A stretch of 64,000 nt of DNA, taken from a bacterium. Lineage in GTDB: Bacteria; Armatimonadota; Fimbriimonadia; Fimbriimonadales; Fimbriimonadaceae. This document shows, one piece after another, positions 1-64,000 of this stretch. A program made the position numbers and the translations under genes. The notes below the pieces were generated by a model that saw only the letters and a program-made list of their open reading frames with translations, was not told the origin of the DNA and made no database searches. The stretch lies in the NCBI GenBank assembly GCA_013823945.1, contig PNMZ01000001.1, positions 744,001 to 808,000 of the forward strand, read 5' to 3'. Numbering within the stretch: the stretch's first letter is position 1; the number at the start of each line of letters is the position of its first letter.

Positions 1-1
1 C

Positions 2-883
2 GCAGCATTCGCCCTTCAACTCGGTGGAATTGTTAAAGAGATTGCTCTCAACGACGTAAATGAGGACTTGGCGGCTGGTGAAGCGCTTGACCTTCGACAT
101 GGCTCAAGCCTGCTTAACAACCAGGTGATCACGAGTGGTGATTACGGAGTTGTCGATGGGAGCGACTGTGTGGTCATTACGGCGGGACTGCGACGCAAGC
201 CAGATGAAAGTCGATTAGATTTAATTAATCGAAACGTAGGGTTGTTCAATGGAATTCTGGACAATTTGAAGAATGTTAAGTTGAATGATGGAGCCACCAT
301 TCTCGTGGTCTCGAACCCGGTTGACATTTTGACTCACTTGACTGTCCAAGCAGGGTTGGTGCCGGCGGGCCAAGTCCTCGGATTGGGGACAGTCTTGGAT
401 ACGGCACGCTTCCGAAGTTTGCTTGCAGATCACTTCAAGGTTGGAGCAGCTGATGTGAAAGCATTAATCTTGGGTGAGCATGGAGATTCAATGGTTCCAA
501 TTTGGAGTAGCGCAACTATCAATGGTGTGAGCATGCACTCGATCCCCGGATTCACTTCGGAACTCGGAGCCCAAATTTTTGAGTCAACAAAGAAATCCGG
601 TGCTACCGTGATTGCCCAAAAAGGCGGAGCTGGACGAGCAGTTGGTGTATCTATTAAGGAAGTTGTTGAAGCGATTGCCCTTGATAACCACAAGTTGCTT
701 CCAGTAAGTGCGGCTCAGACAGGGAAGTTAGGAATTTCAGACATTTCCCTTTCATTGCCAACTGTGGTTGGTCGGCACGGAGTCGTAGACATCTACGAAC
801 CAGCAGTAACTGACTCGGAGCGAGAGCTTCTCCTCAAGAGCGCGGCGGCCCTCAAAGAGACGTTTGCCCTCGTGCAAGGCTAG
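2..883 (+). CDS. L-lactate/malate dehydrogenase family protein (5' truncated by window)
   Basis: NAD-dependent 2-hydroxyacid dehydrogenase that interconverts a 2-oxoacid and its L-hydroxyacid in the cytoplasm. The frame is open from base 2, so the start and the N-terminal GxGxxG nucleotide-binding loop lie outside the window; 293 residues remain of about 310-315. Visible family motifs are the substrate-loop segment GLRRKPDESRLDL, the SNPVD segment, GTVLDTARFR and the catalytic-histidine motif GEHGDSMVPIW. The overall style is LDH-like (GEHGD, LDTARFR), but the substrate-specificity position that is Gln in lactate dehydrogenases is Arg here, as in malate dehydrogenases. Malate may therefore be the real substrate. 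A strong terminator follows. Confidence 0.9.
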   Translation, partial: AAFALQLGGIVKEIALNDVNEDLAAGEALDLRHGSSLLNNQVITSGDYGVVDGSDCVVITAGLRRKPDESRLDLINRNVGLFNGILDNLKNVKLNDGATILVVSNPVDILTHLTVQAGLVPAGQVLGLGTVLDTARFRSLLADHFKVGAADVKALILGEHGDSMVPIWSSATINGVSMHSIPGFTSELGAQIFESTKKSGATVIAQKGGAGRAVGVSIKEVVEAIALDNHKLLPVSAAQTGKLGISDISLSLPTVVGRHGVVDIYEPAVTDSERELLLKSAAALKETFALVQG

Positions 884-911
884 ATCGTCGTTCGTTCGAC
901 GTTGTAAAGAA

Positions 912-952
912 ATTGAGTCAGGAGACCTGTTCTTCCTGACTCAATATCTTTT
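912..952 (+). terminator. Rho-independent terminator after the dehydrogenase
   Basis: Perfect 12-bp inverted repeat (912-923 with 934-945) around a 10-nt loop, followed by an ATCTTTT tail. It lies 28 bases after the dehydrogenase stop codon. Confidence 0.85.
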
Positions 953-994
953 AGGGAACTTCTTAGATTCAACTAACCCGTAATAATTTTTCGT

Positions 995-1339
995 ATGAGG
1001 CTAGGGCACATTGAGCTTTTTTGCAAAAATTGCGACAAAACTCAAGCGTTCTACGTTGATTCCCTTGGGTTTGAGGTCACGGAAGTTCAGGGTGGCCAAT
1101 ACGTTTGGCTCAGGTCGGACGGGTTCGAGATTTTGCTTCGTCCCGGAAGCTCCGCGCGATCCCATTCAGACTATTCAAAGTCTGGACAAGCATTAGTCAT
1201 ATATTGTAGTGATCTAGAAGAACTATCGGAATCACTCAAGCGGCAGCGTGTGGAGTTTGGAACTCCTGATGGTTCGCCAGATTGCATAACTTTTAAGGAT
1301 CCGGACGGACGATGGATTCAAGCCGTAGAATCTATCTAG
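995..1339 (+). CDS. VOC/glyoxalase-like domain protein
   Basis: Small single-domain protein (114 aa) of the vicinal oxygen chelate superfamily, which includes glyoxalase I, bleomycin-resistance proteins and dioxygenases. The N-terminal metal-ligand pattern GHIELFCKN, the FYVDSLGFEV segment and the closing FKDPDGRWIQ strand are typical of one beta-alpha-beta-beta-beta VOC repeat pair. One metal-binding His (residue 5) is visible; the substrate cannot be read from the sequence. It is flanked by a terminator upstream and a separate short gene downstream, so it is probably transcribed alone. An AT-rich TAATAATTTT stretch just before the start could act as the -10 region. Confidence 0.8.
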   Translation: MRLGHIELFCKNCDKTQAFYVDSLGFEVTEVQGGQYVWLRSDGFEILLRPGSSARSHSDYSKSGQALVIYCSDLEELSESLKRQRVEFGTPDGSPDCITFKDPDGRWIQAVESI

Positions 1340-1407
1340 ACCCGATTTGTAGAACATTCGGAACTTATTAGCGTCTTTTCCGATAATGGTGGGTACGAGG
1401 TGACTCA

Positions 1408-1644
1408 ATGAAGATTCGAGATTTTGAAAGCGGACGAGCCTTAAATGATGTGGATATCATATTGACTCGTGAGGAAGTGGAGGAGTTGGCAATTTCCTTG
1501 AATCGCTTGCTTCAAAATCCTGAGCTGAAGTCCGTTCGGGTCAGTCGAATTGAAGGAATGACTCTCGCCGCAGAAGTATCAGTGACCCTAGATTTACCTT
1601 CTTCTCATTCTCAAACTACTCATTTGCATCAATCGATTCAATAA
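1408..1644 (+). CDS. Small hypothetical protein
   Basis: 78-residue acidic protein of unknown function. It has a central helix (TREEVEELAISLNRLLQ) flanked by beta-like segments. The start is supported by a GAGGTG Shine-Dalgarno about 6 nt before the ATG. Its 3' end overlaps the convergent gene at 1616 by 29 bases, which often marks real but loosely packed gene ends. I recognise no family. Confidence 0.6.
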   Translation: MKIRDFESGRALNDVDIILTREEVEELAISLNRLLQNPELKSVRVSRIEGMTLAAEVSVTLDLPSSHSQTTHLHQSIQ

Positions 1645-3283
1645 GCTGCCTTAGTCTTTTTAGGCGAGGAGCTTGAGGAAATCGGCTAGCCAAAGTAGTA
1701 ACGGCCTGTATCTCAATCCCGCGATTTGGGAATGGAGGTAACCACGGTTCTTTTTCCGCAAAAGAAATATGTTCGGCGACCGTCGCCTCCATTCCAGGGC
1801 GGTTGAGGAGAGCGTAGGCTAGCAGCAATCTAACCATCGCGTTCTCCTGATGCCTCAGAAGTTCATCGGCAAGCCGAGCCATGCCTACAAACAACCTATT
1901 TCGAAGGTATGTGCCGACAACTCCCGCAGCGATTTCAGGCTGTGCGGCGATAGAAACAAGAAGAGAATTTGGTTCTTTACCTGCGGCTTGCGGCGTATTC
2001 AAAAATGCCTCGGCTTTCAGGAGTGGTTCAAGAGGAGCCAAGTAGTGAGCATTCGGTAACTCAATGTCCGAATCCTGAGGTTCTTGCCCGCGTTCTCGTC
2101 GGAGAGAGGCTTTGAGCCACCAGCCCAATCCATCATCAGCGAGGTAAGCAAGATAACGCTCCATCAGGTCGTCGGCTTCAACTGCTGAATCGGCCATCAG
2201 AGCTTGGCCCTCCAAACCATAAGCTTCTACACCTGGTACATGGCGAAATACTTGCCGATCGAAGCTTTCGGAAAGGGTGAGTTGATCAAGAATTTCATGC
2301 GGAAAATCAACCCAGGGCTGAGTAGTAAGGTTGTTTTGAATTGGCCAACTGAGGATTTGTTGTTTACCTGCGTCCCGAACAACGACACCTTCAATTTTTC
2401 CGGAGAATTCTGTGACAGAAAACGCAGTAGGTGCCCCAGGAGTGAGACTGAGTTTAGATTCTAGGGTTTGACCGTCAACGGAAAGAAAAACCATAGCCCC
2501 TTCGATAGCTTCGTGTGCTTGGATCGCAAGCTCAATTTCCGATAATCCAACTGAAAGTTGCGACGACGTCGCAATGCAATTGGATAGATTCGAATACGGC
2601 AGAATCTCAGCCCGCCATTCGTCCATCCGATGACCAGCCAGCCTGCCGTTTTCTGGCATTGTCGAAAATTCGCCTGCGTTTTGAGTAAAAAAGCGATTCT
2701 GAGAATCGATGACGGAGAGCCCAAATGAATCAGAAGTGTTGGTACTCCAGATTTTGATTCCAGATCGGGCTGGCAGAGATTGCCACCGTCGGTTCTGGAT
2801 GCGCTGCTCCATTACGATTCCGGCTCGGTGTGGAGCAAGGGTGATGACTCCGTGCCAGCTCAAGTCGCCAACCCAAGAATGAAGGAATACCGCGATTTTG
2901 CCGTCTTCGCCTCCAGCTTCTTTGATTCGATAGTCAACGTGGGCAAGCGCATCAAGCCGTTCAACTCCGGCAAGAAATTCAATACCATAAGGTAACTCAA
3001 CCCCACGGATGCCACCTTGATGTAGCGGAAGTTGATCAGGAATCGCGATGATGTCTGTATCTGTCCGCAAATCTCGGAGGGCCAGGATTCTTCCCCCGAG
3101 AGAAGGAGCAATTGCAAGTTGTGTGAGTTCATTGCTCATCCAGATGAGCGGAATTTGGACTTCGGCAATTTTCTCCTCAAGAATGAGTGGAACATAGGGG
3201 TAACACTTCGGTGCATTCAGGGGCATCGACTCTGCTCGCACGGTCGGAGACAGCAGATTGACAAAGTCCTCAGTAATTTTCAT
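1616..3283 (-). CDS. DUF5107-like galactose-mutarotase-fold protein
   Basis: 555-residue cytoplasmic protein. The N-terminal half resembles the DUF5107/aldose-1-epimerase-like beta-sandwich family: LAIAPSLGGRILALRD around residues 56-71 matches the family's P-x-x-GGR signature, and a girdle of Trp/His residues follows (WVGDLSWHGVITLAPH). The C-terminal part (after about residue 380) is helical, with Leu-rich repeats of TPR character (LARLADELLRHQENAMVRLLLAYALL). Relatives are thought to bind or process carbohydrate, but the substrate is unknown. No signal peptide is evident. Its 3' end overlaps the gene at 1408 tail to tail. Confidence 0.65.
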   Translation of the reverse strand: MKITEDFVNLLSPTVRAESMPLNAPKCYPYVPLILEEKIAEVQIPLIWMSNELTQLAIAPSLGGRILALRDLRTDTDIIAIPDQLPLHQGGIRGVELPYGIEFLAGVERLDALAHVDYRIKEAGGEDGKIAVFLHSWVGDLSWHGVITLAPHRAGIVMEQRIQNRRWQSLPARSGIKIWSTNTSDSFGLSVIDSQNRFFTQNAGEFSTMPENGRLAGHRMDEWRAEILPYSNLSNCIATSSQLSVGLSEIELAIQAHEAIEGAMVFLSVDGQTLESKLSLTPGAPTAFSVTEFSGKIEGVVVRDAGKQQILSWPIQNNLTTQPWVDFPHEILDQLTLSESFDRQVFRHVPGVEAYGLEGQALMADSAVEADDLMERYLAYLADDGLGWWLKASLRRERGQEPQDSDIELPNAHYLAPLEPLLKAEAFLNTPQAAGKEPNSLLVSIAAQPEIAAGVVGTYLRNRLFVGMARLADELLRHQENAMVRLLLAYALLNRPGMEATVAEHISFAEKEPWLPPFPNRGIEIQAVTTLASRFPQAPRLKRLRQLIESIDANE

Positions 3284-3377
3284 GTGCTGGAATCCTTCAG
3301 TTTGGCGAAACGTTGGTCAAAATAGCAGGTAGGGAAACCTCATTGCCGCTGGTCCCAAGCCGAGCGGTGGGAAAATT

Positions 3378-3785
3378 ATGGCTTCATCGTTCTTGACCTT
3401 CGTGACAAAGTGGCTTTGCGTACCCGCCGGAATGGTGGCAGTTGGCTACTTCGGGCTCGGCCCTCAGATCGGTAACAATGCGGCTTTTCAAGCTCGCGTT
3501 GAGCCAGTCAAGGAAATGATTGGAGAGGCGGCGGAGGTATTGCCGCGAGAACAAGAGCCGGCAAAACCGAAAGGGAAATTTGATAGCGTCAAAGTCAAAG
3601 TTGATGTAACGGAAGATGACCGGAAGAAGCCGGATTCAAATAGTGAAGTTCAAAAGAGGCCGGATTATTTCTCTCCGGAAGCAGCCGGGGATACTTATGA
3701 AGAGATTCCTGAACTTCCCGATACTCCTGATGCAACAACTCCGGACCCAACATCTGAACCAATTCCTGATACCGGCGGTTGGTAA
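3378..3785 (+). CDS. Hypothetical membrane-anchored protein with acidic, Pro-rich tail
   Basis: 135 residues. One N-terminal hydrophobic segment (about residues 5-27) could anchor the protein. The remainder is low-complexity: a Lys/Glu/Asp-rich stretch followed by a Pro/Thr/Asp-rich tail ending PDTGGW. It probably exposes a disordered tail outside the membrane. No family is recognised. It ends one base before the convergent tatD gene stops. Confidence 0.6.
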   Translation: MASSFLTFVTKWLCVPAGMVAVGYFGLGPQIGNNAAFQARVEPVKEMIGEAAEVLPREQEPAKPKGKFDSVKVKVDVTEDDRKKPDSNSEVQKRPDYFSPEAAGDTYEEIPELPDTPDATTPDPTSEPIPDTGGW

Positions 3786-3786
3786 C

Positions 3787-4542
3787 TTAGATTCGGAAGA
3801 AGTCCTGAGCTACTTGAGTAGTTGCCTGAGCAACTGTATTGGGTGCCACTTCAAAAACTTCGGCAACGCGATCCCTGATATAGCCAAGGTATTTGGGGTG
3901 GTTTGGCTTTCCCCGGAATGGTACAGGGCTAAGCCAAGGGGCATCCGTTTCCAGAACGAGTCGGTTGAGTCCGATTTTTGGCAAAAGCCTCCGCAATTCG
4001 TCGGCTTTGTTGTAAGTCACCGGACCATCAACGCCAAAAATTGAGTGGAGTTCCATCGCCCGATTGAGATCGTCTTCTGTTCCGGCAAAGCAATGAAACA
4101 GATATGGTTGAATCGGTCTTGACTCCAGCACATCAAGAAGCGCGGAATACGCCTCACGGCAATGAAAAACGACAGGCATGTTGAGTGCATTGGCTAGATC
4201 AAGATGATCAATGAGGCAATCATATTGCTGCTTCGGAGTGGAGTAATCCCAATAAAAGTCGTACCCAATTTCACCTATTGCCACGGCTTTTGGGTGGGCT
4301 GCCAACTCTTCGATGGCCTTGAGTTTATGGGGGTCGTATTTAGCGGCTGACGTTGGGTGCCATCCCACAACTGCGTATACTTCTGGATGCTCATCAGCAA
4401 GCTCAACGGCAATTCGACTCCACTCCTCGTCAATGCCAACGACGATAAGATTTCTAACTCCCGCATCAACAGCCTCCCGAATAGCTTGATCGGGGTTGGG
4501 GAAAGCTTCTTGATCATTGAGGTGGCAATGAGTGTCAATCAT
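3787..4542 (-). CDS. tatD: TatD family metal-dependent hydrolase (deoxyribonuclease)
   Basis: 251 residues, normal length for TatD/YcfH/YabD proteins, which are TIM-barrel metal-dependent 3'-5' exonucleases linked to DNA repair. Metal-site motifs appear in order: DTHCHL at the N-terminus, the conserved Glu in AIGEIGYDFY, VFHCREA, LFHCFAGT and LETDAPWLSP near the C-terminus. All expected His/Glu/Asp ligands are present. The start is the ATG at 4542. It is transcribed alone, convergent with the membrane-anchored protein and divergent from the NfeD-flotillin operon. Confidence 0.93.
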   Translation of the reverse strand: MIDTHCHLNDQEAFPNPDQAIREAVDAGVRNLIVVGIDEEWSRIAVELADEHPEVYAVVGWHPTSAAKYDPHKLKAIEELAAHPKAVAIGEIGYDFYWDYSTPKQQYDCLIDHLDLANALNMPVVFHCREAYSALLDVLESRPIQPYLFHCFAGTEDDLNRAMELHSIFGVDGPVTYNKADELRRLLPKIGLNRLVLETDAPWLSPVPFRGKPNHPKYLGYIRDRVAEVFEVAPNTVAQATTQVAQDFFRI

Positions 4543-4633
4543 GAGGAATTTAAGTTAAGATTATGTTGCCAAAGCCACAAGGATCAAAACCGAATGGGAG
4601 TGAATTCCGTACTGATGGCTGAAAGCGAAGGCG

Positions 4634-5224
4634 ATGCTCACACTTTACGTTATCACGGGGATCATTGGACTGGGGCTGATTATCTTTTCGGCAATTGGGG
4701 GAATGGGCGACAGCCACGGTGATTTGAGCCACGATGCCGACGTATCACACGACTTAAGTTCGGATCACGGGTTAGATTCTCACGACGTATCCCATTCAGG
4801 TGATTTTTGGCTTCCCTTTTTTAGCTTGAGATTTTGGACGTACTTTTTCGGAGGCTTCGGAGGATTCGGAACACTCCTCACCTTCCTCAAGATCAGTTCT
4901 GAGCCGATTCGGATGTTTGCGGCTTTGGGGGTTGGGATAGTCGTCGGAACAGCAGCAGCTACGATCATGCGCGTTCTGATCCGCAATCAGATCAGCCACT
5001 CTATTTCGGACGGCGATTTTATTGGAGTGATCGCCAAAGTTCTTGTGAGCCCCGCCGAAAACAACCCGGGAAAGGTCCGAGTTGAAGTAAAGGATGAATC
5101 GATAGATTTGTTGGCCGTTCCAATGGAAGGTCATCAGATTCGATCGGGAGACGAAGTCGTGATTGTTTCTGTGGAAGGGTCAACCGTAACCGTTGCCCAA
5201 TCAGAGCAGTACTTAAATAGTTAG
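4634..5224 (+). CDS. NfeD/YqiJ-like membrane protein with C-terminal OB fold and His-rich loop
   Basis: 196 residues and first gene of a flotillin operon. Membrane segments lie around residues 3-23, 57-85 and 93-112. The C-terminal soluble part (about 125-190, with IGVIAKVLV, GKVRVEV, SGDEVVIVSVEG) fits the OB fold of NfeD and YqiJ partners of flotillins. The loop between the first and second membrane segments is unusually rich in His, Asp and Ser (eight His within about 30 residues) and looks able to bind metal. By analogy with yqiJ-yqiK, it should help build or regulate flotillin membrane microdomains. It ends 7 bases before the first flotillin gene. Confidence 0.8.
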   Translation: MLTLYVITGIIGLGLIIFSAIGGMGDSHGDLSHDADVSHDLSSDHGLDSHDVSHSGDFWLPFFSLRFWTYFFGGFGGFGTLLTFLKISSEPIRMFAALGVGIVVGTAAATIMRVLIRNQISHSISDGDFIGVIAKVLVSPAENNPGKVRVEVKDESIDLLAVPMEGHQIRSGDEVVIVSVEGSTVTVAQSEQYLNS

Positions 5225-5231
5225 GAGAAAA

Positions 5232-6491
5232 ATGGAAACCTTAAGCAATGTTGTCGTAGGAGCAGGAATCGGAGCCGGTGCGGTCCTCTTCCTGCTCATA
5301 TTCTTCGCATGGCTGGTGCGCTCTTTTCTGCGCATTGCACCGCCAAACGAAGTACTTGTGATTTCCGGTAAGGGCCGGGGTTATGAGACGTATTTTGGCG
5401 GGAAAGCGTGGTCACTTCCGATTATCCAAGATGTCGAAAAGATGAGCTTGAACACGATGGAGGTTCCGATCACCGTGCGAAACGCATATTCAAGTGGCGG
5501 CATTGCGATGAATGTTGAGGCGATCGCCAACGTGAAGGTAAGTAGTGACAAGAAGTACATCAATAACGCAATCGAGCGATTTTTGAATCGGGATGTCAAC
5601 GAAATTCGCCGAGTTGGAAAAGAAACTCTGGAGGGCCACCTGCGCGGAGTTATTTCCAGTCTGACTCCCGAGCAAGTGAATGAAGACCGCCTTGCTTTCT
5701 CTGAAAAGCTTGCCCAAGAGACGGAGCAAGATTTGACGAAGCTCGGCCTCCATCTCGACACATTCAAGATTTTGCACGTCAGCGATGAGGTGGGTTACCT
5801 TGATGCTACTGGACGCAAAGCAATTGCCAATGTGATTCGCGCGGCAGAGATCGCTGAATCTGATGCCCGGAGAGGTGCCGAAGAATCAGAGGCGCAGAAT
5901 ATGGGCCGCGCAAAAGTGATGCAGTCTAACGTGGATGCCAAACTTGTTGCTCTCCAAAATGACCTGCGACGTATCCGGGCAGATTTAGACTCCAAAGTCA
6001 AAGCAGAAGAGGAGCGAACAATAGCCGCCGCCCGTGAGGCACGAGCAAAAGCAGAACAAGAACTCCAAACAATTCGTGCCGAGCTTGAGACCTTGCGATT
6101 GACCGCAGATAAGGTTCTCCCGGCTGAAGCCAACAAGATCAGTGCGGAGTACCGAGCCAAAGGGGAAGCTGCCATGATTCGGGAGCGCGGTGTAGCTCTC
6201 AGCACGGCCCTTGAGCTGATGCACGGAGCTTGGCAAGAGGCAGGGCCGAATGCTCTTCAAATCAGCCTGATCGAGAATCTGGAATCAATTCTTTCTACTG
6301 CATCGAAAGGAGTTCAGAAGATCAAGATCGATTCTCTGAATGTGATTGACAGCGGCGACGGTCAAACTCTGAAGAATTACATAGCTGCGTATCCAGGCAT
6401 GCTGGATGCCGTATTCAAAGCCGTAGACAATACGGTCGGAATTGATATTCAGGGCAGTATTTCGGGTCGAAAAGAGGAGGGTAAATCCTAA
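5232..6491 (+). CDS. Flotillin-like SPFH protein (first copy)
   Basis: 419 residues. An N-terminal membrane anchor (about 8-30) is followed by an SPFH/band-7 domain (about 35-200, with APPNEVLVISGKGRGYE and the VEAIANVKV strand) and then a long Ala/Glu-rich coiled coil (about 200-320). The C-terminal region resembles the YqiK/flotillin assembly domain. Flotillins form large oligomers that scaffold membrane microdomains. A good Shine-Dalgarno (AGGAG, 5 nt) precedes the ATG. The stop overlaps the start of the second flotillin (TAATG), so the two are translationally coupled and probably form hetero-oligomers. Confidence 0.9.
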   Translation: METLSNVVVGAGIGAGAVLFLLIFFAWLVRSFLRIAPPNEVLVISGKGRGYETYFGGKAWSLPIIQDVEKMSLNTMEVPITVRNAYSSGGIAMNVEAIANVKVSSDKKYINNAIERFLNRDVNEIRRVGKETLEGHLRGVISSLTPEQVNEDRLAFSEKLAQETEQDLTKLGLHLDTFKILHVSDEVGYLDATGRKAIANVIRAAEIAESDARRGAEESEAQNMGRAKVMQSNVDAKLVALQNDLRRIRADLDSKVKAEEERTIAAAREARAKAEQELQTIRAELETLRLTADKVLPAEANKISAEYRAKGEAAMIRERGVALSTALELMHGAWQEAGPNALQISLIENLESILSTASKGVQKIKIDSLNVIDSGDGQTLKNYIAAYPGMLDAVFKAVDNTVGIDIQGSISGRKEEGKS

Positions 6492-7831
6492 TGGATATTG
6501 GATTGATAATTGGACTTGCGATTGGTTTCATCGGCATGATCGCCGCGTTGTTCCTGGTGAGCATCAAGGCACTGATCTACATTTGCCAACCGAATGAAGT
6601 TCTGATTTTTAGTGGTAAGAATCGTAATCTGAACGGACGTGTGCTCCCTTATCGCATCATCAAAGGTGGCCGCGGATATCGAACTCCTTTCTTGGAACGG
6701 GTTGATCAGATTGATTTGACCAACATGATTATCGATTTGGAAGCGCGCAATGCCTACACCAAGGGCGGGATTCCGATCTCAATCACTGGAATTGCCAACG
6801 TCAAAATCGCCGGTCATGAGCCAATGCTCAATAACGCGATTGAGCGGTTCTTGGGTAAGGGCCGGGCTGAGATTATTGCAATCGCCAAATCCACCTTGGA
6901 GGGTTCTCTGCGCGGTGTTCTCGCGACTTTGACTCCAGAGGAGTTGAATGAAGATCGGAATCTCTTCGCTGAGAAGTTGGTTGCCGAAGTTGAGCAAGAT
7001 ATGACCTCACTCGGGCTTGTTGTGGATACCCTTAAGATCCAGAACATTACCGACGATGTGAAGTATTTGGACAGTATTGGTCGAACGCGAAATGCTGAGC
7101 TTTTGAGCTCGGCAAGGATTGCTGAAGCGATTGCTCATGCCGATGCGGACGTCCGATCTGCAGAAAACTATGAGCGGGAGACGATGGCAAAAATCACGGC
7201 CGAGATCGCAATGGCGGAAGCCGAAGCGGCCAAGTTGCTTGCTGATGCTCAGAGCCGAAGAGCTGCCGTCGTTGCGGAAGAACAAGCCCAAGTTGCGCAA
7301 ATGGTGGCAAAAGCGAAAGCAGAATTGATGGTACAGACAGCTCGAATTGAGCAAGTCCGACGTCAACTTGAAGCCGACGTCATTGCACCAGCAAAAGCCG
7401 AATATGAGGCCATGGAGCAACAAGCACGAGCAAACGTGGCCCCCATTGTTGAAGATGGTAAAGCGCGTGCGGATGCCCTGCGCCAACTCAGCAAAAGCTG
7501 GACGGAAGCCGGTGACAAGGCACGAGAAATTTTCATCTTGCAAAAAATTGAACCAGTCATCCAGCAGTTGACAGACACGATCAGCGACACGCGAATTGAA
7601 CGAGTTACAGTGATTGATTCGCCGAACTCGGGAAGTGGCGCTGGCATGGATCCCCGAAAACTAATTGCTCTCAATGAGCAAGTGAAGGAGCTTTTTGGGA
7701 TTGACTTGGTGGACAAATTGGGCAACTTGGGAGGTTCAAAGAAAAGTGAATCGACACCAGCAATTGCCACTTCGGTGAATTTCAATCCTGTCACCCCAGA
7801 AACCACTCCACCTCCATTGCAGGGACAGTAA
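6491..7831 (+). CDS. Flotillin-like SPFH protein (second copy)
   Basis: 446 residues, paralogous to the preceding gene and coupled to it by a TAATG overlap. It has an N-terminal membrane anchor (about 5-30), an SPFH domain (CQPNEVLIFSGKNR, then ITGIANVKI) and an Ala/Glu coiled coil from about 205 to 320. The Pro/Thr-rich tail (TPETTPPPLQGQ) is missing from its partner. Between the SPFH start and the anchor it carries a short extra insertion (NGRVLPYRIIKGG) that the first copy lacks. A terminator follows directly, ending the three-gene NfeD-flotillin-flotillin operon. Confidence 0.9.
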   Translation: MDIGLIIGLAIGFIGMIAALFLVSIKALIYICQPNEVLIFSGKNRNLNGRVLPYRIIKGGRGYRTPFLERVDQIDLTNMIIDLEARNAYTKGGIPISITGIANVKIAGHEPMLNNAIERFLGKGRAEIIAIAKSTLEGSLRGVLATLTPEELNEDRNLFAEKLVAEVEQDMTSLGLVVDTLKIQNITDDVKYLDSIGRTRNAELLSSARIAEAIAHADADVRSAENYERETMAKITAEIAMAEAEAAKLLADAQSRRAAVVAEEQAQVAQMVAKAKAELMVQTARIEQVRRQLEADVIAPAKAEYEAMEQQARANVAPIVEDGKARADALRQLSKSWTEAGDKAREIFILQKIEPVIQQLTDTISDTRIERVTVIDSPNSGSGAGMDPRKLIALNEQVKELFGIDLVDKLGNLGGSKKSESTPAIATSVNFNPVTPETTPPPLQGQ

Positions 7832-7841
7832 GGGACAAATT

Positions 7842-7870
7842 GGCACCCGTACCTTGGGTGCCGATTTTCT
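7842..7870 (+). terminator. Terminator of the flotillin operon
   Basis: Perfect 7-bp G/C-rich stem (7842-7848 with 7856-7862), 7-nt loop, then GATTTTCT. It sits 10 bases after the second flotillin stop and directly abuts the -10 element of the next gene. Confidence 0.75.
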
Positions 7871-7872
7871 AC

Positions 7873-7878
7873 TACAAT
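7873..7878 (+). promoter_or_regulatory. -10 element (TACAAT), probable leaderless promoter
   Basis: TACAAT ends 7 nt before the ATG at 7886, placing the expected transcription start on or next to the start codon. No Shine-Dalgarno is present. Confidence 0.5.
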
Positions 7879-7885
7879 CTTGGGG

Positions 7886-8944
7886 ATGTCCATTCTCACA
7901 TTCCGCACATTTGCTTTGGATGTACCAAAGTTGTTTCCCCTGACGATCAGTCGCGGGACAAGCGGGACAACTCGCAACATGTTTGTGGAAGTTTCTGATG
8001 GAGTTCATGTCGGAATTGGCGAAGGAGCTCCCCCGACTGGTACACCTCCTGATTTGGCGGAGCAACTGGATATCGTGCTGGCGGAGCTTTTTGAGATAGC
8101 TCAATCTGCGAGCATTGAAGAGGTTTGGCAGGTGGGATTTGAGAAGAATATCGACCCGGTTGCCCTCGCTGCGCTGGATTGCGCTCTGTGGGATTTGAAG
8201 GCGAAGCAAGCGGGAAAGCCTTTATTTGAACTCTTGGGAGCCCCACTGCCCACATCCGCAACTACTGTTACGATTGGAATTGAACCCGTTGAAGTCGTTC
8301 GGGAAAGAGTCCCCAAAATTCTCTCGATCAGCGGAGGTCGAGCCCTTAAGGTGAAGCTGGGAAGTCCTGCTGGCCGGGATCATGATCGGGGGATTTGGGA
8401 GGCGGCGAGAGAAGCGGCCCAATCATTTGGCGTTGTGATGAGGGCGGACGCAAACGGAGGTTGGACCGCGGAAGAGACACTTGACATGGCAGATTGGTTG
8501 AGTAAGCGGGGGTGCGAGTACATTGAACAGCCTATTGAGCGCGGAAAAGAGGTGGAATTGGAGAAAGTTTTTGGGAGGTGCGCTTTGCCAGTTTATTTGG
8601 ACGAGAGTATTCGAACTGAACGCGAGGTGGTGGAATTTACTGGATTATGCGATGGAGTCAACCTAAAATTGATGAAATCTGGGGGGATTTCGGGAGGCTT
8701 AGGGGTGATCCGTGCGGCAAAAGGGGCAGGAAAAGGCACGATGATCGGCTGTATGTGCGAAACTGCGGTGGGAATTGCCCAAAGTGCTGCCCTCAGTGGT
8801 TGGTGTGATTTCGTTGATCTCGACACACATTTCAATCACAATCCTGAGCCGGGCGATGGCCTTGACTTTGTAGACGGAATTGTGATGCCCCGGAATGTTC
8901 CAGGGCATGGTGGCTTTATCAAGCCGGAATTCTATCCTCGTTAG
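7886..8944 (+). CDS. Dipeptide epimerase (L-Ala-D/L-Glu epimerase type, enolase superfamily)
   Basis: 352 residues from the ATG at 7886; a TTG two codons upstream is possible but less likely. This is a muconate-lactonizing subgroup member of the enolase superfamily. Catalytic and metal motifs appear in order: the Lys-x-Lys base (ALKVKLG), metal ligands in MRADANGGW, YIEQPIE and LDESI, and the second base in NLKLMKSGG. GCMCETAVG and the DLDTHF segment match Ala-Glu epimerases such as YcjG/YkfB, which recycle murein peptides. The exact dipeptide specificity cannot be read from the sequence. It converges on hisG with a 4-base overlap. Confidence 0.87.
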   Translation: MSILTFRTFALDVPKLFPLTISRGTSGTTRNMFVEVSDGVHVGIGEGAPPTGTPPDLAEQLDIVLAELFEIAQSASIEEVWQVGFEKNIDPVALAALDCALWDLKAKQAGKPLFELLGAPLPTSATTVTIGIEPVEVVRERVPKILSISGGRALKVKLGSPAGRDHDRGIWEAAREAAQSFGVVMRADANGGWTAEETLDMADWLSKRGCEYIEQPIERGKEVELEKVFGRCALPVYLDESIRTEREVVEFTGLCDGVNLKLMKSGGISGGLGVIRAAKGAGKGTMIGCMCETAVGIAQSAALSGWCDFVDLDTHFNHNPEPGDGLDFVDGIVMPRNVPGHGGFIKPEFYPR

Positions 8945-9810
8945 TAGATCACTTTATTCAAGGGATATTCGACCAGGCCAGTTGCTCCAGCGCGTTTGAG
9001 TTGCGGAATCAAGTCTCGCGACTCGTGCTCGTTGAGGATGACCTCCATTGCGATCCAGTCGGAATCAGCGAGGGGGGAGACGGTCGGATTTTGCAAACTT
9101 GGAAGAATTTTGCGCACTTGATCTTCCACGGCTCGCGGAACGTTCATTTTGAGTCCGACGAGTTTGCTCGCGTTCATCGCTCCAACGAGGAGCATGGACA
9201 TGTTCTCAAGCTTTTCTCGCTTTATTTCGTCTTCCCAACTGGTTTTATTCGCAACGAACCTGGTTGTAGAGGTCAGAATTGTTTCGATGATACGGAGGTT
9301 ATGCGCGCGGAGGCTCGAGCCTGTTTCTGTGTTTACGACGATTGCCTCGACAAGATCGGGAACCTTGACTTCACATGCACCCCAGCTGAACTCCACTTTA
9401 ACGTTAACACCTTGGTCACCAAAGTACCGCTGAGCCAGGCGTTGATATTCGGTGGCGATGGTTTTGCCTTCCAGGTCCTTGGCGGTTTGGAAGGGGCTAT
9501 CGTTGTGTACTGCGACAACAACGCGAATCGGGTTTGATGTCAATTTGCTGTAGCGAAGCTCGCAGATTTCTTGAACATCGGCACCCACATCGGTAATCCA
9601 GTCCAGACCGGTAAGCCCGGCGTCAATCAACCCATCTTCGAGGTATCGGGGGATTTCCTGGGGCCTCAGGAGAACAGGCTCAATTTCGGGATCATCGATC
9701 ACCGGGTGGTAGCTTCGGCTGGCGACTTTGACATCATAGCCAGCTTTTTGGAACAGGGCGAAGGTTGCATCTTGCAAGCTGCCTTTGGGCAGTCCAATTC
9801 GAAGCTTCAT
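8941..9810 (-). CDS. hisG: ATP phosphoribosyltransferase, long form
   Basis: First step of histidine biosynthesis: ATP plus PRPP gives phosphoribosyl-ATP. At 289 residues this is the long form, with two periplasmic-binding-like catalytic lobes plus a C-terminal ACT-like regulatory domain (about 215-289), which allows histidine feedback inhibition without HisZ. Motifs: LRIGLPKGSLQ at the start, DAGLTGLDWI, and the PRPP-binding segment DLVEAIVVNTETGSSLRAHNL. The C-terminus GATGLVEYPLNKVIY matches the usual end of long HisG. No other his genes are nearby, so the pathway is dispersed. Confidence 0.95.
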   Translation of the reverse strand: MKLRIGLPKGSLQDATFALFQKAGYDVKVASRSYHPVIDDPEIEPVLLRPQEIPRYLEDGLIDAGLTGLDWITDVGADVQEICELRYSKLTSNPIRVVVAVHNDSPFQTAKDLEGKTIATEYQRLAQRYFGDQGVNVKVEFSWGACEVKVPDLVEAIVVNTETGSSLRAHNLRIIETILTSTTRFVANKTSWEDEIKREKLENMSMLLVGAMNASKLVGLKMNVPRAVEDQVRKILPSLQNPTVSPLADSDWIAMEVILNEHESRDLIPQLKRAGATGLVEYPLNKVIY

Positions 9811-9912
9811 AGATGACCCAAGGTACCGAAGCGGCGAAACTCGGGTCGGGTCCGGGGTGGAATTTGTCCCTTGTTTTTAAGGGTCGTTCTACCGATAAAT
9901 GGGGTTGGAGCT

Positions 9913-11577
9913 ATGGTGCAGTCGCAGTTTGCAAGGGTCGGGGTCGTTTTGGCCAGCGAGGACTGTTATTCAAATTGGTATGGTGAAATTTTTCGTCAGA
10001 TCGGAATAGTCTGTGAAATTGGAGATGAAAAACTCCTGGAGCAGATTGGAGAATTCGATGTTATTGTTCTTTGTGGGAATGGTCAACTCAGCTTGGATAA
10101 TAAGGAGCGAGTCCGAAGATGGCTCGGCCGGATGTCGACTCAACTCTTGGTTACCGGGAGTTTTTGGGATGGTGAATTTTTGTTTGATATTGTAGCTTCA
10201 GGTGAGCGTTATTCCAGGAATAGAATAGAGCTCGTGGAGTCAAAGGAGTCACCCTTGGCAAGTGATACCTCTGGCGGAATCTTCATCGGTGGTGAGCAAG
10301 CGCGGAAGCTTCCGGGATCAGTATTAGCTCAAGATGAAGCTAGGAATCCGCTCATTTCGACTGGGTCTCAGCTGCACTTTTATGGACCTCACCTTGGAAA
10401 GACGGCAGCTCTGATCGTTCAAGGTCGGGGGGTTTCATCTGACGGAATCGGCCCGAGCGATTTAAGTTGTTATTTGGAAGATGGATTCTTAAGAGCGGAA
10501 GATGGAATTGCGCTCGAATGGGGAGATCGTGAGTCGGTAACTGGGGATGAATTTCCGGCATTCTTAACTCCCCACGTGGATCTGCTCCGCGATCAGTTTG
10601 CCAGACTCACATTGCACGCAATCGGTCAGACGGGACTCGCACCCGCATTGCTGTGGCACCTCCCGGGCAACGCAGATTCAGCGTTTACGGTTGGAATTGA
10701 ATGTGATGGCTCGACTTTGGGCGAGATAAAGGCAGCGGCAGGGATTGTCGCAAAATTTGCTGTTCGACCAGCTTGGCTGGTTTTGCCAAGTGGCTTAAGT
10801 AAGGAGATTTATAAGACCTTCACCCAATGGGGACATGACATTGGACACTTGTACTTGCCCGAAGATCATTCTATTGCGGCGGATGCGGTTCGAATCCAGA
10901 ATTTGGCTCTTTCGCGAAGTGTGGGGAATCAGCTGACGGTGATCAAAGGAGCCGATGGAGCTTGGTTTGGGCTCACCCGATTTTATGACTTAGCGACGAC
11001 GAGCGGAGCGTTGACTTCGATGTGTAAAGAAGGTCGCCAGCCGGGGACATCTGGTTTTGCATTCGGTACTTCCCGCCCATTTTGTCCGCTGGCCCGCAAA
11101 GGAAAATATGACTTGATCGAATATCCAGCGGTTGCTTTTGCTCCTGGATGGGTAACAAGTAATACAACCGCCGAGGCGTTGATCGAACCTGTCAAGCGAC
11201 ACCATGGAGTGTATCGCTTTGATTTCAAGACATCGTTTGCGCCGGAACGAGGGTTTGAGAACGGGGTGGTGCGGATGCTCATGGCTTTACGCGAAGCCGA
11301 GATGAAGAATTTTAGTCCTTCGGAATTGTCGAAATACGAGCGAAACCGCAGGAGCATACGAGCGACGGTAGAGGATGGTCGGCTTGAATTGGTGAGTGAT
11401 TATCCAGTTGCTCAGGTTACGGTCATGGTAGGTACACACCTTCCGCTCATTTCTGGAAAACATGACTCAGCCGAAGAGACAGTTTTGCGTTACGGTCAAC
11501 GGTGGCGTACGCTCACATTGACTCTTGAGAGTAGGATTCGGTCTGGGGTTGCGATCAAACAACCGCAAGTCGCCTGA
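9913..11577 (+). CDS. Hypothetical protein with polysaccharide-deacetylase-like segment
   Basis: 554 residues from the ATG at 9913; a TTG at 9871 would add 14 residues but has no support. The first about 200 residues resemble a flavodoxin-like/glutamine-amidotransferase-like fold (VVLASEDCYSNW, DVIVLCGNG, LLVTGSFWDGEF). The middle segment, from LLWHLPGNADSAFTVGIECDG to WLVLPSG and WGHDIGHLY, looks like a degenerate NodB-type beta/alpha barrel in which the expected metal His/Asp pair is changed, so it is probably not an active deacetylase. The C-terminal 80 residues look like a beta-sandwich. No signal peptide is visible. The role is unknown. Confidence 0.55.
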   Translation: MVQSQFARVGVVLASEDCYSNWYGEIFRQIGIVCEIGDEKLLEQIGEFDVIVLCGNGQLSLDNKERVRRWLGRMSTQLLVTGSFWDGEFLFDIVASGERYSRNRIELVESKESPLASDTSGGIFIGGEQARKLPGSVLAQDEARNPLISTGSQLHFYGPHLGKTAALIVQGRGVSSDGIGPSDLSCYLEDGFLRAEDGIALEWGDRESVTGDEFPAFLTPHVDLLRDQFARLTLHAIGQTGLAPALLWHLPGNADSAFTVGIECDGSTLGEIKAAAGIVAKFAVRPAWLVLPSGLSKEIYKTFTQWGHDIGHLYLPEDHSIAADAVRIQNLALSRSVGNQLTVIKGADGAWFGLTRFYDLATTSGALTSMCKEGRQPGTSGFAFGTSRPFCPLARKGKYDLIEYPAVAFAPGWVTSNTTAEALIEPVKRHHGVYRFDFKTSFAPERGFENGVVRMLMALREAEMKNFSPSELSKYERNRRSIRATVEDGRLELVSDYPVAQVTVMVGTHLPLISGKHDSAEETVLRYGQRWRTLTLTLESRIRSGVAIKQPQVA

Positions 11578-11598
11578 GTCTGCTCTGGTTGAATCGGT

Positions 11599-11604
11599 TA
11601 CAAT
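11599..11604 (+). promoter_or_regulatory. -10 element (TACAAT) for purSQ, probable leaderless promoter
   Basis: TACAAT ends 7 nt before the purS ATG with no Shine-Dalgarno between. It has the same spacing as the element at 7873. Confidence 0.5.
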
Positions 11605-11611
11605 TTTGGAC

Positions 11612-11845
11612 ATGGTCACCGTTCGGGTCAATGTCACGCTCAAGCCTTCCCTTCTCGATTCCGCAGGTCGAACCGTGGCGAAATCACTTCAAGATTTGAG
11701 CTTTGATGAAGTTGAGGATGTACGGATCGGGAAAACGATCACATTGCAAGTTTCCGAATTTGACGAAGGTCGTGTTAAGGCAATGTGTGACAAATTGCTC
11801 GCGAACCCAGTCATTGAGAACTATACGTTTGAGGTGGTCGATTGA
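11612..11845 (+). CDS. purS: Phosphoribosylformylglycinamidine synthase subunit PurS
   Basis: 77-residue PurS, the small dimeric subunit that bridges PurQ and PurL in the fourth step of purine synthesis. The sequence VTVRVNVTLKPSLLDSAG, EDVRIGKTI and the closing NPVIENYTFEV are diagnostic. The start is the ATG at 11612; the open frame extends upstream to 11525 but that part has no family match. The stop overlaps the purQ start (TTGA), coupling translation. purL is not in the window. Confidence 0.93.
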   Translation: MVTVRVNVTLKPSLLDSAGRTVAKSLQDLSFDEVEDVRIGKTITLQVSEFDEGRVKAMCDKLLANPVIENYTFEVVD

Positions 11846-12531
11846 AAATTGCTGTGATCCAGTTTCCTGGTTCTAATTGTGACCAAGACGCGTTGTGGAG
11901 CTTGCGAAGTGATTTGGGGGTTGAGGCGGAGTATGTTTGGCACGGTGAGCGATCACTCGCCGGATTTGATGGGGCATTTATTCCGGGTGGATTCACTTAT
12001 GGCGATTATTTGCGGTGCGGAGCGATTGCGGGCCAATCGCAAGTTATGCAGGCCGTTCGGGAGATGGCGGATTCGGGGCGACCTGTCTTGGGAGCGTGCA
12101 ACGGCTTCCAGATCCTCTGTGAGACGGGGATATTGCCAGGGGCATTGGTGCAGAATATAGATCAGCGATTTGTTTGCAAGACGATCCATTTGCGTACTGA
12201 GAATCGGGACTCAGCGTGGACGACGAAGTGCCCAGATGTTTTGCCGATTCCAGTGGCGCACGGAGAGGGTCGATTTGTGGCTGATGACGAGACCTTGCGC
12301 GAACTGAATGGCGATGGGCGTGTTGCATTCCGGTATTGCGATGAAGCGGGTGATCTGACCGAGGAATCGAACTTTAATGGGTCGGTGGAGAGCATAGCGG
12401 GAGTTTTGAATAAACGTGGAAATGTCCTGGGGATGATGCCGCACCCAGAGCGCGTTACAAGCAAAAAAATCGGATCTGAAGCGGGACTACCGATCATTTC
12501 AGGATTTTTGAGCGTCTTGGCGAATGCATAG
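11842..12531 (+). CDS. purQ: Phosphoribosylformylglycinamidine synthase, glutaminase subunit PurQ
   Basis: 229-residue class I glutamine amidotransferase that supplies ammonia to PurL. The start is the TTG at 11842, inside the purS stop. Motifs: KIAVIQFPGSNCDQD at the N-terminus, the oxyanion segment FIPGGFTYGDYLRCGA, the nucleophile Cys in VLGACNGFQIL, and the catalytic His and Glu in MMPHPERV near the C-terminus. All triad residues are present. It is the second gene of a two-gene purSQ unit. Confidence 0.95.
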   Translation: MKIAVIQFPGSNCDQDALWSLRSDLGVEAEYVWHGERSLAGFDGAFIPGGFTYGDYLRCGAIAGQSQVMQAVREMADSGRPVLGACNGFQILCETGILPGALVQNIDQRFVCKTIHLRTENRDSAWTTKCPDVLPIPVAHGEGRFVADDETLRELNGDGRVAFRYCDEAGDLTEESNFNGSVESIAGVLNKRGNVLGMMPHPERVTSKKIGSEAGLPIISGFLSVLANA

Positions 12532-12534
12532 GGG

Positions 12535-12563
12535 TTCAAAGAGGTTCATTTTGGACCTATAAT
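12535..12563 (+). promoter_or_regulatory. Sigma-70-like promoter for the NlpC/P60 gene
   Basis: TTCAAA, a 17-bp spacer, then a perfect TATAAT at 12558-12563. The expected start near 12570 would leave almost no leader for an ATG at 12574, which may favour the in-frame ATG at 12586 or 12595. Confidence 0.6.
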
Positions 12564-12573
12564 AAGGACTCGG

Positions 12574-13392
12574 ATGGTTGGGCGAATGAATCAGATGGTA
12601 CGGAGCGCAGTTGTGATAGGAGCATTGGTTCTCGGTGCTTTTGCTTTCGGGCAAGCGCAAACCAATGAAGGCAATCAGCCAAGCGATCCAAACATGGTGA
12701 AGGTTGGTCGGTTGGGTCAGTCGGTTGCCGAGACAAAAATCTATTCGAACATGAATACCAAAGCTTCGGTGCTTTGGAGTTTGAAGCCGTTTCAGTATTT
12801 GGTCGTTAACGACGCAAAGTACGACAAGTGGCTGGCGGTTTTGCTTCAAAATGGTCGGACGGGATACATTTTGAAGGAGGCAGTTGCCCAGCTTCCTTAT
12901 GACGTCGAGTTGCCGAAAGACTTCAAATTTAGCGCGAGCCGGAATTCGGGTGTTTCGAGTCGAGGGGGATCAGTTGGTTCAAGTGGTCGAATCACTGGCG
13001 ACCCCAAATCGAAGCAAGAAATGCTTGATTACAGCTTTAGATATGTGGGAACGAAGTATGTTTGGGGTGGAAATAGCCTCACAAAAGGGATTGACTGCTC
13101 TGGGTTTGTCCAACAGCTCTTTGGGAAGATCGGGGTTGATTTGCCGAGAACAGCTGCTGAGCAAGCGAAGGTCGGAATGAAGATAGATCGGCTGGAAGAT
13201 TTACAACCGGGCGATCGGCTGTATTTCTGGGATAAGAAACGCGGCAAAATTGGTCACACTGGGATATTCTTGGGTTACTTCCAGGACGGTGGGGCGTACT
13301 TCATTCACAGTAGCAGTAACAACAAAGGCGTTGATACGGACGATTTGCGCAACCAGAAATGGTTGAATATGCTCGTTTCGGCGAGACGATAA
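12574..13392 (+). CDS. Secreted NlpC/P60 family peptidoglycan hydrolase with SH3-like domain
   Basis: 272 residues; the start is ambiguous between ATGs at 12574 (AAGGA 5 nt before it), 12586 and 12595. The signal peptide ends near AFAFGQAQ. Residues about 40-105 form an SH3b-like domain, followed by a Ser/Gly linker and an NlpC/P60 domain (about 150-272). The catalytic Cys is in GIDCSGFVQ, the His in GHTGIF, and the third polar residue is the His in YFIHSSSN. Such enzymes cut D-Glu-diaminopimelate bonds in cell-wall peptides. A strong terminator follows. Confidence 0.9.
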   Translation: MVGRMNQMVRSAVVIGALVLGAFAFGQAQTNEGNQPSDPNMVKVGRLGQSVAETKIYSNMNTKASVLWSLKPFQYLVVNDAKYDKWLAVLLQNGRTGYILKEAVAQLPYDVELPKDFKFSASRNSGVSSRGGSVGSSGRITGDPKSKQEMLDYSFRYVGTKYVWGGNSLTKGIDCSGFVQQLFGKIGVDLPRTAAEQAKVGMKIDRLEDLQPGDRLYFWDKKRGKIGHTGIFLGYFQDGGAYFIHSSSNNKGVDTDDLRNQKWLNMLVSARR

Positions 13393-13410
13393 AGTCATTG
13401 GTGCGTAGTG

Positions 13411-13448
13411 GAAAATCCACCACTTAGTGGTGGATTTTCTTATTTTTG
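13411..13448 (+). terminator. Strong Rho-independent terminator after the NlpC/P60 gene
   Basis: Perfect 13-bp stem (13411-13423 with 13427-13439), 3-nt loop and the tail TTATTTTTG. This is the cleanest terminator in the window. Confidence 0.9.
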
Positions 13449-13469
13449 AGGTATATTTTTGGAGCCAAT

Positions 13470-14648
13470 ATGGAGAATTTCGTCGAGCGAGGGATTGCTG
13501 GTCGGTTACGCGAGGCGTTGGAAGATACACCAGTCGTGATTGTGCAAGGACCGAGACAATGCGGCAAAAGCACTTTGGTGCAACGAGTGTGCGATTTACC
13601 TTATGTGACCCTCGATGATACGTTTACTTTGAGTAGTGCGATGGCTTCCCCCGAGGGTTGGTTGAAGTCGTTCAAGGATGGAGCGATTATTGATGAGATT
13701 CAGCGCGCTCCGCAGCTGATGCGCAGTGTGAAAGCGGTTGTGGATGCAGATCGGCGACCGGGGCGGTTTGTTTTGACAGGATCGGCAAATGTGCTGTTGT
13801 TGCCGAAGTTGAGCGATTCGTTGGCGGGGCGGATGGAAGTTCTTACTTTGTATCCGTTTTCTCAGTCCGAGTTGTCGGGTCAGCTCAAACCGTTTTTGGA
13901 TCGGTGGACGGCGGGGAAATTGAAGGGTGGAATGGAGAACAGTGTGGCTTGGGGAGGGTTTCCGGAGCCGCTCAAGCGCAATTCAGATAGTCGGAAGCGG
14001 GCGTGGTTTCAAGCCTACGTGCGGGCCCTGATGGATCGTGATGTGCGCGACTTGGCTCAGATTGAGGGATTGAATTCTTTGCCCAATTTGCTTCAGGTGT
14101 TGGCGAACGCTCCATATGAAGTTCAGAATATCACTCAAATCAGTCGAGACACTGGAATCCCGGCAACGAGCTTGTCTCGATATATTAGCTTGCTGCAGGC
14201 GATTTACTTGATCCATCCGGTTCCTGCTTGGTCTGCATTGCAGAATGGGAAGGCGGCGAAAACGGCGCGACTGGCATTTTCAGATATGGGAGTATGGAAT
14301 TATTTTCAGCCGAAAACTCATGATGAGAACTGCTCGGCGATGCATGTAGCTATGGAACTTGTTAAAGAGGCAGGTTGGGCCGAGGAGCCGTATGAGGTGA
14401 TGCATTTTCGATCGACCCGACACCATTCAGTACCGATCGTACTAGGTTTATCAAATGGTCAAATCTATGGGATCAATGTTGTAAATCGAGAGTTGATCAA
14501 TGATGGAGACTTTGCGGGTCTCAGATTCTTGCGGGATGTTGCAGGAGATGCATTTGTGGCGGGGATTGTCTTGAGTGAGAAGTCCGAAGTGGGTTTTATA
14601 GATGAGCAGTTGAGCTATGCGCCGAAGAGTTCACTTTGGGCGGTCTAG
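13470..14648 (+). CDS. AAA ATPase with C-terminal DUF4143
   Basis: 392 residues from the ATG at 13470 (GGAG about 7 nt upstream; the open frame begins earlier at a TTG). It belongs to the large ATP-binding protein family with an AAA_14 core and a DUF4143 domain. Walker A is GPRQCGKST, Walker B is GAIIDEIQ, and LTGSANVLL is the sensor-1 strand. The C-terminal half contains a winged-helix-like segment (SRDTGIPATSLSRYISLLQ) and ends with the PD-(D/E)xK-like region that DUF4143 proteins usually carry. Function is unknown for the family; it is often found alone and shows signs of frequent transfer. Confidence 0.88.
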   Translation: MENFVERGIAGRLREALEDTPVVIVQGPRQCGKSTLVQRVCDLPYVTLDDTFTLSSAMASPEGWLKSFKDGAIIDEIQRAPQLMRSVKAVVDADRRPGRFVLTGSANVLLLPKLSDSLAGRMEVLTLYPFSQSELSGQLKPFLDRWTAGKLKGGMENSVAWGGFPEPLKRNSDSRKRAWFQAYVRALMDRDVRDLAQIEGLNSLPNLLQVLANAPYEVQNITQISRDTGIPATSLSRYISLLQAIYLIHPVPAWSALQNGKAAKTARLAFSDMGVWNYFQPKTHDENCSAMHVAMELVKEAGWAEEPYEVMHFRSTRHHSVPIVLGLSNGQIYGINVVNRELINDGDFAGLRFLRDVAGDAFVAGIVLSEKSEVGFIDEQLSYAPKSSLWAV

Positions 14649-15373
14649 TCGTTGGAGAGGGGGCCGAGTTCAGATTCAAGTTCCTGCTCTGCTTCGACCA
14701 AAGTACTGAGTCTTTGACGGACGAGTTGCGTGCGGAGGTCGCTCTGATCGCTTGCGGCAATGGCGGAGGTGCGAAGAGCGCGGACTTCGTCACGGATCTG
14801 GCGGATGCCTTCGAGGGCGTGGGCCCCAAATGTGGGGTCTTGGCATCGCTGTAGAAAGGTGGCCTCGCGCTGACCTTTGCTCCGGAAGAGGTGGCGTCCA
14901 ATGAAAAGGGCGTCATAAAGGGCTTCTTGAAGAACGGCTTCGATATCGCGTTGGGTTTGTTGTCCTTCGGGAGTTTTGGCTCTTTCGCGCCAGGGAGCAG
15001 AATGAAAGGAGTCGAGGACAGCGCGGCGGTCTTCGGCGAGTTCTTCGAGGAGAGTTCGGAGTTCGGGGTGAGAACGCTCGTTGAGTTCTCTGCGCTGGCC
15101 GATCCAAAAGATCAACTCCCAGATTTCGTCAATTTCGGGAGGGGGCTTGAGGATGACTTTATCTTGGTTCTTTCGGTGGAGTCGGTCGTTGATTACGGGG
15201 CCAAGAAAAAAGAGGGCGATCAGGGAAAGTGCGAGGGGCCAGACAAACGGCAGGAGAAAAAGACTTGCGAAAATACCCAAACATCCGAATCCCCATACGA
15301 GTTCGCTTGACTTATTGCGCTGGGGTTGGTGCTCGTTGAGAAATCTAACAAAATGGTTGAACGGCTTGGACAT
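14645..15373 (-). CDS. Hypothetical membrane protein
   Basis: 242 residues from the ATG at 15373, 2 bases after the rimO stop. The open frame runs further upstream but only inside rimO. Two hydrophobic stretches (about residues 28-65) form a membrane hairpin, followed by a long charged, mostly helical cytoplasmic part rich in Glu, Arg and Leu (coiled-coil-like after about 190). No family is recognised. It is probably co-transcribed with rimO. Its 3' end overlaps the convergent DUF4143 ATPase by 4 bases. Confidence 0.65.
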   Translation of the reverse strand: MSKPFNHFVRFLNEHQPQRNKSSELVWGFGCLGIFASLFLLPFVWPLALSLIALFFLGPVINDRLHRKNQDKVILKPPPEIDEIWELIFWIGQRRELNERSHPELRTLLEELAEDRRAVLDSFHSAPWRERAKTPEGQQTQRDIEAVLQEALYDALFIGRHLFRSKGQREATFLQRCQDPTFGAHALEGIRQIRDEVRALRTSAIAASDQSDLRTQLVRQRLSTLVEAEQELESELGPLSND

Positions 15374-15375
15374 GG

Positions 15376-16752
15376 TTAGCGAGGTTCGCGGGTAGCCATT
15401 TGGAGCGGCACCATTCGTGATCGGGCGGGGGTGTGGCCTTCGAGGACACCGATGAGATCGTGTTCTTTGGCTTCGGTGATTTGGATTTGCGCAAACGATC
15501 CAGGTTCGGCGGCGCCCTGAGCGTAGACCCATCCGTCGATTTCGGGGGCGTCGCGGTAGCTTCTTCCCGCGATCCATCCGTCTTTGGCTTCGTCGATGAG
15601 GACATGTAGGGTTTGTCTGACGAGTGCTTTGTTTTTGGCAAGTGAAATGGAGGACTGGGCGCGCATGAGTCTGTCGTATCGCTCCTTCTTGAGTTGCTTT
15701 TTGACTTGACCGAGCATCTCATAACTGGGGGTTCCCGGTTCTCGTGAGAACTCGAAAGCTCCAACGCGGTCAAGTTTGGCTTCTTGGACAAAATCGACCA
15801 AATAGTCGAATTCAGCATTGGTTTCGCCGGGGAAACCAACGATGAATGTGGTGCGAATAGCAACGTTGGGGATTCGCGCACGAACTTTATCGAAGATTTT
15901 GAGATACCGCTCACCATCCCAGGGACGCTTCATCCGGCGGAGGGTATCGGGATGAGCATGCTGCAGCGGGATGTCGATGTAATTGCAGACTTTGTCGAGA
16001 CCGGCAATTGCCTCGATGACTTCATCGGTGAGGCGATTTGGGTAGAAGTAAAGAATTCTGATCCATTCGATTCCGTCAACTTCCGCCAGTTGGTGGAGTA
16101 ATTTGGGGAGAGTGAATTCTTTATAGAGATCATAGCCGTACTGGGTGACATCTTGGGCGATGAGGTTGATTTCCTTGCAGCCTGTTCGGGCAAGATGCTG
16201 GGCTTCTTGGATCACTCGCTCAATAGGTTTACTGGCGTGACCTCCTCGGAAGCTGGGAATGGTACAGAAGGTGCAGCGATGATCGCATCCTTCACTCACT
16301 TTGAGATAGGCACTCCAAGGTCGTCCCGTGCGGGCACGAGTGGTGATATCAGCCCATCGGTGGTGGGGTGGTTCGACGTCTATAAAAGGTTCATGGTGGG
16401 CAAACGTATGTTCAACCACTTGGTCGAATCGACCCATTTGACCAACGCCGACGTAAGCATCCGCTCCGGGAGCAAGGCGGGCTAGTTCGGACCCGAGGCG
16501 TTGGGCGAGACAACCGGCGACGATTACTTTTCCGTTACCTTTTTCGGCAACGGCTTGGCGGATGGCTGCGATTGATTCGTGCTTGGCGGATTCAAGGAAG
16601 CCGCACGTGTTGATGATTGTGACTTCGGCAGCTTGGGAGCCGTCGACGGTATGACCAGAGGATCGAAGTACGCCAGCGATTTCTTCACTATCGACTTCGT
16701 TTTTTGCGCATCCGAGGGTGATGATGCGAACGTTTCCTTTTGAATCAGACAC
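15376..16752 (-). CDS. rimO: Ribosomal protein S12 methylthiotransferase
   Basis: 458-residue radical SAM enzyme that adds a methylthio group to an Asp of ribosomal protein S12. Domains in order: N-terminal MTTase domain with the auxiliary-cluster Cys residues (LGCAKNEVDSE, INTCGF, VAGCLAQR), radical SAM core with CDHRCTFC, and a C-terminal TRAM domain (about 390-450). The LGCAKNEVDSE opening separates RimO from MiaB. The start is a GTG at 16752. It is followed closely by a membrane protein gene. Confidence 0.95.
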   Translation of the reverse strand: MSDSKGNVRIITLGCAKNEVDSEEIAGVLRSSGHTVDGSQAAEVTIINTCGFLESAKHESIAAIRQAVAEKGNGKVIVAGCLAQRLGSELARLAPGADAYVGVGQMGRFDQVVEHTFAHHEPFIDVEPPHHRWADITTRARTGRPWSAYLKVSEGCDHRCTFCTIPSFRGGHASKPIERVIQEAQHLARTGCKEINLIAQDVTQYGYDLYKEFTLPKLLHQLAEVDGIEWIRILYFYPNRLTDEVIEAIAGLDKVCNYIDIPLQHAHPDTLRRMKRPWDGERYLKIFDKVRARIPNVAIRTTFIVGFPGETNAEFDYLVDFVQEAKLDRVGAFEFSREPGTPSYEMLGQVKKQLKKERYDRLMRAQSSISLAKNKALVRQTLHVLIDEAKDGWIAGRSYRDAPEIDGWVYAQGAAEPGSFAQIQITEAKEHDLIGVLEGHTPARSRMVPLQMATREPR

Positions 16753-16840
16753 GCTTGCTATTTTGGCAGATGCTCAGAGGAGATACCGGGCGACGGACAA
16801 GAGTTTAATTCAGAGACCCTTGTCCGTTCGTCAGGTTGCT

Positions 16841-18919
16841 TTAGTAGTGCCAGTCGAGGTCTTCGGCGTCTTTGGCGTGGGACATGATGAAGTCGCGTCG
16901 GGGTTCGACTTTGTCTCCCATCAGTCGCATGAACATTTGTTCGACATCGGAGTCGAATTCCTTCTCGTAACCGACTTTGATGAGACGGCGGAGTTCCGGG
17001 TTCATTGTCGTTTCTTCAAGTTCCTCGGCGTTCATTTCTCCGAGACCTTTGAATCGAGTGACTGTGACATTTTTGCGCTTGAGATCTTTAACGATACGGT
17101 CTCGTTCTTCTTCATCCATGGCGTAAAACCGCTCGTCCTTGCCGGCGCGGATGACGAAGAGAGGGGGCTGGGCGAAGTAGAGGAATCCTTCGGTGACCAG
17201 GGGCTTCATATAGCGGTAGAAGAACGTGAGAAGGAGGGTGCGGATGTGTTCGCCATCTACGTCCGCGTCGGTCATGATGATGATTTTATGGTAGCGGAGT
17301 TTTTCGATATTGAAGTGCTCGCTGGCCTTTTGCTCATCGGCAGGTTGCTCGCCATCGAGGGCGGCTTCCTGGTGGCGCGAGGTGTGAATGTCCACTCCAG
17401 CTCCAAGAGCGGCGATGAGGGACTTTATTTCCTCGTTATCGAGAGCTTTGTCAATGCGTGCCCTTTCGACGTTGAGGATTTTTCCTCGGAGGGGAAGAAG
17501 AGCCTGAGTCATCCGGTCGCGGGCTTGTTTAACTGTTCCGCCGGCGGAGTCGCCTTCGACGAGGAAAAGTTCGCAGTCGGCAGCGTTCCTGCTCACACAG
17601 TCGCTGAGCTTTCCGGGCAGTCCAAATGCCTCCATTGCCGAGGACCGCTTGACAGCTTCGGCGGCTTTACGGGCGGCTTCTCTTGCTTGCTGAGCAAGCT
17701 GAGCTTTTTCGACAATGCGTTTGCCAACGGCGGGATTTTCCTCCAAGTATGTGGCGAGTCCGTCCCCAACGAGTGAGTTAGTGGCCCCTTGGACTTCCGG
17801 TGTCACGAGCTTGACTTTGTCTTGGGAGTTGTAGCTGGGATTTTGGATTTTGAGGGAGATAACGGCAGTGACTCCTTCGGCGGCGTCATCTGCGGTGAAG
17901 TTGCGGTCTTTTTCCTTGAGAAGGTTCATCTTCCGCGCATAGCTGTTGATGACCCGGGTGAGGGCTTGACCGAACCCCGAAACGTGAGTCCCACCATCCG
18001 GTTGATGAATATTGTTGCAGTAAGCGAGGGTATTGGTATGGAAGCCAGTGTTGTATTGAAGACAGACTTCAAGCTCCATGTCTTCCCGGACGCGGTGGAA
18101 GTATATTGGCTTATGAATTACGGTTTCGGCGTCATTGACATCTTCCACCAATTGGATGATTCCTCGCTCGAAGAAGTACTCTTCCATGGGTTCTTCGGAT
18201 GTTTCGATGGTGAAGGTGAATCGAACGCTAGGGTTCAGGTAGGCGAGTTCTTTGAGCCGGCGGCGGATGATGGTGGGATCATGTTCGACATGGGTCAGGG
18301 CCGTTGGGTCGGGTTTCCAGTGTTGCTTGGTTCCGGTTTTCTTTGATTTCCCGACGACTTCGACTTCTGTCACAGGGGTACCCGCTTCGAATCGTTGTTG
18401 GAAGATTTCGCCTTTTTGTTGGACGGTTGTGATCATCCATTCGGAGAGAGCGTTGGTACAAGAAATTCCGACACCATGGAGACCACCGGAGACTTTGTAG
18501 CCGCCTCCATCACCAAACTTTCCACCGGCGTGGAGTTTGGTCATGACGACGGTGAGAGCGGAGATGCCTTCTTTCTCGTGCATTCCGGTGGGGATGCCCC
18601 GTCCGTTATCTTCTACGGAGATCGAGCCGTCGGCATAGAGCACCACATCAATTCGGTCGGCGTGTCCGGCCATGGCTTCGTCAACCCCGTTATCCAGAGC
18701 CTCACGGAACATTTGGTGAAGACCCTTTTTGCCGTTATCTCCGACGTACATGCCGGGTCGTTTTCGGACGGCTTCGAGCCCTTCGAGGACAGTGATAGAG
18801 CTTGCGTCGTAGGTGGATTCGACTTTTTTTGTGAGCTTGTCTTCAGCGGTTGCCTCTCGAGAAGAGACTTCTTGGTCTTGTTGGTTCTCGATGGGTTGAT
18901 CTTCGGGTTTTTCGCTCAT
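16841..18919 (-). CDS. gyrB: DNA gyrase subunit B (type IIA topoisomerase ATPase)
   Basis: 692 residues. The ATPase (GHKL) domain has DNGVDEAMAG, DNGRGIPTG and GGLHGVGISC; the transducer follows. The TOPRIM part has EGDSAGG and DADVDGEHIRTLL, and the tail carries RFKGLGEMN. ATP hydrolysis drives strand passage with GyrA. An acidic N-terminal extension of about 30 residues precedes the conserved domain. The segment TVKQARDRMTQALLPLRG differs slightly from the common SAKQGRDR form. ParE cannot be fully excluded by eye, but the length and motifs favour GyrB. It stands alone, away from dnaN, recF and gyrA. Confidence 0.92.
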   Translation of the reverse strand: MSEKPEDQPIENQQDQEVSSREATAEDKLTKKVESTYDASSITVLEGLEAVRKRPGMYVGDNGKKGLHQMFREALDNGVDEAMAGHADRIDVVLYADGSISVEDNGRGIPTGMHEKEGISALTVVMTKLHAGGKFGDGGGYKVSGGLHGVGISCTNALSEWMITTVQQKGEIFQQRFEAGTPVTEVEVVGKSKKTGTKQHWKPDPTALTHVEHDPTIIRRRLKELAYLNPSVRFTFTIETSEEPMEEYFFERGIIQLVEDVNDAETVIHKPIYFHRVREDMELEVCLQYNTGFHTNTLAYCNNIHQPDGGTHVSGFGQALTRVINSYARKMNLLKEKDRNFTADDAAEGVTAVISLKIQNPSYNSQDKVKLVTPEVQGATNSLVGDGLATYLEENPAVGKRIVEKAQLAQQAREAARKAAEAVKRSSAMEAFGLPGKLSDCVSRNAADCELFLVEGDSAGGTVKQARDRMTQALLPLRGKILNVERARIDKALDNEEIKSLIAALGAGVDIHTSRHQEAALDGEQPADEQKASEHFNIEKLRYHKIIIMTDADVDGEHIRTLLLTFFYRYMKPLVTEGFLYFAQPPLFVIRAGKDERFYAMDEEERDRIVKDLKRKNVTVTRFKGLGEMNAEELEETTMNPELRRLIKVGYEKEFDSDVEQMFMRLMGDKVEPRRDFIMSHAKDAEDLDWHY

Positions 18920-19030
18920 GGATGGGTACCGTGCTTTCTAGCCTGGACTCAGGTTGAAATGAACCTAGATTTTACCAGGTTCTGACGCATGGATAAGGAC
19001 GAATTGAGGTGGTGAAAGGGTGCTCGTTAA

Positions 19031-19648
19031 TCAGGGCGCTGTGGGGGGTTCTATGGGCAAAGATTCAAATAATGAGTTCATTTTTTCGACGTTTGCGCGG
19101 GGCCAATTTGGCTCAATCACGCGGGCACCAGGTTTGAACTGCCCAAAGAGTTCAGCGTAGGGATTGAACCACTTGCCGGACTCGACCGTTGCGTGTACAT
19201 ATTGAAGTTCGCGGTAGTGCTCGAAAGTTCGGGGATCCAAGTTGTCGCCTTGCCACTTTCCCCGCACGAAGTCATGAATTCCGGCGAAGACCACTTGGTG
19301 TGTTCCCGGGGCAACGGCACGACTGGGAAAAGTAAAGTGAGAAATGTGAGGTTTTGCTTTGATCAAACCACCAAGGCCATTCGAGTTGGTTCGAATTTGG
19401 GAATAGGAAAACTCCGGAAATCTCGTTCCGCCATCGGGTTCTGGGATGTTGTCACGGGAATCAAGAACGACGTACCACCGGCTATGAATGTGGAGGAAAT
19501 CGTTGACTCCGGCCAGGAATGTATTTGTGTCCCGAAATGGAAGTGAGCGCGCGTCGATGAGCCTCTTGAGGCCGTTCTGGATTGAAGGCGGATTCTCTTG
19601 GATCGGGAGAGTTGTCAGGCTTGCAAGTAAAAGTGCAGGACTAATCAT
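19031..19648 (-). CDS. Hypothetical secreted protein
   Basis: 205 residues with a short N-terminal hydrophobic segment (MISPALLLASLTTLPIQ) that may be a signal peptide. The rest is mixed, with several aromatic and His residues (HIHSRWYVVLD, HISHFTFPS, FAGIHDF). No family is recognised. A TACACT hexamer ends 7 nt before the ATG. Confidence 0.6.
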   Translation of the reverse strand: MISPALLLASLTTLPIQENPPSIQNGLKRLIDARSLPFRDTNTFLAGVNDFLHIHSRWYVVLDSRDNIPEPDGGTRFPEFSYSQIRTNSNGLGGLIKAKPHISHFTFPSRAVAPGTHQVVFAGIHDFVRGKWQGDNLDPRTFEHYRELQYVHATVESGKWFNPYAELFGQFKPGARVIEPNWPRANVEKMNSLFESLPIEPPTAP

Positions 19649-19655
19649 TCACCCT

Positions 19656-19661
19656 AGTGTA
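19656..19661 (-). promoter_or_regulatory. -10 element (TACACT), probable leaderless promoter
   Basis: TACACT with a 7-nt gap to the ATG at 19648; TTGCTT lies 17 bp further upstream as a possible -35. Confidence 0.45.
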
Positions 19662-19690
19662 ATCGGATTAATGTTCAAAAGCAAATAAAA

Positions 19691-20257
19691 TTATTGGACG
19701 GGTTTCCAGCGGGCTGTGCGGACGAATCCGGATTTGCCTTTGAGAAGGGTTTCTAGTGTGATGTTTTCGAGCGTTCTAACGATGTCGGTTTTCTTCCAGA
19801 CCGTGAAGTATCCCAGCCCTCCTCGGGCGATTGTGATGGGCATGGCAACTTCGTATGTGGCTTTGGGGTTCAGTTCGGCCCCATCCACGAGCACGGTTCG
19901 AATGCGTGAATCGGCGGGTGCTGACTTTGAGAACGAAATTTCGAGTCCACTGACTTGAAGAAAGCTCGGATTAGGGGTCGGATAGAGGCTGATGGATCGT
20001 TCTAATGCGGTTTTGATTTGTTCGCCAGTCAGCTTGACGACAGAGATTTCGTCAGTGCCAAATTTCAGATAGGAACTGAGGTCACCTTTTGCTTCGTCTT
20101 CGAGCATTGCTCCAGGGATCCAGGCGATAGTTGTTCCGGCAGCGGCCCGAATTTCATCGGCGATGGCTTGACCATGGCCTGACGATTCATTGTCTGGACT
20201 GCCAAAAGCGGTGCAGGCCAGACTCAGGAGAATCGCGGCGAGGAACGGTGTGCGCAT
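19691..20257 (-). CDS. Secreted stand-alone 5'-nucleotidase C-terminal-like domain
   Basis: 188 residues. The signal peptide ends near TAFGS. The mature part matches the C-terminal (substrate-specificity) domain of UshA-type 5'-nucleotidases: a DEIRAAAGTTIAWI strand-helix, the VVKLTGEQIKTALERSI motif, FLQVSGLEISF and a closing IARGGLGYFTVW segment. The N-terminal metallophosphoesterase domain that does the chemistry is absent, so the protein may bind nucleotides or sugars without cleaving them. It follows the rplK terminator and is probably transcribed separately. Confidence 0.75.
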   Translation of the reverse strand: MRTPFLAAILLSLACTAFGSPDNESSGHGQAIADEIRAAAGTTIAWIPGAMLEDEAKGDLSSYLKFGTDEISVVKLTGEQIKTALERSISLYPTPNPSFLQVSGLEISFSKSAPADSRIRTVLVDGAELNPKATYEVAMPITIARGGLGYFTVWKKTDIVRTLENITLETLLKGKSGFVRTARWKPVQ

Positions 20258-20263
20258 TGTCGT

Positions 20264-20315
20264 GAAGAAAAAAATCCTTGCTCTTTCATCATATTGGATG
20301 TTTGAGCAAGGATTT
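20264..20315 (-). terminator. Terminator after rplK
   Basis: On the minus strand, a perfect 12-bp stem (20304-20315 with 20272-20283) is followed by a run of six T then CTTC. It lies between rplK and the next minus-strand gene. Confidence 0.88.
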
Positions 20316-20346
20316 GGTTATATTTGATAGGACTTTTTTGTCGAAT

Positions 20347-20772
20347 TTAGAAGTTTGTGTCGATGCCCATTGATCGTGCGGTTCCAGCAACGACCTTGAT
20401 TGCTTCTTCAACATCATCGGTGTTAAGGTCAGGCATTTTGGCTTTCGCTACTTCGATTGCCTTTTCTCGTGTGAGAACACCGGCCACTTCTTTGCTCGGA
20501 TTACTGCTTCCTTTGGGGATACCAACGGCGTTTTTGATCAACGCGCTCATCAGCGGTTGCTTGACGACGAAGGTGTAGGATCGATCTTCGAAGACGGTGA
20601 TTTCAACTGGGAGTTTGAAGCCCATTTGCTTCGCGGTCATTTCATTAAACTTTTTGAGAAACTCCATCATGTTGATCCCGGCTTGACCGAGGGCGGGTCC
20701 GACCGGAGGAGCGGGGTTTCCTTTTCCTGCGTCGATGTTCAACTTGATGACAGATGCGACTTTCTTTGCCAT
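20347..20772 (-). CDS. rplK: 50S ribosomal protein L11
   Basis: 141 residues, full-length L11 of the GTPase-associated centre, which binds 23S rRNA helices 43/44. Motifs: IKLNIDAGKGNPAPPVGPALGQ, the N-terminal-domain strand LPVEITVFEDRSYTF, and the C-terminal rRNA-binding segment GTARSMGIDTNF. A clear AAGGA Shine-Dalgarno precedes the ATG. Unusually it is alone: there is no rplA downstream (a terminator follows) and no nusG upstream. Confidence 0.97.
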   Translation of the reverse strand: MAKKVASVIKLNIDAGKGNPAPPVGPALGQAGINMMEFLKKFNEMTAKQMGFKLPVEITVFEDRSYTFVVKQPLMSALIKNAVGIPKGSSNPSKEVAGVLTREKAIEVAKAKMPDLNTDDVEEAIKVVAGTARSMGIDTNF

Positions 20773-20909
20773 GGCAATTTTCCTTACTGATTTCCGCGGG
20801 ATAGAGGGGGCCGTACTGTGGAAGCGTCAGTTTGGTCGCCGGTAAATGCGGGTGAGAAGTGAATTATGGCGGGGATTGTATTGAGTTCGCGGGACCTTGG
20901 AAAGTTCTC

Positions 20910-21614
20910 TTAAGTTCCGCGAGTATCTCCGAATAGATCTATTTGAAGGCGTGGGGCGAGGCGGTATCCCGTTTTGTGGCAGATGGGAACGAGGAGTTTG
21001 AGGCGCTCGTTGAGGGTGGCTTGGTCGCGGCCTTCGGGCATGAGGAAGATTTTCTCAGGCGGGATTTGGTGATTAATTGCCGTGAGCATGGATTGGATTT
21101 CTTCGATGCTTCCAGGTTCTTCGGGCTTTACTACGAATTTGAATTGGTATTCATGGTGAATGACGAGTTGGCGGATAGTGTCGGGTTGGAATCGGGTGGA
21201 TTCATGGCGTTGGAACCAGTCCCCCGGCGTATCTTTAGGTGGGGCGGAATGAGCAGGTTTGGGGCTGATGCTCATGAAGCTTCCGGGAAGGTGGCGGGAG
21301 ATCGTTCCCGCGGTTTCTATGGTGATGAAATGACCTTGTGCTTGAAGTTTTTTTGCTAGCTCCTCGATTGGATCGAAGAGCATGGGTTCGCCGCCGGTCA
21401 GCACAACATGTTGGTTTTTGAGCTCTTGGCATTCAGAGACGATTTGGTCAATGGACATCATCGGTCCTTCGGGGCTCCATGATGCGTAGGGAGTGTCGCA
21501 CCAGACGCACCGCAGGTTGCACCCAGAGGTGCGGACAAATGTGCTGGGAACTCCGAGAAATTGTCCCTCGCCTTGAACGCTGCTAAAAATTTCGCTGATT
21601 CGAAGGTTGCTCAT
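20910..21614 (-). CDS. queE: 7-carboxy-7-deazaguanine synthase
   Basis: 234-residue radical SAM enzyme of the queuosine/7-deazaguanine pathway. It converts 6-carboxytetrahydropterin to 7-carboxy-7-deazaguanine. The N-terminal [12 protein letters not shown] motif is diagnostic and the cluster motif is [19 protein letters not shown] is the SAM-binding GGE motif. A longer insertion (about 115-150, with [10 protein letters not shown]) fits the longer QueE forms. Its start overlaps the queC stop (ATGA), so the two are translated as a pair. No queD or queF is in the window. Confidence 0.94.
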
Positions 21615-22291
21615 TTGAGGAGGGCGGGGTCGGTCATTCCGAGTTCGGCGAAGGCTTTGATCCGGATCAGGCAGGAATCACAGTGTTCGCACGGGCGTCC
21701 GTTGATGGGGTCGTAGCAGGAGTGAGTCATCCCGTAATCAACTCCGAGTTCAAGACCCGTTTGGATGATTTCAGGTTTTGTCATTTCGATCAGAGGGGCA
21801 TGAATGGTCAATGAGTTCCCTTCGACACCAGCCTTGGTCGCGACTTGCGCGAGGTTTTGGAATGCAGCAATGAATTCGGGTCGGCAGTCCGGGTATCCGC
21901 TGTAATCAACGGCGTTGACACCAACAAAAATGTCGTTCGCAAGGCGGGTTTCAGCGTAGGCAAGTGCGAGGCTGAGCATGACAGTATTCCGAGCTGGAAC
22001 ATAAGTGACGGGGATATCGGTCGTGGGGCTGTCTTTGGGGACTTCAATGTTGTCAGTCAGAGCACTGCCGCCGAATAGAGTGAGATCGACCGGGAGAATT
22101 TTGTGTTCCGCAACTTGGAATTTGTCTGCGATAGATCGAGCGGCATCAAGCTCAATTTGGTGGCGCTGACCATATTGGATTGTGAGGCAGTACGGATCGA
22201 AGCCTTGCGATTGAGCGATGGCTAGGCAGGTAACGGAATCGAGTCCGCCGCTCAGGAGGATGACCGCACGGGGGTTCATTTGAATGAGCAT
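21611..22291 (-). CDS. queC: 7-cyano-7-deazaguanine (preQ0) synthase
   Basis: 226 residues. ATP-dependent enzyme that turns 7-carboxy-7-deazaguanine into preQ0. The PP-loop ATP motif is [11 protein letters not shown] near the N-terminus. The zinc-binding Cys residues are at the C-terminus (HSCYDP and [10 protein letters not shown]). [16 protein letters not shown] is typical of QueC. The start could be the ATG at 22291 or at 22279; neither has a strong Shine-Dalgarno. First gene of the queC-queE unit. Confidence 0.95.
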
Positions 22292-22343
22292 ACGGTACCA
22301 GGAGCGTTGTTTCGGTCAGGGGATTTTGTGCGTCTATTGAAAT

Positions 22344-23195
22344 GTGGTGACAGGAATTTTGGCGATGATGATCAGTCAACCGACGGGGGTTTTTCCACTT
22401 GCGGTGGAGCGAGTTCGACCGGAAGGTGAGCGCCAGGTTTACTGGGTGAGGGGCCCGAAAGATGGCGGCGAATTGAAAGGTGTGGGGAGCATGGTGACCC
22501 AAATTCCGGGGGGTGGATTCTTGTTCGTGCCGAGCGGAGAGTTGGCACGACTGAAAGGATTTGATGGGGACGGAAAAGAAATTTTGAACTTGGCGAAACC
22601 GGGGTTTTCAGCGGTGGGCCGGCCATCGGTGGACTGGGGAGGAAATTTCGCGGTTGTGGAATTTGTTGGGGACGGCGAATCCGAGATTTGGCGTATTCCG
22701 CTGCGGGGAAAGGGCCCGGAAGTTCAAATTGCGACGGTGCGCGGTAATCCAGGGCTTGTGAATCCGGCGGTTGAGATGCGTGGAACGGGACTGTGGTTGA
22801 ACTTTGGGGGGAGCTGGTCGATTCAGGACATGGCCACGGCGGCTACTCAACGGGTGGATACAAGACCATTAACCGACGGATTACCAGCGGGGACGAGGGT
22901 TGTAGAAGTGCGTCCGAGCCCGGTGATTCCAAAACAAGTTGCGGTGGGAATTGAACTTGCCAACGATACAAAGTCTAGGTGGGTGATGGTGTGGGATCGG
23001 CAGAGCAACCGGGTGAGCCGGGTGAGTCCGATTGGGAGCGACGGATTTCAGGTGGATTGGTCGCGCGACGGGCGAACGGTTTTGTTCCATTCGCGGGAAG
23101 TGGAATCGGGTCGAGTGACATTGCGGGGGGTTGCACCGACGGGGGGTGAAACGGTTGAGATTGCGGTCGTGGAAGAAGCGAAAGGGGCTGGTTAA
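22344..23195 (+). CDS. Hypothetical protein with PD40/TolB-like beta-propeller repeats
   Basis: 283 residues from a GTG at 22344, with alternative ATGs at 22365 and 22368. Repeating blade-like strands are visible, for example VDWGGNFAVVEFVGDGESEIWRI and VDWSRDGRTVLFHSR, which match PD40 WD40-like repeats. The N-terminus is only weakly hydrophobic, so secretion is uncertain. Proteins of this sort are usually binding scaffolds. It runs toward serC on the same strand with a 29-base gap. Confidence 0.6.
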   Translation: MVTGILAMMISQPTGVFPLAVERVRPEGERQVYWVRGPKDGGELKGVGSMVTQIPGGGFLFVPSGELARLKGFDGDGKEILNLAKPGFSAVGRPSVDWGGNFAVVEFVGDGESEIWRIPLRGKGPEVQIATVRGNPGLVNPAVEMRGTGLWLNFGGSWSIQDMATAATQRVDTRPLTDGLPAGTRVVEVRPSPVIPKQVAVGIELANDTKSRWVMVWDRQSNRVSRVSPIGSDGFQVDWSRDGRTVLFHSREVESGRVTLRGVAPTGGETVEIAVVEEAKGAG

Positions 23196-23212
23196 GAAGG
23201 GTTCCATTTGGC

Positions 23213-23218
23213 TAGACT
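23213..23218 (+). promoter_or_regulatory. -10 element (TAGACT) for serC, probable leaderless promoter
   Basis: TAGACT ends 6 nt before the serC ATG. A weak AGAGG in the gap could be read as a Shine-Dalgarno instead. Confidence 0.4.
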
Positions 23219-23224
23219 AGAGGC

Positions 23225-24316
23225 ATGAGCTTGCCTTACGATCGCGTTTACAACTTCTCCGCGGGTCCGGGAGTGATTCCGGTTCCTGTTTTGGAAGAAG
23301 CCCGGGACAACATGTTGAATTGGAAGGGTTCGGGAGTGGGAGTGATGGAGATGAGTCACCGAGGCAAGCATTATGAGAAGATTGCGGCGGCAGCGGATGC
23401 GGATTGTCGCGAATTTTTTGGGATTCCGGATAACTACAAGGTGTTGTTCCTGCAGGGTGGGGCGAGTCTGCAGTTCACGATGCTCGCTATGAACTTTTTG
23501 AATGGAGGTTCGGCTGATTATTTGCGGACAGGGACATGGGGAGAGAAGGCAGTCTCGGCGGGGAAATTGCATGGAACGGTGAACTTGGCCCACGATGCCA
23601 AAGGGTCGAACTATGATGTCGCCGGATACGATTTGGCGCAATATTCGGATGATGCAAAGTATGTGCATTTCACGATGAATGAGACCATTCAGGGAGTGGA
23701 CTTCTTGGGTGATCCTCCGGCGGATGGTCGGGATTGGATTTGCGATATGAGTTCATGTATTGGGAGTCGGCCGTTTGATGTGAGCCGGTACGCGATGATT
23801 TATGCGGGGGCGCAAAAGAATATGGGGCCGAGCGGGGTGGCTTTGGTTTTGTTGCGTGAGGACTTACTGGAGCGTATTCCGGAAGGCTTGCCGCCGATGC
23901 TGGACTACAAGGTGATGGTCGAGAACGATTGGATGTACAACACGCCGAATACCTGGGGGGCTTATGTGATGAGTCTGGTTTTCCGGCACTGGATTGATTT
24001 CGGTGGGCTCGAGTCGGTGGGCAAATACAACGATGAGAAAGCGGGGCATATTTATTCGGCGATTGATGAATCGGGTGGGTTTTTTAAGGTTCACGCGCAG
24101 CCACAGAATCGGTCGCGAATGAACATTTCGTTTACGTTACCGGATGAAGACTTGACGACGAAGTTTTTGGCGGAGTCGAAGGCGGCGGGTTTCCATGAGT
24201 TGAAAGGTCACCGCTCAGTGGGCGGTTGCCGAGCGAGTATCTACAACGCATTTCCGGCGGAGGGTTGTGTTGCTTTGGGTGGGTTTATGCGGGAGTTCGC
24301 GGCGGGTAGAAGCTAA
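23225..24316 (+). CDS. serC: Phosphoserine aminotransferase
   Basis: 363-residue PLP enzyme of serine (and pyridoxine) synthesis, converting 3-phosphohydroxypyruvate to phosphoserine. Motifs: YNFSAGPGVIPVPVLEEA at the N-terminus, the MEMSHRGKHY substrate segment, FLQGGASLQF, and the PLP Lys in YAGAQKNMGPSG. The C-terminal GHRSVGGCRASIYNA holds the phosphate-binding residues. The stop codon overlaps the ATG of the AT-rich CBS-HEPN gene (TAATG). Confidence 0.95.
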   Translation: MSLPYDRVYNFSAGPGVIPVPVLEEARDNMLNWKGSGVGVMEMSHRGKHYEKIAAAADADCREFFGIPDNYKVLFLQGGASLQFTMLAMNFLNGGSADYLRTGTWGEKAVSAGKLHGTVNLAHDAKGSNYDVAGYDLAQYSDDAKYVHFTMNETIQGVDFLGDPPADGRDWICDMSSCIGSRPFDVSRYAMIYAGAQKNMGPSGVALVLLREDLLERIPEGLPPMLDYKVMVENDWMYNTPNTWGAYVMSLVFRHWIDFGGLESVGKYNDEKAGHIYSAIDESGGFFKVHAQPQNRSRMNISFTLPDEDLTTKFLAESKAAGFHELKGHRSVGGCRASIYNAFPAEGCVALGGFMREFAAGRS

Positions 24317-25629
24317 TGGCCTATTATATAAAGGACTTCATCCCTCAAGAGCAAAAAGTAGTCGAAGTTGAACGGGGAGCCAGCGTGCAAGATGCGTTGA
24401 ATATTATGAGCCAGCATGACTTTTCTCAACTTCCCATTAGAATAGAAAGTGGAAAAATAAACGTGATTACAATTGAAAACATACTCGAGAAGTGTCACAA
24501 GTTGAATGTCTCTCCTAGTGATTTAAATGTTGTTGATTGTATGGCGAGTGCTTCTACAATAGAAAGTGAGGGAGATGTAGATGAACTTATCGAACTTCTT
24601 GGAAAAAACGGATACGCTATTGTACTGGATCAGGGGGATATCTCAGGAATCATAACCGATTCAGATGCAGGATTATTTTTTCGAAGTAAACTTAGGGTAT
24701 TCACTCTTCTAGAAGATATAGAATCTATGATAAAGTCCGTAGTGAGAGCTTGCATATCTTATATCTCTGAACCCGGAGATGAAGATCGACTCAGCAGTTT
24801 GGTTAAAAAGTATTCAGGCAATTCTATTGACAGTGATTTGATGAGAAGTATCCTTAAAACGGCCACTAAGGGTGCGGTAGATAAAACGAGTATCGATAAG
24901 GCGCACGCAACCCTGGTTGAAGGGCTACCGTCGAAGGACTTCGACTCACTTACACTGTACGATTTTCAACAGTTGCTTTTCAGTGACGATGTTTGGAGCG
25001 TTGTTAGTAAAATTTCGGCCTTTAAGCAGGAAAAACTTTGGGCATTTTTTGACGAAGCTCGAAAAACGCGAAATGATGTATTTCACTTTCGTTCTACAAT
25101 AACGGAAAATGAGGTTGAGAATTTGCAAACGATTCATGATTGGTTATCCAATATTGTTAGCGAGTTGAGGAGTTTGTTGGAGTTAAAATCAAGACCTGGC
25201 GAAAAAAATGACAATTTGGAAGAAAATGTGCTTATCCCTGTTGAGTCAGTTGAAAAAAACTCTAAAAGAACTGCTAGAAGAGCCCGAATTAGACGAGGAA
25301 TTTTTATGGCCGAAATAAGCGAGTCAGACTACGAACTTCTCGATGAGCAATCTAGGAAAGTACCAGATGGGTTGATCCAAGGGAGTCACCTTGTTCGGTG
25401 GCTATTGCGTGTTCCTAGTTATGTTCCTTCGACAAAAGTTTCGTTTGCGAAATTTGAAGAATTGACGGGCATTTTGTTACCCCAGGTTGCACTAGAGAAT
25501 CCAACATGGTGGCTAACAAAGGAGTATGAAAGCGACCATAGTCGATTTTGGAGTGGAGCCAACTGGACTGTTGAGCTAATCGACTTTACGAAAGAGTCCA
25601 TTATCTTCCGTAGAAGAGATTTAAACTAA
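24316..25629 (+). CDS. CBS-HEPN domain protein with C-terminal DUF7662-like domain
   Basis: 437 residues, visibly more AT-rich than its neighbours and starting inside the serC stop. N-terminal CBS pair (about 1-125: VQDALNIMSQHDFSQLPI, then DVDELIELLGKNGYAIVLDQGDISGIIT), which usually senses adenine nucleotides. The middle (about 200-290) looks like a HEPN helical bundle of the Swt1 type, with the RNase-type motif Arg252-Asn-x3-His257 in KTRNDVFHF. The last about 85 residues (VSFAKFEELTG, LPQVA, WW, FWSGANWTVELID, IIFRR) resemble a small domain I recall as DUF7662, often found with restriction or HEPN proteins. A nucleotide-gated RNase is a reasonable guess. The domains are read by eye; the function is inferred. 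Confidence 0.7.
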   Translation: MAYYIKDFIPQEQKVVEVERGASVQDALNIMSQHDFSQLPIRIESGKINVITIENILEKCHKLNVSPSDLNVVDCMASASTIESEGDVDELIELLGKNGYAIVLDQGDISGIITDSDAGLFFRSKLRVFTLLEDIESMIKSVVRACISYISEPGDEDRLSSLVKKYSGNSIDSDLMRSILKTATKGAVDKTSIDKAHATLVEGLPSKDFDSLTLYDFQQLLFSDDVWSVVSKISAFKQEKLWAFFDEARKTRNDVFHFRSTITENEVENLQTIHDWLSNIVSELRSLLELKSRPGEKNDNLEENVLIPVESVEKNSKRTARRARIRRGIFMAEISESDYELLDEQSRKVPDGLIQGSHLVRWLLRVPSYVPSTKVSFAKFEELTGILLPQVALENPTWWLTKEYESDHSRFWSGANWTVELIDFTKESIIFRRRDLN

Positions 25630-25837
25630 GTCTCGCTTCTCAAATATACTTCGTGTGTGAAGTTGAAAGCACCGTAATTGAATTGAGGGACTTGAGGTCA
25701 AACGAAAGTTTCCGGAAGTGTATGGTGTGGTGACCCTTTACCTCTGTTTTGAGCCCCCGTTCGAGCCCGTGGAAGGCTCTACACAAAGCGCTGGAAAGCT
25801 CGATTGATTTGGCTGAAAACGGGTGAGTTTACAAGCT

Positions 25838-25867
25838 CAATCTGATCTCCAATTCAGCATCAGATTG
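25838..25867. other. Inverted repeat upstream of the acyltransferase gene
   Basis: Perfect 9-bp inverted repeat (25838-25846 with 25859-25867) with a 12-nt loop and no T tract. It lies in the 275-base gap between the CBS-HEPN gene and the acyltransferase. It may be an operator or an inefficient terminator. Nothing else is visible in this gap apart from the -10 element below. Confidence 0.4.
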
Positions 25868-25890
25868 CGGCGCAAGTGATCGGGGTGTGA

Positions 25891-25896
25891 TATTCT
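25891..25896 (+). promoter_or_regulatory. -10 element (TATTCT), probable leaderless promoter
   Basis: TATTCT with an 8-nt gap to the ATG at 25905; no Shine-Dalgarno. Confidence 0.4.
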
Positions 25897-25904
25897 CGCC
25901 CTCT

Positions 25905-27038
25905 ATGGGTGGAACCACGCATTCCGGTGAACTAATCCGCCCACTTGCGGGTTTTCGAGCGATTGCTGCTTTGTGGGTTGTTGTGGTTCATACGGAGAGC
26001 CTGCATCCTGGCAATATCCCGGAAACGGCACAGTTGTTTCTGCGGGGGTACGGAACACTTCCGGTTGTGTTCTTTTTTGTCCTTTCGGGGTTTATCCTTA
26101 GTCTTGTTTATTCTGAGCGGATAGGCGAAGCGGGTTTTCAAACGGATGGACTCAAAACGTACGCTTGGGCAAGGATTGCTCGGGTTGTTCCTCTTTACTT
26201 TTTCACACTGATTGTTCCGATTGGGTTTCATATTGCATGGACAAATCGGGGCGGAACTGTTCCGATGCCGTTCACCGAGCACACGGTGATCGGTTCGCTT
26301 GGGTTTTCGACGGATGGATGGGCATTTAATTCGCTTTTCCGGAGCAATGTTCCCGCTTGGACCTTGACGGCTGAATTGATTTTTTACTCTCTTTTTCCAT
26401 ATATTTTTCCTCGGATTGCTCGGCAGGACCGAACCACCTTGCTTCGAGGCCTCTACTTCTCGATGGGTACCTATGGGTTCATCCAAGTGGTTTTGGGGAT
26501 CGCTCAGATTTATGGAAATGATTGGTGGAGGCCGGTGGGATATGGCTTGGGTCACTTTGGTTCGCCGCTGTTTGTGCCCGTTTTTCTGGTTGGAATCTAT
26601 ATGGGAGTTCTCGCGCGCAAAGGGGGGCTGTCGAAATGGACGGAAACCCATGCTGATGCGATTTATGCGGCCTTTGTGATTGGAGTTGTGCTGCTGGTAA
26701 CTCTGCCAACTCCTCCGCTCCCTCCGTCCCTTGTGACGGCGTTGCTTTGCCCTTTGATTTGCCTTGCTATTGTTGCCGGCCATGGTCAAATGGGGTTAAC
26801 GAACCGGGTGCTTTCTTGGCCGATTATTCAGCTTTTTGGTTCAGCCAGCTACGCGATATACATCACTCATTGGCCGGTCAAGGAGCTTTTGCAGTTCTAC
26901 TTCCACCCTAAAGGTTGGCCCGAATTTTCGAAGGGCTTTGTAGTGCTGGGGATTGCCATAGTGGTCGGGTTTATATGTCACTTCTGGGTAGAGAAGCCAC
27001 TTTACCGATGGGTGCGTCTTAAGTCGGCGGTCGGTTAG
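25905..27038 (+). CDS. Acyltransferase 3 family membrane protein (OafA/YrhL-like)
   Basis: 377 residues from the ATG at 25905 (an upstream GTG at 25887 is possible). Polytopic membrane protein with about ten hydrophobic segments. The opening IRPLAGFRAIAALWVVVVHT carries the conserved Arg and active-site-type His of the Acyl_transf_3 family; FFVLSGFILSLVY and the arginine loop YAWARIARVVPLYF follow. The C-terminus has the family SYAIYITHWPV segment. Members O-acylate sugars, exopolysaccharide or peptidoglycan; the acceptor here is unknown. It converges on the ABC permease with a 4-base overlap. Confidence 0.9.
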   Translation: MGGTTHSGELIRPLAGFRAIAALWVVVVHTESLHPGNIPETAQLFLRGYGTLPVVFFFVLSGFILSLVYSERIGEAGFQTDGLKTYAWARIARVVPLYFFTLIVPIGFHIAWTNRGGTVPMPFTEHTVIGSLGFSTDGWAFNSLFRSNVPAWTLTAELIFYSLFPYIFPRIARQDRTTLLRGLYFSMGTYGFIQVVLGIAQIYGNDWWRPVGYGLGHFGSPLFVPVFLVGIYMGVLARKGGLSKWTETHADAIYAAFVIGVVLLVTLPTPPLPPSLVTALLCPLICLAIVAGHGQMGLTNRVLSWPIIQLFGSASYAIYITHWPVKELLQFYFHPKGWPEFSKGFVVLGIAIVVGFICHFWVEKPLYRWVRLKSAVG

Positions 27039-28624
27039 CGTTCGCCGGGGAGGACGATGCCACGCATGATGACGTTTTGGGCGAGGAAGAAGACGACGAG
27101 GGTTGGCAGTGCGGCGAGGGTGACAGCGGCCATAACGATGGCTTTGGGGGCCGTCAATTGAAGTTGGTAAATGAAGACCATGAGGGTCCACATTTCCCGG
27201 TTTTGGGCGACCAGAAAAGCATAAATGAATGCGCCATATGAGCCCATGAAAGCGAGGAGGGCGAGGTAGCCGAGGACTGGCTTTGAGAGGGGAAAGGCGA
27301 GGCGGAGCATCATGAGCCATTCTGGAGCTCCGTCAATTTGTCCGGATTCAAAGATTTCTTGGGGGAGGGAGTCGAAGAAGCCTTTCAAGAGGAAGATCAT
27401 GTAGCCGGATGCGGCGGCGGGAAGGACGAGGGCAGCAAAGGTGTTGAGGAGGTTGAGGTCTTTAAGGAGAAGGAAGCTGGGGATCATTGCAACTTCGGCA
27501 GGGAAAGCCATGGTTGCCAGGAGGAAAAGGAGGATTTTGCCCGTGGACTTCATCGGGAAGCGGCTGAGGGCATAGGCGGCGAGGGGGTTGACGGTGAGCT
27601 GGATGAGGATCATCAAGCCACAGAAGATGATGGTATTGGCGACGGCGCGCCCGTTGAGGAGGATGTAGTCGAGCACATAGATGTAGTTGCGCCACGTGAA
27701 TTCGGAGCGGATGGACTTTTCGTTTTGACGGAGGTAATGAGTTTCGAATGCCGCAATTGGGAGAGTTTCGGTGGCGGTGACTGAGGGGTTATTGGAAGTC
27801 GCAACCCAGTTCATCCATTGGCGTTCAACCGTTCCGTTTTCGAGGAATGGTTTGGGGAGCGCGGCGGCGAAAAAGTCCACTTGGTCTTGAGGCTGTTTGC
27901 TTATGCTGACCAATCGGCTTTGGGAGAAATCGGGGATTGCTCCTTCCGGAGTGTGGAAAGGAATATCTTTGGGGACATCACCGAGTTGGTTCTTGTATTT
28001 GGTGCGAAGGAATTCTTGGTAAAGGCGTTGGGATGATATCGGGATCCGAAATTCGGCCGGGAGGGTTTTTTTGAATTCAAGCCAGTCCGCCCACTTTTGA
28101 TCTTGTTTAGGATTCCAAGCCGGGTCGTCAAGGCGCTCGGGGGGTGGTGTGACCTGTTGAAAGGCCCCGTTGATTTCGTTGAACGCGGCGTTGACGTCTT
28201 CTACGGTTTTGTATTTGGTGCGGAGCCAGGCTTGCCAGGCGCGATTCAGTCGCGAGGTGACGTTGGTGGATGGTGTAGAAAATCCGGCCAACCATTGGTC
28301 GGCGGGGAGTTGGGCGAGGAACTGTTCATATTCGGCAAGGGTAGCGGGGGAAGCTTCGTCGGTGTTTGCGGCAGAGGCGATCCAGGAGGCGTTGCCGGCG
28401 TATTTGTCGTCGACATATTTGGATTCGAGTTCGGCGAAATCGCTCCAGAAGGAGGGGATGAGTTTGTTGTCGTTTTGGTCGGTATTGCCCTTGAATCCGG
28501 TCGTGAGCATCGTCATGAACGGATAAAGGGTGGTGAGTGCGCCGATGGTGAGAATGAGATATACAATCGACATAGCGGCAATGGCGCGGGGGCGTTTGCG
28601 ACCAACTTTGCCGACGAGTGACAT
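27035..28624 (-). CDS. Carbohydrate ABC transporter permease (MalG-like) with large periplasmic insertion
   Basis: 529 residues, about twice the normal 280. The C-terminal 220 residues are a regular CUT1 inner-membrane permease, with the coupling EAA loop FESGQIDGAPEWLMMLRLAFPLSKP (about 425-449). The first membrane helix (about 18-40) is separated from the rest by roughly 270 extra residues that should lie outside the membrane. This insert contains two copies of LRTKYK (134-139 and 206-211), each in a W/F-rich helix reminiscent of a repeat. The matching ATPase, binding protein and second permease are not in the window. A TACAAT lies 9 nt before the ATG. Confidence 0.88.
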   Translation of the reverse strand: MSLVGKVGRKRPRAIAAMSIVYLILTIGALTTLYPFMTMLTTGFKGNTDQNDNKLIPSFWSDFAELESKYVDDKYAGNASWIASAANTDEASPATLAEYEQFLAQLPADQWLAGFSTPSTNVTSRLNRAWQAWLRTKYKTVEDVNAAFNEINGAFQQVTPPPERLDDPAWNPKQDQKWADWLEFKKTLPAEFRIPISSQRLYQEFLRTKYKNQLGDVPKDIPFHTPEGAIPDFSQSRLVSISKQPQDQVDFFAAALPKPFLENGTVERQWMNWVATSNNPSVTATETLPIAAFETHYLRQNEKSIRSEFTWRNYIYVLDYILLNGRAVANTIIFCGLMILIQLTVNPLAAYALSRFPMKSTGKILLFLLATMAFPAEVAMIPSFLLLKDLNLLNTFAALVLPAAASGYMIFLLKGFFDSLPQEIFESGQIDGAPEWLMMLRLAFPLSKPVLGYLALLAFMGSYGAFIYAFLVAQNREMWTLMVFIYQLQLTAPKAIVMAAVTLAALPTLVVFFLAQNVIMRGIVLPGER

Positions 28625-28633
28625 TTCGGCTTT

Positions 28634-28639
28634 ATTGTA
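28634..28639 (-). promoter_or_regulatory. -10 element (TACAAT) for the permease gene
   Basis: TACAAT with a 9-nt gap to the ATG at 28624. It is divergent from a TAGAAT at 28677-28682 that lies 9 nt before the GH57 ATG. Confidence 0.4.
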
Positions 28640-28691
28640 ATCGATTTTGGGTCGGATTCGGCGATGGTTTTGCGGCTAGAATGGGGGTGAT

Positions 28692-30407
28692 ATGCCCGTC
28701 GGTCGGTTCATGCTCGTGTTGCACTCGCACATGCCTTATGTATTGAGTCATGGCAAGTCTCCCCACGGGACAGATTGGCTGTTTGAGGCAGCGGTGGAGT
28801 GTTATTTGCCGCTTTTGGATGCCCTAGATCGAATGCGTCAGGCGGGGGTTAAGCCAAGGTGGACGGTGAATATGACGCCAATTTTGGCGGAGCAGCTTGA
28901 TGATCCGGCTTTTCAGGATGGGTTTATCGAGTATTGCGAGGAGAAGGCGGAGTTTGCGCGGCAGGATCGGGAGCTCTTTGAAGCCCAGGGTGAGCTTTGG
29001 ATGACGGGCTTAGCCGCGATGTGGGAACGCTGGTTCACGAAAGCGGTGATTCAGTTCAAGCATCAGTGCGGTCGGTCGATCACGGGGAGCTTCAAAAGTT
29101 TTCAGGATGATGGGTTGATCGAGTTGATTACTTGTGGGGCGACGCACGGATATTTTCCTTTGGCGGGAACAGACGAGAGTGTGCAGGCACAAGTCAAACT
29201 GGCCGTTTCAAGTCACAAGAAGCGATTTGGTAGCGATCCTAGGGGAATATGGCTGCCGGAATGTGCGTATCGACCGGGTTATGCTTGGAAGGCACCGGCA
29301 GGAGACGACGAGGCAGTTTGGGATCGAAAGGGCGTCGAGCAGTTTTTGGCAGAGAACGGGATTGAGTATTTTTTTGTGGACTCCCATATGATCCGAGGTG
29401 GTGAGCCGTTGGGGACATACTGGCAGAAATTTCCCCAGTTGGCGGAACTGTTCTCGCGGAGCAAGGAGTTGTTCTCGCCGCCTGACGAGTACCGGAGCGA
29501 ATACGAGCACTATTTGATTCCGGAGGGTGTGACGGTTTTTGCGCGTGATCCACAAAGTACGGTGAAGGTTTGGAGTGGGGACGTCGGGTATCCGGGGAAT
29601 CCCTACTATTTAGAATTCCACAAACAGCAGTATCCGGGCCGGTTGCGGTATTGGCGGATTAGTGAGGACAAGGCGAATTTGGGGGCGAAGCAGCCATATG
29701 ATCCTTGGCGAGCGCATGAGCTTGTTGCGGAGCACGCGGCGGATTTTGTCAATATCGTTAAGGGGACTTTAGCGCAATACAAAGGTCAGGCGAATCGGGA
29801 AGGGACGCTTGTGGCGATGTACGATACAGAATTGTTTGGGCATTGGTGGTGGGAAGGGCCTGAATTTCTGTATGAGCTTGGGATGAAGATGGCGGCCGAT
29901 CCCGATTTGCAAATGTGCAGTGGGGGTGATGTGATTGACCAAGATCCGGCCCGGCATATGATTCATTTGCCCGAAGGAAGTTGGGGCGAGGGAGGCTATC
30001 ACAATGTATGGCTGAACGAGGATAACCACTGGACATGGGCGATGCTTTATCCGGCACAGAAATGGATGCGTTATTTGGCTCGTTTGGGGGTGACGGGATT
30101 GGCTCAAGAAATTGCTGAACAGGCGGCGAGGGAGCTGCTTTTGGCGGAGGCCAGCGACTGGCAGTTCTTGATTTCTACTTTCTCGGCGAAGGATTATGCT
30201 GAGGCACGATTCCCCGATCACATTGATCGGTTTAATCGCTTGGCGGAAATGGCGGAACGCGTTCATGGTGGCGCGACGTTGAACGAGGAGGAACTCGAGT
30301 TTCTGAGAGACTGTCAGGTGAAAGATGCGCCGTTCCCCGAGCTTGATTTGAGTTATTGGGCACATTTGGATCATCCGCTGCGTCCACCAGAGGCCTATCG
30401 ACCATGA
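28692..30407 (+). CDS. GH57 family 1,4-alpha-glucan branching enzyme (DUF1957 type)
   Basis: 571 residues. GH57 (beta/alpha)7 barrel with the helical DUF1957 C-terminal domain, as in Thermus and Thermotoga GH57 branching enzymes that make alpha-1,6 branches in glycogen-like glucan. Motifs: LHSHMPYV (region 1 His), GATHGYFPL, the nucleophile Glu in WLPECAYRPGY, and the acid/base Asp in MYDTELFGHWWWEGPEF. The C-terminal part includes the aromatic NVWLNEDNHWTW segment. The next gene starts close after it and may be co-transcribed. Confidence 0.92.
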   Translation: MPVGRFMLVLHSHMPYVLSHGKSPHGTDWLFEAAVECYLPLLDALDRMRQAGVKPRWTVNMTPILAEQLDDPAFQDGFIEYCEEKAEFARQDRELFEAQGELWMTGLAAMWERWFTKAVIQFKHQCGRSITGSFKSFQDDGLIELITCGATHGYFPLAGTDESVQAQVKLAVSSHKKRFGSDPRGIWLPECAYRPGYAWKAPAGDDEAVWDRKGVEQFLAENGIEYFFVDSHMIRGGEPLGTYWQKFPQLAELFSRSKELFSPPDEYRSEYEHYLIPEGVTVFARDPQSTVKVWSGDVGYPGNPYYLEFHKQQYPGRLRYWRISEDKANLGAKQPYDPWRAHELVAEHAADFVNIVKGTLAQYKGQANREGTLVAMYDTELFGHWWWEGPEFLYELGMKMAADPDLQMCSGGDVIDQDPARHMIHLPEGSWGEGGYHNVWLNEDNHWTWAMLYPAQKWMRYLARLGVTGLAQEIAEQAARELLLAEASDWQFLISTFSAKDYAEARFPDHIDRFNRLAEMAERVHGGATLNEEELEFLRDCQVKDAPFPELDLSYWAHLDHPLRPPEAYRP

Positions 30408-30421
30408 GAGAAAGGAAACGA

Positions 30422-31399
30422 ATGAGGGAATTGAAACCGTCTGGGATTCGGATGAATCGTTTGTCATTTGGCTTGGTGGTGGTTTGCGGCGTTGCCTTGG
30501 TTGGTTGCGCGCAGAAGGGAGGCGATTTGGCCCCTGTTAGCAAGGGCAGCCGGGACGGTGGAGGTGCGGTGGGTTCTTCGGAGAACTCACCCAACGAGCC
30601 GACTCAATCTGAAGCGGAAAAAACGGCGGCGGCCCGGGCAGAAGCGGCCCTCAAGAAAATGGAGCCTCGCGACGAGGAGATGACCATTGACCGAGACGAT
30701 GAAAAGTGGGCGGAGGCAAAGCCTGCTCCGGTGGCGGTCAAGAGAACGGTTGGAGCGGAAATGGACGACGCCTTTGAGCAATTACCGCCCGCCTATGTGA
30801 TAGTGAGCATTGAATGTGTGGATCGAGGAGATCAGCTCCGATTCAATCCCAAGATAAAGATTAACAGTCCGGTGAAGTTTCGGATTGAATATGCGTTGCC
30901 CGAAACGGGCGGTTCGCTCAATACGTTGACTTCGGATGGTCAGAAGCGTGTTCAATTTGAAGGCGAGAAATGGACGGAACTACCAAAAATGGGCGTCAAG
31001 TCGGTCTCTTCCAAGATGAACCGGGCTCAGATCGAAAATTTTGCGAAGCGGATGCCGGTCGATGGGTTCCGGTATTGGAGTTATGGGGATCGGATTTGGT
31101 CGGCTTTCATTGCGGGGTTAAATGATCCGGCGAACGGTTTTGAGGTTGAAACGACCCAGATGAACGCGAACCCCGTCGGGGATGAACGACCATTTATTCG
31201 CGTTTTGGCAAAGTCGACTACGGGGTCAAATATGGAATTGGAGTTGGTTGTAGATACCAAACGGTATGTTCCCGTGACTTTTCGCACAAATTTCAAGTAT
31301 GCCGACGGTCAGGAGCGCAAGATGCTCTGGAAAGGGGACTGGGCGTTCGGAAGTTTGCACGAGGATAAGGAATTCAAGAATCCGAAGCCGTTGAAGTGA
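30422..31399 (+). CDS. Hypothetical lipoprotein
   Basis: 325 residues from the ATG at 30422, which has an AAAGGA Shine-Dalgarno 5 nt away; ATGs at 30404 and 30452 are also possible. The signal ends at the lipobox ALVGC, giving a lipid-anchored Cys. An Ala/Glu/Lys-rich linker follows, then a beta-rich domain (about 100-325) with FRYWSYGDRIWSAF and closing strands resembling DUF1571-type outer-surface proteins, although I cannot confirm that. It sits between the GH57 gene and a WD40 protein on the same strand. Confidence 0.7.
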   Translation: MRELKPSGIRMNRLSFGLVVVCGVALVGCAQKGGDLAPVSKGSRDGGGAVGSSENSPNEPTQSEAEKTAAARAEAALKKMEPRDEEMTIDRDDEKWAEAKPAPVAVKRTVGAEMDDAFEQLPPAYVIVSIECVDRGDQLRFNPKIKINSPVKFRIEYALPETGGSLNTLTSDGQKRVQFEGEKWTELPKMGVKSVSSKMNRAQIENFAKRMPVDGFRYWSYGDRIWSAFIAGLNDPANGFEVETTQMNANPVGDERPFIRVLAKSTTGSNMELELVVDTKRYVPVTFRTNFKYADGQERKMLWKGDWAFGSLHEDKEFKNPKPLK

Positions 31400-31474
31400 G
31401 GAAATTTGGGTTTTTTGCCCGTTTTGCTGTACCGTTATCATTGCTGGGTCGTCTTGGCATTTGAAGGGATTCAG

Positions 31475-32452
31475 ATGGTTACGTCAACGGTTATTGCAGG
31501 ATTGGTTTTGGGGCAGTCGCCCTTGAGTGTGAAGCGTGTGAAGACATTGGAAGGGGTGCGGGCGGTCGCCATTTCTCCTTCGCCGCTTGATTCGCGGTTC
31601 ATTGTTTGTCTGGAAAATTCTCAGGTTCGGATCATGGATGCGAACGGGAAGATTCAAAGCGTGAGTTTGGTGGGTCATGCTCAGCCCGCTTACGGAGCCG
31701 CGTTTTCACCGGATGGTAAATTTGTTTTGACCGGAGATGAGCAAGCAAAGATTTTCTTGTGGGATGCCAAGACCGGCAAGAAGTTGCGAGAATTTTCGCG
31801 AGAAAAGGGGCATCAGCGAGGGATTCAGTCGCTTGCCTTTAGCGCAGATGGTAAGCAATTTTTGTCGGTCGGCAAGGATGATTCGATTTGCGTTTGGAAT
31901 GTGAGCGGAGGGAACCCGGTCGTGAAAATCACCGGTGAACCAGCGAATTTTTATGGGGCGTTTTTCACCAAAAACGGGGCCGTCTACACAGGTACACAAG
32001 CTGAGGGTTGGCGTGTTTTGGCACCGAAGACTTTGGCGACGGTGACAAAAGTGACTTTGCCGGGTGGTCAGGGTGCGAACGGTTTTGCGATGAACCGGGC
32101 GGGAACTTTGGCCGTGACTTTGGGTCGTGATGGCTTAGTGACGGTTTATGATGCAGTCAAGCGGGCTCGCTTGCAAGGATTGAAGGGTCACGGAGACTTT
32201 GTGACGGCGGGGATGTTCACTCCGAGTGGTCGCTTTGTGGGGACAAGCTCGATTGACGGAACGGTTCGGGTTTGGGATGCAAAGGCTTATAAGGAAGTGG
32301 CGATGGTTGACAATCGGAGTTATATCGGGTCACCGGTTGCGTTCACGGGTGACGGAAAATATTTATTGACGACGAATGCGTTTGACACGGTGGAGATTCA
32401 TTTGCTGACGCCTCCTCAGCCAGAACCGAAGCCAGTTCGGCGGCGCCGGTAA
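31475..32452 (+). CDS. WD40 repeat protein, probably exported
   Basis: 325 residues from the ATG at 31475 (AAGGG Shine-Dalgarno 6 nt upstream; the open frame starts earlier at 31406). A short hydrophobic N-terminus (VTSTVIAGLVLGQ) may be a signal peptide. About seven WD40 blades follow, clear in GHAQPAYGAAFSPDGKFVL with IFLWD, QSLAFSADGKQFL with ICVWN, and GHGDFVTAGMFTPSGRFV with VRVWD. It ends with a Pro/Arg tail (PKPVRRRR). Likely a protein-binding platform; the partner is unknown. Confidence 0.82.
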   Translation: MVTSTVIAGLVLGQSPLSVKRVKTLEGVRAVAISPSPLDSRFIVCLENSQVRIMDANGKIQSVSLVGHAQPAYGAAFSPDGKFVLTGDEQAKIFLWDAKTGKKLREFSREKGHQRGIQSLAFSADGKQFLSVGKDDSICVWNVSGGNPVVKITGEPANFYGAFFTKNGAVYTGTQAEGWRVLAPKTLATVTKVTLPGGQGANGFAMNRAGTLAVTLGRDGLVTVYDAVKRARLQGLKGHGDFVTAGMFTPSGRFVGTSSIDGTVRVWDAKAYKEVAMVDNRSYIGSPVAFTGDGKYLLTTNAFDTVEIHLLTPPQPEPKPVRRRR

Positions 32453-32489
32453 AGGGAGTTGACCCACCCCCTCCAACCTCCCCCTGCTT

Positions 32490-32560
32490 AAAAGAATTCA
32501 GGGAGAGGGAGGCTATTTTCGTCTCAGTCTTCTTCGATCAGGTATTCGGCGAATTCGAGG
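32490..32560. repeat. Imperfect copy of the M42 peptidase 3' end and terminator region
   Basis: This stretch repeats, in the same orientation, the sequence around 33285-33351: the G/A-rich terminator-like segment and the last codons of the M42 gene. On the minus strand 32524-32556 reads LEFAEYLIEED then stop, against AEYLIEED at the true gene end. A TAG lies two codons upstream, so it is a remnant and not a gene. The two copies bracket the hypothetical gene at 32709. The rest of the gap to 32694 shows nothing recognisable. Confidence 0.75.
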
Positions 32561-32694
32561 ATCTAAACTCTAGAACGAATTCCGCAGAAGAATCAATGAG
32601 GCACCGTTCTGTTGCAGCGACATTGACTCCTTCAACCCATTCTAACTTGATTTTCTCTCGCCCCCACTATCGGTCAGCGAATATTACTGTAAGC

Positions 32695-32700
32695 TAGAAT
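32695..32700 (+). promoter_or_regulatory. -10 element (TAGAAT), probable leaderless promoter
   Basis: TAGAAT with an 8-nt gap to the ATG at 32709 and no Shine-Dalgarno. Confidence 0.45.
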
Positions 32701-32708
32701 AAATTCAG

Positions 32709-33179
32709 ATGAAAGAGGGGCGCAATCGACACGGAAAGTTTTGGTGGATTGCCACTCTATGGGTTGGTGCTGCTGCGATGGGCCTGCTATGGTTTTATTC
32801 CCTATCTCGAAATCAAATTGTGTTCTCCTCAACTTCTAAATACAGTTTAGACATTTCCAAAAATGGTTACGACTGTGATGTCTACTCAACTCGGTATGAC
32901 AATAGTGAAATGATATTACTGGAATGTTCAGGAAGTTTTTCAGCTGATTTCCCTGAGCGAGGCAACACCGTCTATTTTCAGATCATCAATTTTGAAGAAG
33001 TAAACATGATTACGAAAAAAATGGTTAAGAACGTGCAGCAGAAGAGGGCGGTAACTCTGCCGCTCGAAGGGGTGATCTGGCATGAAGGCACACTGCCATT
33101 TGATCCCGAATTGAAAGTGAATCCAAATTCGCTTTCGTTCTTGATGGATAGGGGCGTCGAAATTTCACTTTCTCGATAG
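32709..33179 (+). CDS. Hypothetical single-pass membrane protein
   Basis: 156 residues. A basic N-terminus (MKEGRNRHGK) precedes one membrane helix (about 12-31, FWWIATLWVGAAAMGLLWFY), so the bulk should face outside. The outer part has two Cys (DCDVY and LLECSG) that could form a disulfide and is mostly beta in character. Base composition is more AT-rich than the flanks. It is bracketed by the direct repeats at 32490 and 33285, which hints at later insertion. No family is recognised. Confidence 0.6.
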   Translation: MKEGRNRHGKFWWIATLWVGAAAMGLLWFYSLSRNQIVFSSTSKYSLDISKNGYDCDVYSTRYDNSEMILLECSGSFSADFPERGNTVYFQIINFEEVNMITKKMVKNVQQKRAVTLPLEGVIWHEGTLPFDPELKVNPNSLSFLMDRGVEISLSR

Positions 33180-33225
33180 TTCCTGGTAGAACCTTGACAA
33201 CTAACTCCTATTCACGTCAAAGCCG

Positions 33226-33269
33226 TACATCTCGGCTCTTTGGGTGCAAGCCCGCGAAAGGCAGCTAAA
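33226..33269 (+). other. Possible structured RNA segment
   Basis: Between the hypothetical gene and its terminator, several short complementary segments occur close together: CCG/CGG at about 33223-33235, and CTTTG...GAAAG enclosing GGGTGCAAGCCC at about 33238-33260. Their density suggests folded RNA. I cannot match it to a known riboswitch. It may only be the 3' untranslated region of the upstream gene. Confidence 0.25.
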
Positions 33270-33276
33270 GCCTTAA

Positions 33277-33318
33277 CCCCCCCCTAAAAGAGTTTAGGGA
33301 GGGGGAGGCTTTTGTTTT
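33277..33318 (+). terminator. Terminator, possibly bidirectional
   Basis: C-rich CCCCCCCTAAA pairs with the following TTTAGGGAGGGGG around an AGAG loop, then AGGCTTTTGTTTT. It can end the plus-strand hypothetical gene and lies just beyond the M42 gene stop on the minus strand. Confidence 0.7.
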
Positions 33319-33351
33319 GGAGGTTCAATCCTCCTCGATCAGGTATTCGGC
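33285..33351. repeat. Second copy of the direct repeat (M42 gene 3' end)
   Basis: Partner of the repeat at 32490-32560. A 19-bp core (TCGATCAGGTATTCGGCGA) is identical in both copies, and the G/A-rich segment to its left is about 90 percent alike by eye. This copy includes the authentic M42 stop codon. Confidence 0.75.
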
Positions 33352-34374
33352 GATGAGTTGGGCGGTGGCGCGGAGGGCGTCGATGTGGGTGCGCTCGTAA
33401 CCGTGGGAGGTATCCACACCGGGGCCGATGAGGCTGACGCGGGCGGTTCCGCCGGATCGCCAGTAGGCACTGCCGTCACTGCCGTAGTGGGGGTAAATGT
33501 CCCGCCGGAGATCGATGTTAGCGCGACCAGCGATATCAACAATTTTTTGGTTGAGTTCCTTGCTGTAGGGCCCGGATGAATCTTTGACACAGAGGGAACA
33601 GTGGAATTCGTCGCCGTTTTGTCCGTTGCCGACAACGGCCATGTCGAGAACGAGGTATTCGTGGAGATCAGCAGGGAGTGAGTCCATGCCGCCGTGTCCG
33701 ACTTCTTCGTAGTTGCTGATGAGCACGGTGGTGCGCTGGGCGGGGCTGACTCCGGCGTCGTGGAGGGCTTTGAGCGCGGCGACGAGGCAAGCGACGCATG
33801 CTTTATCGTCGAGGAATCGGGAGCGGATGTAGCCCGATTCTGATGCTTCAAATTTGGGGTCAAGAGCAACGAAATCGCCGACATTGATGCCGAGGAGTCG
33901 AGTTTCTTCGGCTGAACTTGTTCGTTCGTCGATTCTGACTTCGAGGTTATTGGCGTTTCGGGGGGATATGGGAGCTTCTTTATTGACGTGGGCGGCTCCA
34001 TTTTCGAAAACCATACTGCCGCGGATTCCCCGGCCGGATTGGGTTTGAATCGTCACTCCTTCGGACTCGATAGTGGGCCACATGATGCCGCCAAGGGCGG
34101 TAGTGCGAAGGCGACCGGAGGATTTGATCTCGGCGACCATGAGCCCCAGAGTGTCGATGTGGGCTGTGAGGGCTCGGGGCCGGTCATCTTGAAGACCTTG
34201 ATAATTGGCGACGAGGGCCCCTTTGGGGGTGATGAAAGTAGTTGCACCGAGTGTTTCGAGTTCGTTTTGAGCAAACGAGACAGCCCAGGCGGTATCCCCG
34301 GTTGGACTGGGGGTGTTGAGGAGGTCTTTAAGGAACGAGACGAGGTAGTCGGTGTCGATTTCGAACCGGGGCAT
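33325..34374 (-). CDS. M42 family metallopeptidase (glutamyl aminopeptidase/endoglucanase family)
   Basis: 349 residues, normal length for M42 aminopeptidases such as FrvX/YsdC, which form large tetrahedral complexes and trim peptides in the cytoplasm. Dizinc-site motifs in order: TAHIDTLGLMV, RFLDDKACVACLVA, the catalytic Glu pair in ISNYEEVGHGG, LDMAVVG and the final His in DTSHGYERTH. All ligands are present. The start is the ATG at 34374 with TAAAAT 7 nt before it. The 3' end has a degenerate duplicate about 0.8 kb away. Confidence 0.93.
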   Translation of the reverse strand: MPRFEIDTDYLVSFLKDLLNTPSPTGDTAWAVSFAQNELETLGATTFITPKGALVANYQGLQDDRPRALTAHIDTLGLMVAEIKSSGRLRTTALGGIMWPTIESEGVTIQTQSGRGIRGSMVFENGAAHVNKEAPISPRNANNLEVRIDERTSSAEETRLLGINVGDFVALDPKFEASESGYIRSRFLDDKACVACLVAALKALHDAGVSPAQRTTVLISNYEEVGHGGMDSLPADLHEYLVLDMAVVGNGQNGDEFHCSLCVKDSSGPYSKELNQKIVDIAGRANIDLRRDIYPHYGSDGSAYWRSGGTARVSLIGPGVDTSHGYERTHIDALRATAQLIAEYLIEED

Positions 34375-34381
34375 GACGGGT

Positions 34382-34387
34382 ATTTTA
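34382..34387 (-). promoter_or_regulatory. -10 element (TAAAAT), probable leaderless promoter
   Basis: TAAAAT with a 7-nt gap to the M42 ATG at 34374; no Shine-Dalgarno. Confidence 0.5.
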
Positions 34388-34412
34388 GCCGTTTTTTTCT
34401 TGCTGACTTTGC

Positions 34413-34434
34413 ATTTCGATTTGTTGTATTACAA
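34413..34434 (+). promoter_or_regulatory. Putative promoter for the pilin operon
   Basis: TACAAT at about 34429-34434 with TTTGCA about 16 bp upstream, giving a leader of about 60 nt before the pilin ATG. Confidence 0.4.
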
Positions 34435-34498
34435 TGGAAGTGCACAGAACGATGTGTTGTTTTGTGTGACTGAACTCATTGAAGAGAGAAATCAAATT

Positions 34499-35443
34499 AT
34501 GCGAAAAGCCTTCACCCTTATCGAACTGCTTGTCGTGATCGCGATTATTGCGATTTTGGCGGCGATTTTGTTCCCCGTGTTTGCCCAGGCGAAAGTTGCG
34601 GCAAAGCGTACTCAGTACATTGCTCAATCAAAACAAGCAGGCACGGCAATCATCATTTACATGGCGGATTACGATGACTTGTTCCCCCAAGGAACGGTTC
34701 CGGATTTGACCCAAGCGGTTCAACCGAGCTTCCGAAATGCGGCGAACTATACTGCCAGCCCTGCAACTTGGTGTAACGCTGCTTCTCTACCGACTCTCCG
34801 CCAAGAATCAGCATTAGTTTGGGTTAACGCGACTGAGCCTTATCGAAAGAACTACGGGATGCTCAATCCGAGCAATGACAAGCGCAATTTCACGTCCGGC
34901 TCATTGGCAGACTGTAATGTTGCATCCGCTCGAGTGGGGACACCTGCTGGTTCAAACATGAGCTACAACGGATTCCTGCAGGGCATTAGCCAAGATGGTT
35001 TGGCGGCGATCAGTAAGCTCACGATGATCTGGCCCGGCATGGGAACTTACACGTACGATGGATTTACTGCGGTGAGTCCTCGCCTCAATTGCCCCGTCCA
35101 AGGAGTTGCTTGCCTTTACAATCCGTCAGGGCGACCGCAAAACGCGGCTTCTGGTTCAGCCTACGGCATGGCGTTCGAAGTTGCCGGCCCGTCGTGGCAC
35201 GCATTTGGGCAAGGTTCTGTTCATGTGATGGCAGATACGAGCGCACGCTACATTGCTTATGGAAGTGGAAACAACGCTTCGGGTAACGCACGTTTGATTG
35301 CACAACAGCCTTGGCAGTTCTTAGATGCGCAAGGAAAGATTCCGGTCACTCCCGGTGCATTCATTCGAGGTTGGATTGCTGGACCGACGTTCTATCCGGC
35401 GGCATTTGTTCCAAACAACCCGTTTGACGGGACGACGAACTAA
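34499..35443 (+). CDS. Type II secretion/type IV prepilin-like protein (H-X9-DG family)
   Basis: 314 residues from the ATG at 34499; the open frame continues upstream but the prepilin leader fixes the start. The leader MRKA is followed by FTLIELLVVIAIIAILAAILFPVF, the classic N-methylated pilin helix with Glu5, cleaved before the Phe by PilD. The globular part ends in a WHAFGQGSVHVMADTS segment that resembles the His-X9-Asp-Gly motif of planctomycete and armatimonadete pseudopilins, but with Ala-Asp-Thr instead of Asp-Gly. The stop overlaps the start of a small lipoprotein gene (TAATG). Confidence 0.9.
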   Translation: MRKAFTLIELLVVIAIIAILAAILFPVFAQAKVAAKRTQYIAQSKQAGTAIIIYMADYDDLFPQGTVPDLTQAVQPSFRNAANYTASPATWCNAASLPTLRQESALVWVNATEPYRKNYGMLNPSNDKRNFTSGSLADCNVASARVGTPAGSNMSYNGFLQGISQDGLAAISKLTMIWPGMGTYTYDGFTAVSPRLNCPVQGVACLYNPSGRPQNAASGSAYGMAFEVAGPSWHAFGQGSVHVMADTSARYIAYGSGNNASGNARLIAQQPWQFLDAQGKIPVTPGAFIRGWIAGPTFYPAAFVPNNPFDGTTN

Positions 35444-35694
35444 TGAAGAAAATCGTCGTTATTGGATTGGCCCTGGTTGCTATTGCACTCACGGGATGTC
35501 AGTCGAAAGGCGAGATTGCTCCGGCCCCGGCAGAGCCCGTGAAGTCGACAGCTGCTCCCGCGCCTGGTGCGGCGGGTCAAGCTCAACAGAGCACGACTCC
35601 AGTACCGCCGGAGATGCAAAACGAATCGGCTAATCCCGATTCGGCGAACAGTGGATTGCAGCAGCTCCCATCTGGTAACTCGGGCGGATACTAA
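35443..35694 (+). CDS. Small lipoprotein coupled to the prepilin
   Basis: 83 residues. Signal MKKIVVIGLALVAIALTGC ends in a lipobox Cys at 19; the mature part is about 64 residues, rich in Ala, Pro, Ser and Gln and probably disordered. Starting inside the pilin stop codon, it should be made with the pilin and may be an accessory or spacer lipoprotein. Confidence 0.8.
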   Translation: MKKIVVIGLALVAIALTGCQSKGEIAPAPAEPVKSTAAPAPGAAGQAQQSTTPVPPEMQNESANPDSANSGLQQLPSGNSGGY

Positions 35695-35704
35695 ATCAAA
35701 GTAG

Positions 35705-35742
35705 AAATGGGGGCCAGGTGTATCAGCTGGCCCTCATTTTTA
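35705..35742. terminator. Bidirectional terminator between the pilin operon and the M29 gene
   Basis: 13-bp stem with one G-T pair (35705-35717 with 35727-35739), T tract on the plus side and A tract on the minus side. It lies between convergent genes. Confidence 0.85.
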
Positions 35743-35745
35743 TGT

Positions 35746-36870
35746 TTATGCTCCTAGTTGATCCGGATTGAGTCCGGCAAGTTCGGGGAGAACAAATTGG
35801 CCATCTTTTCGGATTAATACGTCATCGAACCAGACTTCTCCGCCGCCGTATTCGGGGCGTTGGATGCAGACGATGTCCCAGTGTATGGCGGAGGTGTTGC
35901 CGTTTCCGCCGGGGCCAGTGTAAGCATTACCCGGCGTGAGGTGGAATGATCCGGCGATTTTTTCATCGAACAAAGTGTCGCGCATGGGGTGGAGAACATG
36001 GGGGTTGTAGCCGAGGCTCCATTCTCCGAAGTAGCGACCACCTTCGTCGGTGTCAAGGATGTTGTTGAGTTCTTCGGTCATTGGACCAGCGGTCGCGTCG
36101 ATGATTTTGCCGTCTTTGACTTCAAATCGGATGTCTTTGAAGTCTTGTCCTTGGTAGAGGCTGACGGTGTTGTACTGGACAACTCCGTTCACGGATTCTT
36201 TGACCGGGCACGAGAAGCATTCACCATCAGGGATGTTGCGCTTGCCGTGGCAGGAAACGGAGCCGATCCCTTTGATACTGAAGCTGAGATCGGTGCCAGG
36301 CCCAACGAGGCGGACTCGGTCGGTTTTGTTCATGAGTTCGACGAGGGGTTGGGCGGCCCTTTCCATCTTTTTGTAGTCAAGGGTGCAGACCCGGAAGTAA
36401 AAATCTTCAAACGTGCTGGTTGGCTGACTGGCTTGCTGAGCCATTGAAGGGGTTGGCCAGCGGAGGGCGGCCCACTTGGTATGAGGGACGCGCTGTCCAA
36501 AAACGACCGGAGTGGCGTATGTCTTTTGCCACATGGTGTTGATGTCGCGGGGGACGTCGCTCATTTCGCTGGAATTGGCAGAACCTCGGAGAGCGATGTA
36601 GGCGGTCATGTGCTTCATTTCGTGGAGTTCGATTTCGGCGATGAGTTCAGCATTTCGTTCGGTCATGCCGTGCATGAGTTGTCGCTTGGCGAGGGTGGAT
36701 TCAAGGCGGAGGGCGACATTGGCCCCTTTGGATTGGGCGACGCGGACGAGTTCGGCGACGCATTCTTCAGGGATATCGAAGGCGTGGATGAGCAGGTTGT
36801 CGTCGGCGGTGAGCTCGGTGCTGTGGGTGCAGAGCATTTCTGCGAGTTCGGTGACGCGGGGGTCAAGCAT
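35746..36870 (-). CDS. M29 family aminopeptidase (AmpS/PepS type)
   Basis: 374 residues, typical of thermophilic-type M29 aminopeptidases, cytoplasmic two-metal exopeptidases. Signature motifs: NIPDGECFSCPVKESVNG carries the first Glu ligands, GRYFGEWSLGYNP the next Glu, followed by FDEKIAGSFHLTPGNAY and SAIHWDIVC with His and Asp ligands. A TAAAGT hexamer lies 6 nt before the ATG. It is convergent with the pilin operon across a shared terminator. Confidence 0.92.
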   Translation of the reverse strand: MLDPRVTELAEMLCTHSTELTADDNLLIHAFDIPEECVAELVRVAQSKGANVALRLESTLAKRQLMHGMTERNAELIAEIELHEMKHMTAYIALRGSANSSEMSDVPRDINTMWQKTYATPVVFGQRVPHTKWAALRWPTPSMAQQASQPTSTFEDFYFRVCTLDYKKMERAAQPLVELMNKTDRVRLVGPGTDLSFSIKGIGSVSCHGKRNIPDGECFSCPVKESVNGVVQYNTVSLYQGQDFKDIRFEVKDGKIIDATAGPMTEELNNILDTDEGGRYFGEWSLGYNPHVLHPMRDTLFDEKIAGSFHLTPGNAYTGPGGNGNTSAIHWDIVCIQRPEYGGGEVWFDDVLIRKDGQFVLPELAGLNPDQLGA

Positions 36871-36876
36871 GATTTG

Positions 36877-36882
36877 ACTTTA
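36877..36882 (-). promoter_or_regulatory. -10 element (TAAAGT), probable leaderless promoter
   Basis: TAAAGT with a 6-nt gap to the ATG at 36870; no Shine-Dalgarno. Confidence 0.4.
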
Positions 36883-37014
36883 CCGGGTCTGGTCTTTGGG
36901 TGAATGATGGGGCCTGGTATTCTTTGGATTCTGCTCCGGTGCGGGCTCGATCCTAGTTGCGATGAAGTTTTGACCTTCCGCCGTGATCGATTGACCCCGG
37001 TTTAGCAGAAATAT

Positions 37015-37035
37015 CAATCTCCTGTGGGGAGATTG
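37015..37035 (+). promoter_or_regulatory. Leader hairpin before the RNase E/G gene
   Basis: Perfect 8-bp stem (37015-37022 with 37028-37035) and 5-nt loop, directly followed by an A-rich AAAAAGGAAA Shine-Dalgarno region. RNase E genes are often autoregulated through their leaders, so this could be a cleavage-control element. Confidence 0.45.
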
Positions 37036-37057
37036 TACAAAAAGGAAATTTAACAAA

Positions 37058-38875
37058 TTGAGAAATGACAATACACGGAGCCGATCACGGGCTCCTCGCA
37101 AGACATCTGATCGTCCTTCGACTCGTTCGAATTCTTCGGCACCTCGATCCCGCGGACCGCGCCAAATTGACATTGTCGTGAACTCGGCGAATCGGGAAAC
37201 TCGGATCGCATTGCTCGAAGATGGCAAGCTGATGGAGTACCGCGTGGAGCGAGAGGAGCGGGTTGTTGGTTCGATTTTTAAGGGAATTGTCCAGAACGTT
37301 CTGCCCGGAATGGACGCGGCATTTGTGGACATTGGTTTGGAGCGAAATGCATTCCTTTACGTCGGCGACATTGTTCCGGAAGAGGGAGATGATACAAGTC
37401 CAGCGAGTGTGAAACGCAGTGAATTGCGTCGTCGCAAAATTAAAGAACTAATCAAGCCGGGCCAGGAACTGATGGTTCAGGTCACGAAAGGTCCTCGTGG
37501 GACAAAAGGGGCGCGGGTCACGACTCGGATCAGCTTGCCGGGTCGTTATGTTGTGTTGGTTCCGGAGGGTGGTCACCTGGGTGTGAGTCGGAAAGTAGAG
37601 GATCGGCGTGAGCGAGATCGTTTGCGCCGGATTGGGGAGAAGGTGTTGCCGGAAACGTTTGGTTTGATCATGCGCACAGAGTGCGAGGGTCGAACTGAGG
37701 CGGAATTGCGGGCAGACATCCAGTTTTTGCAGCAGTTGTGGAGTCAGGTTTTGGAAGCAGCAAAGAAGCTGAGGGCACCATGCGTGGTTCACCGTGACCA
37801 AACGTTGCTCTACCGAACAATTCGTGATGTTTTTGGGGATGAGATTGATCGTTTGGTGATTGATGATCCAGATGAATACGAAAAAGTTTCCTTGGTTGCG
37901 AGCATGGTTGCCCCAAATCTCAAGGACAAAATTGTTCTTTATGACAAGGACGAGCCTGTTTTTGACCACTACAATATAGAGAAAGACCTCGATGATTTGA
38001 TGGAGCATCATGTGCGGTTGCGGTCCGGTGGCTATTTGGTCATCGACCAAATGGAAGCTTTGACAGCAATTGACATCAACACAGGGAAGCAAGTCGGGAC
38101 AAAGAGCCTGAACGATACAATTCTGAAGACGAACATGGAGGCGGCGGACGAAGTCTGCCGTCAACTCAGGCTGCGCGACATGGGCGGGATTATTGTAATT
38201 GACTTTATTGATATGGAAGATGAGAACGACAAGAAGAAGCTAATGGATCACTTCCAGAAGGGTCTCGATCGTGACCGGGCCCGGACTCGGATTGGAAAGA
38301 TTTCCAGTTTGGGATTGATTGAGATTACGCGGAAACGAACCGGCGAAAGTGTGACGGAATTGATCACGACGGTTTGTCCGACTTGTGAGGGACGGGCGCG
38401 GATTCCGAGCGTGGATACGATTTCACTTTGGATTGAGCGTGAGATGCGGCGGCGGGTTGCGGAACCGGGTAATGCGTTTTACGTTCAGTGTCACCCAGCG
38501 ATTGTTGAGAACTTGATTGGCGCGGATGGCGAGGCGATAGAAGAGCTGGAACATGAACTTCATCGGGGCCTTTACTTGCGCGCGAACTTCGACTACGAAA
38601 TAGATGAATTTGAAGTGACGGGCGGTTCGATTGATGAGTTTGACGAGGCTCTCATGGGCTTCCGACGTACTCAGGTTTTGGAGTGCAACGTCCGGTCTTC
38701 CCATGCCGATCGTTCCGGCAAGGCCATTGGTTGGACGGATAAAGGCTTTTATGTTGAGCTTTTGGATGGTCACGATCTGGTTGGATCGCGTGTAAAGGTT
38801 GTGCTGCAGGATATTCGTCGTGCCTTTGCCGTGGCGGATGTGGTGATTCCGGGCAAGGGAGCATTGCGGGGATAA
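37058..38875 (+). CDS. rng: Ribonuclease E/G family endoribonuclease
   Basis: 605 residues from the TTG at 37058, with AAAGGA 11 nt upstream; there is no in-frame ATG before residue 58. A basic, Arg/Ser-rich N-terminal extension (about 35 residues) precedes the S1 domain (about 65-115, VGSIFKGIVQNVLPGMDAAFVDIG). The DNase I-like catalytic core has the magnesium Asp residues in TAIDINTGK and IIVIDFIDMED. The Zn-link is CPTCEG. After it come about 150 more residues ending in a TRAM/OB-like segment (GKAIGWTDKGFYVELLDG). The long E. coli degradosome scaffold is absent, so this is nearer RNase G. Confidence 0.93.
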   Translation: MRNDNTRSRSRAPRKTSDRPSTRSNSSAPRSRGPRQIDIVVNSANRETRIALLEDGKLMEYRVEREERVVGSIFKGIVQNVLPGMDAAFVDIGLERNAFLYVGDIVPEEGDDTSPASVKRSELRRRKIKELIKPGQELMVQVTKGPRGTKGARVTTRISLPGRYVVLVPEGGHLGVSRKVEDRRERDRLRRIGEKVLPETFGLIMRTECEGRTEAELRADIQFLQQLWSQVLEAAKKLRAPCVVHRDQTLLYRTIRDVFGDEIDRLVIDDPDEYEKVSLVASMVAPNLKDKIVLYDKDEPVFDHYNIEKDLDDLMEHHVRLRSGGYLVIDQMEALTAIDINTGKQVGTKSLNDTILKTNMEAADEVCRQLRLRDMGGIIVIDFIDMEDENDKKKLMDHFQKGLDRDRARTRIGKISSLGLIEITRKRTGESVTELITTVCPTCEGRARIPSVDTISLWIEREMRRRVAEPGNAFYVQCHPAIVENLIGADGEAIEELEHELHRGLYLRANFDYEIDEFEVTGGSIDEFDEALMGFRRTQVLECNVRSSHADRSGKAIGWTDKGFYVELLDGHDLVGSRVKVVLQDIRRAFAVADVVIPGKGALRG

Positions 38876-38891
38876 ATTTTGGAGGTTTGGG

Positions 38892-39548
38892 CTAAACCGG
38901 ATTCGCATTGTCGTCGAATCCGGGTTGGCGCGCCACAATTGCAAGGATCAACGCCCAGCCGATTCCAAGGGCCAGGGCGTTGGTGCCCCACATTCCATAA
39001 CCCCAGCATCCGACGGCGGCACCAATGATAAGCCCAATCCACAATCCCAAAAATTTAAGCCATTCCCACTCGGGGGTTCCGGTGAAAAGTCCGGCGACGA
39101 GTTGACCCATTTTGACCAAAACCCCGGTCATGTAGGTCAATCCGATGGACGGTTCACCATCGCGGTGGAAGACTGCGTTTTCGGCCCCCATTGCCATTAC
39201 GATAAAAATGAGCCCCATGTGGGGCACGCGAAACACCCAAGCAAAGGCTCCGACGGCAAGGAATAGGGCGACGAGGAAGAGAACTCGTGAGCGTTGGCGG
39301 CGGCGGCTCAGGGATGCGATGGTTGTTCCAATTGCGACTCCGGCAACGAAGCAGGCAATGACGCCTAATCCGAGTCCGACAACTTTCAGATCCCGTTCGC
39401 CTATGCCAACCCCTACCCGCGTTGAGTTTCCGGTCATGAACGAGACAAAAAATCCACCGGTGACGAGGAATCCGATTGCATCCACAAACCCCGCGAGCCC
39501 GGACAGGGCAATCGCCAATCCGGTTGAGCGGCGATCGAGGTCTGTCAT
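38892..39548 (-). CDS. DUF1275 (YoaK-like) membrane protein
   Basis: 218 residues from the ATG at 39548; the open frame extends to 39668 without family support. Polytopic membrane protein with about six helices. Motifs: SGLAGFVDAIGFLVTGGFFVSFMTGN at the N-terminus and GLTYMTGVLVKMGQLVAG in the second half are characteristic of DUF1275. The transport or signalling function of the family is unknown. It is convergent with the RNase gene with only 16 bases between. Confidence 0.88.
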   Translation of the reverse strand: MTDLDRRSTGLAIALSGLAGFVDAIGFLVTGGFFVSFMTGNSTRVGVGIGERDLKVVGLGLGVIACFVAGVAIGTTIASLSRRRQRSRVLFLVALFLAVGAFAWVFRVPHMGLIFIVMAMGAENAVFHRDGEPSIGLTYMTGVLVKMGQLVAGLFTGTPEWEWLKFLGLWIGLIIGAAVGCWGYGMWGTNALALGIGWALILAIVARQPGFDDNANPV

Positions 39549-39677
39549 TTGATCTGAGGCTACCAGCCTTTGGTGTGATTTTGCGTTTGTGACTTTTTGA
39601 GGTGAGACTAGGTGGATTGAGAAGGGAGAAAGCGTGACTCCGACTTGCGCCAATGACGTCGAAGACATCTACTGGCA

Positions 39678-40727
39678 CTACTGACTAAAAGTTGGTTTGC
39701 CTTGCTTCAAAGTAATCTTGCCGAGAACTCTTTTGGGAATCATTCGAAACAGGGCTGAATTTTCCCTTCCCCAACGTAGATAAGCAATGAAAAGTGATTC
39801 AAAAGAGATGCGTATGGAGTTGCCTCGATGGATGTCAATGTAATACAAACGGTCAGTCTTTACTTTTCGAAGCACATCACAAAATTTTAAGTACAAACCC
39901 TCCATAGGTAACAACGCGCCAAATCGAACCGCAAGAGCACTCGCAAACACTTCACTTGTGTCAAACACCCCGTCATACACTTCCCCGATAGTGTTATCGT
40001 GAAAGAAGAGTACTTCTGATAGCGAATGCTTCTCCACCCACTCCCCTGGAATCCAATAAACACAGCCAAACTCCTCGTATTCTTTGACCATCTCCAAGGA
40101 AGCTAAATTGATCGTCTCGTGATCAATCGAATAGAGCGTCATTTCGTCACTTTCTCCTAAAAAAACTGGCAAACCCAGTTTAATGTCTCGTTTCTTGATC
40201 TCCGGCAGAAAATGCTCGATTCCTAATCCCATGAAATAATAGTAATCACTCTCCAATGAGAACTGGACTTCTTCACCGGTATTTTGATATGTCAAAAATT
40301 CTGGAATAGTTCGCGGATCATATGCACTTTCAAGTGTCACCAGTCGCCCTTCGCCGTGAAATGCTACATTAACTTTCCAACAAAAATCAATTTCCACCAA
40401 CCCCCCTAGCCGGTCTGGCCACTCGATCAGAACCAAGTGGTCGTCGAAATACTCTTCTAGCCCAATCCCCGCGGCTGAAGCCACTCGGTACAAGTCGGCG
40501 TGGACGACAGGAATTTTGGTGGGATAGACCTGCATCAGGTTAAACGTCGGCGATCGCACTGCACCTTCCCACCCCAAACCTTCCATCACTCCCCGAACTA
40601 AGGTTGTTTTCCCTGCCCCCAAGTCTCCGTAAAGCAAAACAATATCTCCCGCCTTCCAAAGTTTGGCGAGTTCCCGCCCCAAAGCTACCATCTCCTGTTC
40701 ACTTCCGATATAGCGATCCACAACCAT
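39678..40727 (-). CDS. tsaE: TsaE (tRNA t6A ATPase) fused to an unknown C-terminal domain
   Basis: 349 residues, about twice the usual TsaE length. Residues 1-135 are a standard TsaE: Walker A GDLGAGKTT (34-42), switch motif SPTFNLMQVY, HADLYR (76-81) and EWPDR (102-106). TsaE works with TsaB and TsaD to make the t6A37 modification. Residues about 140-349 form a separate, aromatic- and Glu-rich domain (DYYYFMGLGIEHFLPEI, CVYWIPGEW, LYYIDIHRGN) that I cannot assign and that is more AT-rich. No frameshift separates the two parts. TAAAAT lies 8 nt before the ATG. Confidence 0.85.
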   Translation of the reverse strand: MVVDRYIGSEQEMVALGRELAKLWKAGDIVLLYGDLGAGKTTLVRGVMEGLGWEGAVRSPTFNLMQVYPTKIPVVHADLYRVASAAGIGLEEYFDDHLVLIEWPDRLGGLVEIDFCWKVNVAFHGEGRLVTLESAYDPRTIPEFLTYQNTGEEVQFSLESDYYYFMGLGIEHFLPEIKKRDIKLGLPVFLGESDEMTLYSIDHETINLASLEMVKEYEEFGCVYWIPGEWVEKHSLSEVLFFHDNTIGEVYDGVFDTSEVFASALAVRFGALLPMEGLYLKFCDVLRKVKTDRLYYIDIHRGNSIRISFESLFIAYLRWGRENSALFRMIPKRVLGKITLKQGKPTFSQ

Positions 40728-40735
40728 CTGGTTAA

Positions 40736-40741
40736 ATTTTA
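40736..40741 (-). promoter_or_regulatory. -10 element (TAAAAT) for the TsaE-fusion gene
   Basis: TAAAAT with an 8-nt gap to the ATG at 40727; no Shine-Dalgarno. Confidence 0.45.
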
Positions 40742-40754
40742 GCTCATAGCAAAC

Positions 40755-40795
40755 GAAAGACGGCCCGGGTGGAGTATCCCGGGCGGTCTTTTCAC
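40755..40795. terminator. Terminator after flagellin
   Basis: G/C-rich stem, 40756-40769 with 40778-40791, one mismatch, 8-nt loop. It sits downstream of flagellin on the minus strand; T-rich sequence flanks both sides. Confidence 0.75.
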
Positions 40796-40841
40796 GTTAT
40801 AAGGTGGTTGAAATTTCACCGCATTATTAGCCTGTGGCTTA

Positions 40842-42296
40842 TTAACCTCTGAGCAGACTCAAGACTCCCTGAGGGGCTTGGTTCGCCTGAGCTAGAACGC
40901 TGAGGCCGCTCTGTTGCAGAATCTGCAACTTGGTGTAATTGGTCATTTCATCGGCGATATCGACGTCTCGGATTGCTGATTCGGTGGCTTGGAGGTTCTC
41001 CTTAGCAATCCCGAGGGATCGAACATTGCTTTCCAAGACGTTTCGCATAAAGGAACCAATTTCTCCTCGTTTGCGGCTGAGTTCGCTGATCGCGTTCTCG
41101 ATTTTGCCCATCGCTGCGTTCACACCGTTCGGGGTGGTGAGGTCAAGGTTGTCAATGTCGAGAGCCGAGCTGAGGAAGCTACCGATGCTCAGGGTTGTTC
41201 GTTGGCCAGCATTGCCGCCTGTTTGGAACTGCGCCGAACCGACTTGGACATAGCCTGCATCGTTGAGGGTAGCGACTGCAGCACCCGGTTGGAGGGTGAT
41301 GACGTTGCCATCAGCATCACTGAGAGTGAGACCATCTCGGCCCATCAAGCCTCCGGTGAAGGTGACCGTTTCGGTTCCGATGGTGACATCAGCGACGGCG
41401 TTGACGCCGGCTGTTCCACCCACAGCATTCTTCGTATCGATGAGGCCGGCTGCAGTCAACAGGACTCCACTATCTGAGACGACAAAGTCTCCTTTAGATC
41501 CGTAAGTCGTTGAAGTCAGTTTGATGGATCCGTTACCACCACCGTAGACAGCTTCGGCGGTTATGCCTGTCTGTGCACTTCGTTCGTTGATTCGGGCGAC
41601 TACATCACCCCAGGTATCCGTAGCCGATACCGAGAAAGTTGTTCCGTTGATTGCGAACTGACCTGCATCCGTTCCAACTGCAGCTCCGAGGTAAGCGTTC
41701 AAACTTGCCGCGGCAATCGTGTTAGTTCCCGTTGCGGTTGCTTTGGTTGATGCGGCGGTGATGTCAATGTCAATCGGGCCATTACTTGTTACGGATTGAC
41801 CATTGAAGACACCGCTGAGGCTGATGTTTCGGACATTGGCGAGGTTGACGACGCTTGCGTTGACTCCGCTGGAGCCGTCGAGCAGTCGCTTTTTGCCGAA
41901 CGCGGTATCAGTTGCGATTCGGTTGACGGATTGCACCATCAAATTCCACTGATTTTGATTGGCTTGAATCTGGTTAGCATCGAGCAGGGCGGTGTTACCG
42001 CTTTGTACAGCGAGTTCACGACCTTCTCGGAGAAGTCGAGCAATTTCGTCCAAAGCACCTTCGGCGGTTTTGGCGTAATTCATTGCGTCCTGGTTGTTGC
42101 GGATGGCTTGCGACACGCCGCTGATTTGTGCTCTGAAGTTCTCACTGACAATCAATCCGGCTGGATCGTCAGCTGCGCTGTTGATGCGCATACCGGTGGA
42201 CAGCCGGTTGATACTCTTGTTGAACATGGTGCTGTTCATGTTCAGGTTGCGAAGGGCGCCCATGGCGCTGATGTTTGAGTTGATGCGAAAAGACAT
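40842..42296 (-). CDS. fliC: Flagellin
   Basis: 484 residues from the ATG at 42296, which has a strong GGAGG 8 nt upstream; the open frame extends upstream to 42335 without support. The N-terminal D0/D1 helix has the classic pattern (FRINSNISAMGALRNL, INRLSTGMRINSAADDPAGLIVSENF) and the C-terminal partner has AIRDVDIADEMTNYTKLQILQQSGLSVLAQANQAPQGVLSLL. The middle (about 165-395) is a Thr/Ala/Gly-rich variable D2/D3 region with two Ig-like segments. It stands alone, with no fliD, fliS or other flagellar gene in the window. Confidence 0.96.
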   Translation of the reverse strand: MSFRINSNISAMGALRNLNMNSTMFNKSINRLSTGMRINSAADDPAGLIVSENFRAQISGVSQAIRNNQDAMNYAKTAEGALDEIARLLREGRELAVQSGNTALLDANQIQANQNQWNLMVQSVNRIATDTAFGKKRLLDGSSGVNASVVNLANVRNISLSGVFNGQSVTSNGPIDIDITAASTKATATGTNTIAAASLNAYLGAAVGTDAGQFAINGTTFSVSATDTWGDVVARINERSAQTGITAEAVYGGGNGSIKLTSTTYGSKGDFVVSDSGVLLTAAGLIDTKNAVGGTAGVNAVADVTIGTETVTFTGGLMGRDGLTLSDADGNVITLQPGAAVATLNDAGYVQVGSAQFQTGGNAGQRTTLSIGSFLSSALDIDNLDLTTPNGVNAAMGKIENAISELSRKRGEIGSFMRNVLESNVRSLGIAKENLQATESAIRDVDIADEMTNYTKLQILQQSGLSVLAQANQAPQGVLSLLRG

Positions 42297-42311
42297 TCTG
42301 TTTTCCTCCGT

Positions 42312-42370
42312 GAATCCCACTGATCTGGTCGCCACTCCATAGGCTCCCGTTTTTGTGATCTGTGGGGATC
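42312..42370 (-). promoter_or_regulatory. Structured leader of flagellin mRNA
   Basis: On the minus strand the arms 42357-42370 and 42312-42325 are complementary (11 of 14 pairs) and enclose about 31 nt with a smaller GCC/GGC pairing. The 3' arm ends 4 nt before the GGAGG Shine-Dalgarno, so folding could control translation. A TATACT -10-like hexamer lies about 50 nt upstream. No known riboswitch consensus is recognised. Confidence 0.4.
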
Positions 42371-42464
42371 AACACCAGTCTTGTTCCCTGTTACAATTGC
42401 CTGGACACCTAGTATAATTACCAGTATTCAGTATTTCTTACAGGTTTTTTCATAACCCGTATTC

Positions 42465-43397
42465 TCACCGGGGAATCCCGAGTTTTGATGCGGAAATGCC
42501 AACCCGTTCCTCGATCAATGCCGCCAAGCCCGCTCCAACCACTTCTTCCAGCGGCAACCGAACAGCTCCAGAACTTAAAATTCCCCACACTGCCAAAACC
42601 GCTTTGTTCATCGCAGGTTGCGGGCCTTTGCGAATTGCTTCTACTAAAGGCAGGACGGTTTGAAATACCGACTCATTCTTTTCCGCGACTACCCGGCTCA
42701 ACCAACCAGGAAGCAAGTTCGCCGCCCCGCTGATTGATCCACTCCACCCGGCGGCGAGTGCATCCCAGAGCAGAGTCTCATCTCCCACCAACAAGCTCTT
42801 TCCTGGGGCAGCTCGGCGGAACATTTCCAAATTGCCCCGCTCACCGCTACTATCCTTAAACCCAACGATGTTCGGCATCGTGGCAAGTTCTGCAACTACC
42901 GTTTCCGTAAATGTAAAGCCGGTGAATTTGGGAAAGTTATACGCAATCACCGGAACCGGGCTCGATTCAGCTACAGCCCGAAACCAGTTCAGTGTGCCCA
43001 CATCCGAAGCCGACCGGAAGTATCCAGGGGCCATGACCAGAACTCCGGATGCGCCCGACTTCCCGGCTTGCGAGCACAACCAAGTCGCTTCCGTCAAGCT
43101 GGGAGTTGCGATTCCTAAAATCACGGGTAAATCGCCCAGATTCACCGCTGATCGGACTAAATCTCGCTTTTCGACGGCACTCAAACTTGGCCCCTCACCG
43201 TTCGTTCCCGCCACCACTACGCCCGAACAGCCGTTTGCTCGAAAGAACGCCAAGAGTTTCGCCAAGCTGATTTCGTCGACACGCCCTTCTTGATCAAAGG
43301 GGGTCACACATGCCGGTATCACACCATGGAAAGTCACGGCTTGAGTGTAGCTAATTACCAGGAATAGAACAAAAATCTGATACAATAGCCTCCGCAC
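42465..43397 (-). CDS. DapA/NanA superfamily aldolase or lyase (specificity uncertain)
   Basis: 310 residues from a GTG at 43397, or 290 from the GTG at 43337 where the conserved domain begins (VTFHGVIPACVTPF). TIM-barrel class I aldolase of the dihydrodipicolinate synthase/N-acetylneuraminate lyase superfamily. The Schiff-base Lys is in IVGFKDSSG and the catalytic Tyr in VIAYNFP. The GTTGE motif reads GTNGEG, and the Arg that binds the carboxylate in true DapA (PxRTG) is replaced (PKFTG), so it is probably not dihydrodipicolinate synthase. If the first GTG is used, the extra 20 residues look like a signal peptide, which would be odd for this family. Confidence 0.8.
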   Translation of the reverse strand: MRRLLYQIFVLFLVISYTQAVTFHGVIPACVTPFDQEGRVDEISLAKLLAFFRANGCSGVVVAGTNGEGPSLSAVEKRDLVRSAVNLGDLPVILGIATPSLTEATWLCSQAGKSGASGVLVMAPGYFRSASDVGTLNWFRAVAESSPVPVIAYNFPKFTGFTFTETVVAELATMPNIVGFKDSSGERGNLEMFRRAAPGKSLLVGDETLLWDALAAGWSGSISGAANLLPGWLSRVVAEKNESVFQTVLPLVEAIRKGPQPAMNKAVLAVWGILSSGAVRLPLEEVVGAGLAALIEERVGISASKLGIPR

Positions 43398-43459
43398 ATG
43401 AGCGACGATCCCGTTCCCTTATGCCCTTCATATCGAACTAGGCTCATGGCTTACCGGCC

Positions 43460-44761
43460 ATGAATGACCTCATAACTGCCCTCATCGGGCTCTTTCTTGT
43501 TTTGTTTGCTGGCTTTTTTGTTGCTGCCGAATACGCCATCGTTTCGAGCCGCATGAGCAAACTTGAATCTAATGCCAAGCGCGGTGGACCAATCGACCAG
43601 CTGGCTCTTCGGCTCGCCAAAGACCAATCTGCGTCGGTCGCCGCAATTCAAGTTTGGATTACGCTTCTCGGAATTGGGATTGGTGCATTGTTGGAAGAAT
43701 GGATCACGGGCAAGCTTGAAACGTTCCTGAGCGGACTGCCCGCATTCGTTCTCTCCATCATCTCGCTGCTCATCATCACCTTTCCTCTCGTGATTCTAGG
43801 CGAGCTCGTCCCTAAATATCTTGCCTTACAGTTTCCGGAAGCTGGTTTGCGGCTCATGGCTGGCCCCCTTCGTGTCCTCACTGTAATCATCAAACCAATT
43901 TCTTGGCTCCTCCAAAAGGCGGGTGAGCTAGTTCTCAAGCTCCTCCGGATTCCAACCGACGAAGGTGGTCCAGCCATTTCGAGGGAAGAGCTTCACTTCT
44001 TCATCAAGTCCGGTGAAGCTTCAGGTGGACTCCATGAAGATCATGCAGACTTTGTTGCAAAAACTCTCCGGCTAGACGAACTCGATGCTGAGGATGCGAT
44101 GCTTCACCGCCTGGATATCAAGTGGTTAGATATCAATTTGACCCGGGACGAGACCATTGAGAAATTGCAGGATATACCGAACAGCCGGATCCCTGTTTGT
44201 CGGGGAGATATTGATGACATCGTGGGTATCGCCTACCTTCATGATATTGTTACCAATTTCCAAAATCCCGCATTCAATCTGGAAGAAATCGCTCGCCCCG
44301 CCGTTTACGTCCCCGAATCCCTCACCCTCAACCGTCTCGTCGAGATCATGCGAGAGACGAAATCTCAGATCGTAATCGTCCAAGATGAGTACGGCGGAAC
44401 TCAGGGCCTGATCACTCTGGAAGATGTCATTGAAGAAGTCTTTGGCGATATGGAGGATCGTCTCGAATACGAACGGCCCGCGATCGAGCGCACTTCTCCC
44501 GGACGGCTCAGCCTCCGACCAGATGTCCGCTACGACGAACTACTCGAATTCCTTGAAATCGAGTCGGACCCTGACGACAACTACACTACCGAAACGGTCG
44601 CGGGAATCATCGTGGATATCATTGACCGCACCCCTAAGCTCGGTGATACGGTAGATCTCCCTCTCGGTCGTCTAAGGGTTGAACAAGCGGCAAAAAACCG
44701 AATTACGCGCGTTGGGGTTTATCCGGTTGAACGCTCTGATTCTGCCGACGAAGCCGAATAA
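43460..44761 (+). CDS. CorC/HlyC family transporter-like protein (CNNM-CBS)
   Basis: 433 residues. N-terminal DUF21/CNNM membrane domain with about four helices (AGFFVAAEYAIVSSR, LLGIGIGALLEEW), then a CBS pair (about 215-340, VIVQDEYGGTQGLITLEDVIEEVFGDMED is diagnostic) and a C-terminal CorC_HlyC domain (about 350-430). Relatives take part in magnesium and cobalt efflux. The same-strand serS gene follows after 43 bases. Confidence 0.92.
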   Translation: MNDLITALIGLFLVLFAGFFVAAEYAIVSSRMSKLESNAKRGGPIDQLALRLAKDQSASVAAIQVWITLLGIGIGALLEEWITGKLETFLSGLPAFVLSIISLLIITFPLVILGELVPKYLALQFPEAGLRLMAGPLRVLTVIIKPISWLLQKAGELVLKLLRIPTDEGGPAISREELHFFIKSGEASGGLHEDHADFVAKTLRLDELDAEDAMLHRLDIKWLDINLTRDETIEKLQDIPNSRIPVCRGDIDDIVGIAYLHDIVTNFQNPAFNLEEIARPAVYVPESLTLNRLVEIMRETKSQIVIVQDEYGGTQGLITLEDVIEEVFGDMEDRLEYERPAIERTSPGRLSLRPDVRYDELLEFLEIESDPDDNYTTETVAGIIVDIIDRTPKLGDTVDLPLGRLRVEQAAKNRITRVGVYPVERSDSADEAE

Positions 44762-44792
44762 TCCTCCCCAAAGCCCTCTTCCGCTCGACTGG

Positions 44793-44798
44793 TAAATT
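44793..44798 (+). promoter_or_regulatory. -10-like element (TAAATT) before serS
   Basis: TAAATT with a 6-nt gap to the serS ATG; no Shine-Dalgarno and no clear -35. Confidence 0.3.
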
Positions 44799-44804
44799 GA
44801 ATCC

Positions 44805-46085
44805 ATGTTGGATCGCAAACTCATTCGAGAAAATCCCGATTTCGTTAAGGCGGGAGCCCTGCGCAAGGGGATCGAGGCTCCGGTAGATGAATTTTTGCGG
44901 ATTGACTCGGAATGGCGCGCCGCGATTCACGACCTGGAACAGAAGAAAGCCGAATCCAACAAAATCAGTAAGTCTATTGGTCAACTGATGGGGCAAGGTG
45001 ACCAAGCCGGGGCCGAAGCGGCCAAAGCACAAACCGGAGAACTCAAGGAAGCCATCAAAGCGCTTGAACCTCGGGTCAAAGAGTTGGAACAGCAGCTTGA
45101 GAAGCTCGAACTCACGTTCCCCAATCTCCCTCATGAATCCACCCCGGATGGACTGACCCCCGAAGAGAATGTTGAAGTCCGGGCTTGGGGCGAGAAGCCG
45201 GAAGGTGATTACAAACCCCACTACGATCTTGCCGAAGAACTCCAACTCATTGACTTCGCCGCCGGTGCCAAGATCAGCGGTTCTGGCTTCGTCGTTTATA
45301 CGGGCTACGGGGCCAAGCTTGTTCGGGCTTTGACCAATTTTATGCTCGACTTCCAAGTCGAAGAACATCACTATTCCGAGGTCTATCCCCCGGCCCTGGT
45401 CAGTTCGGAATCGCTGACCGGAACTGGCAATCTCCCTAAATTCGCGGATGATCTTTACCGGGCGGATGAAGATTTGTGGCTGGTACCAACGGCGGAAGTA
45501 CCGGTGACAAACCTCCTTCGCGATGAGATTTTGGAGCCATGGCAACTTCCAGTGAAGTTTGCTGCCTATACACCTTGTTTCCGAAAAGAAGCAGGAGCCG
45601 CAGGGCGAGACACGCGGGGGATACTCCGGATGCACCAATTTGATAAAGTCGAGCTGGTCAAATTTGTCCGCCCCGAAGAGAGCTACGATCACCTTGAGGA
45701 GCTTGTCGCCAACGCCGAAGCGATCCTCCAAGCCCTTGGCCTTCACTATCGCGTTCTTCTGCTTTGTGCTGGGGACATGGGCGACAAGGGATGCAAATGT
45801 TACGACCTTGAAGTCTGGGCACCCGGTGAGCAACGGTACTTGGAAGTCAGTTCTTGCACCAACTTTGAAGCGTTTCAAGCTCGCCGGACCAATATCCGAT
45901 TCCGTCCGGAGCCGGGGGCGCCTCCCGAATTTGTCCACATTTTGAATGGTTCTGGGCTTGCGGTGCCTCGCTTGATGGTTGCGCTCCTGGAGACTTATCG
46001 CCAAGCTGACGGATCCATTGCAATCCCTGAACCCCTTCAGCGGTACATGGGGACCGATGTAATCCCCGTGCCACCAACTGCGTAG
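44805..46085 (+). CDS. serS: Seryl-tRNA synthetase
   Basis: 426-residue class II synthetase that charges tRNA-Ser. N-terminal antiparallel coiled coil (about 30-110) that grips the long tRNA-Ser variable arm. Motif 2 is YTPCFRKEAGAAGRDTRGILRMHQFDKVE; motif 3 is NGSGLAVPRLMVALLE. VPTAEVPVTNL is the serine-binding TxE region. Full length with all motifs. The DedA-family gene starts 14 bases later. Confidence 0.97.
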   Translation: MLDRKLIRENPDFVKAGALRKGIEAPVDEFLRIDSEWRAAIHDLEQKKAESNKISKSIGQLMGQGDQAGAEAAKAQTGELKEAIKALEPRVKELEQQLEKLELTFPNLPHESTPDGLTPEENVEVRAWGEKPEGDYKPHYDLAEELQLIDFAAGAKISGSGFVVYTGYGAKLVRALTNFMLDFQVEEHHYSEVYPPALVSSESLTGTGNLPKFADDLYRADEDLWLVPTAEVPVTNLLRDEILEPWQLPVKFAAYTPCFRKEAGAAGRDTRGILRMHQFDKVELVKFVRPEESYDHLEELVANAEAILQALGLHYRVLLLCAGDMGDKGCKCYDLEVWAPGEQRYLEVSSCTNFEAFQARRTNIRFRPEPGAPPEFVHILNGSGLAVPRLMVALLETYRQADGSIAIPEPLQRYMGTDVIPVPPTA

Positions 46086-46099
46086 AACGGCATAACCAA

Positions 46100-46720
46100 A
46101 TGGGCGACCCCAATCAACTCTTGCTTGACCTCGCCCAACAGTTCGGTCCGGGTGTTCTGTTCATCCTGGTCGGCATTGCCTTTACCCAAACGGGGCTTGT
46201 CGTTGGCCCGCTCATTCCCGGAAATACACTGTTGTTCACCGCCGGAATTCTCTCCGCCTCCGGTAACCCGAACCTCACATGGCCGGCTGTGACCCTCAGT
46301 TTTGTTTCCGGTGGCATCATCGGCAATGCCGCCAACTACGTTCAGGGCCAAAAATTCGGGCGCACTCTATTTGAGCGGCGCGAAACGGGTTTGATTTCAT
46401 CGGCGTCGCTTGCCAAAACCGAAGCGTTCTTCACCCGCCACGGACGCCTCACGATGCTCTTTAGCCCATTTGTGCCGTTTGTTCGTTCGTTCGCGCCTTT
46501 TGTTGCGGGTGTCAGCCAGATGCGATTTCCCAGCTACTTCTTGTTTGCGGCTCTCGGTGTTGCGCTTTGGGTCACTGTTTTAGTGAGCCTCGGTGCCGGA
46601 CTCGGTCAAATCCCGTGGATCAAAAACAACCTCGGCACGTTCGTGATTGCGATTTTCGTGATCATCAGTGCCCAGCTATTGATCGCGGTTTTTCGGAAGC
46701 GCAGTAAACAAATTGAGTAA
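46100..46720 (+). CDS. DedA family membrane protein
   Basis: 206-residue polytopic protein of the DedA/SNARE-associated family, now linked to undecaprenyl-phosphate and phospholipid flipping. Motifs: LIPGNTLLFTAGILSASG, the GNAANYVQGQKFG segment, and the conserved RSFAPFVAGVSQMRFPSYF region with the essential Arg. About five hydrophobic helices. It starts 14 bases after serS and may share its transcript. Confidence 0.9.
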   Translation: MGDPNQLLLDLAQQFGPGVLFILVGIAFTQTGLVVGPLIPGNTLLFTAGILSASGNPNLTWPAVTLSFVSGGIIGNAANYVQGQKFGRTLFERRETGLISSASLAKTEAFFTRHGRLTMLFSPFVPFVRSFAPFVAGVSQMRFPSYFLFAALGVALWVTVLVSLGAGLGQIPWIKNNLGTFVIAIFVIISAQLLIAVFRKRSKQIE

Positions 46721-46934
46721 AAGTGATTTGAGCTAGAGATTTGATCTTTGAGTTTGAATGGAGCCCTCGATCGTGTGATCAGAGGAGTGGAGAACGCTAG
46801 CGACTTTTTCGCTATTCATTTCGTTATTGGTGCAATCGAGGGGATGATGCGGAAATCTGATTTCGGTAATGGTACGGTACTTTAGGGGGATTTGGGAGAA
46901 TGTGATTTAGGCTTTCGGCTCTGGGATGCCGTTC

Positions 46935-47864
46935 TTATAAGGGCGGATACTGCTTTGCAACTTGGCCAAGATTGAGCAGTTTTTTTCTGGCGTAGTTAAG
47001 GTCAGCGGCGGAAAAACCAGTATGGTCACGCAACATTTTGCGAACGCCAAGCTGATTTGAATGGCATCGATCGGCATCATGGCGGGGATTAGAAAGGCGA
47101 TTCACGGCGTAATAAGCGAATGATCGCGCCCGACATTTGTCGATTAGCACCTTGACCCCATGACCAGTGAACTGAGATACGATTCTGGAGAAATGGAACG
47201 GTGAGACTCCATTGATATCTGCACACGTCGCAAGATCCCATGAAAAGAAAGGGTCACTCCAAATTTGGTTGAGCGCATCATTCAGTGCAATATGCTCTTC
47301 ATTGGGAATCTGATATTTGGGGGAGAATGAGGCTTTGGGGCTAAGAAGGGGGGCTGCAAAAGCATTAAGAAAAATCTGTTCGAGCTTTGCTGATTCGGAA
47401 AAAGGCTTTTGTAATCGAAGGTACTGGACACTTATCGAAATATCGTGTTCGGAATAGATGTGAGATCCGTGGGATCGTGACGGGTGGTCATTAACCAGGC
47501 TCAATCCAGAAAAGCGCTTTTCGTTCAGGGTTCCAATGTAGAGTTCAGTTATTCCGTTCGGAAGACAAATGTATCGTTCTTTACGCGGCCAATACAGGAC
47601 AGCACTTCCAGGTTCAACGAGTGAAACTGCCCCCATGCTCGCAATGAGGATTGAATTGTTCAAGGGACGAATTAGTGTGAAGTGGTTTGAATTATTGGAC
47701 TGCCTGACTACATTAACTAGACTATTCCTATACTCACACCGATAGATACCCTCTCGTGGAGCTGAACCGAGGAAGTGGCGTACTTCCTCGGTCGTTTTCA
47801 ACGAGACAATTCCCTGTTTTGAGGTGTCGGCAAGAAGCTCTTGATACATCATTGATTGTCTCAC
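46935..47864 (-). CDS. AraC family transcriptional regulator
   Basis: 309 residues from a GTG at 47864, or from the ATG at 47852. The C-terminal about 110 residues form an AraC-type double HTH: the first helix-turn-helix spans DLATCADINGVSPFHFSRIVSQFTG, the second LGVRKMLRDHTGFSAADLNYARKKL. The N-terminal about 190 residues are a beta-rich sensor-like domain with no recognisable ligand motif. Downstream on the same strand is only sequence with no gene; upstream lie a secreted-protein gene and the divergent SARP-type regulator. It may regulate that locus. Confidence 0.8.
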   Translation of the reverse strand: MRQSMMYQELLADTSKQGIVSLKTTEEVRHFLGSAPREGIYRCEYRNSLVNVVRQSNNSNHFTLIRPLNNSILIASMGAVSLVEPGSAVLYWPRKERYICLPNGITELYIGTLNEKRFSGLSLVNDHPSRSHGSHIYSEHDISISVQYLRLQKPFSESAKLEQIFLNAFAAPLLSPKASFSPKYQIPNEEHIALNDALNQIWSDPFFSWDLATCADINGVSPFHFSRIVSQFTGHGVKVLIDKCRARSFAYYAVNRLSNPRHDADRCHSNQLGVRKMLRDHTGFSAADLNYARKKLLNLGQVAKQYPPL

Positions 47865-47903
47865 AGTGATAATTTCTGTGCTGTGGTGATTGCGTAGACC
47901 GGA

Positions 47904-48269
47904 CTACTGTGAGTTTTGGAGCAAAAGGACGGCTGCGGTAATCACATCGGATGCGTTGTCGAACATGATTGGTGGGCTATCGGGAAATCCAATTCCTCCT
48001 CCGGGCAAGGAACTGTCTGTGCTCAACCACATTGTCCAGTTGGCGGTTCCATTTGCAAAATCGGTTTGAAGGAGTGCCAGAGTCTCCGGTGGCACGGAGA
48101 AGGCATTATTTAGAATGAATGTCTCACAACTCGTCCATTCTGACGTTTCTTCCTCCTCTGCTTGAATTAGGATCGAGTGACTAAGTATTGGTTTAACATC
48201 AGGAAATTGCGCGGGAGCGGTTGCAAATGTGAAGAGGAGCGAAAGAGCGGGAATTGAGTTGATCGTCAT
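47904..48269 (-). CDS. Small secreted hypothetical protein
   Basis: 121 residues from the ATG at 48269 (a GTG two codons upstream is possible). The signal peptide SIPALSLLFTFATAPAQ suggests export. The mature part is acidic with one Cys and Trp-rich segments (EWTSCETF, TANWTMWLS). A TACATT lies 8 nt before the ATG. It sits between two regulator genes and could be their input or target, but nothing in the sequence shows this. Confidence 0.6.
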   Translation of the reverse strand: MTINSIPALSLLFTFATAPAQFPDVKPILSHSILIQAEEEETSEWTSCETFILNNAFSVPPETLALLQTDFANGTANWTMWLSTDSSLPGGGIGFPDSPPIMFDNASDVITAAVLLLQNSQ

Positions 48270-48277
48270 CGCCACTC

Positions 48278-48283
48278 AATGTA
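48278..48283 (-). promoter_or_regulatory. -10 element (TACATT), probable leaderless promoter
   Basis: TACATT with an 8-nt gap to the ATG at 48269. Confidence 0.35.
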
Positions 48284-48341
48284 TAATTAAGCTGATTGCA
48301 GTTTCTTTGCAGAATTCCCGTGCGGTAGGAGTGGTTGCTTG

Positions 48342-51266
48342 ATGTGTTCTGAAAATTCTCCCATCCAAGAATCGAACGACTTTTGGCAAATGAAGGTGAT
48401 GGGTGGTTTTCGCCTTCGGTCTCCCCACGGTCAGGAATTCAAAACTAAATCGAAACTCGCGCGCCAACTGCTTCAATTATTAGCAATTCTGCCAAGCAAT
48501 TTTGTGCCTCGTATTGAGCTGGCTGACATGCTCTTTGGTTCGGAAATGGAGACAAGGCATGACCGCCTGAATGTTCTCATTTCGAGACTTAACTCCGCTC
48601 TGGTCGATACTCATTCAACTTTCTTGTCCGTCTCCAACGACTCAATCGAGTTGAATCGATCGCTGATCATTGTCGATACGATCCAACTAGAGAAAACCCT
48701 TAACGATCTTGTTTGCCGTGCATCTGCGGGCAAGTCGTTTACCAACGACTTGCAGGTGATCGAAGATATAACTGGAAAACTTCTTCCGATCCGCGAGGAT
48801 CTGCTGTCAACTCAAGCTCTCAATCGGTATCGGTCGAAACTCCGCCATGAGATTAATTCTCGGATAGTTCCTGCTCTGGGATGCAGTTATGCACACTTCA
48901 TTATTACGCTTACGGAAGTACTTGGACTTGAGGATATGACTTGCCCAGTCGCGACGAGCGAGATGATGCTTATTTGTTCTGCCTTAGGTGAGATTGGAAC
49001 AGTGCACCGGCTTTTTGCTGAACATGAGGATTACTTGGCTTGTGAATTTGGAACAACAGTCTCGCAGTCAGTTTCTCAGAGCTACGAGTTTTCATTGAAA
49101 CGAAAGCCAGTTCCTGGCCTGACAGAGACGGTCGGCGGATTGCCAAGTCGGCCCAAGAGTTCTTTTGGATTAGAGCAACTCCTTGAGCAAGGCATGAGGA
49201 TCGTGAACGAGACGCTGGGGGGTGAAGTCATCGCGATTGTAGGCGGGGCGGGATTGGGAAAGTCTCACTACCTTGCCGAGCTCGCCCACCGATTATCCGA
49301 CCGATACTGCGTGAAATCGATTGGTTCAGTTTCAGATGACACGAGTTTTGTTTCGCTCCGATCAGATTCACGAGAGCTCATTCTTATTATTGATGACGCA
49401 CAATTTCAAAAATACGCAAGCATTCGGCTCAAGGCGATTCAATTGAATGCGCGAGCCGTGATCGTGACGACCCGTGAGGCGCAAGAATTCGTTAATTCGC
49501 CGCGCATCGTTTTGAAGAACTTGACAATGGGAAGTTTCCTGGAACCTGGTTCGGCTTTGCAAATGATGCGTGACCTGGTACCCAACCTTGAGCGGGATAA
49601 GAATTCACCTCAATTTGCAGAGGAGTATCGATCTCTGGTCAAGATTTGTAGCTTAGCGAATGGTGTTCCGCAGGTCATAAAAGTGTTTGCAGAAGTGATC
49701 GCGATGCTGGGGATTAGATCGGCTATTGCTCAGATTCAGCAGAGCTTTTCGACAGCACTAGGTTATCAGATTAATGAAGCCTCTCGCTATGTCATGGATT
49801 GTTTAAGAAAGCAAGTGGATGAGCTGACAGTCAGCCAGAAGCAATGCTGCGCGATGCTGTCATTTGTCGGTGGAATGCTCCCAATCAAACCACTTACGGT
49901 TTCCTTAAACATTCCCTTGTCCGAAATTGCTGCACTTGAATCGGCGGGAATTATTACAATTCAAAATGGAATGGTCGGACTATCAAAGCCTTACAAAATT
50001 CGACCAAATCTGATTGATGAAAGAATTTTAAGCGAGGAGACCTATTCGGAAGTTTGCTATGCCCTTTATTTTGAAATACGTGAAATTTCTCGTCAGCAGC
50101 CATTGCTTCCAGATTTTGCTGTCGGTATGCCTTCGTACAGCAAGGTTGGTCATTGGTTCTTGATGTGTGGAAAAATTGAAGAAGCATGCAATCTTTTTGA
50201 AGCTTGTTCTCACTGGTCTTCGAAGGTAGCCATCGGTAACGATTTTACTTCTAGTATCGAATGTGTTGTTGTTTCAAGCCAGATCAAGAACGTTGGGATT
50301 TTGGGAACTACCCTTGGTGCGCTGGGTCGGGTGCTTTTTAACACAGGCCAGTATGTGCGAATGAAGCTACTTTTGGAGACATTTGTTGCTCCGGTGGCAT
50401 TTTCGCAATTTGACAAAAGTACTCAATACAGGCTCCTGAATCAATGCGGGCTAGCGTGTCGTTCATTAGGTGAACTTGATATTGCGGCGAGCTATTACAC
50501 ACGAGCAAGAGACTTTGCCGTGACCTCGCAAAATCACCTGACTTTAGATTACAATTTGGGTTGTCTCTATGAATCACAGGGCGAGATAAACCTTGCTTAT
50601 CAGTACTTCACTCTCGGTGCCAAAAAATACGATGAGAGTGTTGATCAGCGTCTCTTACTTGAAAATTCGATAGCTCTTCTGAGGCTCAGGCAGTTACTTC
50701 AGCTTGACGATCCGCTCGAAGAGGAGTTGTCGGAATTAGTCAATGTTTGTTCTCGCGTTAAGGATACGGAACTACAAGGCGTGACCCTCATGTACATCGG
50801 CTCCCTTGCTCACCTCACAGTTCAAAACAAATTATGGTACAGCTTTATCGGGGCTTATCTCGTCTTTGAACAGGGTGTGAACAAGAAGTCGGCGACCCGA
50901 GTATTGCCGATGGTGTCTGATATGGCAAATTGGTTAGATGAGTGTAATGGCAAGGTTGCTGGTAAAAGAATGCGACTGCTCAAGCAGTTTCTGGAACTAG
51001 TAGAACATGAGAGTATTACTTTTGCTCAAGACGACTATGAGTATCGCGGAGTCGCACAGATCATTTGGGAATCTCTTGAAGTTCTGAGGACAATTGGTTC
51101 TCCCGTGCCGACGGAGTTAACTTCGTTTTATGATCTGTGCTCGCGCAATTTCTTTTCGTTCACTCAGTCAATACAACTCAGCATTTTCACTGAGCATCTG
51201 ATCGCGATGTGTAGTTCCTATGAAGTCTCGGAGGCGGAGAATCCGGTTACTCAAGCGACCTTGTGA
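48342..51266 (+). CDS. SARP-type regulator with STAND ATPase and TPR domains
   Basis: 974 residues from the ATG at 48342; the TTG one codon upstream is better spaced from the AGGAG at 48327. N-terminal winged helix (about 16-98, MKVMGGFRLRSPHG then SKLARQLLQLLAIL) followed by a bacterial transcriptional activation domain (about 100-245), the SARP arrangement. Then a STAND-like P-loop ATPase, Walker A GGAGLGKSHYL near residue 300-310 and Walker B ELILIIDDAQ. The C-terminal 350 residues are TPR-like (YYTRARDFAV, LGCLYESQGEINLAYQYFTLG). This matches AfsR-like regulators: ligand or stress input to ATPase/TPR, output on DNA. Target genes are unknown. Confidence 0.82.
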   Translation: MCSENSPIQESNDFWQMKVMGGFRLRSPHGQEFKTKSKLARQLLQLLAILPSNFVPRIELADMLFGSEMETRHDRLNVLISRLNSALVDTHSTFLSVSNDSIELNRSLIIVDTIQLEKTLNDLVCRASAGKSFTNDLQVIEDITGKLLPIREDLLSTQALNRYRSKLRHEINSRIVPALGCSYAHFIITLTEVLGLEDMTCPVATSEMMLICSALGEIGTVHRLFAEHEDYLACEFGTTVSQSVSQSYEFSLKRKPVPGLTETVGGLPSRPKSSFGLEQLLEQGMRIVNETLGGEVIAIVGGAGLGKSHYLAELAHRLSDRYCVKSIGSVSDDTSFVSLRSDSRELILIIDDAQFQKYASIRLKAIQLNARAVIVTTREAQEFVNSPRIVLKNLTMGSFLEPGSALQMMRDLVPNLERDKNSPQFAEEYRSLVKICSLANGVPQVIKVFAEVIAMLGIRSAIAQIQQSFSTALGYQINEASRYVMDCLRKQVDELTVSQKQCCAMLSFVGGMLPIKPLTVSLNIPLSEIAALESAGIITIQNGMVGLSKPYKIRPNLIDERILSEETYSEVCYALYFEIREISRQQPLLPDFAVGMPSYSKVGHWFLMCGKIEEACNLFEACSHWSSKVAIGNDFTSSIECVVVSSQIKNVGILGTTLGALGRVLFNTGQYVRMKLLLETFVAPVAFSQFDKSTQYRLLNQCGLACRSLGELDIAASYYTRARDFAVTSQNHLTLDYNLGCLYESQGEINLAYQYFTLGAKKYDESVDQRLLLENSIALLRLRQLLQLDDPLEEELSELVNVCSRVKDTELQGVTLMYIGSLAHLTVQNKLWYSFIGAYLVFEQGVNKKSATRVLPMVSDMANWLDECNGKVAGKRMRLLKQFLELVEHESITFAQDDYEYRGVAQIIWESLEVLRTIGSPVPTELTSFYDLCSRNFFSFTQSIQLSIFTEHLIAMCSSYEVSEAENPVTQATL

Positions 51267-51471
51267 CTAGTGTCGAATTGATTACTGTTTGCAATGGCAA
51301 TGTCATTGGGGGCAAAAGCACTGAATACATTGGTGATAAATACTCTTTTGGTTAGAATAGTACGAACATCTCTTTTCGGTATACACCCGGATTGTTTTGG
51401 CAAATTGAGCGAATTTAGCTATTGGCGAGTGGGCTTTTTTACGTCACAGTCAATGATTACGAAGAACCGGT

Positions 51472-52275
51472 TCACTGGGAATACGGGCGAAGGTCGTGAC
51501 CAATCCACTCGTGAAATTCAAAATGGAGATGCGAAAGTTGATTTAATAAACTGATGATCTGATTTTGAGTGGGTTGGTAGAGTCCAAATTCGAAAAAGCA
51601 GTCTGCCTCTTCAAGATAGATCGACACGGAGTGACTTTCGTCGTCGGCGAAAGCGAGATAGTCTTCGTCTGGCTGGCGGTCTGGATCGAGGTAGTGATTT
51701 CTGAGCTGCAGCGGGGATAAAACAGGAGCAATGGGTTGCCTGGGATACCATACAGGATAGGTCTCGGGATTATACAAATCGATTATTTTTTCAAGTGCTT
51801 CTAGTAGTTCGGGGTCTCGACCTGGAGTCCATTTGTCATTCCAAGAGTCCAACGTGATGCGAAAATAATGCACTTCGACAGAGTCTCGTGCCAGTGGTCT
51901 TTTCAGGTGGGTGTGAAGATCGCTTGCAAGCTCAAGCAAATCGGGCCAATTCGGATGTTTGACCAGATCAAATTCGAATCGACCTACTTGATTCACGCTC
52001 GCAAGGAGAGACTCATATGCAGTGACAAAGTTGGTCAAGAGAATCAGCTCTTGCTCTGAAAATCCTAGTTCGTCATCTCGAATGAACCGATTCTTCTTGT
52101 CACTCCAAGGTGTCAATTCCTCAGTGAGAAAGTCGATTATTCCCTTGATGCCCAGTAGATAGTTTGTTTCTTGTTGCCACCAGGAGTTGGACTTTGGATC
52201 CTTGAGGAGGGGAAGAACTGTCCTGAGTCCTTCCTTGATTCGCAAGAACTCGTATGTTTCTGGGTTGTGCAACAT
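51472..52275 (-). CDS. Hypothetical protein
   Basis: 267 residues from the ATG at 52275 (the open frame runs on through a tRNA gene and is not coding there). Soluble, acidic and Trp-rich. It contains no obvious motif; the segments LGFSEQELILLTNFVTAYESLL and SDLHTHLKRPLARDS suggest an all-helical N-terminal half and the C-terminal part looks like alpha/beta (SIYLEEADCFFEFGLY). The gene follows the tRNA-Thr gene by 27 bases on the same strand. Confidence 0.65.
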   Translation of the reverse strand: MLHNPETYEFLRIKEGLRTVLPLLKDPKSNSWWQQETNYLLGIKGIIDFLTEELTPWSDKKNRFIRDDELGFSEQELILLTNFVTAYESLLASVNQVGRFEFDLVKHPNWPDLLELASDLHTHLKRPLARDSVEVHYFRITLDSWNDKWTPGRDPELLEALEKIIDLYNPETYPVWYPRQPIAPVLSPLQLRNHYLDPDRQPDEDYLAFADDESHSVSIYLEEADCFFEFGLYQPTQNQIISLLNQLSHLHFEFHEWIGHDLRPYSQ

Positions 52276-52302
52276 GTGGGTCACATACAAATGTAAGATC
52301 TC

Positions 52303-52377
52303 TGGAGCCCTCGACGAGAATTGAACTCGTGACCTCTCCCTTACCAAGGGAACGCTCTGCCGCTGAGCTACGAGGGC
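52303..52377 (-). tRNA. tRNA-Thr (GGT)
   Basis: Full cloverleaf on the minus strand: acceptor GCCCTCG/CGAGGGC, D arm GCTC...GAGC, anticodon loop TTGGTAA (anticodon GGT), T arm ACGAG-TTCAATT-CTCGT, discriminator T and encoded CCA. 75 nt including CCA. Decodes ACC/ACU. Confidence 0.96.
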
Positions 52378-52386
52378 GCATGTCAC

Positions 52387-52472
52387 TGGTGGGCAGTGCA
52401 GGATTCGAACCTGCGTAGGCTCTCGCCGACAGATTTACAGTCTGTTCCCATTGGCCACTCGGGCAACTGCCC
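52387..52472 (-). tRNA. tRNA-Tyr (GTA)
   Basis: Class II tRNA on the minus strand, 86 nt with encoded CCA. Acceptor GGGCAGT/ACTGCCC, anticodon loop CTGTAAA (anticodon GTA), long variable arm CGGCGAGAGCC, T loop TTCGAAT. It lies 9 bases upstream of tRNA-Thr, so both are probably cut from one transcript. A TAATAT hexamer lies just upstream. Confidence 0.96.
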
Positions 52473-52617
52473 AGGACAGTTGGGGATATTACCAGATGGC
52501 AATTCGCCCATTGGGTTGTTCCTTATGTGAGGCGGGTTTGGCGGGTCCTCTGTCCCGTGCGAAAATGGAGGTTGGGCGGTTTTGGAGTGAAGTGAGAGCG
52601 TAGAATAGGAGAAGTTC

Positions 52618-54006
52618 ATGGCAAAGACGCTGTTTGAGAAAGTTTGGGATGCGCACACGGTCTGCGATTTACCGGGTGGGGGGACGCTGCTCTATATTGA
52701 TCGGCACCTCGTTCATGAGGTGACTTCTCCGCAAGCGTTTGATTCTTTGCGAGTGGCAGGGCGGAAAGTGCGGCGTCCGGATCTTACTTTTGCGACAGTA
52801 GATCACAATGTTCCGACGGATGGGCGCCCGATTGATTCGAGCACCTTGAGTGGAATGCAGCTTGATGCACTTGACCGAAACGCGAAGGAATTTGGGATTC
52901 CGCTTTTTGGCTATGATGACCCTCGGCAGGGGATTGTCCATATCATTGGGCCGGAGCTTGGACTGACTTTGCCGGGTTTGACGATGGTGTGCGGGGATAG
53001 TCATACAAGTACCCACGGGGCTTTTGGGGCATTGGCTTTTGGCATTGGAACGAGCGAAGTGGAGCATGTTCTGGCGACCCAGACTTTGCGGGCGGCGAAA
53101 AAACCGAAGACCTTAAGGGTGAATGCGGAAGGGACACTCGGGCATGGGGTCACGGCAAAAGACATTATCCTCGCGATAATCCGGAAGCTCGGCGCGGGGG
53201 GCGGAACGGGTTATGTTGTAGAGTATGCAGGATCAGCGATTCGAGCTTTGCCGATGAGCGGTCGGATGACGATATGTAACATGAGTATTGAGATGGGTGC
53301 TCGGGCGGGGATGGTTGCGCCGGACGATACGACGTTTGAGTTCATTTCCGCGGTTGATCGTCCCTATGCGCCGAAGGGGGCTGAATTTGACCGAATGGTT
53401 GAGTATGCGCTTGAGCTGGCAACCGATGATGGCGCGACATTTGACCGGGAAGAACATCTGGACGTGAACTCATTGGTTCCGCAGGTGAGTTGGGGAACGA
53501 CTCCGGCAATGACGGTGGATATTGATGGAGCGATTCCAGAGCCGAAGGATGCGGCGGAGAAGCGTGCGCAGATGTACATGGGTCTGACCCCGGGGACGGC
53601 GATTCACGACCTGGACATCAATACGGTCTTTATTGGCAGTTGCACGAATGCGCGGATTGAAGATTTGCGACAAGCGGCGGCAGTGGTGAACGGTCAGCGA
53701 GTGAAGGAAGGAGTCCGGGCGATGGTTGTTCCGGGTTCGGCGGCAGTTCGGGCATTGGCGGAGCAAGAGGGGCTGGATGCGGTGTTTCAATCGGCAGGGT
53801 TTGAGTGGCACCGGGCAGGATGCAGTATGTGCTTGGGGATGAACGGTGATATTTTGCGGCCTCAGCAACGGTCGGCCAGTACGAGTAATCGTCCTTACGA
53901 GGGTCGGCAAGGGCCGGGGAGTCGGACGCATTTGGTGAGCCCGATCACGGCGGCGGCAACGGCGTTGACTGGTCGCTTAACGGATCCACGTGAGTTTCTG
54001 AACTAG
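52618..54006 (+). CDS. leuC: 3-isopropylmalate dehydratase large subunit
   Basis: 462 residues. Aconitase-family enzyme that isomerises 2- and 3-isopropylmalate in leucine synthesis. 4Fe-4S cluster Cys residues are in [13 protein letters not shown] and in [23 protein letters not shown] and DGRPIDSS are substrate-site motifs. AGGAG lies 6 nt before the ATG. leuD, normally next, is absent: the following gene is on the other strand. Confidence 0.95.
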
Positions 54007-55670
54007 ATAACGGATTTGCGGTACTTTTCTCCGGGACGTTTTTGTCCGACGGGGCGGACGTCAACGACGGCTTCGGGTTCGAAGTCGAGGAGTTTGAGCC
54101 AGTCTTCGACCGAATCGGTTTTGGGAAAGATTTCGTTTTCGCGGAATTCGTCTTCAACCGCTTGGTGGAGATCAGCAAGTGTGAGTCCTGAATTGGTGTT
54201 ATCGTCGGCAATGGCGCGTTTGATTGCGAAATCTTTAGCGCGGTCCACGACGGATTTGAGAAGGGCTCCGCTCACCATGTCCCGCCAGTGGAGAGTTTCA
54301 GTCGTGCTATCCCGGTTGGTGATCACGAGGAATTCGGTGTCTTTGGATTCGCGCCAAATGTGGGCGAGGGTGGATTCGACCAGTGCTTTACGAGCACATG
54401 CTTCGCCATCGTGTTCTTTAACCAATTGGTTGTCAATAGGAAGTCCTTCTTTGAGGTAGATACTCAGGATGTCGCGAGTTGCTTCTTGGTCAGGTCGTTT
54501 GATCCGAATTTTGCGGTCAATACGCTCGGGGCGGAGGATGGCGGGGTCAATGTAGTCGGGTCGGTTGGATGTGAGGACGATGACGACGTTTTCGAGTCCG
54601 ACTAGTCCATCCATTTCGGCGCAGAATTGAGGGACAACGGTGTTGGAGATGTTGAGATAGCGTCCGGATGACCGGGTGCGAAGGACGGATTCGGCTTCGT
54701 CAATGAATACAACGACGATTTGTCCTTCGGCGGCTTTTTCGCGAGCGGTCGCGAAAATTTCGCGCACCATACGTTCAGTTTCGCCGAGCCACATGTTGAG
54801 GATTTTGGGGCCGCTAATGTGGAGGAAGCATTCTTTGGCGTCTTCTTTTCCAGTTCTTGCTCGATATTCCGCGGCGAGGTTGTAGGCAATGGCTTTACCG
54901 AGGAGGGTTTTTCCGCAGCCCGGGGGTCCGTAGAGAAGGATGCCTTTGGGGGGCTTTTTGTCGTATTGGGCGTACAGTTCAGGATAGAGGAGGGGTTGTT
55001 CGATTGACTCTTTGATGAGGGTGATGGCTTCCTGTTGCCCGCCGACAGAAGTCCAGGGCGTTTGGGGGATTTCTTCGATAAAGTAGTTTTGGGCGCCTTG
55101 GCGCGGGAGGTGTTCGATCGCGACTTTTCCGCTGGCATCAAGGACGACTTCGTCGCCTTGTTTGATGGTGGTTTCAACTAGTTGGTGGCTTCGAGAGATG
55201 AGCCGGCCCTGGGTGCCTTGAGCGTCGGTCGAGACTCTCAGGCGTCCGTCTTCATACACCTGAGCGATGGAGATGATTTGTCCGCCGATTCCTTCGGGGG
55301 CGAGTCCGACAATGGCGTAGGCGTCGTTGAGTTTGACGCGGACCCCGGGTTGTAGGTCGTCAAATTTGAGGACGGGGTCGATGGTGGCGACGTATTCGGT
55401 GTCCCCGAACATGACTTGGACGAGGCCGTTATCGAGATGGCGGATGAATACACCGATGCGGTTTGCAGGCTGAGTCAGCTTTTCGTAAGCTTCTTCGTAT
55501 TGGGCGAGAAGTTCGGCTTGAGCTTGTCCATCTTGGGCAGTTCTTTGGAGCTCTGATTTGAGAGCGGCCAGGTAGGTTTTGGTTTTGGCATCGGCTTCGG
55601 GGAGGGCGAGTTCGATCCGCTCGAGGAGTTCCGCCATGCGTTCAAATGAAGACGACCCAATTTCAGACAT
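54003..55670 (-). CDS. Mpa/ARC-type proteasome-activating AAA ATPase
   Basis: 555 residues from the ATG at 55670. N-terminal coiled coil (about 10-70), tandem OB domains (about 75-195), then one AAA module: Walker A GPPGCGKT, Walker [10 protein letters not shown], sensor-1 TSNRPD and Arg-finger region [29 protein letters not shown] fits the Mpa/ARC pore and linker region. In actinobacteria and a few other phyla this ATPase unfolds pupylated proteins for a 20S core. The C-terminus is KYRKSVI, not the GQYL gate-opening tail of Mpa. No prcA/prcB, pup, pafA or dop is visible here. Confidence 0.87.
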
Positions 55671-55715
55671 GCTTGATACTACGCACAATTCTCGGGGAAA
55701 AGTGATGCGCCCTAC

Positions 55716-56816
55716 CTATCGAAGGAGTGCGCCCTCCCAAACGGCTTCGCGGATGGTTTTTTCGAGATCGGCAGTGACTGGTTTGACGGATCGGAATGCA
55801 TATTCCTGTCCATCTTGGGCCATTTTGCCGGTGACAACGACCTGATGTTGTTCCTTGTCCCCTCGGATGAACAGGGTGTCGTAGATTTCTATGGTGCTCT
55901 GGCTTGCGGTAGCGGCTTGGTGGGCGGCATGGGTGGCAATACGCATCCAGTCGCTCGTTGCGGGCAAGGGTGCAGATCGTTGATGTTTGGTGGTTTCTCG
56001 ATCTTCCGTTTGCGGTTTGTTGGCGAGGCAGTCTTTGGAAGCCAAAGAAATGAGGTTATCGAGGGTTGCCGCGACGTGGTCACGGCTTGGCTCGGTCGTT
56101 CGTTTGCCGCCGGAGAGTCCGTAGCTGAAAGTGACGGGAGCAGGAATTTCTGGAATATAGAATTGGCGGTCTTGGAGAGTGGCTAGCCAATCGGCGATCT
56201 CTTCGCGAGGGCGAATTGTGGCGAGGGCGAATTCATCTCCTCCGTAGCGAACGAGCATATCTTTCGTGATGTCAATTCTCTTGCTCAGGAGTTTCGCGAA
56301 TCCTTGGAGAACATGATCCCCGACGAGGTGACCGTAAGTTTTGTTGTAGACACCGAAGTTATCGAGGTCGAAAAAGATGACGCAGAGCTCTTGTCCGAGT
56401 TCAAGACGGTCAACCCCCCAGTCGCGTAGAGCGTCGCTCCAACTGAGTTCAGTGAGGGGATCATAGCTCCGGCCGAGTTCAGTGATGAGGGCGAGGGCAC
56501 TGACAATGCCGAGGAATCGCTTGCCTTCAAAAACGGGAAGGAAATCGGCTTGTTGCTGGACAAACTTCTTGGATGCTGACCGGATGGCATCATGGGCTTC
56601 CAGATGGGCGGAAGCGCGGCGGAGGAAGTCGGAAACGGGGGTATTGGGTTCGCTGAGTACTGCAGATTCTATAGTGACAAATCCCAGAAACTCGCCCTTG
56701 CGGAGGACAGCGGCGGCGGCGACTCCGCCTTTTTGCATGGAGAGCAGGGCTGATCCCATATCGGCATCTTCGGTGACGATCAGGGTGTTGAGATTGAGAT
56801 CAGCGAGCTTTCTCAT
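55716..56816 (-). CDS. Diguanylate cyclase with N-terminal CBS pair
   Basis: 366 residues. N-terminal CBS pair (about 8-120: GSALLSMQKGGVAAAAVLRKGEFLGFVTIE, then SASKKFVQQQADFLPVFEGKRFLGIV), followed by a GGDEF domain (about 125-275) with the intact active-site motif RYGGDEF and FDLDNFGVYN. The allosteric I-site position reads ITKD instead of RxxD, so product inhibition is probably lost. After about residue 280 comes an extra tail of unknown fold. CBS input suggests that c-di-GMP synthesis responds to adenine nucleotides. Confidence 0.9.
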   Translation of the reverse strand: MRKLADLNLNTLIVTEDADMGSALLSMQKGGVAAAAVLRKGEFLGFVTIESAVLSEPNTPVSDFLRRASAHLEAHDAIRSASKKFVQQQADFLPVFEGKRFLGIVSALALITELGRSYDPLTELSWSDALRDWGVDRLELGQELCVIFFDLDNFGVYNKTYGHLVGDHVLQGFAKLLSKRIDITKDMLVRYGGDEFALATIRPREEIADWLATLQDRQFYIPEIPAPVTFSYGLSGGKRTTEPSRDHVAATLDNLISLASKDCLANKPQTEDRETTKHQRSAPLPATSDWMRIATHAAHQAATASQSTIEIYDTLFIRGDKEQHQVVVTGKMAQDGQEYAFRSVKPVTADLEKTIREAVWEGALLR

Positions 56817-56846
56817 GAGTTAGCTATTAGGAAAGTTGAGCAAGAT

Positions 56847-57869
56847 TCATGCCGAATCTGTCCAATCAGCGGAATGGGCAAGGGCGGCGAATGTATGGGT
56901 GCGAAGGACATCAATGAATTGACGAACTTCTGGGTTGTCTAGTCGGTCTTGGACGGAATTACAGTGGCGATAGACCTGTCCTGGTCGAACGCGGAGGAAG
57001 CAGGCCACATCTTCCTCGGCTAATCGTATCACTTGATTGAGGAGATAAGCGAGAGCGGCTCGCTTGCCGAGCGGGGCCGAAGTTGGCCATGCGAGGTAGA
57101 CATGGTTAAGGGCTTCAGTAACGACATCGCGGGGATCCCAGCCATTTTCACCGATGAGAAACGGCATGAGGACACCGCAGGCTTCGGCGAAATCATCCAG
57201 CGTTGTCCAGTTGGATTTGACGAGTTTCATCCGAAGGAGAGCACCCCGGATTGACCGTCCGTTCCCATTGAGATGAAGGGCGATGAGAGATTCGATTGAA
57301 GGGTGAAGATGGATACGTTCGATTTTGGCGATTTGGTGAGTAATTCGTTGACGTTCAACGGGTGTGGGCGCGTTGATTTCTGCGAGGTGCCACCCGCTGA
57401 GCGGGGAGATGATACGGTCTCGAATAGCTTTATCAAAATTTCCGGCGGTGCAAATCATGGTGGGAAGATTGCGCCGGAGTCGGTGCTCGAGACGGAGCCG
57501 GAGTTGATGCCGGAGTCGAGGGCTTCGGAGAGCGTCTTGAAGATCATCCAGAAGCAGTACGGAACTGCGGCATGCCGGTAAGTTGGAAATCGCCCACTGA
57601 TCTGCAGAGTGCACTTCGGTGGTGATGCCTTGGGAATGTTTGAGAATTTCCCGAACGCGATGCAGCAGTTCAGATTTTCCCCATCCGCTTGGCCCGCCGA
57701 CTCCGATGAAGTTCCGTTGTCCGCAAGCGAAGTCGAGTCCGAGGGCGAGCGCGGCGAGGTTGCTTGGGAGCTCTGCAATGGGATTGAGAACAACTTGATT
57801 CAGATCCAGATTGATTGGAAGACTCAGTTGGGAATCTCGAATTGATCTGGGGTCGGGGAGCGCGCTCAT
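56847..57869 (-). CDS. DnaA-like AAA+ ATPase (diverged replication-initiator paralogue)
   Basis: 340 residues. Central AAA+ core with Walker A GGPSGWGKSELL and Walker B SVLLLDDLQDAL, then an Arg-sensor region (DRIISPLSGWHLAEINAPTPVERQRI) laid out as in DnaA. The last about 80 residues (KRAALAYLLNQVIRLAEEDVACFLRVRPGQVYRHCNSV) align by pattern with DnaA domain IV, the part that reads DnaA boxes, but the usual DHTTV motif is altered to PGQVY. It is shorter than DnaA (about 450). It may be a regulatory or inactive initiator. Upstream and downstream genes are unrelated. Confidence 0.65.
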   Translation of the reverse strand: MSALPDPRSIRDSQLSLPINLDLNQVVLNPIAELPSNLAALALGLDFACGQRNFIGVGGPSGWGKSELLHRVREILKHSQGITTEVHSADQWAISNLPACRSSVLLLDDLQDALRSPRLRHQLRLRLEHRLRRNLPTMICTAGNFDKAIRDRIISPLSGWHLAEINAPTPVERQRITHQIAKIERIHLHPSIESLIALHLNGNGRSIRGALLRMKLVKSNWTTLDDFAEACGVLMPFLIGENGWDPRDVVTEALNHVYLAWPTSAPLGKRAALAYLLNQVIRLAEEDVACFLRVRPGQVYRHCNSVQDRLDNPEVRQFIDVLRTHTFAALAHSADWTDSA

Positions 57870-58062
57870 TGAGGGGAAACCTGAAGGATGTGTTTAATCG
57901 GACGTTCATTCTGGACCCCGAATGGGATGAGAGACAAGGGCTAAGTAGGCCGAAAAATATAAAAGTTTGAGATCAAAATTTGAACAAGTCCCGAATTTTG
58001 AAGGTGAGGAATATGTTTCAGGAAAGTTGGGTTTTTTTCCACTTCTTTTCCCCGTTTGGGGA

Positions 58063-59268
58063 TTAGTGTTTAATCTTCTCCCAATACTTCTCGAAATCGA
58101 AATTGGGGCTATGGGCAAGGTTGTGGCAGGGGGTGCAACTATTCTTGCCGACGGTTGGCATTTTTACTTTTTCGGGAGCTTGGATATGGTTGTAGCCGGC
58201 CCCGTGACAGCTCTCGCACCCGACATCCGTGAGGTGGGGAGTACGTTCTTTGACCAGGAAGCCTTTGGTGCTATCTAATCCAACGGAATGGCACGAGACG
58301 CAGTCAGGGTCAGCATCGTGTCCATCCGCTTCGAGAGTCGCCCAAGCCTGACTATGTTTAGAATCAGTCCAAATTTGGTGCTCGGTTGTGTGGCAAGACA
58401 TGCACGCATCAGAGCCTGCATAGTGATCATCTCGGGGCTTGGGCATCCGTTCGACGAGTTTTTCGGCCCTGAGCCGACCAAGATATTGGGAGTACTGCCG
58501 CGAGACGGTTGGATTATCGGTGATGTCTGGGCCAAGGTCGAAGACTGAAGGAGATTCAAATCCCGAATTTGTGAACGTGAATGTGAGGACATATTTGCCT
58601 TGGTCGCCGGCGGAAGCGATCCAAGTTTTGCCGACTCTTTTGGCGACTCCAGCTGGGTTGGATGAGCTAGCGTAGATGATGAGGCTTAGTTCTGGAAGTG
58701 CGCGCGCGATTTGCTCGGCAGATTCTTCGTTTGATTGAGTGACTAGGATGGCTGGTTTGCCGCTTGACTGGCTAATGAGGGAACGGGCGATGGTGATTGT
58801 ATCCGTTTGATTTTCGGCGTTAGTGTCGCTGGTTATGATCCAATCGGGTGTCGTCAGGAAAGTGGTGTTGTCAATGAGTGTTGCTTCGCTTAGGCGGGTG
58901 TAGGATTCGATGACTCCGGTTCCAAGTTGAAGGTCTTGTTTCGTGAGGGTAAACGCGTCGGTGCCCATTTCTCGAAGTGCTTGGGCTTGAGCTTCCGCTT
59001 TGATTTCAGACTGTCTTCCAAGGGGGCCAGCAAAGGGTCCAAGTTCGAGTACAAAGTCACCGGGTTTTTTGAGTTGATTGATGAGCGTTGCTCGACGACG
59101 GATTCCTCCACTCATCGGTTTGGTGCATCCGCACGGGGCGAGATAGCCTTTTGTGGCTCCACTGATGAACAGCGTTTTGGAGTTGGCGGCTGGCGAAGTT
59201 CCGAGAAGGTTAAGGATAAAAGGGAGCGCGCTTAATATGAGCCAAACAATCGACCGTTTACTTGACAT
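58063..59268 (-). CDS. Exported tetraheme cytochrome c with UshA-like N-terminal region
   Basis: 401 residues. Signal-like N-terminus (SIVWLILSALPFILNLLG). The first about 270 residues carry a CGCTKPMSGGIRRRA motif and a phosphoesterase-like fold seen in multiheme cytochrome partners; the last 130 have four heme-binding CxxCH motifs (CMSCH, CVSCH, CESCH, CTPCH), as in cytochrome c554-type proteins. It should act in periplasmic or surface electron transfer. Its start overlaps the end of the DUF1573 gene by 11 bases, so the two are translated together. Confidence 0.85.
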   Translation of the reverse strand: MSSKRSIVWLILSALPFILNLLGTSPAANSKTLFISGATKGYLAPCGCTKPMSGGIRRRATLINQLKKPGDFVLELGPFAGPLGRQSEIKAEAQAQALREMGTDAFTLTKQDLQLGTGVIESYTRLSEATLIDNTTFLTTPDWIITSDTNAENQTDTITIARSLISQSSGKPAILVTQSNEESAEQIARALPELSLIIYASSSNPAGVAKRVGKTWIASAGDQGKYVLTFTFTNSGFESPSVFDLGPDITDNPTVSRQYSQYLGRLRAEKLVERMPKPRDDHYAGSDACMSCHTTEHQIWTDSKHSQAWATLEADGHDADPDCVSCHSVGLDSTKGFLVKERTPHLTDVGCESCHGAGYNHIQAPEKVKMPTVGKNSCTPCHNLAHSPNFDFEKYWEKIKH

Positions 59269-60871
59269 AGGCCTGGATGGGGATCGTGATCATAGGAGAT
59301 ATGGGATCGTTGGTCTTGAGGGCAACGCTGGAATAGATGGTTCCTTTGGTGTTCCCTGGCTGAAATGTCACTTCGACACGAACATTGCGACCTTCGAGGG
59401 CAGTTGTTTTGACGGTGAATTGAGGGTCAGCCGAAGAAGACTCCAGAATTTTGAAATCTGAATTTGTGCCGGTGACGATGACGGAGGCTTGTACGGATTT
59501 GGTCGTGACGTCGCCAAAGAAGATTGAAGCCGGGGTAATGGCAACGCCATTTTGAACCGTGAAATTTGCGGCGATCGTAGGGAATTGTTCTGAATCAGTT
59601 CGAATGATGAGAGCGACGAGGTTCTTCCCGGTCGGTGCATTTGGGCTGATGAGGACCTCGACTTTGTAGCCCGAGACAAGTTGTTTGCCTTTGAAAAGTG
59701 TGGGGTCTTCTAGTTCTCCTGTCCACGGTGAGATTTCAGCGATTCCATTGAGGCCTTGGATTGAGGCTTTGCGGGGCTCAAAGCCAAGTTTGGATTCTCC
59801 GTAGATGAAGTAGGTTGTTTTGAGTCCATTTTCGGACATCAGAAAGTCGGTGGTATTTTCGGCGTTGACGAGGCGATAAGCGGGAACGAGATCAGCGCGG
59901 ATATTGACCCGGGTGACGGGCTGGCTCGGATCGTTGGTGTAGAAATAGAGGCCTTTGTTCTGGAGACCTTGGAATTCGGCTGTGTGCATTCGGATGGTAA
60001 CGATTCCGGTGCTGTTGGGGGGAACAACTGAATCGTAGGCAAGCTGGAAGCAGGAGCAATCGGGCTTGATCGTGAAATTGAGTGGGCCAGAACCGCGGTT
60101 GACAACATCAAACTGGAAGTCTTTGATTTCACCTTGAGGGAATCGACCAAGATCTTTTGATCTTTCTCTCAGAAAAGCCTCTGGGAATGATGCGACGATC
60201 TTTGTTTTGGCTTTGATCCATGTTCGAAGTTGTTCGGATTGCAAGACATTGAGTGAAGCGAGAAAGGCGGATTCGCCATCAACCTTGGGAGAGCGGTTGG
60301 CGAGGCCCTCGAATCGGAACATTGTTGAGGCGACAACGGGGGATCGTTCGAGGCCGAGGTATTGTCCGATAGCGTAATTGATGTCGGCTGTGAGCTGATT
60401 AGCATCAATGAGGGCACTTGTTTTGCCGCGTTGGAGGGCGATGACGGCTTCTAGGGTGGGATCAGCCGGCGATTCCGAGGGAAACAGGGCCAAAGATTTT
60501 TCTTCGGCGGCGTCTGGTTCAGATATTCGTTTGACAATCGAGATGAGGATGGTTGGCTTGGTGTTCGATTGGGTGATTTTGAGTTCTGGGTATGAAGTTT
60601 GCCATGCAGAGATGGCTCGTTCTAGTGAACTTTCGCTTAGGTTTTTTTCGGCAGGAGAGAGATTTTCGCTTGAAATTTGGATTGAAATATTCGCTTTGGG
60701 GAGTGATTGCGCGGCGTCGGTAGCTCCGGCAAAGTCTTCTTCGCTTAATGCTTGAGCGGTGGATTTGAGTTGGGTCTGGAAAAATTCGTTGGTGCCGAGG
60801 TTCGGAGATGGTGCAGTTGGGGTTTGACTTGCACTTTGGGCAAGGATAAGTCCAGCGAGGGCAGTGATCAT
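59258..60871 (-). CDS. Exported DUF1573 domain protein
   Basis: 537 residues with a signal peptide (ITALAGLILAQSAS). The core (about 255-330) is a DUF1573 Ig-like domain: FDVVNRGSGPLNFTIKPDCSCFQLAYDSVVPPNSTGIVTI carries the family DCSC motif. Further beta-sandwich repeats follow to the C-terminus, including the TNDPSQPVTRVNIRADLVP pattern that recurs as TNDPISPMITIPIQAYV near the end. It overlaps the tetraheme cytochrome gene by 11 bases and probably forms an operon with it. Function is unknown; such proteins often accompany cytochromes or secreted enzymes. Confidence 0.85.
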   Translation of the reverse strand: MITALAGLILAQSASQTPTAPSPNLGTNEFFQTQLKSTAQALSEEDFAGATDAAQSLPKANISIQISSENLSPAEKNLSESSLERAISAWQTSYPELKITQSNTKPTILISIVKRISEPDAAEEKSLALFPSESPADPTLEAVIALQRGKTSALIDANQLTADINYAIGQYLGLERSPVVASTMFRFEGLANRSPKVDGESAFLASLNVLQSEQLRTWIKAKTKIVASFPEAFLRERSKDLGRFPQGEIKDFQFDVVNRGSGPLNFTIKPDCSCFQLAYDSVVPPNSTGIVTIRMHTAEFQGLQNKGLYFYTNDPSQPVTRVNIRADLVPAYRLVNAENTTDFLMSENGLKTTYFIYGESKLGFEPRKASIQGLNGIAEISPWTGELEDPTLFKGKQLVSGYKVEVLISPNAPTGKNLVALIIRTDSEQFPTIAANFTVQNGVAITPASIFFGDVTTKSVQASVIVTGTNSDFKILESSSADPQFTVKTTALEGRNVRVEVTFQPGNTKGTIYSSVALKTNDPISPMITIPIQAYVK

Positions 60872-60898
60872 GGGTAGCTTAGTTCTTTGACGTTTGTG

Positions 60899-60919
60899 CG
60901 GGCCGATTGGATCGGCCCG
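60899..60919. terminator. Hairpin after prfB
   Basis: Perfect 9-bp stem (60899-60907 with 60911-60919) with a 3-nt loop, 12 bases beyond the prfB stop on the minus strand. It has no T tract, so termination may be weak or factor-dependent. Confidence 0.5.
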
Positions 60920-60931
60920 AGTCGAGTTGGT

Positions 60932-62048
60932 CTATTCGATGAAGGTGTCTTCAGATGGTGGACGCTTGAGGAAGGCTTCGATAAATCCATCAATTTCCCC
61001 GTCCATAACCGCGAGGACGTTTCCGGTTTCGTGCCCCGTTCGATGGTCTTTCACCATGGTGTACGGTTGCATGACATAGCTTCGGATTTGTCGACCCCAT
61101 TCGGCTGGACCAGCTTCGCCTTTTATAGCTTTGTCGCGTTGTTCATCAGCGAGGCGCTGAAGTTCGGCGAGTTTGGCGGCAAGCATTTTGTAGACTGAGG
61201 CTCGATTTTTATGTTGGCTACGTTCGTTTTGGCACTGTACGACGATGCCCGTTGGGATGTGGGTCAGCCGAACGGCACTTTCGGTTTTGTTGACGTGCTG
61301 ACCGCCCGCACCGGATGCCCGCAGAGTTTCTTCTTTGACATCATCGGGGTTGATTTCGACTTCGGTATCTTCCATTTCGGGAAGAATCTCTACCCGGCAG
61401 AACGATGTATGTCGGCGGGCGTTGGAGTCAAATGGGGAGATGCGAACGAGTCGGTGGACTCCGCTTTCGGCTTTCATATAACCGTAGGCAGTCTCACCCG
61501 TGAGTTGGAAACTGATGTTGCGATAGCCGACGACATCCCCGGGGGTTTCTGAAATGATTTCGAGCTTATAGTTTTTGAGCTGTGCCCATCGGGAGTACAT
61601 CCGGAAGAGAATCGAGGCCCAATCGCATGCTTCGGAGCCTCCGGCTCCGGCACTGATTTCAACGATGCAGTTGCGGTCGTCGTATTCACCGCTGAGGAGG
61701 GTTTGGAGTTCATACTGATCGAGATCAGCGAGGAATTTGAGTGCTTGGGTTTCTGCATCTTGAGCGAGTTCTTCGTCTGGCTCAAGTTTGAGCATGTCAA
61801 AGAATTCGTGAATGTCATTGAGTCGGCTTTCGAGTTCGTCAAATGGGTTGACGGAGCCTTTGAGTCGGGAGAGTTTCCGCAGTTGTGTTTGCGCGGCTTG
61901 CGGATCGTCCCAGAAGTCAGGTGCGCTGGATCGTTCTTCTAATTCAGCGAGTTGGGTTTTAAGGCGGGGGAGGTCAAAGATGCCCCCTAATAGCGTCCAG
62001 GCGGCCGCTCGCCTCGGACAGCGCTTGATGCTGTTCATGTGTCAACAT
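60932..62048 (-). CDS. prfB: Peptide chain release factor 2, with programmed +1 frameshift
   Basis: Translation starts at the ATG at 62048. The first frame reads 24 codons ending ...AIRGHL then meets TGA at 61974-61976. A +1 shift at CTT (61977-61979) continues into the main frame (from 61975), giving about 371 residues that align with RF2 across the junction. The site has the E. coli layout: internal Shine-Dalgarno AGGGGG (61983-61988), 3 nt, CTT TGA C. RF2 recognises UGA, so low RF2 raises its own synthesis. Stop-recognition tripeptide SPF and peptidyl-hydrolase GGQ are present. The in-frame ATG at 62038 would give an unnatural N-terminus. Confidence 0.95.
61973..61988 (-). promoter_or_regulatory. 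RF2 programmed frameshift site
   Basis: AGGGGG, CAT, CTT, TGA, C on the minus strand. The slippery CTT, the UGA stop with C after it and the internal Shine-Dalgarno all match the known RF2 element. Confidence 0.95.
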
Positions 62049-62082
62049 TCCGTCACTTTACCGATTGTTTTGAAGATAAGAT

Positions 62083-62113
62083 TTGCAATCTGGCCCACCG
62101 CTTCGGCTACAAT
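62083..62113 (+). promoter_or_regulatory. Possible promoter for the large secreted protein
   Basis: TTGCAA and TACAAT separated by 19 bp, longer than the optimum. It would give a leader of about 80 nt. Confidence 0.35.
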
Positions 62114-62197
62114 AGACAATGAAAGAATAGGGTTAGTGCGTCCTACGCCGATCATGGATGAGGAAAGAGTGGATCTTATTCTGGAGAGAACACTAAA

Positions 62198-64000
62198 ATG
62201 AAAGGGGCAATTATTAAGAACCTTGGAATTGCGATTGTGGCTTTTGGCCTCGTTGCAGTTTCATTTGGTCAGGCTCGTCCGCAGGCAACTGGTGGTGCTT
62301 TGGGCCAACGAATTAAGCCTGGTGAAGTTCGGGAATTGAAAAAGGTTCCGACCGAGGTTAAGTTCGAGAAATTCAACACAGCGAGTCTCTTTCCTCAAGT
62401 GAACCGCTCAATTACCGCCCGAGGCGTTCGTCCGAGCAACCCCAGTGTTGCTCATCGCTTCACTCGCGATATCACGAAAGAAGAGGCGATGAAACGCCAA
62501 GCGGCAGGTGCGGAGCGCATTGTCACGGGTGGCACGACATTGGTCAACAATTTGGTAAGCGAAACCCGATTCCCTGGCATCGGCTTTACAGGTTCAGTTC
62601 CTCCCGATACCCACATGGCAGTTGGTCCGAACCACATCGTCCAAGTTGTCAATACTTCACTTGCGTTTTTCAATAAGAAGACTGGTGCATTGGAGTTCTT
62701 GCAGCCGATGTCCAGTCGAGGATTTTTGCGTCGAGCCGGAGATTTCGTATTTGACCCGCGAGTTGTATTTGATCCTGATTCACAACAGTTCGTGGTTGTC
62801 GTATTGGACGTTGACTTCAATACCGGTCAGTCTTTCTTCCACATTGCGATTTCGGACGATGCCAACCCGAATGGGAATTGGGACATTGCCAAGATTGATA
62901 ACACGGTCAATCTGAGCGGTGATTTACGGTGGGGTGACTATCCTTCCGTGACCACGAGCCAGCGCTCTTACTCGATCACATTTAATCACTTCTCATTTGG
63001 AAGTGGTGGCGGAGTTCTTTCGACCCTTTGGGTTCTTCGAAAGGGTGACTTTGAGATTTTCTCAGGTGGAACCGGATCGTTCTTCGTTTCGATGGCGAAG
63101 AAATACACGGCCGGCCCTGAAGTACCGATGATGGCGGCATTGACCTTCCCATTCCTGTTGGGTGGCTTTATTCCGATTGATCCGACCGTTGAATTGGTGG
63201 CATTGCGAGATGACCAAGATCCTCCTACTTTGGAATCAACTGCGGTTGACATCCCGGTTTTCGTTCCTCATTTTGGTGGTTCGGAGACAGCTGGATTCAA
63301 TATCGATACGATTGGTGACCGCATGATGGATGTGTCGAGAACAGGCGACAACATTTTGTTCGCGTTCTCCGCAAACATTGGCCCGGATGCTGACGGCTAC
63401 ACAAATACAAACTTTGACCAGGACGAAGATCGACAAACAAAGGTGCGATGGGGTGAAATCCAGCTGAACAATTGGCCAGTCCAGCCCAATGCACCGGCTT
63501 TGACTCAGTCGGGTGAAGTCGCGAGTACCCTGGGCGACAAGACTTCGTTCTTGATGCCAGCGATCGTGAAGAATACGGAAGGATCGGTGATGCTGGTCAT
63601 GACCGAGTGCGGCGAAACGTTTACGCCTAAGATTGTTGCCACTGCTCGTCGCGCAACTGATCCTGCGGGTCAAATGGGTGCGCCACAAACCTTTGGCAGA
63701 TCCGCAAACTTCACAATTGAAAATGCGGATGATCTCGTTTCGCGATGGGGAGACTACGCAGGGATTGGTATTGACCCGGTTGTTCCAGACGTGATCTGGG
63801 GTAGCCACGAGCTGTTCGCGAATGCCGGCTTACGATGGCGAACCGAAATCTTCAGTCTTCGAATCAAGACTAGTGTTGTTGCGAATCGTCAATTGAAGTC
63901 CATCACAACGATTTTCGGTACGAACACGGGGGGCGACATCAACAGCTTCACGGCAACCGACGGAAATCAATACGCAATCTTGGCTGAAGATGTTCCGGGT
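62198..64000 (+). CDS. Large secreted protein, probably beta-propeller (3' end outside window)
   Basis: At least 601 residues; the frame stays open to the last base. The signal peptide is GAIIKNLGIAIVAFGLVAVSFGQA. The following region has repeated segments of the type PPDTHMAVGPNHIVQVVN, DPRVVFDPDSQQFVVVVLD and WGDYPSV, WGDYAGIGIDPVVPDVIW, typical of sialidase-like propellers in secreted bacterial proteins. No catalytic residues can be assigned, and no C-terminal sorting or dockerin signal is visible because the end is missing. GGAG lies rather far (about 13 nt) from the ATG. Confidence 0.75.
   Translation, partial: MKGAIIKNLGIAIVAFGLVAVSFGQARPQATGGALGQRIKPGEVRELKKVPTEVKFEKFNTASLFPQVNRSITARGVRPSNPSVAHRFTRDITKEEAMKRQAAGAERIVTGGTTLVNNLVSETRFPGIGFTGSVPPDTHMAVGPNHIVQVVNTSLAFFNKKTGALEFLQPMSSRGFLRRAGDFVFDPRVVFDPDSQQFVVVVLDVDFNTGQSFFHIAISDDANPNGNWDIAKIDNTVNLSGDLRWGDYPSVTTSQRSYSITFNHFSFGSGGGVLSTLWVLRKGDFEIFSGGTGSFFVSMAKKYTAGPEVPMMAALTFPFLLGGFIPIDPTVELVALRDDQDPPTLESTAVDIPVFVPHFGGSETAGFNIDTIGDRMMDVSRTGDNILFAFSANIGPDADGYTNTNFDQDEDRQTKVRWGEIQLNNWPVQPNAPALTQSGEVASTLGDKTSFLMPAIVKNTEGSVMLVMTECGETFTPKIVATARRATDPAGQMGAPQTFGRSANFTIENADDLVSRWGDYAGIGIDPVVPDVIWGSHELFANAGLRWRTEIFSLRIKTSVVANRQLKSITTIFGTNTGGDINSFTATDGNQYAILAEDVPG

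Follow-up and report, generated by a model that had tools for sequence, protein, structure and literature searches.

A CBS-HEPN protein with a DUF7662 tail encoded behind serC in a Fimbriimonadaceae bacterium, a predicted sister branch of the DS-11 anti-phage system

Directly behind serC, the stretch of bacterial DNA analysed here (64,000 nucleotides, hereafter the window) carries an open reading frame of 437 codons on the forward strand (24316-25629), coding for a 437-aa protein with a CBS pair, a predicted HEPN-type domain and a DUF7662 tail. The ATG of this gene, at 24316, shares one base with the serC stop codon (TAA, 24314-24316), and from this TAATG overlap we infer translational coupling to serC and read-through from serC transcription. 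The gene has a GC content of 40.0% and a GC3 of 36.8%, against 49-57% and 52-67%, respectively, in the eleven neighbouring genes. A preliminary description of the locus had already reported a 437-aa frame that begins within the serC stop codon and is more AT-rich than its surroundings, and both the overlap and the composition agree with it. The features of the locus are as follows:

23225-24316, forward strand: serC, phosphoserine aminotransferase (Pfam Aminotran_5, 2.1e-37), with the insertion at its 3' end
24306-25741, forward strand: inserted segment of 1436 bp and 40.3% GC, missing from the sister species G006 and delimited by the break in homology with it; the right border is approximate
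24316-25629, forward strand: CBS-HEPN-DUF7662 protein, 437 aa (open reading frame, Pfam, AlphaFold2 model and subfamily profile)
24316-24666, forward strand: CBS pair, residues 1-117 (Pfam, model with pLDDT mostly >90, structural matches and conservation)
24421-24423, forward strand: F36, aligned to Y157 of DS-11
24655-24666, forward strand: T114-x-x-D117 (T114 to D117), preceded by the invariant G111 (conservation)
24658-24765, forward strand: long helix, residues 115-150, from the CBS pair to the HEPN part, with the family motif LLEDIE at residues 131-136 (model)
24931-25191, forward strand: HEPN-type helical bundle, residues 206-292 (model helices and second stretch of the NF053863 match, profile positions 219-305)
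25069-25086, forward strand: R252-N253-x3-H257, predicted catalytic motif (sequence; invariant in 38 of 38 aligned proteins)
25192-25377, forward strand: linker, residues 293-354, disordered from about residue 300 (pLDDT <50 over most of residues 311-354)
25378-25617, forward strand: DUF7662 tail, residues 355-434 (Pfam PF24698; pLDDT about 50-85; conserved W398, W399 and W412)

Among the ten flanking window proteins, PADLOC found no defence system and no Drm genes adjoining the CBS-HEPN gene. It did return queC and queE matches among these neighbours, which, judging by their neighbourhood, we take to be ordinary queuosine genes. For the CBS-HEPN protein itself, the only PADLOC match was a weak one to CARF_HEPN_CSX20 (0.0099).

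A search of 101 genomes (that of the window and 100 relatives) found the full CBS-HEPN gene in the genome of the window only, together with a weak DUF7662-only match in one relative. Within the genus, serC is kept in seven of eight genomes and the CBS-HEPN gene is present in one. The gene is missing from the sister species G006 (SerC identity 97%): DNA homology with G006 stops at 24305 and restarts near 25742, the second point being approximate because identity is low where the homology resumes. Between these borders lie the end of serC (its last three codons), the whole CBS-HEPN gene and some 112 bp of sequence after it; the edges show no flanking repeats by which a transposon or an att site could be named. 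At this position G006 carries some 424 bp that include two additional, partial serC 3' ends, which suggests that the site undergoes turnover. These extra serC ends of G006 (L024/L033) stand among C-rich CCCTCCC stem-loop-like repeats. Further downstream comes an acyltransferase gene, which in several congeners (G003 among them) is what usually adjoins serC. The low GC, the empty site in the sister species and the absence from the relatives indicate that the CBS-HEPN gene is a recent, horizontal acquisition. Conservation next to serC, which the preliminary description had named as an argument against its own reading, was not found. Relatives of the gene are found behind acnB, within DISARM islands and at other sites, so the position next to serC looks like a landing site with no functional partnership. 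Scans of viral contigs with the protein, the family alignments and DUF7662 gave no relatives, and neither did phage records.

At the N-terminus, the CBS pair is recognised by Pfam (PF00571, 8.8e-11, above the cut-off) and, over residues 1-129, by VIA-align comparison with solved CBS pairs (Z up to 16.2); its T114-x-x-D117 fits the classic ribose-binding motif of such domains. An AlphaFold2 model built from a 38-sequence alignment reached a mean pLDDT of 79, with helices of the bundle at about 83-95, whereas the single-sequence model was poor (pLDDT 43). The family-based model predicts a bundle of helices 115-150, 214-221, 224-233, 238-256 and 264-292, where R252 and N253 fall close to the point at which helix 238-256 ends and H257 follows directly, before helix 264-292; in the model, this is the geometry expected of a HEPN domain. 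This placement, together with the invariance of the three residues throughout the alignment, indicates that R252-N253-x3-H257 is not a chance motif. Pfam HEPN models do not match the window protein itself, and HEPN_Swt1 gives weak matches in 12 of the 38 aligned family members (best 0.0011). Foldseek and VIA searches with the full model returned lists filled by CBS pairs, with no HEPN chain among the matches listed, and are silent on the rest of the protein. The HEPN fold is thus assigned from the model and the sequence. Finally, the tail exceeds the gathering cut-off of DUF7662 (PF24698, 1.7e-6, 28.2 bits against 26). In this way the architecture first proposed from the bare sequence, with a CBS pair, an Arg252-Asn-x3-His257 motif in a helical context and a DUF7662-like end, is supported by Pfam, the model and the conserved residues; the lack of a predicted bundle around residues 200-290, which would have spoken against it, did not come about, as the model has helices there.

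A protein with a comparable core is already known. DS-11, shown in 2026 to be a one-protein CBS-HEPN anti-phage system, needs both domains, and its defence is lost with the CBS mutation Y157A or with HEPN catalytic mutants; its authors proposed an RNase controlled by some adenine derivative (PMC13092281). The corresponding NCBIfam model, NF053863 (DS11_antiphage), matches the window protein with 4.4e-24 and 85.1 bits, without reaching the cut-off of 260, in two stretches that cover profile positions 73-216 (CBS) and 219-305 (HEPN). The N-terminal DS-11 domain (profile 1 to about 72) is missing, and the window protein begins at the CBS pair. For comparison, E. coli WP_000257686 scores 405 bits on the same model, and its Tyr157, within HDYSQLPV, aligns with F36 of the window protein, where the aromatic character is retained. 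Both proteins are encoded by a single gene and share the succession of a CBS pair and a HEPN-type domain, the RN-x3-H and T-x-x-D motifs and the aromatic residue at the Y157 position. On the other hand, their identity is about 25%, and only DS-11 opens with a further domain, about 110-120 aa long, at the N-terminus; its chain stops some 35 aa beyond the catalytic motif, where the window protein continues with a linker and the DUF7662 tail. Both the score and the missing domain place the window protein outside the DS-11 equivalog as curated, although a similar mode of action is proposed below. The preliminary description knew of no system with this exact domain order; with DS-11, the CBS-HEPN core turns out to have been described, and the novelty is confined to the tail and the subfamily that carries it.

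When 84,980 species genomes were scanned, 40 relatives came up; nearly all are canonical DS-11 proteins, most of which carry the N-terminal domain and stop about 35 aa past the motif. In the resulting alignment of 38 rows, S37, Q38, P40, G111, T114, D117, E136, W227, R252, N253 and H257 are invariant, as is I135, next to E136 within the LLEDIE motif, and position 36 is occupied by F in 27 and by Y in 11 proteins. One further candidate, L007, was rejected as it looks like a CBS membrane protein with no HEPN.

The order CBS-HEPN-DUF7662 recurs in distant bacteria, usually followed by a DUF4268 domain: L031 (plasmid pANA01 of Anabaena sp. 90), L043 (cyanobacterium UBA11372) and the Chloroflexota loci L146, L147 and L148 encode the longer form, while L149, also from Chloroflexota, is an intact protein with the same short layout as the window protein, these two lacking DUF4268 unlike most members. 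A profile made from these six proteins (L031, L043, L146-L149), with the window left out, matches residues 1-433 of the window protein with 202 bits, the canonical DS-11 profile reaching 84, and 200 shuffled window sequences reached at most about 4 bits. In a tree of the CBS-HEPN core, tail excluded, the window protein groups with the six members (96/87), separately from DS-11 (98/96). These sequence comparisons indicate a subfamily, with or without DUF4268, that spans Chloroflexota, Cyanobacteriota and Armatimonadota, and they identify the window protein as a sister branch of DS-11. The layout is rare, as it was found in one of 386 cyanobacterial genomes and in about five of 380 from Chloroflexota (including the split L150), with none among 398 Pseudomonadota or 372 Planctomycetota genomes. 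At L031:4915-14852 of pANA01, the 5' end of the gene has apparently been lost or degraded, with genes for an integrase and an AbiEii-type protein in the vicinity.

The branch of the window protein is long, so its function may have drifted. This branch, the low GC and the missing DUF4268, of which no remnant was found behind the gene, would also suit a decaying or inactive remnant, and a related gene of genome G1448 (L150:8800-10562) is broken into two overlapping frames close to the HEPN part, probably by a frameshift. However, the frame in the window is intact, every invariant catalytic and ligand residue is in place and L149 is an intact example of the short layout elsewhere, which leaves this explanation extremely improbable.

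In Chloroflexota, L147 lies among genes for DrmD (1.6e-287), DrmMI, AbiLii/AbiLi, PDC-S26, DrmA and DrmB, and at both L147 and L148 the CBS-HEPN gene stands between DrmMI and DrmA. The DrmMI, DrmA, DrmB, AbiL and PDC-S26 proteins of the two islands are 81-91% identical, compared with 64% for the CBS-HEPN proteins, whose divergence sits in the helix, HEPN and linker parts (39-51%), the DUF4268 domain keeping 88%. The DUF4268 tails match the PADLOC candidate PDC-S11, and the same domain is reported to occur in type IV restriction proteins, namely GmrSD (PMC4619093). Homologues of the same architecture near defence genes, for which the preliminary description had suggested looking, exist, L147 and L148 being inside DISARM/AbiL islands. 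A third CBS-HEPN type, of about 310-320 aa, with RNTVFH or RNIVFH and without DUF7662, occurs in Planctomycetota (L153:8232-9203 and L154:1889-2827), where its genes adjoin DrmMI/DpdE-like genes and a GajA gene.

Taken by itself, the position between DrmMI and DrmA could mean that the protein is an accessory module of DISARM that works only with Drm proteins, the lone copy in the window being a stranded orphan. This we regard as very unlikely, because Drm genes are missing around the window gene (by PADLOC on its neighbours) and from the stretches read by eye at L043, L149 and L146, and because DS-11 itself is a one-protein system. A second alternative is a housekeeping or stress regulator, in which the CBS pair would sense the energy state through AMP/ATP or Ap4A and RNA turnover would be adjusted by the HEPN RNase, with no role against phages. 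CBS-HEPN fusions were noted in 2013, with the proposal that they regulate the stability of RNA according to nucleotides (PMC3710099); the window gene has housekeeping genes on all sides and is probably expressed together with serC, and L149, of the same layout, has no obvious defence neighbours by eye. A regulator of core metabolism would nevertheless be expected to be conserved, and a gene that is AT-rich and restricted to one genome of the genus, with subfamily members in DISARM islands, makes this second explanation unlikely.

As for the tail, DUF7662 is also found joined to other domains: to an Xre-type HTH in cyanobacteria and, by eye, to a GIY-YIG-like part at L002. The cyanobacterium UBA11372 has several DUF7662-Xre HTH genes (L102-L104), some as tandem pairs. 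In the genome of the window, outside it, a second DUF7662 gene (L155:745-1764, contig C1 of G000) codes for 339 aa with an N-terminal part that by eye is PD-(D/E)XK-like; it lies 63 bp behind ndk, with a GC3 of 47% against 67-78% nearby, and none of the seven congeners has DUF7662. At L151:8560-10062 and L152:8087-9586, DUF7662-DUF4268 follows a different N-terminal half in proteins of about 500 aa. No solved relative was found, as the DUF7662 profile gave nothing better than E 0.12 against the PDB. The fusions to Xre HTH, PD-(D/E)XK-like and GIY-YIG-like parts suggest a nucleic-acid or partner-binding module. A bolder and rather doubtful idea is that DUF7662, with or without DUF4268, could be a trigger-recognition tail borrowed by different nucleases, so that CBS-HEPN-DUF7662 proteins would form a distinct two-input type of defence, with the CBS pair receiving a nucleotide signal and the tail a recognition event, wired to DISARM in some bacteria.

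The window protein is probably an anti-phage protein encoded by one horizontally acquired gene and would work like DS-11, with an RNase of the HEPN type gated by the CBS pair and a DUF7662 tail that may serve recognition or anchoring. In favour of this reading are the NF053863 match, the invariant residues, the six-protein profile, the defence islands of relatives and the signs of acquisition; counted against it are the 85 bits where 260 would be required, the lack of the N-terminal domain, of DUF4268 and of any defence gene recognised among the ten flanking proteins, the long branch, and a HEPN fold taken from the model and the sequence while the structure matches cover the CBS part. The preliminary idea of a defence-related single gene with a CBS sensor and a predicted HEPN RNase is supported by the homology to DS-11, the conserved residues and the islands of relatives. 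The process would start with a ligand made or released in infection, which, from the conserved residues and the likeness to DS-11, may be an adenine nucleotide or a derivative, and which would bind the CBS pair. Upon binding, the long helix between the two domains would change together with the HEPN dimer, and the predicted RNase formed around R252 and H257 would then cut cellular or phage RNA, blocking the infection. The tail, in place of the N-terminal domain of DS-11, might bind nucleic acid or a partner and serve for trigger recognition or anchoring.

HEPN_Swt1 and the HEPN RNases of toxin-antitoxin and abortive systems resemble the window protein in the R-x4-H motif, the Asn after the Arg and the helical bundle, but the latter differs by its fused CBS sensor, and no separate antitoxin gene was seen adjoining it. 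A second analogy is offered by the CARF/SAVED-gated HEPN effectors of the Csm6/Csx1 type, in which a nucleotide-binding sensor switches a HEPN RNase, as is proposed for the window protein; their sensor is a CARF domain instead of a CBS pair, and no cyclase or CRISPR genes were recognised near the window gene.

The location inside Chloroflexota DISARM islands suggests teamwork with a known system, and DUF7662 is marked as a tail of interest in other defence nucleases. Finally, a sister subfamily that keeps the sensor and the catalytic residues of DS-11 while swapping the proposed recognition domain splits what is essential (the CBS ligand site and the HEPN part) from what is variable (the tail), and would offer a natural experiment on how these RNases find their targets.
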